44,622 bases of DNA from a virus, in IMG/VR virus record IMGVR_UViG_3300047446_000146, positions 1-44,622 of that record; one strand, 5' to 3'. The translations under genes and the position numbers were made by a program. Positions 1 through 44,622 of this stretch are shown piece by piece. Numbering within the stretch: the stretch's first letter is position 1; each line of letters opens with the position of its first letter. The notes beneath the pieces are model-generated. The model had not been told where the DNA came from, made no database searches, and saw only the letters and a list, made by a program, of their open reading frames with translations.

Positions 1-3000
1 CGTGGCGGTGGCCGAGCCGGAAGCCCGATAACCAGTAACTGAAGCGCTCTGCTCGAACTGGACGTTATCGACCTCGATCCACATATCGGCGGTCGCCCCG
101 GAGCGGTTCAGCAGGCGAGCAGCGAAGATCACAGCCTTTACCGCTCCGGCTGGCGCCACTGCGGTAAACGAGAACCTCGTGAATGTCGTCCCCACCACTG
201 TCTCTGCCAACTGGGCAGTAGATATCACCGTTCCTGCGGTGTTCAACCACTGGACGTACATAGCCAGTCGCGCAGACGGGCTCGACAGGCGAACGTATGC
301 GCTCAGCGTATAGCTCAAACCCGCCACAACGTTCGGTCTGTCGGCAGGAACTGCGCTGATGTTGATATCAATGTAGGAGCCATTTGTCAGCCCGGCTCTT
401 GTCAGGCGCACGGCTTTGACGCTAGACGGCAGAGGAGAGTCCACCATCGACAGAGTGGGGGTCATTCCCGCGCTGCTACCGAGTCGCCAGAACGACGGAA
501 TGCCATCGGTGCCGAGTTGCTCGAAAGAACTGTTCGGCAGCAGATTATCTGCGCCCATATCGCCGATGCTGTTTGTCAGCTGCGTGAGCTGACCGCTTAC
601 GCTCGTCAGGCCTGTTTCGGTCTGCGTTACGCGCGCAGTGAGGGCGGTTGTTGCTGCAGCTTGCGCGGTAATGCTCGAAGCGTCGACCTGGCCGTTATCT
701 TTCCAGCCTGTAGCGATTGCTGAAATCTCCAGCTGCGCGCGGTCCATCTCCACGAAACCAGCCGCAATCGAGCCAGCTGCGTTAGGTCTTAGGCGTAACA
801 GCGGCGTTGTCGCCACGGTGTCGGCAGGGAGTGCGGCACTGGTCAAGATGACGCGCTGCCAACCATCTGAAAGCAGGTTGATGTTTTGAGAGGCGGTCGC
901 CAAGACTGCTCCGGCAGCATTGCGGTGTTGCAGGAAAAGTTGGAATCCTAGACCCGCAGTGCCTCGCACATATGCAGACAGCGTGACAACCTGCCCGACG
1001 GATACGGAAGGCCGCTTAGTTACGACTGGAGTGGTGTCTACATAGGTCGAAGTAGTCATACCAGAGGCGTCAATGCGCAACGCCTTGCCAGCAGGATCGA
1101 GCCCTGAAGTGACCTGTGTCGCGGTCCAAGTCGGACCAGCAGGAGTAGAGAAAAGCCAACCGTCAGGTGTGTTCGTGCTGCCACTGGTCAAGACTTCAAA
1201 CGACGGGTTGTACAGAAGGTTCTCGCCGCCAACGCTCGACAGATTTGCGGTGATGTTGGTGATCGCATTCCCGGCCGCCGTCAGGTCTGTTCCCTGCTGG
1301 GTAACCGTGTTGCTCAACGCCTGGACAGTTGCTGCCTCAGCCTTGGTCGCCACCTGCGCCAGCGCGCTCGCAGCCGCCGCAGCCGCATCCGTCGCGGCCT
1401 TGTCTGTAACCGCCGCCCACACGCTGCCCGTCCAGCGTTTTGGTGTATTCGCGTTGCCAGTGATGTCGATCCACAGGTTCTGCGCTAGCTGATCGGCAGC
1501 CGCCGGTGCCGCCGACTGAACGATGACCTTGCCCTTCCCGCCCGCCAGCGTGTTAGCCGCGTTCGCTGCGTTCTGCGCTGCCGTGACGTTCTGGTTTGTG
1601 GTCGTGAGGCTGCTGTTCAGGCCGGTGATCGCCGTACCCTGGCTGCTGAGAGTGTTCTCGGCAGTGGTGACACGGGTCGTCAGGCTCTGAACTGCGGTCG
1701 ACGATGCCTTGCCGTCCAGTGAGGTTTGCAGGCCGGTGATCTGATTCGCCTGCGCGGTGTTCACGCCCTCGATGCTGGTGATCTTGGTTTCAGCGGTGGT
1801 GACGCGCGCGGCCAAGCCGTTTGCCGTCTGCACAGCCTGGCCAACGTTCAGCCAGTAGGTAGGGTTCGGCGGTGGCGTGTTGATCGGTACGCTCTGGGTT
1901 GCCTGATAGATGATCCCGTCAGTGCCGAGCACGCCCTGCCCGGCCGTGTAAGTGCCGTCTGGCTTGTACGGCATCGAGTCAGCCAGATCCGCGATCTGAT
2001 CGATCTGCGCCTGCAGCTCGTTCTGCACCTCGGTCACGGTGTTGCTGACGTCGGTGATCTGGTCGCCCAAGTCGGTTCTCACCTGGTCGAGACGTTCGTT
2101 CACCGAGCCAGGACCATCGCCGCCGATCTTGCCGATTTCCCCAAGCAGTTCCTGACCAAGCTGGCTTTCGGTGATCTCGCCGGTCAGGTAGTCGAGGATG
2201 TCGTCGGCATCGGCGCTGGCTTGGCCGTTCACGACAGTTGGAGCTTGCGGGAACCACGGCCCGACGTTGCCGGTTCGATCGACGAGGCGCGCCCAGAAGA
2301 AGAACGACTGACCCGCGCGCAGGCCCTGCATGGTGTAGTCGGATTGCGGGTAGGCAAGATCGGCCAGTTTCGTGGCAGTGGCCAGATCAGGCGCTTGGCT
2401 GTACCAAAGCTCTGTCCGCTGGGTGTCTTCCGCGTCAGGCGGAAAGGTCCATTTCAGACCGATTCCGAAAATCAGGCTCTCGGTGGTCAGCGATGTGATC
2501 GCAGGTGGGAGACCCTCCTTGCCGTTCAGCAGAGTAGGTTCGGAATACGCCCACAGGGACGAGTTGCCATTCACGCCAACGGCCGAAACCCGAGCCGTAT
2601 AGGTGCCGGAGTAAATGCCCGATACCTCAATCGATGACGTGTAAGTGATACCGGCATAGACCCAATCGCCCGAATCCTTCTTCCACCAGACCTGATAGCT
2701 CTGTGCGCTGCGTGCAGGCTCCCACGTAATGCGCATGGTTGCGATCGTCAGGCCCTGCTTCACGGCCTCATAGGTCGAGAGCTGGATATTGGTAGGCATT
2801 GCCTGCACCGCGCCCGGAAGCGTGGTGGTTGGAGGCGTGACAATCTGCGCGCCGCTGTCGATGGCGGCAAATTTGCTCGCGTTGTGCTGAACCGCGACCA
2901 CGTCGTATTGAAGCTTGTCGTCCCCGAAGTTCTCGGTGATGGTCAGGATGCGATAGGTTTCAGGCACGACCTCTGCGGTCTCGATCGCGTAGACCGATTC

Positions 3001-4665
3001 GGTTACCGGAGCTGCGCTGAAGTTTTCGGTGACGGTGATCACGCGGCCGACAACGGTTTTGATGATGCGAGTCTGCGCGGTGCCGTTCGGCTGGATGACA
3101 ACCAGAGTATCGCCGGCGGCGACGGTGAGGTCATCGTCAACAGTGACGCTGTTCGTGGTCGAAGCCTTGACTCGGCCGCCGATGGGCTTGCCCGCGTAGT
3201 GCTGGTCTGCAACACGAATGATCTGGCCTGGTCGCGCGAGCACGCCATCCAGCCCGACACTGAATTGAATGGTGCCGGTTTCCAGCTGGTTGGTCAGCAG
3301 CGTGTAATGACCGAGACGCTGAGCCTGGCCTTGCGACACGCAGCCGAACGCCGTGATTTCAGTTTCGCGAATCCCATAGCGAGCGATGGCCTTTGTGTTC
3401 GGCACATACTCGACTTTCTGTGCGCCGAAGTCGTCGCGATCAGTCCAGCTGACTTTCGCAACGCTGAAACGAGTGGATCCGGACGAGCCCGGGCGGCTGA
3501 AATAGCCTTCGATGACGTTGGCATTGGTGTAGGTGTACACCGGGTCGTTTGGCATATCAGCGGACGCGACCACTTCGCTGCCGGCGTAATAGGCCATGCC
3601 GCGGAAGATGCTGGCCAGATCTTGCAGGACCTGGAGCGCATCGGCGCGCGACTGCAGGTACAGATTGCAGGTGAACCGAGGCTCCTGCCCGCCCTTGCCG
3701 TCCGAGATCATCGCATCGCAGTACTGCGCGATCTGGTATAGCTCCCACTTGTCGACGTTGTCGCTGCTGATGAAGCGGCCCAGACCGTAACGGTCATTGA
3801 TGATGATGTCGCGGTAGATCCACGCAGGGTTGTCGGTCCAAGACAGCTTGAACGTGCCGTCCCAAGTGCCTGAATAGGTGCGCGACTCTGGGGTGTAGTT
3901 GCTCGGCACCTGGATGATGCGGCCCTTGATGCGGAAAGCGCGCTCAGGGATGTTCGAGAACTGGCTCGCATCTATCTTGATACCAACCAAAGCGGTGTAG
4001 GGATATTGCAGCTTTGCGTCGATGACTTCGGTGTAGCTGACGACCGTCGTGGTGTCGCCGATCTTGGCATCGGTGTAGTTAGGCGTGGTGCGGCGGACGC
4101 GGATAGACCAGCCTTCTTCAGCCGCTGGAAGATCGATTCGGTGCGATCGCTGATAACCGGTGGTGGTCTTGCCGGTGAATGAGGTGGTAATGACCGGCAC
4201 GTAATCGGAGCCGTCCGTTGAAAGCTCGACAACATAGTTCACCGTGAAACCGGTGGTATCGCCGTCGCTGTTCTGCTGATACAGGGCGGACGCCCCAAGG
4301 CGCAGCCGAACGCCAGACAACTGCAGGTTACTCAGGCTCTGGGTCCATGGCTGGGAAGCCTTCAGCTCAACGCCGACCGCATGTTCGGTCTCTACAGACG
4401 GAAAGCCGGTGATGTAATCCTGATCGTGCTCGCCGAAGCGCTGCTCCCAGGTCACGCCGGTGAAGTTCATGGACCCATCGGTGCCTTGAATCGGTGTTTC
4501 GTCCAGATAAATGGACCGAGCGCCGTTCACCAGGCCAACGATCGGGCCCTCGCTGATGGCGTCCAAAATGTTCGCGTAACTGGTGTTGATCAGGCTGTCC
4601 GGGCTTTCTACAGGCGTGTGGCTGCTTTCGCTGCCTTTGGAGCCGCGAACGATGGTGTCGGTCAT
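1..4665 (-). CDS. J: Tail tip / host specificity protein J (3' end cut by window)
   Basis: Lambda gpJ-like central tail fibre and receptor-binding protein. The frame is open from the ATG at 4665 to the left edge (1555 codons, no stop). The start has AAGGG seven bases upstream and lies 11 bases after the stop of gene I. The N-terminus (VRGSKGSESSHTPVESPDSL) is typical of tail-tip J proteins. Fibronectin-III-like stretches follow around 2450-2850, then alanine-rich coiled-coil sequence (about 1300-2050). Near the C-terminus are two similar modules, each opening with NLLxNxSFE (near 1225 and near 555) and resembling jelly-roll carbohydrate-binding domains. The C-terminus, which usually sets host range, is outside the window. 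Confidence 0.93.
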   Translation of the reverse strand, partial: MTDTIVRGSKGSESSHTPVESPDSLINTSYANILDAISEGPIVGLVNGARSIYLDETPIQGTDGSMNFTGVTWEQRFGEHDQDYITGFPSVETEHAVGVELKASQPWTQSLSNLQLSGVRLRLGASALYQQNSDGDTTGFTVNYVVELSTDGSDYVPVITTSFTGKTTTGYQRSHRIDLPAAEEGWSIRVRRTTPNYTDAKIGDTTTVVSYTEVIDAKLQYPYTALVGIKIDASQFSNIPERAFRIKGRIIQVPSNYTPESRTYSGTWDGTFKLSWTDNPAWIYRDIIINDRYGLGRFISSDNVDKWELYQIAQYCDAMISDGKGGQEPRFTCNLYLQSRADALQVLQDLASIFRGMAYYAGSEVVASADMPNDPVYTYTNANVIEGYFSRPGSSGSTRFSVAKVSWTDRDDFGAQKVEYVPNTKAIARYGIRETEITAFGCVSQGQAQRLGHYTLLTNQLETGTIQFSVGLDGVLARPGQIIRVADQHYAGKPIGGRVKASTTNSVTVDDDLTVAAGDTLVVIQPNGTAQTRIIKTVVGRVITVTENFSAAPVTESVYAIETAEVVPETYRILTITENFGDDKLQYDVVAVQHNASKFAAIDSGAQIVTPPTTTLPGAVQAMPTNIQLSTYEAVKQGLTIATMRITWEPARSAQSYQVWWKKDSGDWVYAGITYTSSIEVSGIYSGTYTARVSAVGVNGNSSLWAYSEPTLLNGKEGLPPAITSLTTESLIFGIGLKWTFPPDAEDTQRTELWYSQAPDLATATKLADLAYPQSDYTMQGLRAGQSFFFWARLVDRTGNVGPWFPQAPTVVNGQASADADDILDYLTGEITESQLGQELLGEIGKIGGDGPGSVNERLDQVRTDLGDQITDVSNTVTEVQNELQAQIDQIADLADSMPYKPDGTYTAGQGVLGTDGIIYQATQSVPINTPPPNPTYWLNVGQAVQTANGLAARVTTAETKITSIEGVNTAQANQITGLQTSLDGKASSTAVQSLTTRVTTAENTLSSQGTAITGLNSSLTTTNQNVTAAQNAANAANTLAGGKGKVIVQSAAPAAADQLAQNLWIDITGNANTPKRWTGSVWAAVTDKAATDAAAAAASALAQVATKAEAATVQALSNTVTQQGTDLTAAGNAITNITANLSSVGGENLLYNPSFEVLTSGSTNTPDGWLFSTPAGPTWTATQVTSGLDPAGKALRIDASGMTTSTYVDTTPVVTKRPSVSVGQVVTLSAYVRGTAGLGFQLFLQHRNAAGAVLATASQNINLLSDGWQRVILTSAALPADTVATTPLLRLRPNAAGSIAAGFVEMDRAQLEISAIATGWKDNGQVDASSITAQAAATTALTARVTQTETGLTSVSGQLTQLTNSIGDMGADNLLPNSSFEQLGTDGIPSFWRLGSSAGMTPTLSMVDSPLPSSVKAVRLTRAGLTNGSYIDINISAVPADRPNVVAGLSYTLSAYVRLSSPSARLAMYVQWLNTAGTVISTAQLAETVVGTTFTRFSFTAVAPAGAVKAVIFAARLLNRSGATADMWIEVDNVQFEQSASVTGYRASGSATAT

Positions 4666-4675
4666 TGGGAAGCCC

Positions 4676-5302
4676 TTACTGTTCGTCTTCGGCGACGATG
4701 CCCAGTGAAATCATGGCGGAACCCACGGTCATCTCGCCGTAGCACAGTGGTACCGGGTTGCCTTGGGTGATGGTGTTCTTGATGCCTGAGAAGTTGTAGC
4801 TGGGACGATTATCAGCCGCCTCGGTGCTATCAATTCCGGTTTGCGTGCCGGTAATCATTTGGGCTACGCCACCCAAGGCCAATGATATCCCCACGGCCCC
4901 TACTGCTCCCCAGGCAGCACTACCCGCAAATAATCCGCTTCCGGCCGCGCCTCCACCAGCTAGACCTCCGGAGAAGTAGCTCGCAACAGCAATCAGCACA
5001 ACCCCGATGACGGTTTGCAGCCCCCCGCCGTTTTTGCTGCCTTGCACTACCGGTGCGATCCGGATTTCATTGTGACTTGGCGGATCTCCTAGCTGCTCCT
5101 TGCTTAAATTGCGTTTGCCGTAGAACACGGCGAATGCTAAGCCCCTGGCTTTTGATTCAACCAGAAATTGGTTGAAGCCCTTGAAGAGAACGCCGAGCGC
5201 CCGAACGGCCTCAGCTGCAGATTTAACGGCCAAAAAGTGCTCTTTCCCAAATTTTTTGCCCAGTTCGCCATGAAGTCGGATGGTGCGGATTCGTTCGGAC
5301 AT
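4676..5302 (-). CDS. I: Tail assembly protein I (lambda gpI-like)
   Basis: 208 aa tail-tip assembly factor. The N-terminal part (about 1-95; begins MSERIRTIRLHGELGKKFGK) is the beta-grasp-like region seen in gpI proteins. A glycine/alanine-rich hydrophobic stretch (about 98-155) and a short C-terminal domain with GNPVPLCYGEMTVGS follow. The ATG is preceded by GGAGAAAAT. In lambda, I lies against K. Here K ends at 9732 and about 4.4 kb of unrelated genes intervene. An intrinsic terminator lies just upstream of this start, so I and J need readthrough, antitermination or a local promoter. Confidence 0.88.
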   Translation of the reverse strand: MSERIRTIRLHGELGKKFGKEHFLAVKSAAEAVRALGVLFKGFNQFLVESKARGLAFAVFYGKRNLSKEQLGDPPSHNEIRIAPVVQGSKNGGGLQTVIGVVLIAVASYFSGGLAGGGAAGSGLFAGSAAWGAVGAVGISLALGGVAQMITGTQTGIDSTEAADNRPSYNFSGIKNTITQGNPVPLCYGEMTVGSAMISLGIVAEDEQ

Positions 5303-5317
5303 ATTTTCTCCAGGCGT

Positions 5318-5341
5318 AAAAAAACCCGCCTCGGCGGGTTT
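5318..5341 (-). terminator. Intrinsic terminator of the lipoprotein gene
   Basis: Stem AAACCCGC / GCGGGTTT (5322-5329 with 5334-5341, 4-nt loop), followed on the minus strand by a run of seven T. It lies 3 bases after the lipoprotein stop codon and 16 bases before the start of gene I, so it also sits inside the late tail operon. Confidence 0.85.
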
Positions 5342-5344
5342 GCG

Positions 5345-5743
5345 TTAGTAAGCTGTTGGGGTTAAGTAAAATCCTCCCCCATCTAGCGAAATTCGGCGTC
5401 GGATGGTCTCACCGCCCTTCACGTCTATCTCTGACTCGTGCATGGTCCCAGAGAACATCGTGCTCGGTTTGATACCGAGGATATGCCTACCTGGCGCTAG
5501 TCCAAATGTCGCAACCTCTGCGGAAGCAAACTCGGCAGCCAAGGCGCCATCGATGTACAAGCTGTAATTCACCCCTGATCCAAAGGCTCCGCTGTCGCGC
5601 GTGACGATCAGCTTGGATTCTCTCTGCTGCGTGAAACCATGTAGCCTCTTTGCCGGTACTGGGTCTGCAGCTTCCGGAGATATCGGCGATGTTGAGCACC
5701 CGGCCAGCAGGGCGACTGCAAGTGCCCCAATCAGAATTCGCAT
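5345..5743 (-). CDS. Small outer-membrane-type lipoprotein (moron)
   Basis: 132 aa. The N-terminus is a lipoprotein signal peptide (MRILIGALAVALLAGC) with lipobox LLAGC, so Cys16 should be lipidated. The rest is a beta-rich domain with YSLYIDGALAAEF and APGRHILGI, resembling PEGA/carboxypeptidase-regulatory-like folds. The start has a GGGAG ribosome site. The gene has its own terminator and sits between tail genes K and I, which is typical of a moron. Phage lipoproteins often block superinfection at the envelope, but that role here is inference from location and topology only. Confidence 0.75.
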   Translation of the reverse strand: MRILIGALAVALLAGCSTSPISPEAADPVPAKRLHGFTQQRESKLIVTRDSGAFGSGVNYSLYIDGALAAEFASAEVATFGLAPGRHILGIKPSTMFSGTMHESEIDVKGGETIRRRISLDGGGFYLTPTAY

Positions 5744-5903
5744 GATGCTCCCTCATTGAGAAAGCGCCGAGGGTAGCACCGGCCTGTCTACCCATCCAGC
5801 GCTGAAGTCATAACCGTACTCCTGTATGAATTACCAGTTCCTTGAATAATGGCCCGGGGCTATCTTTAGCATTCGACTGCTATCAAAAATCAAGGGACCT
5901 GAA

Positions 5904-6407
5904 ATGGCTATTCGATTCCGGAAGAGCATCAAAATCGTGCCAGGTATTCGCCTGAATGTCAGCAAAAGCGGCGTCAGTACTTCCATTGGTGGAAGGGGCG
6001 CCACCGTAAACATCGGAAAGAAAGGTACACGCGTCACAGCCAGCATTCCCGGTACTGGGCTGTCAGCATCCCATCTTTACAAAGCGCCAAAGCGCAGAAA
6101 GGCGTCCTCGGCGCGCGCGCAGCAATCCCCGGCGGAACAAGCGATTTCATTAGCCATCGTCGGCATTATCGCGACATTCATTGCCTACAAAGCATCAGGC
6201 GTATTTTCGTTTGTAGCCGGATTCGTCGCATTTTGTGTCATTGCGTATTTTGCCTTAGGACTACTGAGCCTCATGGGCGGGAAGGTTAAAAGTAAGCATC
6301 CAGATCATTCAGCCATGTATTGGGCCGAGAAAAGTAGGCAGATACAGGCTGAGCATCAGGCGCTCCCTGACTTGCCACAGCCTCAGAAGCCACTATCGCG
6401 GCGCTAA
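5904..6407 (+). CDS. DUF4236 membrane protein
   Basis: 167 aa, plus strand, opposite to the tail operon. The N-terminal 55 residues match DUF4236 (FRKSIKIVPGIRLNVSKSGV, then GGRGATVNIGKKGTRVT). Two hydrophobic segments follow (about 83-100 and 105-128) before a charged tail. AAGGGA lies six bases before the ATG. DUF4236 has no firm biochemical function that I know of. First gene of a five-gene plus-strand cargo run (5904-8231) inserted between K and I. Confidence 0.75.
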   Translation: MAIRFRKSIKIVPGIRLNVSKSGVSTSIGGRGATVNIGKKGTRVTASIPGTGLSASHLYKAPKRRKASSARAQQSPAEQAISLAIVGIIATFIAYKASGVFSFVAGFVAFCVIAYFALGLLSLMGGKVKSKHPDHSAMYWAEKSRQIQAEHQALPDLPQPQKPLSRR

Positions 6408-6499
6408 TAACAAGCGGAATAAGATCAGCCGATCAAGCCCCGCAAGCGATACCCGAATGAGTAACCATCCCTTCCCCATGCCCTGAAGAAGGATTGCCA

Positions 6500-6712
6500 A
6501 TGAGAAAACTAAGATGTCATGAGGCAGTAGGCCTGAATGTCGACGAGATTCTCAACGAGTTCAACGAGAGAGCTTCTGAGTTCGGCATCACCGAAGAAAG
6601 CGTCGTGTCGGTAAACGTCACAACTCCGCGTCACGGAATAAAGATCTTGGATGGCCGCGAAACGAAAGATGCGCGCGTTCAGGTCACGATCGTCTACTGG
6701 AGTGATCGGTAG
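6500..6712 (+). CDS. Hypothetical small protein in the tail cargo block
   Basis: 70 aa from the ATG at 6500, which has GAAGGA six bases upstream. An in-frame TTG at 6494 is less likely. The sequence alternates a helical N-terminal half (EILNEFNERASEFG) with beta strands (ESVVSVNVTT, DARVQVTIVYW). I recognise no family. It lies 92 bases after the DUF4236 gene on the same strand. Confidence 0.55.
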   Translation: MRKLRCHEAVGLNVDEILNEFNERASEFGITEESVVSVNVTTPRHGIKILDGRETKDARVQVTIVYWSDR

Positions 6713-6768
6713 CCCGCTCGCCGAGCCCAGCCAGCCTGGGCTTTGCCATAACACGCAAGGATGCAAAC

Positions 6769-7395
6769 ATGCCCTCAGACCAAGACCGAGAAATACCCGA
6801 AGTCAATTTAAGAGAGTTCATAAATTACATCGGGATTGAGCGAGTGATTCCTGGGCGCTATAGCCTGCTATTAGCAGCTCATCTCCTAGGAGGAGCGCTA
6901 TCGGGACGGCAAAACCCGGCGAGAATTATTCGCGAAATCGAACTTCTTGAGCGGGGCGAGGTTGGGCAGTTTAAAAAGCCTATTCAAAACCGGCATCCTC
7001 CTCTCAAAGGACTTTGGCACAAGCACTACATGCAGGATGGACTTGCCTCACTTGCACAAAATGTTCAGAAAGGTCTCACGTGGTTCGAAATACCGCTATT
7101 CAAACAGATGATCCAAGACGCCCAGAATGCTGGAGAAGAGAGATTTATAGAGCCGCATCACGTACCGGCCTTGGTTGAAGATATCGTGAGCGGAAACCGC
7201 CAAAGACTTGCAGAGCGCCAGGCGTTGAGTGGGGAATGGATTGTGTTCGCCAAACACGAAGGCCAGAACTACTACCTCACAATCGCAACGCATGACAGCC
7301 AAACACACCAGCAGGTGCGCGAGCAGATCAACCAAGTCTGCTGCGTGGAATTTTCCTTCTTATCGCAGCTCTTGGCTGATGCGGAGAATGCATGA
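6769..7395 (+). CDS. Hypothetical protein, first of a coupled pair
   Basis: 208 aa with AAGGA seven bases before the ATG. Soluble, mixed alpha/beta, no signal peptide or TM segment. The N-terminal half is helical (INYIGIERVIPGRYSLLLAA; ARIIREIELLERGEVGQFKK). The C-terminal half (GEWIVFAKHEGQNYYLTIAT) looks like a compact beta domain ending in CCVEF. The stop overlaps the next start by four bases (ATGA at 7392), so the two are probably co-translated. I do not recognise the family. Confidence 0.65.
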   Translation: MPSDQDREIPEVNLREFINYIGIERVIPGRYSLLLAAHLLGGALSGRQNPARIIREIELLERGEVGQFKKPIQNRHPPLKGLWHKHYMQDGLASLAQNVQKGLTWFEIPLFKQMIQDAQNAGEERFIEPHHVPALVEDIVSGNRQRLAERQALSGEWIVFAKHEGQNYYLTIATHDSQTHQQVREQINQVCCVEFSFLSQLLADAENA

Positions 7396-7667
7396 CAAAT
7401 CGCGACTTGAGGGAAGTGGCCGCGATGGAACGCGCGCTAACTTTCAAATGCCTCGGCTACACCAAATGCGAAGACGGCCTGATCGAGCGGTACCACCTAA
7501 AGGTGACGGAACGTGATAGCGGGAGGATTGAAACTATCGCTGTTGACCCAAAACACCTCGCCTCGGCCCGTAGCATGAAAAGGATCCTGCTTGATCGGTG
7601 CATATTCTACAAAGCAACTCGCACGGAGCACGACGAGATGCTGCTTGCGATTCTCAATCCAGTCTGA
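7392..7667 (+). CDS. Hypothetical protein, second of a coupled pair
   Basis: 91 aa, starting inside the stop of the preceding gene (ATGA overlap). The sequence has a beta-hairpin core (FKCLGYTKCEDGLIERYHLK; ESGRIETIAVDP-like) and a C-terminal helix. No known domain is recognised. Tight coupling suggests that the two products act together, possibly as a toxin/antitoxin or two-part exclusion pair, but nothing in the sequence proves this. Confidence 0.6.
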   Translation: MTNRDLREVAAMERALTFKCLGYTKCEDGLIERYHLKVTERDSGRIETIAVDPKHLASARSMKRILLDRCIFYKATRTEHDEMLLAILNPV

Positions 7668-7724
7668 CGCAACCCAAAAACTCATCCGCCCCGTTTTTTT
7701 TCACACAACATTGAAGTCCGCCGC

Positions 7725-8231
7725 ATGACCATTGATACGAATAGCATCACGACGCTCCTCGCCTGGCTTTGGGAAAATGGTGCCGCGAATATCTGGGGGG
7801 CCATTTGCTTGGCCGCTCTAACGAGAGGTCCCAGAAAGCTCCGGGACTTCACTGCTGGGCTGCCGGCAGCCATCCGCTCCGGCTCGCGCAAGCGGAATAG
7901 CCCAGTCGCCTATCTCAGGAAACTCAAGCTGAAAGATCTACGTCAGATCCGCCATTTCCGTTTCAACGACGCGTGGATTGCCAGAGAAGTTAGCCGAGGC
8001 AGTACCGCTCTCATTCTTTTCGGGTTGAGCGCGGGATTCTGGCTAATGGCGTTGGGCCTGAAGGAGCAGATGGTGGTCTCAGGACAGTTGCTCTCTACAG
8101 ACGCAACCACCGTTTTTATCTCAGCTTTCCCGGCGTATGTTTTCGAGATTATGTGGCTTTACAGATCCACCCGCGCAAATAGGCTGATTGACTATCGACA
8201 GAAATCGAAGCTCTGGCGCTTCCGTCGCTAG
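7725..8231 (+). CDS. Hypothetical membrane protein
   Basis: 168 aa, last plus-strand gene of the cargo run. A hydrophobic segment near the N-terminus (about 16-32, IWGAICLAALT), a basic middle region rich in Arg/Lys (about 33-80) and two further hydrophobic segments (about 92-112 and 123-145) suggest two or three membrane passes with a basic C-terminus (KLWRFRR). The ribosome site is weak. No family is recognised. The basic cytoplasmic loop could bind nucleic acid or lipid, which is inference. Confidence 0.55.
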   Translation: MTIDTNSITTLLAWLWENGAANIWGAICLAALTRGPRKLRDFTAGLPAAIRSGSRKRNSPVAYLRKLKLKDLRQIRHFRFNDAWIAREVSRGSTALILFGLSAGFWLMALGLKEQMVVSGQLLSTDATTVFISAFPAYVFEIMWLYRSTRANRLIDYRQKSKLWRFRR

Positions 8232-8244
8232 CTGACGCCGGATG

Positions 8245-8271
8245 CAAAAAGCCCAGCGCGGGGCTGGGCTT
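8245..8271 (-). terminator. Terminator after the DUF6338 pair
   Basis: Hairpin AAGCCCAG / CTGGGCTT (8249-8256 and 8264-8271), preceded on the plus strand by AAAAA, so it ends in a T-run on the minus strand. It is placed to end the minus-strand gene stopping at 8301 and lies 14 bases after the convergent plus-strand gene. It may work both ways. Confidence 0.7.
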
Positions 8272-8300
8272 GGCGGTTCGCGTACGGAAGGGGTGCACCG

Positions 8301-8462
8301 CTAATCGATATGGACAGGATCACGAGACCGGTCATCTGTGTGCCTAGGCTCGTCGGAATCCAGTTTCGGCCGATTTTTCGCCGGTGGCGGATTGATGTTC
8401 AGACCGTTTTTTTCTGATCCTTTCTCAAAAATCCCCTGCGTCCTACCACGTTCGTTATTCAT
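8301..8462 (-). CDS. 53-aa partner of the DUF6338 protein
   Basis: A short gene. Its ATG at 8462 overlaps the last eight bases of the DUF6338 gene (stop at 8455-8457), so translation is probably coupled. The product is hydrophilic, low-complexity and probably disordered: NNERGRTQGIFEKGSEKNG then NINPPPAKNRPKLDSDEPR and an acidic/His tail. It ends 30 bases before the terminator at 8271, which supports a two-gene unit. I recall similar short proline-rich proteins beside DUF6338 genes elsewhere, but I could not check this. Confidence 0.55.
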   Translation of the reverse strand: MNNERGRTQGIFEKGSEKNGLNINPPPAKNRPKLDSDEPRHTDDRSRDPVHID

Positions 8463-9072
8463 CGGTGACCTCCGCTTGCTCTAGGATTTCAACCCACAAC
8501 ACGTCCACGTTGGAGATCAGTATAAAATCTATCTTCGCGCTGGGGAGCTTTTTTTCCGTCCCTACCCAAACAGGCATCTCCATCAGATAATACCCTGAAG
8601 GATTGGCAGGCAAGACCCGAGGATACCCTTGCAGCCGCCGTCCATCAAGCAAGTTGAGGACAATTCTCAACTGACGATCGCCTTTAAAGCTCTTCACGAA
8701 GAGGTTCCACTCCGGAACAGGTGTAGAGCTCCTGTCCGTTAACTCCAAGCGCCGAGCCCACCTGTAGAGCGTGTCATGTTTCGCCCAATATGCCAGCGCA
8801 ACACCGAGCGTGACGGCAAATAAAACCGCCCATCCAGTATCCAGCGAATCGTACCAATCAGCGATGGGGAACCAATTGCCGACCCAGAAGCACAGGTTCT
8901 TAAGGCCTAGCACTATCGATTGAATCGCCGCACTGCAGATCAGTGCCTGAACAACCCGCTCAAACTGACCCGGTTTAACAACGTCCGACAGCCAATAAAA
9001 TATGATGGTGGTAACAAAGCCAGGAAGCAATGTCTGCAAGATGGGTAAAATCTGGCTTGTCGCTTCGTCCAT
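8455..9072 (-). CDS. DUF6338 family membrane protein
   Basis: 205 aa. Matches DUF6338 in layout: N-terminal ILQTLLPGFVTTIIFYWLS, then FERVVQALICSAAIQSIVLG, a third hydrophobic segment (about 79-95, WAVLFAVTLGVALAYWA) and a soluble C-terminal domain with LNLLDGRRLQGYPRVLP and a final strand KIDFILISNVDVLWVE. Three TM helices plus a cytoplasmic beta domain are likely. Function is unknown. It forms a unit with the overlapping 53-aa gene and is a moron within the K-I cargo block. Confidence 0.75.
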   Translation of the reverse strand: MDEATSQILPILQTLLPGFVTTIIFYWLSDVVKPGQFERVVQALICSAAIQSIVLGLKNLCFWVGNWFPIADWYDSLDTGWAVLFAVTLGVALAYWAKHDTLYRWARRLELTDRSSTPVPEWNLFVKSFKGDRQLRIVLNLLDGRRLQGYPRVLPANPSGYYLMEMPVWVGTEKKLPSAKIDFILISNVDVLWVEILEQAEVTDE

Positions 9073-9248
9073 GGCTGATCCCCAATTCGCCGGCTGTCCA
9101 GAGCATAGTCCGTATTAGCCAGCATGCCTGTACAGATCGCCAGTAGCCGCATTCAGTCTAAGCGTAGTAGCGTTGCGCCTCCAATGAACCGCCTCGGTCC
9201 GTTGCCTGTAAGCCCATGGACCGGGGCAATGTGACCTCGGAGGTCGAT

Positions 9249-9461
9249 GTGAGCAATGACGAATATTCACAAAGTAAAAAGGACTGGATCTACACCTGGG
9301 GCGTAGTCCGTGATCAACCCAACATCATGGTTGGTGCGTTCCGGACCAAGCCTGAGGCTGAGGCAAGAGCGCGAACCATGGGAGAGGGTTACAAGGCCGC
9401 CTACATTTTCCATTTGCCAGGTACGGACGAATTCATTATCGAAGACGAACCACAGGCCTAA
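9249..9461 (+). CDS. Hypothetical small protein
   Basis: 70 aa from a GTG at 9249, preceded by CGGAGG five bases upstream. An in-frame ATG at 9216 would add 11 residues but lacks a ribosome site. The sequence holds DWIYTWGVVRDQPNIMVGAF and a short helix with repeated EAEARAR, then YIFHLPGTDEFIIEDE. It is soluble and of unknown family. It runs opposite to the tail genes and converges on the small gene at 9471-9707. Confidence 0.5.
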   Translation: MSNDEYSQSKKDWIYTWGVVRDQPNIMVGAFRTKPEAEARARTMGEGYKAAYIFHLPGTDEFIIEDEPQA

Positions 9462-9470
9462 CGTGCGAGG

Positions 9471-9707
9471 TCAGGTTGCCGTAAAGGTGATCTGACCAAC
9501 CCCAGTCAAAAGCTCGGCTCTCAACCCAGCCCTGCCCTCGTACTTCCGGCGATAGACGCTCTCACCCGGCCCGACTTTACCGGTCAGCTTTAGTCGATCG
9601 ATTTCAACGTCACCATCAAGGATCGCGACTTCGGCCTTGCATCCCACATTAACCCCATTCTCGGTCGCGAACAGGTTCTGCATCGTCAGTACGTAGCCTT
9701 GCTGCAT
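9471..9707 (-). CDS. Hypothetical phage protein downstream of K
   Basis: 78 aa. The ATG at 9707 has AGGAG with good spacing. A GTG at 9725 in frame is less likely. It follows tail gene K by 25 bases on the same strand, so it is the first cargo gene or a last member of the tail-tip group. The product is beta-rich (GYVLTMQNLFATENGVNVG; EVAILDGDVEIDRLKLTGKV) and may be a small all-beta domain. No family is recognised. Confidence 0.6.
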   Translation of the reverse strand: MQQGYVLTMQNLFATENGVNVGCKAEVAILDGDVEIDRLKLTGKVGPGESVYRRKYEGRAGLRAELLTGVGQITFTAT

Positions 9708-9731
9708 GTTCGTCTCCTGCGGCACCGCCGC

Positions 9732-10499
9732 TCACTGTTGTGCGTCTTTATGCCTGAGGATCAGGCGTGTTGCTTCGGTCCAATACCCGCCGTACACATC
9801 ACGTTTCGAGTCACGGCCGTACAGGTGATGCAGTATCGAACCCGGCACCGGATGATGATCCGGCTCGGTCTTGAGCATGCCATCCGCAAGGTAGATGCCT
9901 GCATGATTCGGGACCGGTGACCGCACCTGCATCAGAATCAGATCGCCCTGTTTGAGATCTGCCTGTCCAATTTTGACGAAGCCGGCTCCCTCGAAATTGT
10001 CGGTGTAAAGGTCCTTCCCTTCGTTCCACCATCCATCTTCGCGGTCGTATTCCGGTAGGGTGATGCCCATCTCGCGCTGGTAGTAATCGCGCACCAGTGA
10101 ATAGCAGTCGAGAACCCCATGCCTGAAAGGGCGCCCTATCAGCGGCGCCTGATAGCCGTTCGGCTCATGTATCAGATGGCTGACCGGCTCACCCTCACGC
10201 ACTTCAACGATCAGCCAAGGCAGTCCAGTTCCCTCCATCGAGACCCGATCTGCGTGACTCAGCCGCGCTGACTGTCCGGGATGGCTGTGGACGATGGCGA
10301 TGATCTCGCCCTGGTCTTCGGCAAGCGCCCATGATTCAGCGCTGATCTTGAAATCATCTTCCGGCTTCTCGGCGGAGTTTGAGACCGGCACGTATTTGTT
10401 CGCACGACCGGACCGAATGATCAATCCGCAGGACTCTTGGGGAAACCAAGCCCTGGCGTGGTCATAGATCGCTTTGACGGTGTTCTTGGAAAGCCTCAT
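9732..10499 (-). CDS. K: Tail tip assembly protease K (JAB + NlpC/P60)
   Basis: 255 aa lambda gpK-like protein. Residues 1-115 form a JAB/MPN metalloprotease domain with Glu22, the His71/His73 motif HSHP, Ser81 and Asp84. Residues 120-255 form an NlpC/P60 cysteine peptidase domain with Cys132 (GVLDCYSLVRDYY) and His199 (PNHAGIYL). In lambda-like phages gpK helps build the tail tip and probably opens peptidoglycan. GAGGTG lies before the ATG. All key residues appear intact. Confidence 0.92.
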   Translation of the reverse strand: MRLSKNTVKAIYDHARAWFPQESCGLIIRSGRANKYVPVSNSAEKPEDDFKISAESWALAEDQGEIIAIVHSHPGQSARLSHADRVSMEGTGLPWLIVEVREGEPVSHLIHEPNGYQAPLIGRPFRHGVLDCYSLVRDYYQREMGITLPEYDREDGWWNEGKDLYTDNFEGAGFVKIGQADLKQGDLILMQVRSPVPNHAGIYLADGMLKTEPDHHPVPGSILHHLYGRDSKRDVYGGYWTEATRLILRHKDAQQ

Positions 10500-10507
10500 T
10501 CAACACC

Positions 10508-11206
10508 TCAGTACCCTGCGCTCGGGTATGAGCCGTAGCGGAGCGGGTTGTTCGCGCCAAAGCGCAACTTGCAGCCAAGGAGAGTGCCGGAGCACATGTC
10601 TTTGGCAGGATCGTCGGTCGGAACATCCTTGTCGGTGAAATAGGCCGAACCGGTGTAGCCGCAGTAGGCCCCTCGGTATCCGCCGATCACCAACCACTGA
10701 CAGCAGTTGGCAACGATCTGGCGGCCGGGCAGCTTGCGATCGGTCGCAATCAGCGGAGACTTGAGAACGAACGTGGCGTTCGACGCGTTCGCCGATTGCT
10801 TCTGATCGATGGTGTAGACGTCATCCGTGAAATGCTCGTCCGGATTCGCCTCAGGGTTTCCGCCCGGGAAGTTGATGGCATCGAGGTAGCGCCCCAGCGT
10901 CCGATGGCGAACAACCTTCGCGTCGACCAGATCCTGATAAGTCGCACATAGAGCTGTGATGAATCCGGTGACGTTGCCTACGGCCAGTGTCGGGTTGCTC
11001 TGTTGCCCTTCCCCGGTCATCCCCATGCCGTCAACCTTGATCGGCCAAGGCGAATACTCGACGCCCTGCCAAGTGATGCCACCAAGTTTCGTGTAACCGT
11101 GGAAGTAGTAGATGTCGCCGGCAATCGCGCTCAGGTCCAGCTCAAACAGTTCAACGTACTGCCCTGCCTCAAGCTTCTGAACGTCTTCGTAAATGCTCTC
11201 GGCCAT
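10508..11206 (-). CDS. L: Minor tail protein L
   Basis: 232 aa from the ATG at 11206, which overlaps the stop of M (TGATG), so L is translationally coupled. A longer start at 11251 lies inside M and is not needed. The N-terminal region (SIYEDVQKLEAGQYVELFEL) and a cysteine-bearing C-terminal domain (CCQWL, AYCGYTG, CSGTLLGCKLRFG) fit gpL. Lambda gpL binds an iron-sulphur cluster through C-terminal cysteines, and the cysteines here are placed to do so. It joins the tail tube to the tip. Confidence 0.9.
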   Translation of the reverse strand: MAESIYEDVQKLEAGQYVELFELDLSAIAGDIYYFHGYTKLGGITWQGVEYSPWPIKVDGMGMTGEGQQSNPTLAVGNVTGFITALCATYQDLVDAKVVRHRTLGRYLDAINFPGGNPEANPDEHFTDDVYTIDQKQSANASNATFVLKSPLIATDRKLPGRQIVANCCQWLVIGGYRGAYCGYTGSAYFTDKDVPTDDPAKDMCSGTLLGCKLRFGANNPLRYGSYPSAGY

Positions 11207-11544
11207 CAGGTCACCTGGTAAGTCTGTTCGAACGTGGCAGTCAGCGACCACGCCCTGCCGCCCAGATCCGTGGGGGCAAAGGTGTCACAAGTGAAGTAGA
11301 GGGGGCCGTCGAATGGCGTAGCCCAAATGAAGGCCTTGTATCCCTTCTGGGCGCGAAGAAACGCCAGAATCGCTGCGATCCGCGCCTTCTCGCCGGTGAA
11401 CGTCAAGTTCCATGACTGGGTTTCGTTATTGATCCCGTCCGCCGCGCGCTGCTTGTACCCGTTACCAAACTGTGCGGAGCGCACGCGCTCTTGAAACGTA
11501 CCAGGTGCAGACTTGTCAGGGCGCCAGGTGAATGTGTCAGCCAT
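11206..11544 (-). CDS. M: Minor tail protein M
   Basis: 112 aa gpM-like tail-tip protein (begins TFTWRPDKSAPGTFQERVRS; contains GNGYKQRAADGINN and WATPFDGPLYFTCD). Its start overlaps the stop of the tape measure gene by one base (TAATG) and its stop overlaps the start of L. It occupies the lambda H-M-L position and should sit at the tail tip close to the tape measure C-terminus. Confidence 0.9.
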   Translation of the reverse strand: MADTFTWRPDKSAPGTFQERVRSAQFGNGYKQRAADGINNETQSWNLTFTGEKARIAAILAFLRAQKGYKAFIWATPFDGPLYFTCDTFAPTDLGGRAWSLTATFEQTYQVT

Positions 11545-14500
11545 TACGCCCTCCCATTGATGGCTTTACGGATATTCCCTTGCGGGCCAAGCGACTTCGC
11601 TTCCAGTTGCTTGTAGCGAGCCTCGACAAATCGCCCAATCTCGGCGCCGAACTGCTCCATGCCGGAGGTATTGCTGCTTACCTGAGACGTGCCATCGCCG
11701 CTGATTTGGATCGAGACCGCAATCGGCGAAGATCCGCCGGCACCAGCAGAAACCGAGGCCGCACCAGAGCCCAGCGGAGTGACGCTGCCTCCATTCGCTC
11801 CGGTCATCAGGTAGGACTTACCGCCCTGATTGAACAATTCAGGACCCACTTCATTGACCTGATACAGCGAGTTCGGCGCAACATCGCCGCCAGTGGCGCG
11901 ACCGCCACCATAGGAAAGTCCAGAGGATGCCGAACCCAGGCTGTAGTCGAAGCCGGAACTTGCGCCAGAGCCAGTAGAAGCCCCGCCGGAGTATGAGCCT
12001 GCAGCCGTCGCACCGATTCCGAACAGGGTACTGAGCACCCCGGAAGTCGCCTGTCTTGTGGCAATTCGAGCAAGATCAGAAATGACCGATTTTGTGAAAT
12101 CCGAAAACGACAGCTTGCCGGTGAGCGCGAAGTTCGCCACTGCATCTTCCATGTTGGAAAAGGCATTGGTGAACAGTGTTTTGGTTTGCCCGGCCACATC
12201 CTTGGCGCTGTCGAGGTAGTTTTCCCAGGCGGAGGTTGCTCCGTTAGTCCAGTCGCCCTGGGCGGTCTGCACATCCGCGTAGTTCTGCCGGATCTGGTCG
12301 GTTGCCTTTTTGTTGGCGCCGGCAAGAGCCTTGGATTTCTGCTCGAACTCTTCAGTCGACATATTGCGAGAAGGGTCAGAGCGTTGGTTTTCCAGATCCA
12401 GTGCCTGTTGAGCAAACCGGTCTTGCTGGGCATTCAGCTGACTGTCGAGCGCGTTCTGGCGATCGCCGCGACCAACGCCCAACACAGCGCGCTGCCCTGC
12501 AAGCTCCAACGCCTTCTGCTGCTGACCAAGCGCTTGGACGTACTGAGCGATGTTGTACGTCTGCTTCTTGACCCGCCCGTCTTCCTCGGTGGCGAGCGCC
12601 TGCAAGCGAGAGTCGTAACCTTCCTGGGCTTTAACAGACTCTGCCTTTGCGTCAGCGATCTTCTGATCGATCTGAATGCGCTGCTGCGCAGTGGTCGACG
12701 ACTTTTCCCGGAGCGTCTGAAGCGCGGCGATCTCTGCATCGTAGGCAACAGTTACATCGCCCCTTTCCTGCTCAATGATCGCGATGCGCTGGCTACTATA
12801 GGACTCGGCCGACACCAAGCCAGCTTTCTGGGCCGCTTCGAGCTCCTTCTCGATGTTCTGGTAGTAACCCGTGACCGACTTCAGTTGATTCTGAGCGTTG
12901 TTGAAGCCTGTCAGGTCCAGCTGATTGGCCGGCCCCTTCGGGTCCTTTATGTTCGTGTTGATGCCGTCAAGGAGCGTTTTGTAGGCGCCGCCAGAAAAAG
13001 ACTTTCCGTCAAAATCGACCCCATCAAGCAGCGGCGACTTCTGCCCGGTTTTCGCCGACTTCTCGTAAAGCTCAGTGAACTGCGCGTTCAGCTTCTTGAT
13101 TGCGGCTTCACGCTTCGAAAGTGGGCTGACGTTGTCGAGCTGCCGATCCAGATCCTTTTGAACTGCGATCAGATCTTTGTTGGCACTGACAGTCTCACCT
13201 GTGGTTGCCGCCAGAGCCTGGCTTGATGCTTGGCGCGCCTTCAGACCTGCCAGCTTCTTCTCAAGTGCTGCAGTTGAGTCGTCATCGTCACCGGTGCCAA
13301 GCCCCAATGCGCTGTTGAGTGTGCTGAGGCCGTTCGACAACGCACCCGCCACTCCTCCCGCTTTTCTGGTGTCCAGAACGCGCTGAATGATCTCGATCTG
13401 CTTACCGAGATCGGGAAAAACCTCCGACCTTACCGCAGCATAGGCATTCGTTATGCTGTTCTTGATGTCATCCCAGCCGAGCTCAATGTCTGAGAGCGAT
13501 GCACGGTATTGCTTCAGCCGCTCCTGAGCATTCTGGTTTAGATCCTCACTGAGGGCGTCCAGGGCCTTCTGAGCGTCGCCGTTATCCTCAACGGCCTTGA
13601 TCGCTAGGTACTGGTCTGATGTGATCAAACCGTACTGCTCGCTGATTTTCGCAGCCGCTTCAGATGCAGAAGAGCCAAGACCAGCGAGAGAGGTCGCTAC
13701 TTCGTTAGCGCCCTTGCCGGTCAGCGTTGAGATTGCCGATGCGGCTGCTGTCAGGCTCAACAGTTGGCTCTGGGTCACCTTCCCGCTGCTGGCCAGAGCA
13801 AGCGCTGCATCCTTCGCGCCGGCGAAGTTGTGCGTGACGTCTCCAGCTTCCTTGGCGATCTGCTGGAGCTGTTGTGATGAGACCCCGGCAATGTTGCCAC
13901 CAGCGAAAATCGCCTTGTTGAACGCAGACGACTCTCTCTCAGCATCGATAAATGCGTAAGCGATAGAACCAAGTACGGCGACCAAGGCGGCGGCCGGCAG
14001 AAGCATTTTGCCAAGCTGTATGGCGGAGGAGCCTGCGCCCGCACCTATCTGAGCGATAGCGCGAGCACCGCTGTTCAAGTCGCCCGTAGCGATTGCATTC
14101 GCGAGCTGACTAACGTTTTCCTGGGCTTGTCGGGTGCCAAGGTTCAGCTTTTCAAATGCAGACCCTTCTCCATTCAGCGTCCGCAGCTTGCTGTTGATTG
14201 CGCCGACAGCTGTCGTGTACTTGGTAACATCGATCTCACCATCGTTGTAGGCCTTGGCGAGTGTTTCGAGGTCCTTGTTGTGGCTGGCAATGGCTGCGCG
14301 AGCAGGACTGAGCTTGTTCAGCAGCTTTTCCAAGCCTTCGGCTTGCACCCCGGTAGCCGCCGCTGCATCTTTGGCAGCCTTTACGCTATTCTGCATCGTG
14401 CCGACGAGGGCGTCAGACTCAGCCTGCATCCGCTTCTGAAGCGCGACGAGGCTCGCGGTTGAATCCCTATTAACGTCCATCGCGCCGGCGGCGCCGGTCA

Positions 14501-14774
14501 CACTGGTAGTTAGTCGCTGGTAATACTCGCTGTTTTTCAGCGACGTTTGGGCAGTTTCCAGCAGGCGAGCCCTTGCATCCGCAGTTGCCTGCGCCGCCCG
14601 GGCCTCAGCCTCGGCCAGTTTGTCAGCTGCATCGGCGGTCTTCTTGAAGCCGGTGGTGACATCATCAGCTGCCTTTTCTACCTTCTCACCGACGTCGACC
14701 AGCTTGTCGAGGTCAGTGGATGCCTTCGCAACGTCCGACGTATCGATGCTGATGCCGAGCGATGCGATATCCAT
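11544..14774 (-). CDS. H: Tail length tape measure protein H
   Basis: 1076 aa. Long helical, Ala/Lys/Gln-rich coiled coils make up most of the chain. A hydrophobic region near 245-275 (MLLPAAALVAVLGSIAYAF) may insert in the host membrane during DNA entry. The C-terminal part contains AFSNMEDAVANFALTGKLSF, the lambda-type tape measure C-terminal signature, followed by a Gly/Ser-rich stretch. AAGGTGA precedes the ATG. At about 1.5 angstrom per residue the tail would be roughly 150-160 nm. Confidence 0.95.
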   Translation of the reverse strand: MDIASLGISIDTSDVAKASTDLDKLVDVGEKVEKAADDVTTGFKKTADAADKLAEAEARAAQATADARARLLETAQTSLKNSEYYQRLTTSVTGAAGAMDVNRDSTASLVALQKRMQAESDALVGTMQNSVKAAKDAAAATGVQAEGLEKLLNKLSPARAAIASHNKDLETLAKAYNDGEIDVTKYTTAVGAINSKLRTLNGEGSAFEKLNLGTRQAQENVSQLANAIATGDLNSGARAIAQIGAGAGSSAIQLGKMLLPAAALVAVLGSIAYAFIDAERESSAFNKAIFAGGNIAGVSSQQLQQIAKEAGDVTHNFAGAKDAALALASSGKVTQSQLLSLTAAASAISTLTGKGANEVATSLAGLGSSASEAAAKISEQYGLITSDQYLAIKAVEDNGDAQKALDALSEDLNQNAQERLKQYRASLSDIELGWDDIKNSITNAYAAVRSEVFPDLGKQIEIIQRVLDTRKAGGVAGALSNGLSTLNSALGLGTGDDDDSTAALEKKLAGLKARQASSQALAATTGETVSANKDLIAVQKDLDRQLDNVSPLSKREAAIKKLNAQFTELYEKSAKTGQKSPLLDGVDFDGKSFSGGAYKTLLDGINTNIKDPKGPANQLDLTGFNNAQNQLKSVTGYYQNIEKELEAAQKAGLVSAESYSSQRIAIIEQERGDVTVAYDAEIAALQTLREKSSTTAQQRIQIDQKIADAKAESVKAQEGYDSRLQALATEEDGRVKKQTYNIAQYVQALGQQQKALELAGQRAVLGVGRGDRQNALDSQLNAQQDRFAQQALDLENQRSDPSRNMSTEEFEQKSKALAGANKKATDQIRQNYADVQTAQGDWTNGATSAWENYLDSAKDVAGQTKTLFTNAFSNMEDAVANFALTGKLSFSDFTKSVISDLARIATRQATSGVLSTLFGIGATAAGSYSGGASTGSGASSGFDYSLGSASSGLSYGGGRATGGDVAPNSLYQVNEVGPELFNQGGKSYLMTGANGGSVTPLGSGAASVSAGAGGSSPIAVSIQISGDGTSQVSSNTSGMEQFGAEIGRFVEARYKQLEAKSLGPQGNIRKAINGRA

Positions 14775-14794
14775 TGATTCACCTTGATATGCCG

Positions 14795-15118
14795 CTAGGG
14801 GCTTGTGTCTCGGGCTTCAGCCATTACGGCCAAGGCTTCGGCCTCCATCACCCGAAGGTCATGGAACACTTGGTTTCTAGTCTTCTTGGGGATGTTGACG
14901 AGGGACATGACGGCGGGCACAACGGCATAGTCAAGGCCGGTGGCGCCACCCATGCCAGTGCGCCACTGGGTGCCCATGGCTTCCATAACGCGGAATGCGG
15001 GCCAGTTGTCCGGCAACACCTCGACCTCTTCGTCGAGGTCGAAGGCAGATAGCCCGAAGAGTGCGAGCTGTTCGGGTGGTGCCGCAGGCGAGTACAGCGC
15101 CTGCGCCACCTCTTTCAG
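14795..15118 (-). CDS. T: T extension of the tail assembly chaperone (-1 frameshift product)
   Basis: Read as the C-terminal part of a G-T fusion. After the slip, reading continues CTG AAA GAG GTG and gives LKEVAQALYS and then a DUF1799-like domain (PEQLALFGLSAFDLDEEVEV; WRTGMGGATGLDYAVVPAV). A GTG at 15109 could act as a start but no ribosome site supports it. In lambda the G-T form recruits tape measure and tube subunits to each other. The stop lies 20 bases before the tape measure start. Confidence 0.85.
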   Translation of the reverse strand: MKEVAQALYSPAAPPEQLALFGLSAFDLDEEVEVLPDNWPAFRVMEAMGTQWRTGMGGATGLDYAVVPAVMSLVNIPKKTRNQVFHDLRVMEAEALAVMAEARDTSP

Positions 15119-15504
15119 TTTCCCAGCCGGGTCACCTTGAAAGCATTTTGGTAGGCTTGGACAATCGCATCACCGGCACCGGCGGATGTCTCGACCAGCG
15201 CGCGAATACTTTCGGGTGAGAGCTTGTCATCGAATCCCCAACCCGCGACCAACTCGCTCACCTGTTCGACCTGTCGATCGATGTGCGCTTCGGTGATGTC
15301 GACGAGCGTGATGTCGTCGCCCTTCTCCTTCAGGCGCGCCTGATCATCCTTGGCCGATTGCTCCCAGCCAACGAAAAGTGCGGCAAGCTCTTTGCGGTCC
15401 CGATACTTAAATACGAACGGGACCTTCATGGTTTCGCCCCCCACGCGAGGGATGTCCACGTCCGCTTTGAACGTGGAGCTTTGGGCAATTTTGAACTTCG
15501 CCAT
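15115..15504 (-). CDS. G: Tail assembly chaperone G
   Basis: 129 aa. Conserved features of phage tail assembly chaperones: a beta-rich N-terminus (FKIAQSSTFKADVDIPRVGG; VPFVFKYRDRKELAALF) and a helical C-terminus (GWGFDDKLSPESIRALVET). It lies between the tail tube gene and the tape measure gene, as lambda gpG does. The last two sense codons form the frameshift site that makes G-T. It keeps the tape measure soluble during tail assembly and is absent from the mature tail. Confidence 0.9.
   Translation of the reverse strand: MAKFKIAQSSTFKADVDIPRVGGETMKVPFVFKYRDRKELAALFVGWEQSAKDDQARLKEKGDDITLVDITEAHIDRQVEQVSELVAGWGFDDKLSPESIRALVETSAGAGDAIVQAYQNAFKVTRLGN
15118..15124 (-). other. Programmed -1 frameshift slippery heptamer GGGAAAC
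   Basis: On the minus strand the last codons of G read CTG GGA AAC TGA. The heptamer G GGA AAC fits X XXY YYZ exactly and lies directly against the G stop codon. A -1 slip joins G to the T frame. Lambda uses GGGAAAG at the same gene junction. Confidence 0.88.
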
Positions 15505-15507
15505 GGA

Positions 15508-16170
15508 TTACGCCCCAGCCGCAGCGGTGGTATAGCGGGTCGGCTCGGCTTGCAGAGCTAGGTTCACCGTGCGAGCTATCACGTTGTTACGGGCGATGGT
15601 TGGTTGCTTGGAGAACGAGGTGTAGGTGCCATAAAAGATGGTGTCACTGCCAGGCAGGTTCATGCGAGCGGCTTCAATTTGCTTTCTGGCGTCGGCCTTC
15701 GACAACACTGCGTTGTGCGGGAGCGCTGGGTCGTCGGCGATGGTCAACGCCATACTCGATGCTGCCTTGTCAGTAGGGATCTGACGGCCCTGATCATCTT
15801 CCAAAAAGACGACGTCGGTGTAGTTCTGGTCGCCACCGGAATACGCCACATCGACGACCTGCGGCACGGCAACCCAGGTGAGCACCTTCTTAAGGGTGCC
15901 AGCACCGCTGCCAGCCGGAAACAGCTGCAGGTCGGTCGTGTCGATCGCCTCCAAGGTGATCGCAGTAGCGGTTGCTGCCTTGACGCGCACCACGCGGCTG
16001 TTGAGACGCGACCATGCCGACGTGACCAAGACGATGTCACCAGCTGCGAGAGTGGCCCCTGTGACCTTGGCGACCGCCTCGGATGCGTTGGACAGTTCCG
16101 TAAACGGCAGGACGGTGTCGTAGGTCGCCGCATGTTGAATTGTTGCGCCGTTCGGCAATTTGTAGCCCAT
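15508..16170 (-). CDS. V: Major tail tube protein V
   Basis: 220 aa, gpV-like tail tube subunit that polymerises around the tape measure. The sequence is beta-rich: GDIVLVTSAWSRLNSRVVRV, YTDVVFLEDDQGRQIPTDKA, then FYGTYTSFSKQPTIARNNV. AGAGGAA precedes the ATG by about nine bases. A strong terminator-like hairpin stands just upstream (16197-16220), so this abundant protein may need either antitermination or its own promoter. I see no clear promoter in the 27 bases between them. Confidence 0.85.
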   Translation of the reverse strand: MGYKLPNGATIQHAATYDTVLPFTELSNASEAVAKVTGATLAAGDIVLVTSAWSRLNSRVVRVKAATATAITLEAIDTTDLQLFPAGSGAGTLKKVLTWVAVPQVVDVAYSGGDQNYTDVVFLEDDQGRQIPTDKAASSMALTIADDPALPHNAVLSKADARKQIEAARMNLPGSDTIFYGTYTSFSKQPTIARNNVIARTVNLALQAEPTRYTTAAAGA

Positions 16171-16196
16171 GGGGTTGTTTCCTCTTCACAGAAATG

Positions 16197-16220
16197 AAAA
16201 ACCCCGCACTTGGCGGGGTT
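16197..16220 (-). terminator. Intrinsic terminator upstream of the tail tube gene
   Basis: Stem AACCCCGC / GCGGGGTT (16200-16207 with 16213-16220, 5-nt loop) with five T after it on the minus strand. It lies 23 bases after the tail terminator gene stop, inside the late operon. Confidence 0.82.
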
Positions 16221-16242
16221 CGGGGTTTGCCCAATGGGCGGG

Positions 16243-16662
16243 TTAAAAGGTGTCGGCCCGGTACCGGAATGATGTGGGCAGCGAAGTGGTGGTGTCGCCC
16301 TGAATGGCCACCGCTGTCGAGAGCGGCGTCATGACAAATACCGTCAGGCCGCCTTGGGTGAGCCCGAGATTGATCGGAAACAGCGCGCGGATCTCGTCGG
16401 CGATTCCCGACGCCGCGCCCCGGCCGCCACCGGCCTTGGTCACTACGCTGATCTGGAACACGCCCTGGAACAGCTGGTGTGCGCCTTCAAGGTCGGTACT
16501 GTCGACGTTGACTGGCAGTAGATACGCCTGCAGGTACGTGCCGCCATCCGCTGGCGGCGTGAACGCCACATCCTCGAATGCGATCGGCAGCTTCGGCGTT
16601 CGGGCATTCGCCCAAGTGTTGAGGCGGCTTTCAAACGCCGCGCGAATCAGCCTGTCGCTCAT
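16243..16662 (-). CDS. Tail terminator-like protein (DUF4128)
   Basis: 139 aa. Begins MSDRLIRAAFESRLNTWANA and contains FEDVAFTPPADGGTYLQAYL and FQGVFQISVVTKAGGG, the pattern of DUF4128 / gpU-like tail terminators that cap the tube and set its length with the tape measure. Its start overlaps the preceding gene's stop (ATGA at 16659-16662). A hairpin terminator follows the stop. Confidence 0.78.
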   Translation of the reverse strand: MSDRLIRAAFESRLNTWANARTPKLPIAFEDVAFTPPADGGTYLQAYLLPVNVDSTDLEGAHQLFQGVFQISVVTKAGGGRGAASGIADEIRALFPINLGLTQGGLTVFVMTPLSTAVAIQGDTTTSLPTSFRYRADTF

Positions 16663-17294
16663 TTCTCAAGTCCCGAGACGGCGTTGTTGATGTAGGTTTG
16701 GAATTCAGTGACTGAGACGCGAACCATCCCGGCCGGCGCCTGTTTCGACCAGGATTCGTATTCAAGTCGCGGGCCGTACGGCAAGTTGTTCATAAGCCAG
16801 ATCGTGCCTACTTCGCTGCTGAACGTTTGAATCAGGGCAGAAGCATCGCCCTTCGCTTCGGTACCTGGCGGATCGATCAGTTCGAGCTGCCCGGTCGCGG
16901 GAGAATCGAAGCTCAGCTGCCAGTTGCCACGGAACCGGCCGCCGACGTATCCCTTGCCGGAAACCAGCCCGTTGACGTTGAAGTTTTGAACTCGCTCTGC
17001 CTTAGTCAGCGGCTTGGCATACTTGATGCCCTTCTTGAGCTTCCCGGACTTGGTGAAATTGGATTCGGTCAGATTGATGACCGTATTGCGTGCCGCGACC
17101 TTGAAGTCGTAGTCATCGGCCTCGCGAGTGTTCTTCTCGCGGTAGGCAAGGTTTGCCGCCCACAACTCCGGGTTGCCGACCGGTGATCGGTCAATGACCG
17201 AGTAAACCAGATCCAGCGACACCTTCTTCACAACGATCTCGGCGTTGGCCTTGGCCTTCTCCACGAATGCTTTGAGGTCAAGGCTGAAACTCAT
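16659..17294 (-). CDS. HK97 gp10-like head-tail joining protein
   Basis: 211 aa from the ATG at 17294, which overlaps the preceding stop (ATGA). An upstream in-frame start at 17342 would lie deep within that gene. The N-terminal helix (LDLKAFVEKAKANAEIVVKK), RSPVGNPELW, GGRFRGNWQLSFD and the C-terminal NLPYGPRLEYESWSKQAP are typical of HK97-gp10-like proteins, which sit at the neck and help attach the tail. The insert between SPVGNPELW and RGNW is longer than in most members I know. Confidence 0.78.
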   Translation of the reverse strand: MSFSLDLKAFVEKAKANAEIVVKKVSLDLVYSVIDRSPVGNPELWAANLAYREKNTREADDYDFKVAARNTVINLTESNFTKSGKLKKGIKYAKPLTKAERVQNFNVNGLVSGKGYVGGRFRGNWQLSFDSPATGQLELIDPPGTEAKGDASALIQTFSSEVGTIWLMNNLPYGPRLEYESWSKQAPAGMVRVSVTEFQTYINNAVSGLEK

Positions 17295-17680
17295 TTTCGG
17301 GCCTGCACGCTGTAGCCGACCGCCAGCCCTGCGTAATCCCAAGGGTCGACGCTCTGGATGGTGTAGATGTCGCCATCGAACAGGATGCTGTCCTGGCTCT
17401 CGGGTTTGGGCATGTCTGACCCGTTGAGCAACACCGGTGAAATCAGGATTTTGAAGTCGCCCTGCTTGATCCGGGTGCCGTCGATGTCCGACTGCTTGTA
17501 GTTTTCGCGGAAGCCTGAGCCGTCGAAGTTCTGGACGGATGTCGTGCTGCCGCCAGTGTTTGGGTCATATTCACCCGCTGTATTGCGCGTCAGCGTTAGC
17601 TCCAGGCCCTTACCACCAGATGAGCGTGGCGCGAGCAGGCGTTTAGCTGTTGCCTTGGCACGGTCGTAGATATCAGGCAT
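17291..17680 (-). CDS. Head closure / neck protein
   Basis: 129 aa. Position (after the connector, before the gp10-like gene) and sequence (IYDRAKATAKRLLAPRSSGG; GEYDPNTGGST; DFKILISPVLLNGSDMPKPE; then DGDIYTIQSVDPWDYAGLAV) match the small beta-barrel head-closure proteins of siphophages. These cap the portal-connector after DNA packaging. The ribosome site is weak. A plus-strand moron and its promoter lie just upstream. Confidence 0.7.
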   Translation of the reverse strand: MPDIYDRAKATAKRLLAPRSSGGKGLELTLTRNTAGEYDPNTGGSTTSVQNFDGSGFRENYKQSDIDGTRIKQGDFKILISPVLLNGSDMPKPESQDSILFDGDIYTIQSVDPWDYAGLAVGYSVQARK

Positions 17681-17683
17681 AAA
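17655..17683 (+). promoter_or_regulatory. Candidate promoter of the plus-strand moron
   Basis: TTGGCA (17655-17660), 17-bp spacer, CATAAA (17678-17683), pointing at the gene starting at 17703. It lies within the 5' end of the minus-strand head-closure gene. The -35 matches five of six consensus bases. Confidence 0.4.
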
Positions 17684-17702
17684 GCACGCTTATCCATTTG
17701 TA

Positions 17703-18017
17703 ATGTATGAGTTATTTATGAACGACCTCGCCTCAAAAGTTAAAGCCATCATCGCCCGGCGCTACGCGCTGCAAACCGCGCAGATGATTTCCTCGGGCGT
17801 CATGTTCAAGGAGATCAGCTCGCTTCGAGAAACGATCAAAGAGGCTCTGAGCGACACTCGCAATGCATCATTTTCCGACCACTTCAACAACACGCATCTA
17901 CCGCTTGGTCAGCGCGTGGACTCCCAGGCGTTTGGAGCGATAGAGCGGCTTGAGGACTCTTTGATCAATGGCACTGACGTTTCTGGGGATCACCTCTCCG
18001 CAGATTTAGGCCTTTAA
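17703..18017 (+). CDS. Plus-strand moron in the head-completion cluster
   Basis: 104 aa from the ATG at 17703 (a second ATG at 17718 is possible). Helical, soluble, no TM segment: MNDLASKVKAIIARRYALQT, then EISSLRETIKEAL, and an acidic C-terminus. It runs against the late operon between two head-completion genes and its TAA shares the bases TTAA with the stop of the convergent connector gene. No family is recognised. A self-standing promoter and opposite strand suggest expression from the prophage. Confidence 0.55.
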   Translation: MYELFMNDLASKVKAIIARRYALQTAQMISSGVMFKEISSLRETIKEALSDTRNASFSDHFNNTHLPLGQRVDSQAFGAIERLEDSLINGTDVSGDHLSADLGL

Positions 18018-18508
18018 CTTCGACTTAGCCTGATCTGCCCCGACGAGATCACTAGCCCTACAAACTGCGCATACGATTGGCGAATGGCGGCAGGCCTGCT
18101 GGCAGATGCTTTTGCCGCTGCATAGGTCGTGCTTAGAGGGCCAACAGTTTCTGAAACGATTGGGCCGACCTTCGTATCGGGGTCCATCAGATCGTCAGCA
18201 TGAATCTCTGCGGCCAGGGCCATCTGCCCGGCTTTCACCTGCGCGGGAATTGCATCGGACGGCAGATCAAAGCCATTGCGGCAAACGCCGAATCTCGGCC
18301 AGGCCAGTGCCTGATCACGGTTGATTGCGCAGCCTCTCCACTGAAGCGAATTCATCTGCAGCGCGGCGCGCCGAAGCAGCGCCTCTTGGCCCGGCTCGTC
18401 AGCGGGGACGACCTTGCCGAACTTGGTGGCGTAGTCTGCAAGCTCAGCTGCTGATGCGAAGCTTTCGGCGTCAGCCCGGCCGATGCCCGTTTCTATGATC
18501 AAGGACAC
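18014..18508 (-). CDS. Head-tail connector protein (annotated DnaT-like in related phages)
   Basis: 164 aa from a GTG at 18508, with GGGGAGG six bases upstream. IIETGIGRADAESFASAAEL, ALLRRAALQMNSLQWRGCAI and QALAWPRFGV match the family often labelled putative DnaT-like ssDNA-binding protein. In phages this gene always lies between capsid and head-closure genes, so a connector role is far more likely than replication. Confidence 0.75.
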   Translation of the reverse strand: MSLIIETGIGRADAESFASAAELADYATKFGKVVPADEPGQEALLRRAALQMNSLQWRGCAINRDQALAWPRFGVCRNGFDLPSDAIPAQVKAGQMALAAEIHADDLMDPDTKVGPIVSETVGPLSTTYAAAKASASRPAAIRQSYAQFVGLVISSGQIRLSRS

Positions 18509-18565
18509 AGCAGGCCTCCCCTATTTATTTGAGGGCCGCGCCGCTATGCACGACGCGGGCTTGTT

Positions 18566-18985
18566 TTACTCTGCCAGGCGCCAGCCCGCCCGGGCATAGT
18601 CGCCGGTCATTTCCGGGTGCACATCGGCGAAGGCCTGGCTTCCGTCTGGCTTGTCGTTGACCATCCGAACGGTTTCGACCACAGGGTCGAGGCCCGGCGC
18701 AGGGGCTGGATTCTGAGGCACATTGCCGAATACCTGCGCATCGTGATCACCCGCAGGCAACTTCGGATCGATGACGCTCACCTCACCGGCCAATGTTTCA
18801 TCTGCAGTGCGCTCGTCGATGCCCTTTTCTTCTTGGGCCTGAGCCAGGAGGTCATCGGCCTTTTGCCCTGCGTCATCCGCCTTGGCCTGCTCAGGTGACA
18901 CGGTGGTAGCGTCGGCCTTCGCTTGCAGGTCGTCAGCAACCTGCTGAGCGTCAGCGGCTTTCTGTTCAGTAGTCTTCTTGGTCAT
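18566..18985 (-). CDS. Ala/Asp-rich, largely disordered head-region protein
   Basis: 139 aa from the ATG at 18985 (GAGG eight bases upstream; an ATG two codons earlier is also possible). The first half is a low-complexity, charged helix (KTTEQKAADAQQVADDLQAK). The middle is proline-rich (NVPQNPAPAPGLDP) and the C-terminus ends GDYARAGWRLAE. It follows the coat gene. Similar low-complexity genes after the capsid gene in other phages may encode head decoration or C-terminal head fibres, but no firm family is seen. Confidence 0.65.
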   Translation of the reverse strand: MTKKTTEQKAADAQQVADDLQAKADATTVSPEQAKADDAGQKADDLLAQAQEEKGIDERTADETLAGEVSVIDPKLPAGDHDAQVFGNVPQNPAPAPGLDPVVETVRMVNDKPDGSQAFADVHPEMTGDYARAGWRLAE

Positions 18986-19053
18986 TTTCATTTCCTCGAA
19001 TGGTGTAACAGGTGGCAGCGAGTGAACCCGCTGCACACTCGATTGCGGCAAAG

Positions 19054-20220
19054 TTAACCGCGCAGAACCGCGATGTGATCTGGCTTGACGGCTTTCACAC
19101 CCCAAGCCAGCGCGATCTCCCAGTAGATCTGGCGATACTGACGGTACTGAACCAGTTGGAAGTTCAGGCCCGACACCGGGTCGGTGACAGTCATCACGTC
19201 GTCGGCAGCGTCGATGGCTTTACCGTCCAGGCCGACTGGCATAGCAGGCTGACGGGCAGCCAGCACCAGCGCCGAGCGCGCGAATGCCACGCTTGGGCGG
19301 TAGCTGTTGCCGACCGTGATCGGGGTGTTATCAGCGATGGGAGTCAGCAAGCCTGGGCCACCGATGGTGACAATGCCGCCCGAGAGTGCACCGGTCACCA
19401 TGTAAACGTTCGGATCGCCTGCAAAGGTGATGGCGTCGCCGGCCAAGATGGTGCCGGTACCGGTGTCGACGGGAATCGACACGGATCCGATGACCAAGCC
19501 GGTGCTATTTACCAGCCAGCCAGCACCAGTGCCTTTGGTGATGGGCTTGAGCTGTGCCGACTGACCAACGTCAAAACCTTCAACGCGTCCGATGATGCCC
19601 TGACGGAGCAGCTCATCGGTGCCCGCTTCGTTTGCCTTGAACAGGACCGACTGTTTGCCGCGGACGTTCGCAGCGGCCGCAGAGTTCAGGACCATCGCCA
19701 AGTTGGTGGTAGGCGCACCGTTGTCTTCCAGGATTTGGCGGGCCAGAGCGAAGTCGCTCAGATCACCCGCAGTACCGAAAGGCGTGGTGCCCGGGGTGCC
19801 AGTGGCACGGGACGCACCGCGCACCGCTGCGTTTGCCAAGTCCGCGTCGACGGCATTGCCCAGCGTGCGAAAGGCCTGGACGAACTGGTCGCGCATGATG
19901 GTGCTGGTGCCTGCGCCCGCCGGTCCGTTTAGACCTTTCTGCTCTTCGCCGTTCCAGCGAATCGGATATGACTTGCTGTTGGTGATGACGACCGGAATGT
20001 TGCTGATGACGTGGTCGCCAGCATTCGGCGCAGTCTGGCCGGGGGTGATGTCCTGCAGACCAACAGGCTGCACGACCGGGGAGCGAACCTCCTGACCCAC
20101 TGCCGCAGTTTCGGCGGTGGAGTCGAGGGTGGCGATTTTGGTGAAGCCGACTAGTTCGCGCGACACGATGTCGAGCGCTTCGTACAGCGGGCCAATCAGG
20201 CCAGTCAGGGTGTTTGACAC
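19054..20220 (-). CDS. Major capsid protein (P22 coat-protein-like)
   Basis: 388 aa from a GTG at 20220 with AAGGA seven bases upstream. The N-terminus (NTLTGLIGPLYEALDIVSRE, FTKIATLDSTAETAAVGQEV), RWNGEEQKGL, the insertion-like beta region about 225-310, and the C-terminal QYRQIYWEIALAWGVKAVKP are typical of P22-type coat proteins (HK97 fold with an extra insertion domain). The scaffold gene precedes it, as in P22-like heads. Combination with lambda-type tail genes is a normal mosaic pattern. Confidence 0.88.
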   Translation of the reverse strand: MSNTLTGLIGPLYEALDIVSRELVGFTKIATLDSTAETAAVGQEVRSPVVQPVGLQDITPGQTAPNAGDHVISNIPVVITNSKSYPIRWNGEEQKGLNGPAGAGTSTIMRDQFVQAFRTLGNAVDADLANAAVRGASRATGTPGTTPFGTAGDLSDFALARQILEDNGAPTTNLAMVLNSAAAANVRGKQSVLFKANEAGTDELLRQGIIGRVEGFDVGQSAQLKPITKGTGAGWLVNSTGLVIGSVSIPVDTGTGTILAGDAITFAGDPNVYMVTGALSGGIVTIGGPGLLTPIADNTPITVGNSYRPSVAFARSALVLAARQPAMPVGLDGKAIDAADDVMTVTDPVSGLNFQLVQYRQYRQIYWEIALAWGVKAVKPDHIAVLRG

Positions 20221-20311
20221 GATGAAATCCTTCTTTGGATAGGGAAAGGTTTTGGTGGGCTATCCGGCCCGTGCTCCGATCCCCATCCGGGTTTCGGAAG
20301 ATTCGCGTAGG

Positions 20312-21115
20312 TCAGTCGGTGATGGTGACTTCGCCGGTGCTGACCTGCTTGCCGATGGCGGCTTGTTCAGCCGGGCTCATGGCGGTGAACTGTTGACGGC
20401 TGTAGCTCTTGCCGCCCGTGTTTGGCTTGCCGCCATTGTTCGGAGCACCCCCGCCATTGCCGCCAGAGCTTTTCAGGATGTGGTCCTTGTAGGGATAACG
20501 CTCGACGAGGGTTTCGAGAGCCTCATCGAAGTCAGCCAGCTCGCCTGGACGTGCGCGGCTGTAGATCTTGTTTCCATCCTCGCCATACGCGACGACTTTG
20601 CCGTCTTCGACCTTGAAGGCCTTGCCGAAGGTGTTCTGCAGCATGTCGGAGGGAACGGCGATTTTGTCGGCGACGAACTTCGAGCGTCCGAACGATCCAC
20701 CGATCTTTTCCTGGTACAGGATGCTCGTGGTCGTGTCGCGCTCGGCGGTCACTGTCTTGACCTGCTCGGCCAAGGTGGTGACTTGCGCCTTGAACTTCTC
20801 TTCAGTCGCTGCGATAGCTGCGGCTTTGATTTCTTCGACCTTGCCAGCCTGGACCAGCTGCCCGGCATCGAGGTTAGCGACAGTGGCCAGCGCTGCACGC
20901 GCCTTCTCACCATCCTCAATGCCATCGAAGAGCTTGAGTTTGCCCTCGGCAGTCTCCGCGCGCTCGCGATGAGACTTGGCCTCACCGTTCAGGCGGGTGA
21001 TTGTGTTCACGGTTGCGATCGCATCGAACGGGAGTTCTTTGCCGTCGTCGTGCACATACACTGGGCGGCCATCTTGAACAACTACGTGGCCTTGATCGTC
21101 GAGTTTGAGTTTCAT
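20312..21115 (-). CDS. Capsid scaffold protein
   Basis: 267 aa from the ATG at 21115 (GGAGAT upstream). An upstream in-frame ATG at 21280 would run through a terminator. The N-terminal beta segment (KLKLDDQGHVVVQDGRPVYV) is followed by a long helical region (about 45-135; ERAETAEGKLKLFDG, EEKFKAQVTTLAEQVKTVTA) and a Gly/Asn-rich linker (about 217-235), ending in SRQQFTAMSPAEQAAIGKQV. Placed between the Mu-F/portal group and the coat gene, this is the expected scaffold that guides coat assembly and is then lost. Confidence 0.8.
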   Translation of the reverse strand: MKLKLDDQGHVVVQDGRPVYVHDDGKELPFDAIATVNTITRLNGEAKSHRERAETAEGKLKLFDGIEDGEKARAALATVANLDAGQLVQAGKVEEIKAAAIAATEEKFKAQVTTLAEQVKTVTAERDTTTSILYQEKIGGSFGRSKFVADKIAVPSDMLQNTFGKAFKVEDGKVVAYGEDGNKIYSRARPGELADFDEALETLVERYPYKDHILKSSGGNGGGAPNNGGKPNTGGKSYSRQQFTAMSPAEQAAIGKQVSTGEVTITD

Positions 21116-21190
21116 GAGATCTCCGGGCGTCCGCCCAGTTATGAGCGGCATCCGCCGCGGTTCGCCCTGATTCATCCGAATCGCAGGCAT

Positions 21191-21216
21191 AAAAAAGCCC
21201 CGGCGGATGCCAGGGC
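21191..21216 (-). terminator. Terminator upstream of the scaffold gene
   Basis: Hairpin GCCCTGG / CCGGGGC (with one G-U pair) followed by six T on the minus strand. It lies 21 bases after the stop of the 116-aa gene and within the head operon. Confidence 0.78.
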
Positions 21217-21236
21217 TCTCTGTATATCGATCTGTC

Positions 21237-21587
21237 TTACTCTTTACGAAGTCCGCCGTGAACAGAAACGGAATCTTCAATCTGCGTCGCCATCGACATG
21301 CTCATGTTAGCGAGCCCGCGAATCTCGTTGAAGCTATAGGCCTTGAGTTGATTCACTGTCAATATGCTTTCGGCTAAGAGGCACACTTTCGCCTGATTCG
21401 GAATCGGGAGCTCGCGCACGCTCATCTCTCCGTGCTCTTCCATGCGATCTGCTTGTTCACGCATGGCTGCCAACAACTCTTCAGCGTTTTGCCTGTTATC
21501 AACCTGGACCATGGCCTGGGTTCCGCTGGCGTCATGGCGTGTGATGATGTATCGCGTAACTTCTTTGATCTTGAATTCGGGTTTCAT
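21237..21587 (-). CDS. Hypothetical protein between head genes
   Basis: 116 aa from the ATG at 21587 (CGGAG upstream). It contains FKIKEVTRYIITRHDASG, TQAMVQVDNRQNAEELLAAM and a Met-rich C-terminus (ANMSMSMATQIEDSVSVHGG). The beta-alpha start (RYIITRHD ... QVDNRQNAEELLAAM) could be a small regulatory or binding fold. No family is recognised. It is followed by its own terminator, so it may be a moron on the same strand as the late genes. Confidence 0.6.
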   Translation of the reverse strand: MKPEFKIKEVTRYIITRHDASGTQAMVQVDNRQNAEELLAAMREQADRMEEHGEMSVRELPIPNQAKVCLLAESILTVNQLKAYSFNEIRGLANMSMSMATQIEDSVSVHGGLRKE

Positions 21588-21665
21588 TCTTAGCTCCGAC
21601 CTGCGCACAGGCTGAGTTGATCGTGATGTAGTTGCATCAGCAACAGCCTGATCATAGCTCAGTAG

Positions 21666-21917
21666 CTATAAGACCACTACCCTTTGACCATTCATCAAGC
21701 ACCCTACACATAGCAACTGCTTCGTGCCGCCGGTGGGCTTGCCACTCTTCAGCATGACGCCGGTCTTGGTTTCAATGACTTCGCGACCCCCGCACCGATG
21801 GCACTGGATCATCGCGGGCGGCTTTGCCATCGCACGCACGCGCTTGCGCACCTGCTCGACCGGTGTGTCCGGGGCGGGTGTGCCGTGAATGACGTGGAAG
21901 CGCGGTTTGTCGGTCAT
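21666..21917 (-). CDS. Small zinc-ribbon protein
   Basis: 83 aa with two Cys pairs, CHRC (Cys39, Cys42) and CVGC (Cys70, Cys73), spaced as in a zinc ribbon. The N-terminus (TDKPRFHVIHGTPAPDTPVE) is proline-rich and the segment before the first Cys pair is basic. Its start overlaps the stop of the Mu-F-like gene by four bases. Small zinc-ribbon genes at this spot occur in other Pseudomonas siphophages. Role unknown, perhaps head assembly or nucleic acid binding. Confidence 0.68.
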   Translation of the reverse strand: MTDKPRFHVIHGTPAPDTPVEQVRKRVRAMAKPPAMIQCHRCGGREVIETKTGVMLKSGKPTGGTKQLLCVGCLMNGQRVVVL

Positions 21918-23026
21918 GCGGCCATCTTAGCGAATGTCTTCGCGTCCTGCTCCTTCAGTTGTTCGATGGTCAGCCATTCGCCTGTAGGGCTGTAGAAGCT
22001 CTCCAAGCTTTTTCCTTCCTTGAGCATCTGATAGCGCGCCGCGCCAAGCACTTCGATCTGGCGTGCTGCTGGCTGATGTTTCAGCCACTGGCTGTAATTC
22101 GTATCTGCTGGGACGGCGCCGTCCATGCTCGCTCGCTGCTTGTCGGTCATCTCGTCAATCGGGATGCCCAATTCGCGCCACGATTTCGTTCGCGGCGAGG
22201 ATGTGGAGCGGCAGTTGAAGTGAAGTCGGCCAGGCCCTTGAAGCCACGGCACCTTATGGCCGATCGGCTTGTGGGTGCCAACTTCATAGGGAAGCTTGTC
22301 GCGTATCCGGCATGGCTGGCTGGTCTTGGTGTCCAGTGTGCTGGTCCAGTCTTCCGCAGCGATCACATCGGAGTTGGCCTGATACAGATTCTCGCGGGCA
22401 ACCGCTGCCGTGTGGCTGACAGCTGACCGGATAATCGTGGCCAAGTCCTGACGCGGACGCTCAAGGAAGCCATCAGCATATCCGGCGGCACGGGTTCCAC
22501 GAACGCTGCGGATGATCTGGTCAGTGGTTTTGCCTTCGAGGTAGCCAGTTCTTACCGCGTTCCGGACCTTCACCATCCGATCCACCTCAATGGTCGATGA
22601 CCAATCGCGAAGCAGCCGGCCCTGGAACGGGCGGGCCATCGCCGCGGCATATACCTGATGGGCACTGAGCCGTACCAGCGGGAAATGAATCAGAATCGGC
22701 TCGGGAATCGTCACATGTAACAGCTTTTGCTGCCACGACACTTCATATCCCGAAAGCTCCGTCAGATCAGCCTCAAGAGCTTGAGCCACCTGAGTGTAGG
22801 CAGCAGAGTTTACCTGCTTGACCTGATCCAGCAGGGCTTCAAGACGCTCGACAGTGAATGATTCAGCGGGCAATCGCTCAAGCGCCCTCCCCAGTTCCTC
22901 CACCAATTGCGAATCGGACCGGTTCAGCAGCGCGATGATGCGCCGGACCACGCCGACCTTGTACTTCTCCAGAGAGACGGCGTGCGCCACGCTCTCATCG
23001 GCAAGCAGTTCATTGACGGTCGGCAT
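21914..23026 (-). CDS. Phage head morphogenesis protein (Mu F / SPP1 gp7 family)
   Basis: 370 aa minor head protein. The central-to-C-terminal domain carries the family signature GRLHFNCRSTSSPR, preceded by ARENLYQANSDVIAAEDWTS and KTSQPCRIRDKLPYEVGTHK. The N-terminal half is helical. The gene directly follows the portal gene (stop at 23027), the usual order. Members bind the portal inside the procapsid and may be ejected with DNA. Confidence 0.88.
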   Translation of the reverse strand: MPTVNELLADESVAHAVSLEKYKVGVVRRIIALLNRSDSQLVEELGRALERLPAESFTVERLEALLDQVKQVNSAAYTQVAQALEADLTELSGYEVSWQQKLLHVTIPEPILIHFPLVRLSAHQVYAAAMARPFQGRLLRDWSSTIEVDRMVKVRNAVRTGYLEGKTTDQIIRSVRGTRAAGYADGFLERPRQDLATIIRSAVSHTAAVARENLYQANSDVIAAEDWTSTLDTKTSQPCRIRDKLPYEVGTHKPIGHKVPWLQGPGRLHFNCRSTSSPRTKSWRELGIPIDEMTDKQRASMDGAVPADTNYSQWLKHQPAARQIEVLGAARYQMLKEGKSLESFYSPTGEWLTIEQLKEQDAKTFAKMAA

Positions 23027-24418
23027 TTACAGCGCTCCGAGTGCTGGTCCTTGGTCGGCAATCTTTTGCTTTTCCTCGTCCCAGATCAGGTCGGTCGAGA
23101 CAACGCCGCGGCGCTGGTACTCAGCGAACAGTGTCTGGTCAGACAGCCGGCCCTGAGCTGCCATGTTCAACAGTAAAGGCAATGTGGTTTCCGGCGCGAA
23201 GTCGACATCGAAGTTTCCGTTAACCTGCACATGGCCGCCCTGAGGCTGGCCGATGTAGTCAGCGCAGAACTGCAACGCTTGGTCGATTGCGTCCTCGAGT
23301 TGCTCGGCCATGGTTTGAAGCGGGCTCATCTCCTGAGCAGCCTCTTCCTCGGCCTGAGTCGCTGTCTTGGTCGCCTGCTTGTCCTTCTCCAGCAGCTTGG
23401 CGCCAGCCTGACGCATCTGGTCTTCAAGGTCGATCAGCGACGTGCGCCCGGCGCCGATCGCCTGGCCCGTGTGCTCCACCCACTTCATCTCACCGCCGGT
23501 TGGCAGCTTCGTGGCAGAGGCGGTGCCGACTTTCAGCTCCCAGGTTTCGTCATCAATCCCAGAGATTGCAAGCATCGGAACCCGCGCCACGTGCAGGATG
23601 TTGTCCTGATCGCTTTGTGACTGCCAATGCTTGACGTTGAGGTGGGCCAACTCAAGCAGCGGTGGTGAAGCTTTCATGTAGCCGGTACGGTTGGTGTAGT
23701 ACGTGGCCAGCGGGATGACGAGTTGGGAGTTCGTGCCCTTGTCGTTCTGCTCCCAGCTTTCCTTGTCCCCGTTCTTGGCTTTGCGGTAGGTTGCCCAAGC
23801 ACCAGGCACCAGCACGCGGATCTGCTCAATCAGCTTGGTGCCAAACTCGCCCTCATCCTCCTCGACCATCTCCATGTAGCGGAACTGGGTCAAGACATGC
23901 TGACCATTGTTCGTGGTGGAGCGCCACCCCAGTACTTGCTGAGGCCGGACCATGATGGCGTAAGGGCGAACCCCGGCGGCGATCTCTTGCGCCTTGGTGC
24001 GCACTGTTCGCGCTCCGTCCGCACCCACTGTCTTGGGGTAGTCGATCAGCACGTGGCACAAACCATACGCCAAAGCAGTGCTGAAGAAGGTCTGAGCCCA
24101 GACCTGCAAGTTATTGCCCTGCTGGTCGAAATTCTCGGTGTAGGGCCTTAGCGCATCAGGAACGTCATCACCAAGAACAATTGGCTCGGCGAACACGCGC
24201 CCGGTGTTGTTCTTTACGGTTTCACTGTAGGCAGGCAACAGGGTCGACTGTTTCAGTCGCACCCTGTAATCACGATCCTCTTCTTTTGGCCATTTTGGCA
24301 GCAGCGCCTCGCCTGCCCTGCGCATCGCGCTGGTCCCCCTCATGAGCGGCTCGACGATGTCCCACTCTTCGCGCATGTCGTCCACGGCTTTGAGTGTTTT
24401 GCTTGGGTCATCGGACAT
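23027..24418 (-). CDS. Portal protein (DUF4055)
   Basis: 463 aa. Recognised as a DUF4055 portal by MRRAGEALLPKWPKEEDRDY, LPAYSETVKNNTGRVFAEPI and VWAQTFFSTALAYGLCHVLI, and by a helical C-terminal region with KQATKTATQAEEEAAQEMSP. It follows TerL by one base and precedes the Mu-F-like gene. Twelve copies would form the DNA entry ring at one capsid vertex. Length is normal. Confidence 0.9.
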   Translation of the reverse strand: MSDDPSKTLKAVDDMREEWDIVEPLMRGTSAMRRAGEALLPKWPKEEDRDYRVRLKQSTLLPAYSETVKNNTGRVFAEPIVLGDDVPDALRPYTENFDQQGNNLQVWAQTFFSTALAYGLCHVLIDYPKTVGADGARTVRTKAQEIAAGVRPYAIMVRPQQVLGWRSTTNNGQHVLTQFRYMEMVEEDEGEFGTKLIEQIRVLVPGAWATYRKAKNGDKESWEQNDKGTNSQLVIPLATYYTNRTGYMKASPPLLELAHLNVKHWQSQSDQDNILHVARVPMLAISGIDDETWELKVGTASATKLPTGGEMKWVEHTGQAIGAGRTSLIDLEDQMRQAGAKLLEKDKQATKTATQAEEEAAQEMSPLQTMAEQLEDAIDQALQFCADYIGQPQGGHVQVNGNFDVDFAPETTLPLLLNMAAQGRLSDQTLFAEYQRRGVVSTDLIWDEEKQKIADQGPALGAL

Positions 24419-24419
24419 A

Positions 24420-25751
24420 TCAGATTCTCAGGGTCTCGGTAGAGGCCGTGCGCTTGATGCATGGCCATTCGACGTCGATGCAGTAGCCGATCGCCGTCGT
24501 GATGTGCTGGTAGTCGTTTTTCTGATCTTCCTGAAAGCTCGATCCCGCTTGTAGCTGAACCGTGCTCAGGCCTTTGTGGCACCAAGGTGCGGTGACGGGG
24601 TTCACGAATAGGCTGATGTCGCCGGACGCCGTCAGGATCTTGGCCCGAACAGCGTTCTGCCGGTCCTTGATGGCCGGGTGGGCTGGCTTCACCTTTCGGG
24701 TGTACTGCCAGCCGTTCGCCTTCAGGACGCCTTCGATGTCGGTGTAGTCCGATGCGTGGCCGTGCTTCTCGCCTGCCTTGCCTGCCGGGTCACCGTAGAT
24801 GATGACGTGCTTGTTCTGGTGATCCTTGAACTTCTCCACGAACTCGACGGCCGACTGACGCGAGATAGCACTGGTCAGGACTATCTCATCGAGCAGATAC
24901 AGGTCCTTTCCACTGTTGCGGCGCACACCAATGGCGGACGACAGGGGCGTGAAGTTCTGGTCGTGCATCCACATGAGCTGCTCATGCGGCTCGATGGTGG
25001 CGGTTGTGGCGTTGGCTTTGCTGTAGTCCTCATAGATCCGGCCCGTTGCCGTCTCAAACGACGCTTCAAACTCTTGCTTGAACTGTTTGGCCGACATGGC
25101 GCGCTTCATGGCGTCCATCACATCGGGCGGCAGGATCTCTGCGGACTTCCAGTGGAACACCCGGAAGTTCGGGTCCTGTCCAGTCTCTGCCTGCATACAC
25201 AGGTCGTGATAGTGGTTCAGACCATCAGGCACACCGAGCAGCCAGCACCAGGCGCGATAGTCCGGCATGGTCGGGTTGACGGTGTTCAGTGCAGGGAGAA
25301 TGTTCGCCTCCCACGCATCCGACTTGATGTCGGCAAACTCGTCGATGCCGCCGCCGGTCCATGGGATGCCCTCGATGCGTTGCGGCTTGTCCAGACCGAT
25401 GACGTGAACCTCGCTACCATTGTCCAGGTAGATGATCAGGTCTGACTCAGATGGCCGCCGGCTGTGCATGCACGAAAGCGTGAACGCCTTCAGGTCGTCC
25501 CAGAAGATCTTCTTGGCCTGGGCATGCGTTGGCGCGGCGGCGAAGTACATGCCGGTGTAAGCGCTGGCCTGCTTCACCAGGAAGCGCTTGAACCGCTCAG
25601 TCTTGCCACTCCGACGCCCAGCAGGCACCAGTGGGAAGCGGATGCCATTGCCGACCGCAGCGACAAGTGCTAATTGAACAGGATGGTCTTTCAGCGCGTA
25701 CCAGCGAGATAGCTGGCGATCAAACAACAAGTTACCTGTGGTAGCGATCAT
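24420..25751 (-). CDS. terL: Terminase large subunit
   Basis: 443 aa packaging ATPase/nuclease. The Walker A-like motif PAGRRSGKT lies at 43-51 and a Walker B-like GGIDEFAD at 134-141 (Asp137, Glu138). The C-terminal nuclease domain has DLYLLDEIV and HVIIYGDPAGKAGEKHGHAS with its acidic residues. The ATG overlaps the TerS stop by four bases. It threads genome DNA into the procapsid through the portal and cuts it. Confidence 0.93.
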   Translation of the reverse strand: MIATTGNLLFDRQLSRWYALKDHPVQLALVAAVGNGIRFPLVPAGRRSGKTERFKRFLVKQASAYTGMYFAAAPTHAQAKKIFWDDLKAFTLSCMHSRRPSESDLIIYLDNGSEVHVIGLDKPQRIEGIPWTGGGIDEFADIKSDAWEANILPALNTVNPTMPDYRAWCWLLGVPDGLNHYHDLCMQAETGQDPNFRVFHWKSAEILPPDVMDAMKRAMSAKQFKQEFEASFETATGRIYEDYSKANATTATIEPHEQLMWMHDQNFTPLSSAIGVRRNSGKDLYLLDEIVLTSAISRQSAVEFVEKFKDHQNKHVIIYGDPAGKAGEKHGHASDYTDIEGVLKANGWQYTRKVKPAHPAIKDRQNAVRAKILTASGDISLFVNPVTAPWCHKGLSTVQLQAGSSFQEDQKNDYQHITTAIGYCIDVEWPCIKRTASTETLRI

Positions 25752-26263
25752 GACGGCAGCCTCGCTATCAGATCAGCCAGTAACTGGGCGTTTGAATTAC
25801 CGCCGCCCTTCTCGATCAGTTTCAGTTCGGCTTTCCGTTTCTCGATTTCAAGCCGCTTGATCTCTTCATCCAGCGACTTGTCCGGATCGATGCGTCGGTT
25901 GATGTAAACATCGCCGCTCTCCTTGGCAGCTTGCTCGATGATCTGCGCTGCCAACGGTAGGTTGCGCATCGTCTCGGCCTTGTCGGCAATCCGAGCAAGT
26001 GCGCGAAGACGAAATGCGCGATTAGCAATTGGGACCTCAGCCGTCTCCTCTCGAAACCGTCTGCGAGTGTCTTCGAACAACGTCTTCCATTTCACATGCA
26101 GATTGCGGCCGACGTACTTCGTTGGGTCATACGCCTCACACTGCTGGCGAGATACATCAAGGCCGAATTCGGCTTTGACCGATGCTGCGACTTGAGACGG
26201 CGTGTCGAAGCAAGCGAGCGCCTGTACTACAAAGGCTTTCACCTCGTCTCTGAGTGCGGCCAT
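25748..26263 (-). CDS. terS: Terminase small subunit (DUF2280)
   Basis: 171 aa. The N-terminal region (LRDEVKAFVVQALACFDTPS, VAASVKAEFGLDVSRQQCEA, YDPTKYVG) is the DUF2280 helix-turn-helix. A central helical part and a charged C-terminus (LDEEIKRLEIEKRKAELKLI) follow. It should recognise the packaging start on phage DNA and load TerL. First gene of the structural operon proper. The pac or cos site is probably close, but I could not pick it out. Confidence 0.88.
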   Translation of the reverse strand: MAALRDEVKAFVVQALACFDTPSQVAASVKAEFGLDVSRQQCEAYDPTKYVGRNLHVKWKTLFEDTRRRFREETAEVPIANRAFRLRALARIADKAETMRNLPLAAQIIEQAAKESGDVYINRRIDPDKSLDEEIKRLEIEKRKAELKLIEKGGGNSNAQLLADLIARLPS

Positions 26264-26293
26264 AGAGGAACATCCGTCAATGTGCTGTCAAAG

Positions 26294-26917
26294 TCAGGCG
26301 GACTTGAGCAGACAGGTTCCGCAGGCCCTCGAAATATTCAGTTTTCCCACCTCAGCGGGTTTGTTTGCAGCGTCGACCATGGTCTGAACCTCGGGACTTG
26401 CACCATAGCGGCGGACCACACCGACGAACTCTTCCACGTCGTGGCCTTGAAGCTTCAGCTTGGGCGCGCCGTCCTGGGTGAAGGCAGGCTGGCCGTATTT
26501 GTCAGTCGCTTGGGCCAGGTGATACAGCTCGTGCTCAATGAGTGCGCAGAACTCAACGTCGCTGCAGATCGAGCAGTAGTCGGCGGCGAGGGTGATGATG
26601 AAGGTCGGCACACCGCCGAACCAATCGAACATCTGCTGTTCCATCCGAGCCTTCTGCCAACCACCTGCGCGGAAAGCGACCTGCTCGGCCTGACCTAGCA
26701 CACGGCGGCCTTGCTTCTCGAAGCTGGCTGATGCCCACATGACCGCGATGTCAGCATCTATCAGGTGGGCGTGATCTTCGTTGTGGAGGCTGCCCGTGTG
26801 GGCAAGGATCTCGGCGTGTATCCATTCCCTCACCTCGGGCGCAGGAGTGAGGCGGATGCCAAGCATACTCAAGGCGGACAGCTCTAGCATTGATGCCGGA
26901 GGCGCTGGTCGATTCAC
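26294..26917 (-). CDS. Putative phage metallopeptidase
   Basis: 207 aa with a HExxH zinc motif, His129-Glu130-Leu-Tyr-His133 (FCALIEHELYHLAQ), preceded by FIITLAADYCSICSDVE. It resembles the family called putative phage metallopeptidase, often found next to terminase genes. C-terminal cysteines (ISRACGTCLLKSA) form a CxxC. The natural target is unknown to me. It may act in head maturation or lysis timing. Same strand as TerS, 30 bases upstream. Confidence 0.78.
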   Translation of the reverse strand: MNRPAPPASMLELSALSMLGIRLTPAPEVREWIHAEILAHTGSLHNEDHAHLIDADIAVMWASASFEKQGRRVLGQAEQVAFRAGGWQKARMEQQMFDWFGGVPTFIITLAADYCSICSDVEFCALIEHELYHLAQATDKYGQPAFTQDGAPKLKLQGHDVEEFVGVVRRYGASPEVQTMVDAANKPAEVGKLNISRACGTCLLKSA

Positions 26918-26941
26918 TTGCGCCTCACCTATGAGAGAGAG

Positions 26942-27193
26942 TTAACCAGTCCAGCCGAATTCGAAGATCATATATCCACCGGCCACAGTCACAGCCAAGC
27001 TTAGACACGCGGCGAAAAGATGATCTAGCAGGAAAGTAATGACCTTGGGCTTTGGCTGCTGAATTTCTGTAAACGCTGAGGAGCTCTCTACTTCTAGCCT
27101 TTTCAGGCCCTCGCCCTTTATCAACGTTGGCGAGTCTGTATGGCACTCGGAAAGCTTAATGTCTTCCGAATCCTTGAGATCAAACATGGCCAT
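26942..27193 (-). CDS. Beta-helix-like mini protein with C-terminal TM helix
   Basis: 83 aa with GGAGGA six bases before the ATG at 27193. The first 38 residues (FDLKDSEDIKLSECHTDSPT, then IKGEGLKRLEVESS) follow the spacing of right-handed beta-helix coils. Residues about 59-80 form one TM helix (HLFAACLSLAVTVAGGYMIF). The module is clearly related to the one in the overlapping upstream gene: FDLKDSEDIKL against FEIYDSDDIKM, and KGEGLKRL against KGERVRRL. A membrane-bound sensor or effector is one guess. Confidence 0.6.
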   Translation of the reverse strand: MAMFDLKDSEDIKLSECHTDSPTLIKGEGLKRLEVESSSAFTEIQQPKPKVITFLLDHLFAACLSLAVTVAGGYMIFEFGWTG

Positions 27194-27446
27194 GGGAAAT
27201 CCTCCGGACAGCTATCGCAAGAGGCGTAACTCGTGGCAACCACCCGTCCTCGCTATGGGTCACAGAGCTTGCCGTCAGTCTTCTTACCCTCTCGCCTTTA
27301 ACGGCGGTGCGAGTCGCGCGCAGATCTATATCGTTCATTTTGATATCGTCCGAATCGTAAATTTCGAACGCGTTATCCATCCCAGTCATCGAGATGTTAT
27401 CAAGACGAACATCCACACAGTTTCTCAACAAAATGCCTGTCGCCAT
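27180..27446 (-). CDS. Beta-helix-like mini protein, soluble paralog
   Basis: 88 aa from the ATG at 27446 (an in-frame ATG at 27491 is possible; ribosome sites are weak for both). Three short coils of beta-helix type are visible: GILLRNCVDVRLDNISMTG, then AFEIYDSDDIKMNDIDLRAT, then AVKGERVRRLTASS. There is no TM segment. Its end overlaps the start of the TM-bearing paralog by 14 bases. Two tandem copies of such a small module are unusual, and I know no defined function. Confidence 0.55.
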   Translation of the reverse strand: MATGILLRNCVDVRLDNISMTGMDNAFEIYDSDDIKMNDIDLRATRTAVKGERVRRLTASSVTHSEDGWLPRVTPLAIAVRRISHGHV

Positions 27447-27627
27447 GATGCGCCATTCCCCAGCACAAGTGTGGCATAACGATAGCATCATGAGGCGTTC
27501 CCGCCACGAAAAGGACGCATCTGAATTCGTGGCGCGGGTGGCTGACAGTAAAGTGCGTGGGTTGAGTTGTTCGGAGGCTCAATGTGTGAAGAATGGGTAG
27601 TCGACCTCCACTCAATAGGATTCGACA

Positions 27628-27864
27628 ATGAAAGTCCCATTCAACTCAGCCTTACTCGTCATCCTCCTTGCAACTACCGCATTGCTCTACTCCCAGCATG
27701 CTAACGGATCAGCGCGGCCGGCGGCGACGATCAACCTGCCCAGGCTGTGCACCGAAGCGCGAATCGCGGAGGCAGTGATCGCAGTTCAGCTTCGAGCAGA
27801 TCCACTTCTTCACCGCAGGCCAATACGTGACCATGAACATATGGCGTACTCCAGCCAGACATAG
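27628..27864 (+). CDS. Possible small exported protein (antisense to holin 3' end)
   Basis: 78 aa with AGGA seven bases before the ATG. Residues 1-27 look like a signal peptide or N-terminal TM helix (PFNSALLVILLATTALLYSQ). From residue 28 on it overlaps the 3' end of the minus-strand holin-like gene, and that part looks less protein-like (IRDHEHMAYSSQT). It may be a real short exported product, a truncated gene or chance. Confidence 0.3.
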   Translation: MKVPFNSALLVILLATTALLYSQHANGSARPAATINLPRLCTEARIAEAVIAVQLRADPLLHRRPIRDHEHMAYSSQT

Positions 27865-28068
27865 AGATGCGTGAAGCGTCAGCCCGGCATTGGTCGGGCC
27901 GAAGAAAAGTGTTTGGTTGCGCGTCATCACAACAAAGCCACTGATGGCGATGGCCGAATAGATGATCTTGCCGACGATGCCATCACGGACTTTTCCGCTC
28001 AGCACGCACCAGGTGGCCCACAGCGCAATCAGGCCGCAGGCGATGGAGTTGATCAGTTCAAGGTTCAT
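27709..28068 (-). CDS. Holin-like membrane protein
   Basis: 119 aa with three hydrophobic segments (about 5-23, IACGLIALWATWCVLSG; 34-48, IYSAIAISGFVVM; 60-83, AGLTLHASLCLAGVRHMFMV) and a basic Cys-containing C-terminus (KWICSKLNCDHC, then many Arg). Size and topology fit a class I-type holin or a phage membrane protein often listed as such. The ATG overlaps the stop of the next upstream gene by four bases, so the two membrane proteins are coupled. The extra basic tail after residue 101 overlaps an antisense reading frame. Confidence 0.65.
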   Translation of the reverse strand: MNLELINSIACGLIALWATWCVLSGKVRDGIVGKIIYSAIAISGFVVMTRNQTLFFGPTNAGLTLHASLCLAGVRHMFMVTYWPAVKKWICSKLNCDHCLRDSRFGAQPGQVDRRRRPR

Positions 28069-28394
28069 GGTGGATTGCCTCCCCCGAACCGCTGGCGAAT
28101 GAGTGCCCAGAGGTCAGCGGCTTTGATGGCGCGATTGATGGCTGCCATCAGGGAGCCGCCGAACGCGCCGAGCAGGAACCCGACTCCCGCTACATCGCTG
28201 GGCTCGACCACACTGAAGCGGTCGCACACGATGCCGGTCAGGTAGAAAGCGCAGGCAATCCCGGTGACGAGGAAGATCGCCCAAGACCATAGGTCCTTGA
28301 GGTCATCCTTGTGCCACCAACTGGCGACGATCGCGCCAATCAGCCCTGCGACAAGCCAGTCGAGTTTGTCGAGCAGGCGGTGAAGTAACTCCAT
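28065..28394 (-). CDS. Second holin/antiholin-like membrane protein
   Basis: 109 aa from the ATG at 28394 (GGAG upstream). Starts ELLHRLLDKLDWLVAGLIGA with hydrophobic segments at about 13-24, 38-57 (WSWAIFLVTGIACAFYLTG) and 69-84 (AGVGFLLGAFGGSLMAA). It ends in a charged tail. Coupled through ATGA with the preceding holin-like gene, the pair is a plausible holin/antiholin module. No endolysin gene lies beside them in this window. Confidence 0.65.
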   Translation of the reverse strand: MELLHRLLDKLDWLVAGLIGAIVASWWHKDDLKDLWSWAIFLVTGIACAFYLTGIVCDRFSVVEPSDVAGVGFLLGAFGGSLMAAINRAIKAADLWALIRQRFGGGNPP

Positions 28395-28439
28395 GCGCTC
28401 CACTCCGTACCGGGCATGAACGGCAATACCACATATTTG

Positions 28440-28467
28440 TTGTATTACCACAAAGGTGATGTATACT
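28440..28467 (+). promoter_or_regulatory. Candidate hicAB promoter
   Basis: TTGTAT (28440-28445), 16-bp spacer, TATACT (28462-28467), 28 bases before the hicA start. A loose inverted repeat (TTGT ... ACAA, 28437-28453) overlaps the -35 and could be the HicB operator. Confidence 0.55.
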
Positions 28468-28495
28468 GGACTCATCCAAACAACGAGGCGAGGTG

Positions 28496-28675
28496 ATGAA
28501 GTTCAGCGAGTTCAGACGATGGTTGAAGGCCAAAGGGGTCACGTTCGAAGCAGGCAAAGGAAGCCACTTCAAAGTCACCGCCCCAAACGGCAAAAAGACA
28601 ACCTTCGCGGATCACGGGGCAAAGGAAATGCCTGAAGGGACCCGCAAGGCGATAATCAAACAACTGGGGCTCTGA
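28496..28675 (+). CDS. hicA: HicA toxin (mRNA interferase)
   Basis: 59 aa from the ATG at 28496 (GAGGCGAGG upstream). The double-stranded-RNA-binding-like HicA fold is evident: KFSEFRRWLKAKGVTFEAGK, then GSHFKV with catalytic His24, and PEGTRKAIIKQLGL. HicA cleaves mRNA until bound by HicB. It is in the usual toxin-first order with hicB 55 bases downstream. Plus strand, opposite to the flanking late genes, with its own promoter. Confidence 0.9.
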   Translation: MKFSEFRRWLKAKGVTFEAGKGSHFKVTAPNGKKTTFADHGAKEMPEGTRKAIIKQLGL

Positions 28676-28730
28676 GAGCCCCCTTCGCCTATCCGAGCGC
28701 TGAACTGATCACCTCCAAGGAGTAGTGACC

Positions 28731-29156
28731 ATGTACAACTATGCAATTCGTTTCGAACGTGACGACACACCGGGGCTCGCAGTGTTCTGCCGTGATCTGC
28801 CGCAGTTCAACAGCTACGGAGACGATGAGGGGCACGCGTTGAAGGAAGCTGTGGACGGCATCGAAACCACACTGTCTATCTTCGTTGACGAGCGCAAAGC
28901 CATTCCCGCAGCGACAGCGCCAGAGGCTGGCGAGCATGTCATCTATCTTCCGGCTTTGACCGTGGCGAAGATCGCCCTGTGGAATACGATGATGGAACGA
29001 GGGATGCGTAAAGCCGATCTCTGCCGGTTGCTCGGCGTGAGCCAGACCCAGGGTGATCGCCTTGTGGACTTCCTGCATACATCCAAGATGGATCAGGTTG
29101 AGACGGCATTGACTGCCCTCGGCAAACGCCTTTTGGTGTCGGTCGAGGCGGCCTGA
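28731..29156 (+). CDS. hicB: HicB antitoxin
   Basis: 141 aa from the ATG at 28731 (AAGGAG eight bases upstream). Residues 1-65 form the partial RNase-H-like HicB fold (YNYAIRFERDDTPGLAVFCR; SYGDDEGHALKEAVDGIETT). The C-terminal part is a helix-turn-helix (MRKADLCRLLGVSQTQGDRL) that should bind the operator upstream of hicA. The pair can stabilise a prophage or act as an abortive infection module. Confidence 0.9.
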   Translation: MYNYAIRFERDDTPGLAVFCRDLPQFNSYGDDEGHALKEAVDGIETTLSIFVDERKAIPAATAPEAGEHVIYLPALTVAKIALWNTMMERGMRKADLCRLLGVSQTQGDRLVDFLHTSKMDQVETALTALGKRLLVSVEAA

Positions 29157-29188
29157 ATACACCTCTTCCCATTGGAAAATCGCACAGA

Positions 29189-29710
29189 ATGAAGCTTGCC
29201 AACCTTAAAACAAATGAACTGCTAAAGCTCCAGTCGGATGTGATCAGCGAGCTAAGAAGCCGAGGGATCCTAAGGACGATGAACAATCCCACCGGCGACT
29301 ACGCCGAGTGGCTGGTTGCATCAGCTCTAGGCTTGAAGCTCGCTAACAACTCAGCGTCTGGGCATGACGCGGAGACAGAGACAGGAATCAAAATCCAAAT
29401 AAAGGCCCGCCGGATAAGCCCTAGCAACAAATCGCGGCAGCTAGGCGTCATCCGAAATTTAGACAAAAAAGGCTTCGACGAATTGGTCGCGGTAATTTTC
29501 AACGACTCGTACGAAGTGATAGAAGCTGTAACAATTCCCCACTCAGTCATAGCCGACTACAGCAAACACCGGCCACACGTGAATGGTCATGTGTTGCATC
29601 TTCGCGGCGCTGTACTTTCCGATCCTCGTATTCGGAGCATCCGTGCACAGTTGCACAATTACAGCACCGCGCTACTGTCGGAAAATGCCGCGGCCAAGCA
29701 TATCGAATGA
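29189..29710 (+). CDS. DUF6998 PD-(D/E)XK-like nuclease
   Basis: 173 aa. The core NNPTGDYAEWLVASALGLKL, then SGHDAETETGIKIQIKARR, fits a restriction-endonuclease-like fold with Glu40, Asp60 and the QxK pair Gln70/Lys72. The remainder (SRQLGVIRNLDKKGFDELVA; HVNGHVLHLRGAVLSDPRIR) matches DUF6998. It lies 32 bases after hicB on the same strand, so it may share its transcript. Natural role unproven. A DNA-cleaving defence or competition function is inference from the fold and moron position. Confidence 0.75.
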   Translation: MKLANLKTNELLKLQSDVISELRSRGILRTMNNPTGDYAEWLVASALGLKLANNSASGHDAETETGIKIQIKARRISPSNKSRQLGVIRNLDKKGFDELVAVIFNDSYEVIEAVTIPHSVIADYSKHRPHVNGHVLHLRGAVLSDPRIRSIRAQLHNYSTALLSENAAAKHIE

Positions 29711-30058
29711 TCCAAGCCTATTCGGTTGGCCCGCTCCGGAAGGCTTTCCTCGGCGAGACTCGGAAAGGTGAGGGTCTTTCCCCTCCTGTCCGCCAAAGGC
29801 TTCACTGTCGCTGGCACCCAAATGCACCAGTCTCGACGGCTCGCCTCGCGCAGCAGATGAAAGCATGAGGTCACTGCTCGCGGGCTGCCGGTGTTTTACG
29901 CAGCACGGCACTACCGGCTTATCCGTGCCCAGATGTCCCACGAAGGGGCTGCTCTGGCTACAGGTGCAACAAAACGCAGGCATTAAAAAGCCCCGAACAG
30001 AAGTCGCTGTTCGAGGCTGAATTGGCGGCGCAGGACGTGGAGCGCCAAACTTTAAGCC
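29711..30058. other. Gene-poor interval after the nuclease gene
   Basis: No convincing gene is seen on either strand. Short open frames here lack ribosome sites and read as low-quality protein. A weak plus-strand hairpin (AAGCCT / AGGCTT near 29713-29748) could end the nuclease transcript. The minus-strand terminator at 29984-30018 closes the interval. Confidence 0.6.
29984..30018 (-). terminator. Terminator after the small membrane protein
   Basis: Stem formed by AGCCCCGAACAG and CTGTTCGAGGCT (one unpaired position; loop AAGTCG), followed on the minus strand by five T. It lies downstream of the gene ending at 30059. Confidence 0.75.
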
Positions 30059-30325
30059 TTAAGGCTTCCTCAACGACAAATCGTTAAGGTTAATGCTAAG
30101 TGCAGGGAGAGCGTTGACGAAAAGAGCGGTCAATCCGTTTGCAGCCATTGTTACACAAGATAGAACCATAATTTTCTTCATAAGCACGCACTCCTTCAGT
30201 CCAGACTGTTGAATTTCATTGTTTGGTGACGCCAGTAAAGTTTGTACAAACCACATAATCGACAAGCCGATTAAGCCCAACACTACCGATCCAAACGCCA
30301 ACAAGCCCCCTGCACCGCCTCCCAT
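30059..30325 (-). CDS. Small membrane protein with two possible starts
   Basis: 88 aa from the ATG at 30325, with a hydrophobic Gly-rich segment (about 5-31, GGLLAFGSVVLGLIGLSIMW). The best ribosome site (AAGGAG, nine bases) precedes an internal ATG at 30181, which would give a 40-aa product MKKIMVLSCVTMAANGLTAL resembling a signal peptide. Both may be made, as in holin/antiholin pairs, or only the short form. It is downstream of the Q-position gene, so it may be the first late gene. No family is recognised. Confidence 0.45.
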   Translation of the reverse strand: MGGGAGGLLAFGSVVLGLIGLSIMWFVQTLLASPNNEIQQSGLKECVLMKKIMVLSCVTMAANGLTALFVNALPALSINLNDLSLRKP

Positions 30326-30404
30326 GATGAGGATTTGGTCGACACTCCTCTACACACGCAGGAATGACAGGATGGGGATATATTCGGCAATGCGGCAAAG
30401 GATG

Positions 30405-30941
30405 TCAAGCGGCCATCTTCTCGAATAATTCCTGATCCTCAAGCAACCGGAGTCCCGAGGCGATCGCTTCGTCCAGCATCTCCCCGAGAGCCTTGTGAAT
30501 ACCCGCACGCCAGTACCTGCGTGTGCGCTCTGGTGTCCCGCGATTGTCATCCCATTTGTTCATGTCGTAGATGTCGGCCTGCAGCACGCCGGTAGAGCGC
30601 TTACCTTCTGCGCCTGGCTTCTGGGGCTCGGCCCAAGTGAGCACGGAATAGAACTTGAAGTGCTGGTGAGCGTGTGTGGCCACGATTCGCCCAAGCGCCT
30701 TGATGCTCTGTCCGCGCTCGGCGGTGTCCAGCGTGTACCGGGCGATCAGAGCGTCCCAGTGACGTGGCAGCATGTGCTGATGCAGGTGACGACGATAGTC
30801 ACAGTCCAGCTCGAAACGCTCCTGCCGGCTGAGACCGCCATAGCCTGAGCAGCCCTGATCGGCGTCAACCCAACCCGCCGAAGCGGTTTTACCCTCAGAG
30901 CCTGCAAGGAGGATGCGGACCAATACGGATACTTTGTTCAT
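30405..30941 (-). CDS. Q-position conserved phage protein (possible late regulator)
   Basis: 178 aa, starting in the ninG stop (ATGA). DADQGCSGYGGLSRQERFEL, YRRHLHQHMLPRHWDALIAR and a helical C-terminus (RYWRAGIHKALGEMLDEAIA) are visible. It sits after ninG and before the late genes, where lambda carries antiterminator Q. Several terminators lie in the late operon below, so a Q-like antiterminator is needed and this is the best-placed candidate. I cannot identify a Q domain by eye. Confidence 0.6.
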   Translation of the reverse strand: MNKVSVLVRILLAGSEGKTASAGWVDADQGCSGYGGLSRQERFELDCDYRRHLHQHMLPRHWDALIARYTLDTAERGQSIKALGRIVATHAHQHFKFYSVLTWAEPQKPGAEGKRSTGVLQADIYDMNKWDDNRGTPERTRRYWRAGIHKALGEMLDEAIASGLRLLEDQELFEKMAA

Positions 30942-31522
30942 GCCTGCGTCCTCTTCAGCTCTCTGGTCAGTTCCCGGTAATGCGCTGTCAGCGCCTTCAG
31001 GTCGTCGATCGTGTATTTCTTTGGCTCATGCGGACCTTCAAGCCATAAAACCTTTTCCTCTCCGATCCGCCGTATCAGCTCAGCCCTGTAGTTCAGCAAG
31101 TCGCCTGACTTGTGGGTATTGCACGGGGCACACTGTTTCCAGACATTGAGAGGCTCGAAGCGGATCGCCGGGTGCGCTGATACGGTCCTATAGTGTCCTG
31201 CGTGCCATTGGCCTTCGTGATGACGTCCGCAGCTCACACAAGGAAGCAAGGCATCTCGTTCGCGCACCCAGGCGTTGAAAGCTTGCTGGGTGTCCTTTAG
31301 GTGATCCACCCTGCTCTTCAGCTTCTCCTTGCGAACCTTGATTTCGCGGCGCTCACGCTGGGCAATCGACTTGCGTTGCTTTTCCTGCGCCTGGCGGGCC
31401 AGCACTACTGCGCAGTCCGGCGAGCACCATTTCTGAAAGCTGCGGGTCGGCGTGAAGGTCGCACCACACCCGGCGACTCGGCAGCGCTTCGGCCGGATCG
31501 GCTTTGTGGATTGCGGGATCAA
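30938..31522 (-). CDS. ninG: NinG / Rap recombination nuclease
   Basis: 194 aa. The N-terminal zinc motif (CRVAGCGATFTPTRSFQKWC, then SPDCA), a basic helical region (KSIAQRERREIKVRKEKLKS) and the C-terminal domain with CVSCGRHHEGQWHAGHY and CAPCNTHKSGD identify NinG. Lambda Rap (NinG) is a structure-specific endonuclease acting on recombination intermediates. The start overlaps the stop of a 32-aa gene. Confidence 0.92.
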   Translation of the reverse strand: MIPQSTKPIRPKRCRVAGCGATFTPTRSFQKWCSPDCAVVLARQAQEKQRKSIAQRERREIKVRKEKLKSRVDHLKDTQQAFNAWVRERDALLPCVSCGRHHEGQWHAGHYRTVSAHPAIRFEPLNVWKQCAPCNTHKSGDLLNYRAELIRRIGEEKVLWLEGPHEPKKYTIDDLKALTAHYRELTRELKRTQA

Positions 31523-31617
31523 AGCTCACCCCCGAACTGAACCGACATGGGCTGAGCGTGATACCCGGCTTCGAGGATGGTCGCCAATGCACTGATCAGA
31601 GCCTTGATGGTCTTCAT
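31519..31617 (-). CDS. 32-aa peptide gene between ninB and ninG
   Basis: Encodes KTIKALISALATILEAGYHA followed by a short tail ending FGGEL. The ATG at 31617 has AAGGAG six bases upstream and overlaps the ninB stop, while its own stop overlaps the ninG start (ATGA). The peptide may be an amphipathic or membrane-associated helix, or mainly serve to pass ribosomes on to ninG. Confidence 0.55.
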   Translation of the reverse strand: MKTIKALISALATILEAGYHAQPMSVQFGGEL

Positions 31618-32054
31618 GCCACTCTCCTTTCGCCGTAGATGGCGTACATCAGGTCGTCGGGATGAGGTAGGAGCAGCTGCAGGTGCTCGGCGCAGTAAGC
31701 GTCCAGCAGCTCCAGATAGGTCGTCATCTGCGCAATGGTGAAGCTCCGGGTCTTTGCCCGGCCGACGCGGTAGCGCGTGCCGTCTGGAAGCTGGACAGGG
31801 TGAACTTCGGCAGGCCACAGGCGTGACACCAGGATCTCGTGCCACTCTTCGGAACTGGCGATCTGGCCGAACGAATCCCGTAGGTGAGCCTGGATCAGGC
31901 CGTTCCACATCCAGAGCAGCTTGTTCTGCGCGTCACTGCGCTTGCTGCGGACTTCGACGATGGTCAGTTTGCGTGGCTTGGTCAGGTCGAGGCCCTGCAG
32001 TTAGCCCATCAGGCGGGTGCGGTCGTTCTCGTTGCGGAGCATGAGATCAGTCAT
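31614..32054 (-). pseudogene. ninB: ninB interrupted by an in-frame TAA at codon 18
   Basis: The frame from the ATG at 32054 reads LMLRNENDRTRLMG, stop, LQGLDLTKPRKLTIVEVRSK, then RSDAQNKLLWMWNGLIQAHL and continues to 31614. This is lambda NinB (Orf), a recombination mediator that binds ssDNA-binding protein. The stop (TAA at 32001-32003) stands where relatives have Tyr (LMxYLQG), one base from TAC or TAT. Both gene ends keep ATGA overlaps with neighbours. A restart at codon 49 (ATG 31910) would give 98 residues without the N-terminus. Confidence 0.85.
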
Positions 32055-32527
32055 GCGGCCACCTCTTCCTGATCGGCGTGAGCTCGCAGGGTCATCAGGC
32101 AATCCCGGGAGATGAATGCGTCGATCACGAATCCGCCAAGGTCAATCGCCAGCGGGTCACCGTTACCCTTCCCGCGCGCCACGTAAAACTTCCGGCCCTC
32201 ACGACCCTGGACTGGATCGAGCACGAAATAATTCTCGTCCGTTACTTCGATCAGGATCTGGTGATTGCCTGCCTCGATGTTCAAAGAGGGCGCGGTGCAC
32301 AGATAAACCCCTTCGTCTGCGAGAGGTGGCGTGTCGACGCTGTAGAAGGCGGTGTACTTGACGCCCAGGTAATCAAGCATTTCGCGAAGAGTCAGGTCGC
32401 CGTCTCGGTATAGCTTGTGCAGTTCCTCGATGACGTCAGCCGCCGGGCGATTCACAATCATCGCCAAACAGGTCGACACGCAGCTCACCGGGCATGGTTG
32501 GGTTTGCAGGATGATCAGTGGACTCAT
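32051..32527 (-). CDS. C39-like cysteine protease fold protein
   Basis: 158 aa from the ATG at 32527 (AGGAG eight bases upstream). A papain-like pattern is visible: Gln10, Cys16 (CPVSCVSTCLAMI), His89 (AGNHQILIEV) and Asp104 (YFVLDPVQG), the layout of C39-type peptidase domains. There is no signal peptide, so it would act in the cytoplasm. It sits in a tightly overlapping replication/nin operon between a 38-aa gene and ninB. It could process a phage or host protein. Target unknown. Confidence 0.65.
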   Translation of the reverse strand: MSPLIILQTQPCPVSCVSTCLAMIVNRPAADVIEELHKLYRDGDLTLREMLDYLGVKYTAFYSVDTPPLADEGVYLCTAPSLNIEAGNHQILIEVTDENYFVLDPVQGREGRKFYVARGKGNGDPLAIDLGGFVIDAFISRDCLMTLRAHADQEEVAA

Positions 32528-32640
32528 CGAAAAAACTCCTGCAGATTCACGGACTGAGCAGGCCGCTCCACCTTGTGGTTGAAGCCGTATCCGGCTACCA
32601 GCGTGATGAGGGCTATTGCGATGACGGTTCGGTTGGTCAT
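32524..32640 (-). CDS. 38-aa small membrane peptide
   Basis: Encodes TNRTVIAIALITLVAGYGFN followed by a charged tail ending in QEFFR. One short hydrophobic helix (about 6-19). Its ATG overlaps the DnaC-like gene stop (TGATG) and its TGA overlaps the next start (ATGA), which strongly suggests real translation. No family is recognised. Confidence 0.55.
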   Translation of the reverse strand: MTNRTVIAIALITLVAGYGFNHKVERPAQSVNLQEFFR

Positions 32641-33428
32641 CAGAAACCCTCCTTGCCGCGCTGCGATTCCCAGTCGAAAGGGACAACCACCCCGCCACCC
32701 TCACGCAGGCGATCAACGCACCGCTCGCCCATCGCCAGCGGAAGCTGATCGCCGCTCAGGTTGGAGATCACCACTGTCGGCCGCATCTGTTCGTACCGGC
32801 CGTTGATGATTGCGAACAGGGTTGTCAGCTCGAAGTCACTCGGCTGTTCCTTGCTCACCCCGACCTCATCGAGGACCAGCAGCGAAGGTTCGATCAGGCT
32901 GGACAGGATGTCGGCCTCGGACTGCTCGTTGTTGCGGTCGTAGGTCGCGCGGATCGACTGCAGGATTGCGCCGACAGTTCGGTACACGGCTGTGGCCGAG
33001 GTGGCGCGCATCAGATCGTTTGCCATGGCAGCGCCGAGATGGGTCTTTCCGGTGCCGGGCTGGCCCAGCAACATCAGGCAGCGACCCGTGCGCTCGATCT
33101 CGGCGAACGCGGCGACGTAGCGACGGCAGAACGCCAAGGCCTTGCGCTGGCCTTCGTGCTCGACCTGGTAGTTGTCCAGGGTGCGATCAGCGAAGCGCTT
33201 CGGGATCAGCGCTGCGCCGAGCTTCTTCGCCATGGCTTCACGCTTGATCCGGATTTCTTCGGCGCGTTGCTTGGCTTCGCGCTCGGTGCGCTCCTTGCGT
33301 TCGCACTCAGGGCAGCGGCCAACGATCTCGCGCCCCAGCAGCACGGTGACGCGCTGTTCGAACGGGCCGTGATCGTCGCAGTGGCCTGGCTGGATACGCT
33401 GGCCGGCGGCCTGTTTCACGTCGGACAT
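32640..33428 (-). CDS. DnaC-type helicase loader
   Basis: 262 aa from the ATG at 33428 (AAGGTGA seven bases upstream; an ATG at 33452 overlaps the O gene). The N-terminus has a zinc-finger-like arrangement (Cys17, His20, Cys39, Cys42). The AAA+ domain shows Walker A GQPGTGKT (122-129) and Walker B LLVLDEVG (183-190). It takes the place of lambda P and should load host DnaB at the phage origin with the O-type initiator. Confidence 0.9.
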   Translation of the reverse strand: MSDVKQAAGQRIQPGHCDDHGPFEQRVTVLLGREIVGRCPECERKERTEREAKQRAEEIRIKREAMAKKLGAALIPKRFADRTLDNYQVEHEGQRKALAFCRRYVAAFAEIERTGRCLMLLGQPGTGKTHLGAAMANDLMRATSATAVYRTVGAILQSIRATYDRNNEQSEADILSSLIEPSLLVLDEVGVSKEQPSDFELTTLFAIINGRYEQMRPTVVISNLSGDQLPLAMGERCVDRLREGGGVVVPFDWESQRGKEGF

Positions 33429-33441
33429 GGCAATCACCTTT

Positions 33442-34299
33442 TCAGAGCGCATAGCTGCCGTCCTCCCGCTGGGTCAGGCCTGCGGTGTAGTCGCGACCGG
33501 CGAAGCCGTGGTGTCGTGATGCGGAGGGTGCAGCGGCTGGTTTTTCAGCGATGCGGTTGGCAATCCAGGCTGCCTTGAACCCCTGCCAGCCAGCGGAGAG
33601 CGCCTCAGTCATCGCGACATCAGCAGCGATCCCCAGATCAGCGCACTTCACCAATTCGGCGTTCAGCGAGTTCCAGACGGTCTCGGTGACGGCGGCTTTT
33701 TTCTCCTTGCGCAGGGCCAGCCAGTCTTTGAGCAGGCCCTCGGTCAGGCAGTGAGGATTGTTTGCAAGCAGGTTGGTCAGGCCGAACGGCTTTTTGCGAT
33801 CAGCCTTGGCCTGAGCCTTCTCAGCTTGGGGGGTAATAATCTCTTCCGAAGGAAGAGTTATAGGGGGTTCTTTCTTTGTATAAAGAAGGCAAGTTGCCGT
33901 TTTGGTCTCACTCGATTCCTGTCTCAGTGAGACGATATTGTCCCAGTGAGACGTTTTGGTCTCAGTGAGACTCTGTTGTTTTTCTTCGTAGAACACCCAT
34001 TCCGACACAGGGGAAATGCCGATGTCGCCACGGCTTCCACCGACGCGGTAGATGATCCGGCGCTCAAGGAGATGACTGATTGCCTTCGACGTGACGTCGC
34101 GGCGCATGTTGGTGTGTTTGCCGAGGTCGTCGGCGGTAAGGCGCTTCGTTTCGACCTGGTACCCGATTGTCTGACGGGCGATTGCCATGACAACACGAAG
34201 CTCGCGCGCAGGCAGGTCGACGGTGGAAAGCGCCTCCATAACGGAATTGTCCATTCGGGTGAACCCTCGGGACTTGTCAAATGAGACGATGTTTGTCAT
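33442..34299 (-). CDS. O: Replication initiator O-like protein
   Basis: 285 aa. The N-terminal domain (FTRMDNSVMEALSTVDLPAR; ELRVVMAIARQTIGYQVETK; DLGKHTNMRRDVTSKAISHL) is the winged-helix of phage replication protein O. The middle is repetitive because the DNA there holds origin iterons (33905-33971; ETKT motifs recur). The C-terminal half is helical and should contact the helicase loader. The ribosome site is weak. Confidence 0.88.
   Translation of the reverse strand: MTNIVSFDKSRGFTRMDNSVMEALSTVDLPARELRVVMAIARQTIGYQVETKRLTADDLGKHTNMRRDVTSKAISHLLERRIIYRVGGSRGDIGISPVSEWVFYEEKQQSLTETKTSHWDNIVSLRQESSETKTATCLLYTKKEPPITLPSEEIITPQAEKAQAKADRKKPFGLTNLLANNPHCLTEGLLKDWLALRKEKKAAVTETVWNSLNAELVKCADLGIAADVAMTEALSAGWQGFKAAWIANRIAEKPAAAPSASRHHGFAGRDYTAGLTQREDGSYAL
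33905..33971. repeat. Replication origin iterons inside the O gene
   Basis: Three 13-bp near-palindromes GTCTCAGTGAGAC (33921-33933), GTCCCAGTGAGAC (33940-33952) and GTCTCAGTGAGAC (33959-33971) repeat every 19 bp, with a degenerate fourth copy at 33905. Copies one and four share CGTTTTG before the core. Next to them lie A+T-richer DNA and two inverted repeats: CTCTTCC/GGAAGAG (33841-33857) and TTCTTT/AAAGAA (33872-33887). This matches the lambda ori plan of O-binding iterons next to an unwinding region. Confidence 0.85.
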
Positions 34300-34328
34300 G
34301 ATTTTTCTCGCTTACTGCTTTGCTGAAG

Positions 34329-34353
34329 AACTACCGGGCCTGGTGGTTTTTTT
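34329..34353 (+). terminator. Plus-strand terminator between O and cII (OOP-like position)
   Basis: AACTACC / GGTGGTT stem (one wobble pair) with loop GGGCCT and a run of seven T on the plus strand. It points away from O toward the cII 3' end, where lambda makes the antisense OOP RNA. No strong plus promoter could be identified upstream. Confidence 0.5.
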
Positions 34354-34364
34354 GTGTCTGAAAT

Positions 34365-34790
34365 TCAGGCGACCTTTACGGACTGCTTGAACACTTCCAG
34401 GCTGACGATCACCTCGTCGGCTTCCTTGATCAGTTCCGATTTCTCACGCGAGCACACATGCCCGTCCGACTGTGCGTCGTAGGCCAGTCGAGTCACGTCA
34501 GCGAGATCAACGTGCAGGCGCATCAGCGCCGAATTCAGATCGGTAGGTGCAGGCTTCTCTTTCGGGACCAGGTCAAACCCGAAGTGCTCTGCCCAAGCTT
34601 TCAGCGGGCGGAAGTCCTTGGTGTACTTCATGATCCGGTGCAGCTCCTGCACGTTCATCTTGTGGCTGTCGTAGTCCGGGTTGGCTTTCTGCGACAGCAA
34701 AGTGCGCGAAGGGAAACTCGCGCCCTCGGCAATCTTGCTCGCGCCATGCGTGTCCACCACGTCGTAGATGGCCTTCATCAATTCCTGCAT
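34365..34790 (-). CDS. cII: Phage regulatory protein CII
   Basis: 141 aa with GAGGTG four bases before the ATG. QELMKAIYDVVDTHGASKIA, then GASFPSRTLLSQKANPDYDS and MNVQELHRIMKYTKDFRPLK match the phage regulatory CII family, with a C-terminal helical part. It lies after cro in the rightward-type early operon, as lambda cII does. It should help the choice for lysogeny by activating repressor or integration genes. Its target promoters are not identified here. Confidence 0.82.
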   Translation of the reverse strand: MQELMKAIYDVVDTHGASKIAEGASFPSRTLLSQKANPDYDSHKMNVQELHRIMKYTKDFRPLKAWAEHFGFDLVPKEKPAPTDLNSALMRLHVDLADVTRLAYDAQSDGHVCSREKSELIKEADEVIVSLEVFKQSVKVA

Positions 34791-34871
34791 GTCACACCTC
34801 GAAAATTGTTACGTGGCGTTACGCCACCAGCGACGCGATCATTTGCTTACCAACTGATCAAGGACGTATCC

Positions 34872-35078
34872 ATGACCGACTCTTCCGAACTGGAAGGCGA
34901 GATAACCGCCCTCTGCTGCTTTGTGGGTGCCTTGGCATCCACCCTGCCCCTGTCTTCTCAGATGAGGCTCTGGCCTGCCTTCGAGCAGAAGGCCAGTCAG
35001 TTACGTGATCAGTTGAGCAAAGAGGCTTTGCGCGGCTTTGAGCTGGCGACGATCTCGCTTAGCTCGAAGCGCGGTTAG
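34872..35078 (+). CDS. Small plus-strand gene between cro and cII
   Basis: 68 aa from the ATG at 34872 (AAGGA eight bases upstream). Helical: SELEGEITALCCFVGALAST, then MRLWPAFEQKASQLRDQLSK. It runs against the cro-cII operon and its stop overlaps the cro stop by four bases. Just upstream is a perfect inverted repeat GTGGCG TTA CGCCAC (34813-34827). Expression in the lysogen is possible. No family is recognised. Confidence 0.5.
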   Translation: MTDSSELEGEITALCCFVGALASTLPLSSQMRLWPAFEQKASQLRDQLSKEALRGFELATISLSSKRG

Positions 35079-35281
35079 GCAGCGGTTTTCTGTGGTGCGA
35101 GCTGGCAGGGAAATGGGCGGATCTCCTCCGCCGTCAGCTTCCCGTCCTCATGCTCGATCACAAGGATTTCCCGAGCTGCCTTGAGGGCCTTCGAAATGGC
35201 CGGAGCACTGACGCCAAGACCTTTGGCAACTGCGGATTGACCAATTCGCTCGACCAGCTCTGGCAATGGCGTCTTCTTCAT
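35075..35281 (-). CDS. cro: Cro-like repressor
   Basis: 68 aa. LPELVERIGQSAVAKGLGVS followed by APAISKALKAAREILV is the Cro helix-turn-helix, and the C-terminal strand/proline tail matches Cro dimer arms. First gene after the operators at 35318-35379, driven from the minus promoter there. It should compete with CI at these sites during lytic growth. Confidence 0.88.
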   Translation of the reverse strand: MKKTPLPELVERIGQSAVAKGLGVSAPAISKALKAAREILVIEHEDGKLTAEEIRPFPCQLAPQKTAA

Positions 35282-35313
35282 TTATTTGCCTCAGCAAGCG
35301 GTGTATGCCTGCA

Positions 35314-35342
35314 ATATTAACCGGCGGTTAGCTTTCAAGCAA
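35314..35342 (-). promoter_or_regulatory. PR-equivalent promoter of the cro operon
   Basis: On the minus strand TTGCTT (35342-35337), 17-bp spacer, TATATT-type -10 TAATAT (35319-35314). One 13-bp operator fills the spacer and touches the -10, so CI or Cro binding would block it. The first gene downstream is cro. Confidence 0.8.
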
Positions 35343-35379
35343 CACCGGCGGTTAGCGCAAATAACTTAACCAACGGTTA
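35318..35379. promoter_or_regulatory. OR-equivalent operators (three sites)
   Basis: Sites TAACCGGCGGTTA (35318-35330), ACACCGGCGGTTA (35342-35354) and TAACCAACGGTTA (35367-35379), spaced 24 and 25 bp. They are palindromic with weaker half sites in the second and changed centre in the third. The same sequence recurs at 38749-38785, which identifies it as the phage operator. Confidence 0.88.
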
Positions 35380-35382
35380 AAT
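35377..35382 (+). promoter_or_regulatory. Possible -10 of PRM for cI
   Basis: TTAAAT ends seven bases before the cI ATG at 35390 and overlaps the third operator. No good -35 is seen 17 bp upstream. If used, the cI mRNA would be nearly leaderless, as from lambda PRM. Confidence 0.35.
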
Positions 35383-35389
35383 TTCACGG

Positions 35390-36268
35390 ATGACGAAAAA
35401 GAAAGAGCTGTCCCCAGAACTCAAGGCTGAATGCGATGCTGCCAAGGCACTCTTCGTATCGAAGAAAAACGCGCTCGGTCTGACCCAGGCGGGTCTCGCG
35501 GAAGCCGCCGATATTTCTGCGGCCGCAGTCGCTATGTACCTGAATGGAACAAATCCGCTGAATGCCAAGTTCGCTGCGGTGCTGTCGCGCGAAATCGGGG
35601 TGCCTGTAGAGAAATTCAGCAAGCGGCTCGCCAAGGAGATCAGTGGCCTAACAGCCGCTGCTGATGAGCCAGCCGCTAGCGCGAATGCTTCGGCCGCTGA
35701 CTTGGTCCGGCAAATGCTTGCCAGCAAAGGGAAAAATATCTCAGAGGGCACTCGCAAAGCGCTACTGGCGGTGGCCGAAGGTGACGACGGTGAAGCTCCT
35801 GTCAGCGCTTTGGTACACGACGCCTATAAACCTGGCTTGATTGGCGACGAGGTATGGATCGCTCACTTGGACGTCCGTGGCGCCCAGGGCGGTGGAGAGG
35901 TCGTGCACGACTTCCCCGAACTGCTTCAGGACCTCCGTGTCAGCCCCTCTCATCTGCGGATGATGGGGATCCAGTTCAAAGAGCACTTCCACCTCAAAAT
36001 CGTAACCGGATGGGGCCAGTCCATGACCCCGACCATCAAGCACGGCGACCCATGCCTAGTGGATGCCAGCATCAAAAACTTCATAGGTGACGGAATCTAC
36101 TTCTTCTCATATCAGGGCTTCCAGTACATCAAGCGCCTGCAGATGAAGGGGAAGGACAAATTCAAAATGATCTCGGACAACCGTAAGCACAAAAACGAAG
36201 ACATCCTTATTGATGAAACATACATTCAGGCGCGTGTATTGTTCGTGTGGAACGGTCATTTAGTATAA
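35390..36268 (+). CDS. cI: CI-like repressor (HTH + S24 peptidase domain)
   Basis: 292 aa. Residues 31-52 form a helix-turn-helix (LTQAGLAEAADISAAAVAMY). The C-terminal half is an S24/LexA-type domain with nucleophile Ser211 (GWGQSMTPTIKHGD) and Lys248 (YIKRL). A classical Ala-Gly cleavage site is not obvious between them; RGAQGGGE at 164-170 is at the usual place of the domain start. The ATG has no ribosome site, consistent with a near-leaderless mRNA. It should hold the lysogen by binding the operators on both sides of the immunity region. Confidence 0.9.
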   Translation: MTKKKELSPELKAECDAAKALFVSKKNALGLTQAGLAEAADISAAAVAMYLNGTNPLNAKFAAVLSREIGVPVEKFSKRLAKEISGLTAAADEPAASANASAADLVRQMLASKGKNISEGTRKALLAVAEGDDGEAPVSALVHDAYKPGLIGDEVWIAHLDVRGAQGGGEVVHDFPELLQDLRVSPSHLRMMGIQFKEHFHLKIVTGWGQSMTPTIKHGDPCLVDASIKNFIGDGIYFFSYQGFQYIKRLQMKGKDKFKMISDNRKHKNEDILIDETYIQARVLFVWNGHLV

Positions 36269-36333
36269 AAAAATCTGAAATCTTCACTTACTTTTATATA
36301 ACATAATTAAACGCTGCCAGCACGGAAGGCCAT

Positions 36334-37479
36334 ATGAAAAAGCGGTCTAATACTAAAGCGAAACATGAAATTAGGGCAGCGTTAAAGCGCGCAAAAAGGA
36401 GCAACCGTACAAAAGGTAAAGGCGAAATCGTTAATGTCAACCCAATATATCTTCGTCCATTTAACGGTGATATTACCGCTCGTCGACCTCATGAAGACCC
36501 AAAAATCCAAGTGCCGGCTAAGCTTGACCTATACTCAAAACAGAATTTCGATGCGTTCTGTAAGTTTATTGGCAATCTTCGAGAGATGGCAAAGTACAAT
36601 GAGCGCATCATACTTTGCTTTAGACACACTCATCGTATTACTGCAGCAGCAGCTCTCAGAATGCTTGCTGAGGTTGCACACCTACAAACTAATCTTAAAA
36701 ACTTAAGCTTCGGGTGCTCAATACCGCCGAAGCGCCGCGGTAAATACAAGAACGCCGACAAAGTAGTGGAAGGTATTCTTCAGCAGATAGGATTTTTCAA
36801 ACTTATCGGCCAACCTGAGCGCACCCCAACTAAGCAAAGTAACATCACTTGCTGGAAGCAGCTTTCCGGCTATCTCGCTGATGGAAGCTTGGCAGGCAGC
36901 TTGCTAAATAGCCTGCCCGTTTCGATTTCAAAACAATCTAAAGCCCAGCTCTACAAGGGGGCTATTGAAGCCATGGCCAACAGTGTTGACCACGCTTACC
37001 CCGGAACAGGCGCTACGCATCCAGAAAACAGATGGTGGATGCTAGTGGGTACTTCTAGCGACAAAATTACGTTGATCGTCTGCGATCTTGGAGTTGGAAT
37101 TCCTGTCACGCTACCGCAAAAACACCCAGATTCTTTACTGAAATCTATTTTCAAACTCTGCGGCATTATGGGCAATGGTGACGCCGACCTTATTCATGCG
37201 TCTACGTTCATCAAGCGTTCTCGCACGAATCAAACTCATCGCGGCAAGGGAGGAGCAGATATTCGAGCAATTACTGAACATTTTCCATCGGCTCTGCTCT
37301 CAATCAGAAGTAATAGAGGATGCTACGTGGTCGCCGGAGCGAGGCGTGAAGGCAGCATGCCCGACGGATACAAGCTCTTACCCGGCACCAATGGACGGGA
37401 GTGGTCAGCTAGCTATAATGGCTCTATCCAAGGTACATTAATTGAGTGGACCGTATCTTTGAAGGAATTGGAAGAATGA
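36334..37479 (+). CDS. GHKL-type ATPase in the rex position
   Basis: 381 aa. The GHKL/HATPase motifs are in order: N box Glu212...Asn216 (GAIEAMANSVDHAYPG), G1 box Asp251-Leu-Gly253-Val-Gly255 (VCDLGVGIP), G2 box RGKGG (303-307) and a G3-like GTLIEW (367-372). The N-terminus is very basic (KKRSNTKAKHEIRAALKRAK). Residues about 90-130 (RIILCFRHTHRITAAAALRM) resemble a STAS-like strand-helix unit. It lies 65 bases after cI on the same strand and is A+T-richer than its surroundings. Next gene overlaps by ATGA. Confidence 0.82.
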   Translation: MKKRSNTKAKHEIRAALKRAKRSNRTKGKGEIVNVNPIYLRPFNGDITARRPHEDPKIQVPAKLDLYSKQNFDAFCKFIGNLREMAKYNERIILCFRHTHRITAAAALRMLAEVAHLQTNLKNLSFGCSIPPKRRGKYKNADKVVEGILQQIGFFKLIGQPERTPTKQSNITCWKQLSGYLADGSLAGSLLNSLPVSISKQSKAQLYKGAIEAMANSVDHAYPGTGATHPENRWWMLVGTSSDKITLIVCDLGVGIPVTLPQKHPDSLLKSIFKLCGIMGNGDADLIHASTFIKRSRTNQTHRGKGGADIRAITEHFPSALLSIRSNRGCYVVAGARREGSMPDGYKLLPGTNGREWSASYNGSIQGTLIEWTVSLKELEE

Positions 37480-37814
37480 AAGTTATCCGCATTACAGAAT
37501 TTTCCGAATTTCCAGGACCCCGATACATATCGCTCGGACCTTATTCGGGTGAGGCTTTTCGAAAACAGGTCCTCATACCGAATATACAAGCGCACGCAGG
37601 TAAATTAATCGTTGACCTGGACGGTGCTCTAGGCTATGGCTCATCTTTTCTAGATGAGGCGTTTGGCGGCCTGATTCGGGAGGGCGTAGATAGTAAAGTA
37701 GTCTTAGAGATATGCGAAAACCTGAAATCGCAGGATGATCCATCGCTCAAGATTCAGATTACTCAGTGGGTTAAAGAGGCTATCGACATTAAAAATCAGG
37801 ATAATTCTAAATGA
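37476..37814 (+). CDS. DUF4325 STAS-like protein
   Basis: 112 aa from the ATG at 37476, inside the stop of the ATPase gene. It holds the DUF4325 pattern: GPRYISLGPYSGEAFRKQVL, then LIVDLDGALGYGSSFLDEAF and GGLIREG. STAS folds bind partner ATPases of the anti-sigma-factor type, so a direct pairing with the upstream GHKL protein is likely. Its stop overlaps the next start by four bases. Soluble, no TM segment. Confidence 0.82.
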   Translation: MKVIRITEFSEFPGPRYISLGPYSGEAFRKQVLIPNIQAHAGKLIVDLDGALGYGSSFLDEAFGGLIREGVDSKVVLEICENLKSQDDPSLKIQITQWVKEAIDIKNQDNSK

Positions 37815-38281
37815 GTGCTCCTGCAGAGTCAGGTCTCAGCATCGGCTCGTATGTCGGCTGGACCTTTGCTTTTGTTGGTCTGGTAGCTACATTGATTGGA
37901 TGGCGAGTTCGAGGCGAACAGCAGCGTACGTTGGCAAAAAGGAAAGATATTCACGACTCGATTGATAGAGCTGTGAAAGCACTCACCGAATATGAAGATG
38001 GCGCTATTTCATTCTGGACAGAGAAAGATACAAAGTTTAATAAAAATAGTATTTTGACGCTTCACAGGCGTCTCACTGTCTCCCTCAGACAGATCGAGGA
38101 GCTCACAGAGTTACCTGCACCATATGAAATGTTGCAAACGTTGCATAGAGCAGCAACTCTAGACTTTGAGAGCGCAAACCGGCCTATAAGTTGTAATTCT
38201 GAACGCATCGCAAGGATTGCAGCCTCATCTGGAAAAATGCTCAACTCCAGTTATCTGATGAAGTCTTGGAAAAAAAAGTAA
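37811..38281 (+). CDS. One-TM protein, third gene of the rex-position operon
   Basis: 156 aa. One N-terminal TM helix (about 13-31, GWTFAFVGLVATLIGW) is followed by a cytoplasmic helical domain (KDIHDSIDRAVKALTEYEDG; TLHRRLTVSLRQIEELTELP) and a basic end (SWKKK). It begins in the stop of the STAS gene. In lambda the second rex gene is also a membrane protein (RexB, ion channel) beside a soluble sensor, but this protein has only one TM helix and no visible sequence likeness to RexB. Confidence 0.72.
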   Translation: MSAPAESGLSIGSYVGWTFAFVGLVATLIGWRVRGEQQRTLAKRKDIHDSIDRAVKALTEYEDGAISFWTEKDTKFNKNSILTLHRRLTVSLRQIEELTELPAPYEMLQTLHRAATLDFESANRPISCNSERIARIAASSGKMLNSSYLMKSWKKK

Positions 38282-38288
38282 TGGGTTT

Positions 38289-38339
38289 AGGAAACGCTCA
38301 AGCCTCGAGCATTTCCTGAATCGGCAGCCATTAGATGGC
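38289..38339. terminator. Convergent terminator region
   Basis: Hairpin AGGAAAcGCTC / GAGCaTTTCCT (38289-38317) and a second GCCAT / ATGGC (38327-38339) between the plus-strand operon and the minus-strand gene ending at 38353. Neither has a clear T-run, so strength is uncertain. Confidence 0.45.
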
Positions 38340-38352
38340 AATTCAGAGATTC

Positions 38353-38676
38353 CTAAAAAGGTGCGTCCTCGAACTCTGAGAATCCATCTACATGGCCGAT
38401 ATTGAAGCTATCGCACTCCCGTAATGAGTTGCCTTCCCACCTCAGCGTCACTGATTCGTCCTCGTTGAAAGCCATTTCGATCTCGTTGACCTCAGACAAA
38501 ACGCCCATCACCTCCTTCCATTCACGATCCCCATCCGTGTCCAGGCGGTGAATCGTCACCCACCGCTGAAGCTGCGCGATCGGGTGGTTGATCATGTTCG
38601 ACACCCTCAGATTCAGCCGCTCGATCCCCGACAGCTCGACACGCTGATTTTGTTTTTGTTGCTGCATCGCACCCAT
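38353..38676 (-). CDS. Early hypothetical protein under the left operators
   Basis: 107 aa with AAGGAG six bases before the ATG at 38676. VELSGIERLNLRVSNMINHP, ITTLQRW-like AQLQRWVTIHRLDTDGDREW and an acidic C-terminus (HVDGFSEFEDAPF) are visible. No known domain. Its promoter (38745-38773) overlaps an operator, so it should be silent in the lysogen. It points at the ATPase/STAS/TM operon. Confidence 0.62.
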   Translation of the reverse strand: MGAMQQQKQNQRVELSGIERLNLRVSNMINHPIAQLQRWVTIHRLDTDGDREWKEVMGVLSEVNEIEMAFNEDESVTLRWEGNSLRECDSFNIGHVDGFSEFEDAPF

Positions 38677-38744
38677 CTACTGCTCCTTAATATCTGTACA
38701 TCCATACAGTTTAAGAAAAAGCATACCTCAGCCGTTCGAAAAAT

Positions 38745-38773
38745 AAATTAACCGCCGGTATTGACGATAACAA
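38745..38773 (-). promoter_or_regulatory. Operator-controlled minus promoter for the 107-aa gene
   Basis: Minus strand TTGTTA (38773-38768), 17-bp spacer, TAATTT (38750-38745). The operator at 38749-38761 occupies the spacer end and -10, the same geometry as at PR. It faces away from the PL equivalent. Confidence 0.62.
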
Positions 38774-38785
38774 AACCGGCGGTTA
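38749..38785. promoter_or_regulatory. OL-equivalent operators (two sites)
   Basis: TAACCGCCGGTAT (38749-38761) and AAACCGGCGGTTA (38773-38785), 24 bp apart, matching the operators beside cro. The two clusters flank cI and the rex-position operon, so CI-mediated looping over about 3.4 kb is possible. Confidence 0.85.
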
Positions 38786-38789
38786 ATTT
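38761..38789 (+). promoter_or_regulatory. PL-equivalent promoter of the early operon
   Basis: TTGACG (38761-38766), 17-bp spacer, TAATTT (38784-38789), with an operator across the spacer and -10. It points to the recombination operon starting at 39112. Confidence 0.8.
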
Positions 38790-39111
38790 ACCCACATCGA
38801 CGCGGTACAAGCCGCAGCGACAGGATCTCCGGGTCTGCCGCTCTTTAACAACCAGCGCCATGAACGACTACCCGGCCACACCGGTTAGGTCACTCCCGGC
38901 ACCATCGGTGGGAGGTCAGTAAACCGAAGGAAACAAACCGCTGCGCTTGTGAGGCGACCGGCGCCAGATGAAAGCCATTGAGGGGCTGAGTCTGGCGAGG
39001 TGATGACCGAACTGTGCGAAGGACCCTGACGGGTGCAGTGAGTGACAAGACAGATTTTCTCGGTGCCCTTCTCGCGAGGGGTATCCGGAAAATCAACCGG
39101 AGGGAATCACG
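38790..39111 (+). ncRNA. Structured early leader with boxA
   Basis: About 320 bases without a gene. It holds a boxA-like CGCTCTTTAACAA (38839-38851), nearly the rRNA-leader boxA, then CCGG ccaca CCGG (boxB-like), a hairpin CTCC...CACC / GGTG...GGAG (38893-38914) and a two-part stem CGCCAGA / TCTGGCG (38962-38968, 38991-38997) with inner AGCC/GGCT. This looks like a nut- or put-type antitermination leader. Confidence 0.6.
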
Positions 39112-39327
39112 ATGTTCAACATGGCAACGATGGCGGCTGATGAGTGCCGCGAAGACGCGCAAGAGCGCTGCTGGAACGGTTGGATCGCCAAGGCCGAGAA
39201 GATTCTCGGACGCGAAACGGTCAACGGCTCGGACGACAACATGCTGCACGACCTGTACTGCGACGGCTGCACCCCGGCCGAGGCTGTTACCGAGTTTCTG
39301 GCCCAGCAGGCAATGGAGGCAGCATGA
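39112..39327 (+). CDS. Early hypothetical protein
   Basis: 71 aa with GGAGGG seven bases before the ATG. Sequence includes AADECREDAQERCWNGWIAK and CDGCTPAEAVTEFLAQQAME with four Cys, two as CDGC. First gene of the PL transcript. Its stop overlaps the next start (ATGA). No family is recognised. Lambda N would lie near here, but this protein is not arginine-rich and does not look like N. Confidence 0.62.
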   Translation: MFNMATMAADECREDAQERCWNGWIAKAEKILGRETVNGSDDNMLHDLYCDGCTPAEAVTEFLAQQAMEAA

Positions 39328-39509
39328 ACAAGGTCATCCGCATCACCCTGCGCGGCGAGCTGGAGGTGTTCACCAGTAGCGACCTGAGCCTCTGCATGCG
39401 CGAGGCTAACCGGCTCAACACGGAGCGCGGATATCGCAACGGTGTTTGCGTAGTTGAGCTGGAAGACGGGCAACGAATGACAGCTGCTGACTGCAACGCT
39501 GCAGCCTGA
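39324..39509 (+). CDS. Early hypothetical protein
   Basis: 61 aa, starting in the stop of the previous gene. NKVIRITLRGELEVFTSSDL is followed by a helix (CMREANRLNTERGYRN) and VCVVELEDGQRM, a compact beta-alpha-beta protein. Co-translated with its neighbour. No family is recognised. Confidence 0.62.
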   Translation: MNKVIRITLRGELEVFTSSDLSLCMREANRLNTERGYRNGVCVVELEDGQRMTAADCNAAA

Positions 39510-39596
39510 ACCATCACTCCTGCGCTTTCACCGAGAGCGCAGTGGGATGCGGAAGACTTCTGCACCGCGCAACGCGGCCCCCTGCATCACAACGAT

Positions 39597-39767
39597 TTAT
39601 GCAGATGAATGCGCAGGCTGATGCGCAAGTGTAAGACCTGAGGGATCGCGGGAATCGTGGTCGATAGAGTGAGTAAGCGCCCAGATGGCCACGGCGAGTC
39701 CAAGAATAAGCGGCTGAAACCTTCGCCCCGGTGAAACTCCGGTGTCACTAAGGCCGCTAATAGTCAT
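39597..39767 (-). CDS. Doubtful small membrane protein
   Basis: 56 aa from the ATG at 39767 (GGAG eleven bases upstream). It has a short leader, one hydrophobic helix (about 17-36, FQPLILGLAVAIWALTHSID) and a His-containing tail. It would be antisense to the early operon. No family is recognised. It may be chance. Confidence 0.3.
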   Translation of the reverse strand: MTISGLSDTGVSPGRRFQPLILGLAVAIWALTHSIDHDSRDPSGLTLAHQPAHSSA

Positions 39768-39908
39768 GCCGGGATCAGCTCCGGTCATCTGCACCTATTC
39801 GGCGAAAGCCAAAACGAAATTGCCGCTTCACGGGCCTACGGCAATCTAAATAATCAGAGACCCCGTCAGAAGGTTGGAGACCTTCCCGATCACCTCGAAA
39901 GAGGCTGT

Positions 39909-40011
39909 ATTGGAATGTCGGCGCCCCATGAAAAAAGCTGATCCAGGCCAACTGTTTGTATGCGAACGGGCGGACGTAGTTAGGCATCTTGGTCAGGACC
40001 GACATTCCAAT
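39909..40011. repeat. 13-bp perfect inverted repeat with 77-nt centre
   Basis: ATTGGAATGTCGG (39909-39921) and CCGACATTCCAAT (39999-40011). As RNA the arms would close a 77-nt domain. The arms could also be two binding sites for a dimeric protein. Confidence 0.6.
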
Positions 40012-40343
40012 GCAGCTTCGATAGGTAGCCACTGCCTTCCCAGTTAGCGAGCAATAGGAGATACCGCCATGAAGTAGATCAACGATCCACCTGTGTGTCG
40101 CAGAAAGCCTGAAGCCTGCGACCAACACTCTTACAGGCAGCGGAAAGCAGGGCCGTCGATGTCACCGCGCATTGGCCGGAAGGTAGGCCCACCCCTCGCA
40201 GCACATCGGAACAGTGCCCGCACATGCGGAACCCCTACCCCACAACGACCGTATCGACAGGTGCCCGCGTGCTTCACGGCACGGGCTTGGTCACCTGCGC
40301 GGGCATCTGATCAATGCGGTCTCAGCTCGCCACGGGGGCGACC

Positions 40344-40574
40344 ATGGACGAATTCCAACGCAGACGTTTTGAAAATCTTCTCGCCCGAGCGCAGAAACCA
40401 GAGTTCTCCCTGGTGGCGCGCGAACTCATTGCCCGAGCCTTCGGCTGGATTGAGGGCTTGCTTGAGGGGAATGTCATCAGCCCCACCGATTACTCCGATC
40501 TGTTCCGCGAAATAGCCCATGTCGAAGCTGTGATCTACGCCCAGACAAATGGGCGGCCGAGCGTCGCGTCATGA
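40344..40574 (+). CDS. Early hypothetical helical protein
   Basis: 76 aa from the ATG at 40344 (weak GGGGGCG; an ATG ten codons earlier is possible). MDEFQRRRFENLLARAQKPE, then FSLVARELIARAFGWIEGLL and DYSDLFREIAHVEAVIYAQT suggest three helices. Coupled to the next gene by ATGA. No family is recognised. Confidence 0.62.
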   Translation: MDEFQRRRFENLLARAQKPEFSLVARELIARAFGWIEGLLEGNVISPTDYSDLFREIAHVEAVIYAQTNGRPSVAS

Positions 40575-40810
40575 GCACCAGTTACGCGGATAGTGCCCAG
40601 GCGCGGTTAATCGACGACCGAATGGCTGGGACATCCACCGGCGGCGCCAGTGATAACTGGTTCGACGACGGTCCCGACATCTTCAGCCAGCAATGCAACG
40701 AGCGGGATGCAAAGCGTCTCGCTGCCCTACCCGGTCGTCTTCGTATCGCCATGGGGCAAATGGAGACGGCACTCGCCAAGGAGGTTCGGCATGACTACTT
40801 CACCGGTTAA
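40571..40810 (+). CDS. Early hypothetical protein
   Basis: 79 aa, starting in the preceding stop. GASDNWFDDGPDIFSQQCNE and RIAMGQMETALAKEVRHDYF are visible. Its last 20 bases overlap the next gene, whose ribosome site (AAGGAGG) lies inside it. No family is recognised. Confidence 0.62.
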   Translation: MSTSYADSAQARLIDDRMAGTSTGGASDNWFDDGPDIFSQQCNERDAKRLAALPGRLRIAMGQMETALAKEVRHDYFTG

Positions 40811-40991
40811 ATCGCTGGTCGACGAACAGCTCGAAGAGATCAGCGCACATAACTTGCGCGAGGCATACCGGCTGGCCGAGATGCGCGGCTACTACGGTCC
40901 TCCGGTTGAGCAATACGCAGAGCCTGGCTATCGCGGTCGCGTCCTGCAGGTCCTTCGCTACCGCGTTCAGCAGCAACAAACCTCGCAGTAA
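40791..40991 (+). CDS. Early hypothetical protein upstream of recT
   Basis: 66 aa from the ATG at 40791 (AAGGAGG six bases upstream). Helical: SLVDEQLEEISAHNLREAYR, LAEMRGYYGPPVEQY, and a Gln-rich end. It precedes recT by 54 bases. No family is recognised. Confidence 0.62.
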   Translation: MTTSPVKSLVDEQLEEISAHNLREAYRLAEMRGYYGPPVEQYAEPGYRGRVLQVLRYRVQQQQTSQ

Positions 40992-41045
40992 CCCCACCCT
41001 TTTCAATCGCAGCGCCCCGGTAACGGCATGGCGCAAGGAGCTTCC

Positions 41046-41933
41046 GTGTCCGCACATAACCCCGCGCCTGTGGCGCACGAGCAACAGCTTCACATCATTC
41101 CACACGCGGCGACCAGCACCAGTGCCCTCGTGCTGGACGGCGATAGTTTGGACAAGATGATGCGACTGGCTGACGTCATGGCCACCGGCCGCGCAACCTT
41201 GCCAAAGCACTTCAACGGAAACTCCGCCGACTGCTTGGCCGTGATCATGCAGTCAATGCAATGGAAGATGAACCCCTTCGCCGTCGCGCAGAAAACGCAC
41301 CTGGTGAACGGCGTCCTCGGCTACGAGGCCCAGCTCGTGAACGCCGTAATCACCACCTGCGCGCCAGTCATGGATCGCCTGCATTACGAGTGGTTTGGCG
41401 AATGGGAAAAAGTGATCGGTAAGTTCACGATCAAGACCGGCGACAAAGGTGAATATCGCGTTCCTGGCTGGAAGATGTCGGACGAAGAAGGCTTGGGCGT
41501 CAAAGTCTGGGCAACCTTTCGCGGCGAGGACGAACCTCGTGTGCTGGAACTGCTACTTGCTCAAGCCCGCACCCGCAACAGCACGCTTTGGGCAGACGAC
41601 CCACGCCAGCAACTGGCGTATCTCGCGACCAAGCGCTGGTCCCGCCTCTACTGTCCCGACGTCATTCTCGGGGTTTACAGCCCTGACGAGCTGGAGGAAA
41701 GCGCCCCGCGCGTTCGCGACGTCTCCCCGATTCGTGAGGCGGAGGCCGCCGGCCTGCAGCCCTACCCCGACGAAAAGCTCGCCGAGAACCTGCCGAAGTG
41801 GCGGAAGTCGGTCGACGAGCGCAAGTCCTCGCCCGAGCACCTGATCGCAACCATCAGCAGCAAATACACCCTGAGCGAGCAGCAGATTGAGCAGATCAAG
41901 AACCTCGCACCCATCGATGGAGTATCTGAATGA
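41046..41933 (+). CDS. recT: RecT-family single-strand annealing protein
   Basis: 295 aa from a GTG at 41046 (AAGGAG five bases upstream). An ATG at 41028 places the ribosome site inside the gene. LDKMMRLADVMATGRATLPK, MQSMQWKMNPFAVAQKTHLV, NGVLGYEAQLVNAVITTCAP and QQLAYLATKRWSRLYCPDVI are typical of RecT. It anneals complementary strands and works with the exonuclease encoded by the next gene, which starts in its stop codon. Confidence 0.92.
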   Translation: MSAHNPAPVAHEQQLHIIPHAATSTSALVLDGDSLDKMMRLADVMATGRATLPKHFNGNSADCLAVIMQSMQWKMNPFAVAQKTHLVNGVLGYEAQLVNAVITTCAPVMDRLHYEWFGEWEKVIGKFTIKTGDKGEYRVPGWKMSDEEGLGVKVWATFRGEDEPRVLELLLAQARTRNSTLWADDPRQQLAYLATKRWSRLYCPDVILGVYSPDELEESAPRVRDVSPIREAEAAGLQPYPDEKLAENLPKWRKSVDERKSSPEHLIATISSKYTLSEQQIEQIKNLAPIDGVSE

Positions 41934-43582
41934 AGATCCACAACGTAGCTCAGGGCAGCGCTGAATGGCACGCCCTCCGGGCCAAGTACTTCACCGCCTC
42001 CGAAGCCCCGGCAATGATGGGCGCTTCGAAGTATCAAAGCCGCACCGATCTGCTGACCTCGAAGAAAACCGGCATTACGCCAGAGGTAACGCCGAATCAG
42101 CAGCGCATCTTCGATAAAGGCCACGCCACCGAAGCATCGGCCCGCCCCTTGGTGGAGGTGAAGATCGGCGAGGAGCTCTACCCAATCGTCGGTACCAGCG
42201 GCAACCTATTGGCCTCGATGGACGGTGCGACGATGCTCGGCGATACGCTGTTTGAGCACAAACTCTGGAATGAGTCGCTCGTCGCCCAGGTGCGCGCCGA
42301 ACAGCTCGATCCGCATTACTACTGGCAGCTTGAGCAACAGCTGCTGGTGAGCGGCGCAGAACGTGTAATCTTTGTCTGCTCCGACGGGACCGAGCAAAAC
42401 TTCGTTTCGATGGAGTATCGCCCCGTCGCTGGGCGTGCTGAGCAACTAGTCGAAGGGTGGAAGCAGTTCGAAGCCGATCTTGCCTCTTTCGAAATGGTCA
42501 ACGTCCCGTCGATTGTCGTCGGCAAAGCGCCTGATGAGCTTCCTGCATTGCGCATTGAGCTGACCGGTATGGTCACTCAGAGCAACCTCAAAGTGTTCGA
42601 GGATTCGGCGCTGGCGGTCATCGACTCCGTGAAAACCACGCTGACGACTGATCAGGACTTCGCCGACGCCAAGAAAGCCGTTAAGTGGTGTGTCGACGTA
42701 GAAGACGCTGTAGCTGCTGCGAAAAAGCAGGCGCTGTCGCAGACGCAAACCATCGACCAACTGTTCTCTTCTCTGGATCGAATCAGCGCTCATGCCCGCG
42801 ACACCCGGCTGAAGGTCGACAAGCTCGTCAAGGCTCAAGAGCTGCTGGTGAAGACGAACATCAAGCAGAAGGCCGAAAATGCCTTGGCTGAGCACGTCGC
42901 TGCCATCAACAAAACGCTTGGTCGCGTTGTGCTGCAACCGGTAGCGTCTGACTTTGCTGGTGCGATGAAAAACAAGCGAACCATCGCCAGCCTGCAAGAT
43001 GCAGTAGACACCGAGCTGGCCCGCGCGAAGATCGAAGCCAGCCAAAAGGCCGACGCGATACGCCTCAACCTCGCCAGCCTGGCTGAACTGGCCGTGGACC
43101 ATAACTTCCTGTTCAACGACATTCAGCAGTTGGTCATGAAGGCAAACGATGACCTGGTGACGTTGATCAAGGTCCGCATCGACGAGCACAAAAAAGCCGA
43201 GGAGGACCGGCTGGAGAAACAGCGCCAGCAGATCCGCGAGGAAGAAGCAAAGAAGCTCGCCGATGCTGAAGCCGCAAAGGTTGCTGAGCAAAATAAGGCC
43301 GCTGAGCAAGCAGCACCCGCCCCATCGGCTTCGACGCCAACGCCTAAACCCCAAACTGCTGCGCGGGTATCGACGGTCGCGCCATCAGCCAAAGTGCCGC
43401 CGAAGCCGACGAAGATGGAAGCCCATGTGCCAGACCTGTCAGTCCTGGTCAAAGCCGTCTATGAAGGCCGGGCGCCTCTCTCTGTGCTCACCGTCAACTG
43501 GGGTGCACTCGACGACCTCGTTCACATCCACGGCGAAGAGTTCAGCATGGACGGGGTCGTCCTGCAGCAGGTGGCAGCATGA
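41930..43582 (+). CDS. YqaJ / lambda-exonuclease-type nuclease with long C-terminal extension
   Basis: 550 aa. Residues 1-190 are the YqaJ/Exo domain: EWHALRAKYFTASEAPAMMG, Glu68 (GHATEAS), Asp98 (ASMDG), and Glu109-His-Lys111 (LFEHK), the metal-binding catalytic set. It should resect duplex ends so RecT can anneal the strands. About 360 more residues follow: coiled coil (about 205-450), an Ala/Pro-rich linker (about 455-500) and a small C-terminal domain with MEAHVPDLSVLVKAVYEGRA. Lambda Exo is 226 aa, so the extension is notable. ATGA links to both neighbours. Confidence 0.88.
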   Translation: MKIHNVAQGSAEWHALRAKYFTASEAPAMMGASKYQSRTDLLTSKKTGITPEVTPNQQRIFDKGHATEASARPLVEVKIGEELYPIVGTSGNLLASMDGATMLGDTLFEHKLWNESLVAQVRAEQLDPHYYWQLEQQLLVSGAERVIFVCSDGTEQNFVSMEYRPVAGRAEQLVEGWKQFEADLASFEMVNVPSIVVGKAPDELPALRIELTGMVTQSNLKVFEDSALAVIDSVKTTLTTDQDFADAKKAVKWCVDVEDAVAAAKKQALSQTQTIDQLFSSLDRISAHARDTRLKVDKLVKAQELLVKTNIKQKAENALAEHVAAINKTLGRVVLQPVASDFAGAMKNKRTIASLQDAVDTELARAKIEASQKADAIRLNLASLAELAVDHNFLFNDIQQLVMKANDDLVTLIKVRIDEHKKAEEDRLEKQRQQIREEEAKKLADAEAAKVAEQNKAAEQAAPAPSASTPTPKPQTAARVSTVAPSAKVPPKPTKMEAHVPDLSVLVKAVYEGRAPLSVLTVNWGALDDLVHIHGEEFSMDGVVLQQVAA

Positions 43583-44193
43583 TCAGCCTCGAGCTGAGCA
43601 TGGTCCGCCACAACCAGCCGAAGTCGGCCGAGCTCGCCGCAGCGATGGATGAGTATCTTCGTCGCGGTGGCCAGGTATCAGAGGTCGCTGGGCCTATTCC
43701 GGCTCCACGGCCATACGGGTACCGTACTGCTCCCGCCCCAGTCGAATCGCCAGATCGCAAGCCGCTTCCGCCGCGTCGCAGCAAAAAGGAATCGATGCAG
43801 CATCTGCGCATTGTTCCGGACATCGAGGAGGCTCAGGCCAAGCCGGTGAAGCCGAAGACGCCACCGGCTGACTTGGATCGTGTTCGCGATCTGGCCAAGA
43901 CGCTCTCGCAGGGCGAAGTCGCCGAACTCACTGGAATCAGCCGCAAGCAGCTCTACACCATGGCGCGGGCTTACGGCTTCGAATTCCAGCGGGCTGCCAA
44001 TGGCGGGGCCGCGAACCTGGTGCACAACCAGAGTGACCCCGTGAAAGATGCCCGGAATGTCGAGCGCATCAAAGCCCTTCGCGATATCGGTGTAAGCCAG
44101 CGCAAGGCCGCCCAGCACATGGGCATTAGCACCAAGTACTTCCGCAGGCTTGTTCGTGACCACAAGATCGAATACCCGGCGGCCAAAAGGTGA
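43579..44193 (+). CDS. Double helix-turn-helix protein
   Basis: 204 aa, starting in the nuclease stop (an ATG seven codons later is also possible). The middle is proline-rich and basic (PDRKPLPPRRSKKES). Two HTH-like units lie in the C-terminal half: LSQGEVAELTGISRKQLYTM and VSQRKAAQHMGISTKYFRRL. A DNA-binding role is likely, possibly as early regulator or recombination accessory factor. Confidence 0.72.
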   Translation: MISLELSMVRHNQPKSAELAAAMDEYLRRGGQVSEVAGPIPAPRPYGYRTAPAPVESPDRKPLPPRRSKKESMQHLRIVPDIEEAQAKPVKPKTPPADLDRVRDLAKTLSQGEVAELTGISRKQLYTMARAYGFEFQRAANGGAANLVHNQSDPVKDARNVERIKALRDIGVSQRKAAQHMGISTKYFRRLVRDHKIEYPAAKR

Positions 44194-44284
44194 AGCGCGT
44201 CTTCAAGGCGCCACAGCAGCGCAAGCGAAACCCACAACACCACCTCCCACCAAGCGGGCTGCAGCCCATCTCGGAGAAAGCACC

Positions 44285-44622
44285 ATGCCTACCCCAACGG
44301 ATACCACCGAGTTCTTCGAAGAACTGAATGGTGGCGCCTTCGCCAGCCAGATCGGTCATGCCCTGTCCGAGGTCGCCGCTGGCGTCGTCGATCATGGTAA
44401 GGCAGGGAAGCTGGTCATCACGCTGGACTTCAGTCAGATCGGTGAATCCTACCAAGTGAAGATCAAGCACAAGCTCGACTACAAAGTGCCGACCAAGCGC
44501 GGCACCCGTAGCGAGAACACCAGCCTCGACACGCCAATGCATGTCGGTACCGGCGGAAAAATCTCTCTGTTCCAGGAGAAGCACGACCAGCTGTTCACGC
44601 GTGACGAAGCTCCCATCAAGCC
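44285..44622 (+). CDS. Early hypothetical protein (3' end cut by window)
   Basis: At least 112 aa. The ATG has GGAG eight bases upstream. TPTDTTEFFEELNGGAFASQ, then GKLVITLDFSQIGESYQVKI and KHKLDYKVPTKRGTRSENTS suggest a beta-rich domain. No stop before the right edge. Similar proteins occur in other siphophage recombination operons, function unknown to me. Confidence 0.65.
   Translation, partial: MPTPTDTTEFFEELNGGAFASQIGHALSEVAAGVVDHGKAGKLVITLDFSQIGESYQVKIKHKLDYKVPTKRGTRSENTSLDTPMHVGTGGKISLFQEKHDQLFTRDEAPIK

Follow-up and report, generated by a model that had tools for sequence, protein, structure and literature searches.

The SpoIIAB-SpoIIAA and RsbW-RsbV switches associate a kinase with a STAS partner and a sigma factor, and their output is regulatory, SpoIIAA acting on sigma F. 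In phage lambda, the cI-rexAB block is flanked by operators, and RexAB is made of two genes, of which rexB encodes a polytopic protein, with no kinase. Two further kinase-STAS systems, CapK/CapS and VapKSC, have been described by Chambers et al. (EMBO J, June 2026; PMC13373217). In VapKSC, the STAS-GHKL kinase VapK is proposed to be switched on by ssDNA and to phosphorylate the STAS antitoxin VapS at Ser48, which would free the PIN toxin VapC; the S48E substitution in VapS abolishes neutralisation (PMC13373217). The vapKSC operon provides E. coli with ~2-log protection against phage Bas42, and this protection needs VapS S48, VapK F54 and VapC D28 (PMC13373217). CapK responds to DNA damage, and the CapK/CapS pair regulates immune operons, CapS acting on DNA; the VapKSC paper makes no mention of DUF4325 or of a transmembrane third gene (PMC13373217).

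The window analysed here, i.e., the whole 44,622-bp virus record, contains a lambda-like control region in which three plus-strand genes follow the cI repressor gene. The first, K (36334-37479), encodes a 381-aa protein resembling the GHKL kinases SpoIIAB and RsbW; the second, S (37476-37814), a 112-aa DUF4325/STAS-like protein; and the third, T (37811-38281), a 156-aa protein with a single transmembrane (TM) helix, which is the proposed effector. The gene for the CI-like S24 repressor (35390..36268, plus strand; PF00717 and PF01381; phrog_4, E 1e-32) stands directly upstream of this trio, while the genes for the Cro-like repressor (35075-35281, minus strand; phrog_35, E 1e-11) and a CII-like protein (34365-34790, minus strand) lie on the opposite side of cI, together with the O-like and DnaC-like replication genes. 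The initial annotation had the three genes joined by ATGA overlaps after cI; the overlap is present at both the K/S and S/T junctions, but cI and K do not overlap and are separated by an A+T-rich gap of ~65 bp, in which no match to a sigma-70 promoter was found.

Sites resembling the palindrome TTAACCGNCGGTTA are found in three copies before cI and two after T. The first, OR-like cluster occupies the cro/cI interval (35317..35379, with sites at 35317, 35341 and 35366), and the second, OL-like cluster follows the trio (38748..38785, with sites at 38748 and 38772). Just two further positions elsewhere in the window come within three mismatches of the operator. Over the whole window, the operator pattern gives 13 matches against 5.45 expected, a count also reached by 3 of 100 shuffles, so that support for the operators rests on the clustering of the sites. 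With operators before cI and after T, the cI-trio block is operator-bounded in the same way as cI-rexAB in lambda, and the region is a lambda-like OR-cI-[trio]-OL arrangement. The rexAB-like position claimed at the outset, between two operator clusters, is thus borne out by the sites and by the gene order. Like RexAB, the trio is cI-distal between OR and OL and presumably expressed from the prophage, and a membrane output is proposed for both. A PHROG scan, the sole sequence comparison made, showed no Rex family in the trio, and homology to RexAB was rejected for want of any visible sequence relation.

The trio is also set apart by its base composition, as had been noted from its A+T-richness: its GC content is 0.458 versus 0.577 for the remaining window, and its 1.9 kb form the lowest-GC stretch of the entire window. 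A second stretch of lower GC (about 0.52-0.54), near the tail genes at 5500-9500, holds a membrane-protein ORF (8455-9072, minus strand) and an orphan ORF (6769-7395, plus strand), and is possibly a second accessory-gene slot.

K carries the full set of GHKL motifs, with E212 and N216 in the N box (36967-36981), D251-x-G253 in the G1 box (from 37084) and G304-K-G306 in the G2 box. The motif residues E212, N216 and D251, named in the first reading of the gene, are invariant across the 110 trio kinases compared, as are G253 and G306; residue F96, a possible counterpart of VapK F54, is a Phe in 78 of the 110. K is assigned to phrog_3364 (E 2e-48), a PHROG family of unknown function, and in Pfam HATPase_c barely registers; beyond this borderline match, no family is assigned to it by PADLOC, NCBIfam or Pfam. 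The top PDB match of a profile built from 79 relatives of K is SpoIIAB, the anti-sigma F factor (E 0.004), and RsbW comes next. The AlphaFold2 model (mean pLDDT 88.6) consists of a basic N-terminal helix, a low-confidence or disordered linker, a STAS-looking domain with beta-alpha-beta-alpha-beta-alpha topology at about residues 57-160, and, C-terminal to it, the GHKL domain (about 169-380). Among solved structures, the best Foldseek matches of the model include SpoIIAB (1til; E 8e-4, TM-score 0.64 by target). The N-terminal part of the K profile matches SpoIIAA weakly (E 0.23), and no similarity between the N-terminal domain of K and S was found by profile comparison, so that the STAS assignment rests on the predicted topology and on this weak match. 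It appears likely from sequence and model that K is a SpoIIAB-like protein kinase with a STAS-like N-terminal domain, its kinase activity being deduced.

K shares with SpoIIAB and RsbW the kinase fold and motifs, with S as its probable STAS partner in the place of SpoIIAA or RsbV, SpoIIAB being the best PDB sequence match of K. The trio differs in the extra STAS-like domain of K and in having no sigma factor, a dedicated membrane protein standing where the SpoIIAB/RsbW switch has one. CapK and CapS likewise resemble K and S, CapK being a STAS+GHKL kinase whose substrate is a STAS protein. However, CapK has an N-terminal HTH, CapS has a C-terminal winged HTH, and the operon that CapS represses is a separate one, whereas neither HTH is seen in K or S, and the trio includes its third gene. 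A Pfam search showed no HTH, and the predicted N-terminus of K comprises one basic helix and the disordered linker. An ordinary two-component system was rejected, as the unit includes no receiver gene.

S matches PF14213 (E 8e-11), which agrees with its first description as a DUF4325 STAS-like protein, and consists, over its 112 aa, of a STAS domain alone, lacking any DNA-binding domain. In the searchable literature, mentions of DUF4325 are incidental. The candidate phospho-acceptor, Ser56/Ser57 (37641-37646), is located at the N-terminal end of the second helix: Ser57 is found in 110 of 110 trios, and a Ser or Thr at position 56 in 101 of 110. S thus has a conserved Ser/Thr at STAS helix 2, as VapKSC does, with the invariant Ser one residue off register. 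Indeed, VapS Ser48 aligns with Ser56, while the invariant Ser57 aligns with a Pro in VapS (Ser-Pro-Phe-Phe in VapS versus Ser-Ser-Phe-Leu in S), which leaves the phosphosite of S uncertain by one residue. In the PDB, the trio STAS profile ranks Escherichia VapS (9z7o) highest (E 2e-6, with two VapS-type rows included in the profile); VapS still comes first with the trio-only profile, but at E 0.19. Departures from the usual arrangement were also seen. Two loci (L176, L212) encode GHKL and DUF4325 fused in single proteins, in which the phosphosite reads GQAF or GQGF, with no Ser, and more fused GHKL-DUF4325 ORFs occur in the order of genome G004. In Vibrio parahaemolyticus (L012, 3953-4294), a STAS gene with no upstream kinase is followed by a gene for a two-TM protein, and its product has a Gly at the position of the invariant Ser57.

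The TM helix of T spans residues 11-29 (37841-37897), and AlphaFold2 predicts an all-helical protein (mean pLDDT 90) with helices at residues 9-70, 78-99, 105-116 and 131-144, in keeping with the one TM helix and helical part first proposed. The first of these helices passes from the membrane into the cytosol and is followed by the three shorter ones. In 68 of 74 single-TM T proteins, the 15 residues C-terminal to the TM helix are more positive than those before it, and in two-TM variants the loop is mostly neutral or negative. Taken together, these charge distributions place the helical bundle of T in the cytosol, which is the compartment where S and K must be. A two-TM hairpin replaces the single TM helix in six T homologues, mostly from Clostridia and Bacteroidota (L024, L025, L041, L057, L059, L087). 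T has no Pfam hit, no Pfam family recurs among its homologues, and neither PADLOC nor NCBIfam has a family for it. Compared with PDB folds, T shows no match below E 0.001, the best and insignificant ones being to four-helix sensor or bundle domains.

The initial annotation would have been undermined by a lack of co-occurrence of the three genes in other genomes. A scan with a STAS-alignment pattern, FL[ED]E[AVC]FGG[L] (8-9 residues), recovered 320 relatives from GTDB genomes and 223 from viral contigs, and the top 80 of each set were retained; residues F58-G65 of S fall within this pattern, and Ser57 lies outside it. A search with the single K protein returned copies of the same phage only and none in genomes. 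The co-occurrence set comprised 132 non-redundant DUF4325 loci with enough flank, 68 genomic and 64 viral. K is found upstream of S in 127 of them (65/68 genomic and 62/64 viral), and a T-sized ORF downstream in 128 (66/68 and 62/64). An N-terminal TM helix is predicted in 117 of these 128 third genes (60 genomic, 57 viral), versus 86 of 376 control ORFs of the same size in the flanks (23%), and the complete trio with N-terminal TM helix is present at 59/68 genomic and 57/64 viral loci. A chance gathering of neighbours was rejected on the strength of this co-occurrence and of the TM frequency relative to control ORFs. No sigma factor was met as an alternative partner in the operon, the third gene being T, by size and position, in 128 of the 132 loci.

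Because the pattern could bias these counts, the Pfam profile was used for a second census, covering three orders, in which the trio occurs in 13/17, about 13/18 and 3-4/12 DUF4325-positive genomes; the other genomes have three K-S-PIN loci, single fused GHKL-STAS proteins or unclear arrangements. A T profile search of 392 order-sampled genomes gave 10 matches above 25 bits, all 10 beside S and K. Pairwise distances are correlated between the three proteins (Mantel K-S 0.71, K-T 0.81, S-T 0.68; p 0.001), which partly reflects co-transfer as a single operon. The relatives cover about ten phyla, including Pseudomonadota, Bacillota, Bacteroidota, Spirochaetota, Patescibacteria lineages and Omnitrophota. 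The trio is found with identical order in Marinobacter phage AS1, a Helicobacter prophage and E. coli prophages, as well as on plasmids of Vibrio, Acinetobacter and Leptospira, and it also occurs on plasmid DNA of Novosphingobium. It is a conserved three-gene system of phages, plasmids and chromosomes, and while widespread it is apparently undescribed in the searchable literature.

The closest described relative is VapKSC. Both systems have the order kinase-STAS-third gene, a SpoIIAB-like kinase with a STAS-like N-terminal domain and a Ser that starts STAS helix 2, and both occur in diverse bacteria. The three K-S-PIN, vapKSC-like loci of the census (L183, L191 and L194) indicate that their K and S components are homologous to those of the trio: their STAS proteins match PF14213 (49, 32 and 64 bits, respectively) and their kinases match the trio kinase HMM (E 2e-8, 1.5e-8 and 6e-6). 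The placing of vapKSC-like STAS proteins within DUF4325 is a link that the VapKSC paper does not make (PMC13373217). A search for vapKSC in E. coli genomes with a single query found none. The third gene is what differs, VapC being a PIN toxin, whereas T has a TM helix and a helical bundle and no PIN domain; unlike VapKSC, the trio is also often carried by phages and located in the immunity region. Since K and S are homologous and the third gene is different, the trio is, at the level of sequence, a sibling of VapKSC rather than a member, with a membrane protein replacing the RNA-cutting toxin. The view that no described system has exactly this composition seems to hold for the searchable literature, but the kinase-STAS half is of a known kind, which makes the trio a variant and not a categorically new system.

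By analogy with VapKSC, we favour, as moderately probable, a reading in which the trio is a lysogen-expressed, phosphorylation-switched exclusion module of toxin-antitoxin type. The positional and functional homology to VapKSC suggests T as the effector, S as its phospho-sensitive inhibitor and K as the trigger. In a quiet lysogen, S would bind the cytosolic helical bundle of membrane-anchored T and keep it inactive. When another phage infects the cell, or when DNA is damaged in some other way, K would be activated, possibly, as in CapK, through ssDNA bound between the STAS and GHKL domains. Active K would phosphorylate S at Ser56 and/or Ser57, and phosphorylated S would release T, which would then assemble in the inner membrane and disable the infected cell. 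The two roles first assigned on general grounds, S as partner or substrate of the kinase and the TM protein as effector, both remain probable, the latter now with an analogue in which the gene at the same position encodes a phosphorylation-released toxin. Kinase activity, phosphosite, S-T binding, toxicity of T, exclusion of phages and the signal that activates K are all inferred, and the model is weakest where it makes T toxic and where it assigns the phosphorylated residue. A point against a toxin is that T has no recognised toxin fold, and a DNA-damage-sensing K would also be exposed to the induction of its own prophage.

The single TM helix and helical bundle of T would equally suit an anchor or a sensor. 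T could then recruit or activate K and S at the membrane within a signalling complex whose output is regulation without killing, a reading in line with the insignificant matches of T to four-helix sensor or bundle domains and with CapK/CapS, where the same kinase-STAS pair can work purely in regulation (PMC13373217). We consider it rather unlikely: S is a bare 112-aa STAS domain devoid of a DNA-binding domain, neither a sigma factor nor a fixed target gene adjoins the trio, and T forms a closed unit of three genes with S and K, in which it takes the place of the VapC toxin, with a bundle whose predicted cytosolic location argues against an extracytoplasmic sensor.

The genomic setting bears on the exclusion module as well. 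In 28 of the 53 phage-type loci scanned, a phrog_4 CI-like repressor is encoded immediately upstream of the trio. The Q-holin interval is a typical accessory-gene slot, and it is there that two E. coli lambdoid prophages (L224, 11413-13279; L225, 9394-11269) have the trio, antisense between the Q antiterminator and holin genes; by DNA similarity to one subfamily, the trio is found in 8 of 5,426 complete genomes. These neighbours, cI in many phages and Q and holin in E. coli, together with the response of CapK to DNA damage (PMC13373217), could also point to a device that senses DNA damage or superinfection and modulates induction or lysis by the prophage that carries it, e.g., with T acting like a holin or antiholin, and that excludes no other phage. 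This seems distinctly improbable for a trio whose direction in the E. coli prophages is the reverse of that of the lysis genes and that is common on plasmids and on chromosomes of about ten phyla, many with no phage genes nearby. The plasmid copies in Vibrio, Acinetobacter, Novosphingobium and Leptospira, and the toxin-antitoxin-like linkage of T with S, would suit post-segregational killing that maintains a plasmid or prophage, any effect on phages being incidental. Such addiction is very doubtful here: it requires no ATP-dependent kinase, and the invariant active site of K argues for an inducible trigger.

Among the 128 neighbour proteins of 36 chromosomal trios, single ones match IetA, MzaA, Thoeris ThsB/ThsC, AbiLi, SoFic and restriction enzymes; as this comparison has no control set of neighbours, an association with defence islands is only suggestive. 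Altogether, occurrence in phages, on plasmids and on chromosomes is more in keeping with a mobile accessory cassette for exclusion or defence than with a core function of the phage.

If the trio does serve defence or exclusion, systems of this kind are common, with 320 relatives in GTDB and 223 in viral contigs, and absent from the searchable literature and from PADLOC (2023), none of whose families matches K, S or T with a meaningful score. The anti-sigma kinase/STAS switch would then be a trigger that can be reused with different effectors, and prophages would have, besides RexAB, a second known means of excluding rivals by genes of the cI operon. We see as evenly balanced the broader proposition that T is the founding member of a new family of membrane effectors, very widely distributed and kept inactive by a STAS antitoxin that can be phosphorylated, that kinase-STAS partner switching serves immunity in general and can be combined with one output or another (PIN RNase, membrane protein, transcription), and that prophages commonly use its membrane form, in the position of rexAB, for exclusion. 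Clear mutant tests are made possible by the copies in E. coli and by the precedent of VapKSC. On one Acinetobacter plasmid (L007, 3502-4785), the N-terminal half of the kinase has been lost beside an IS3-family element, and S and T are intact.
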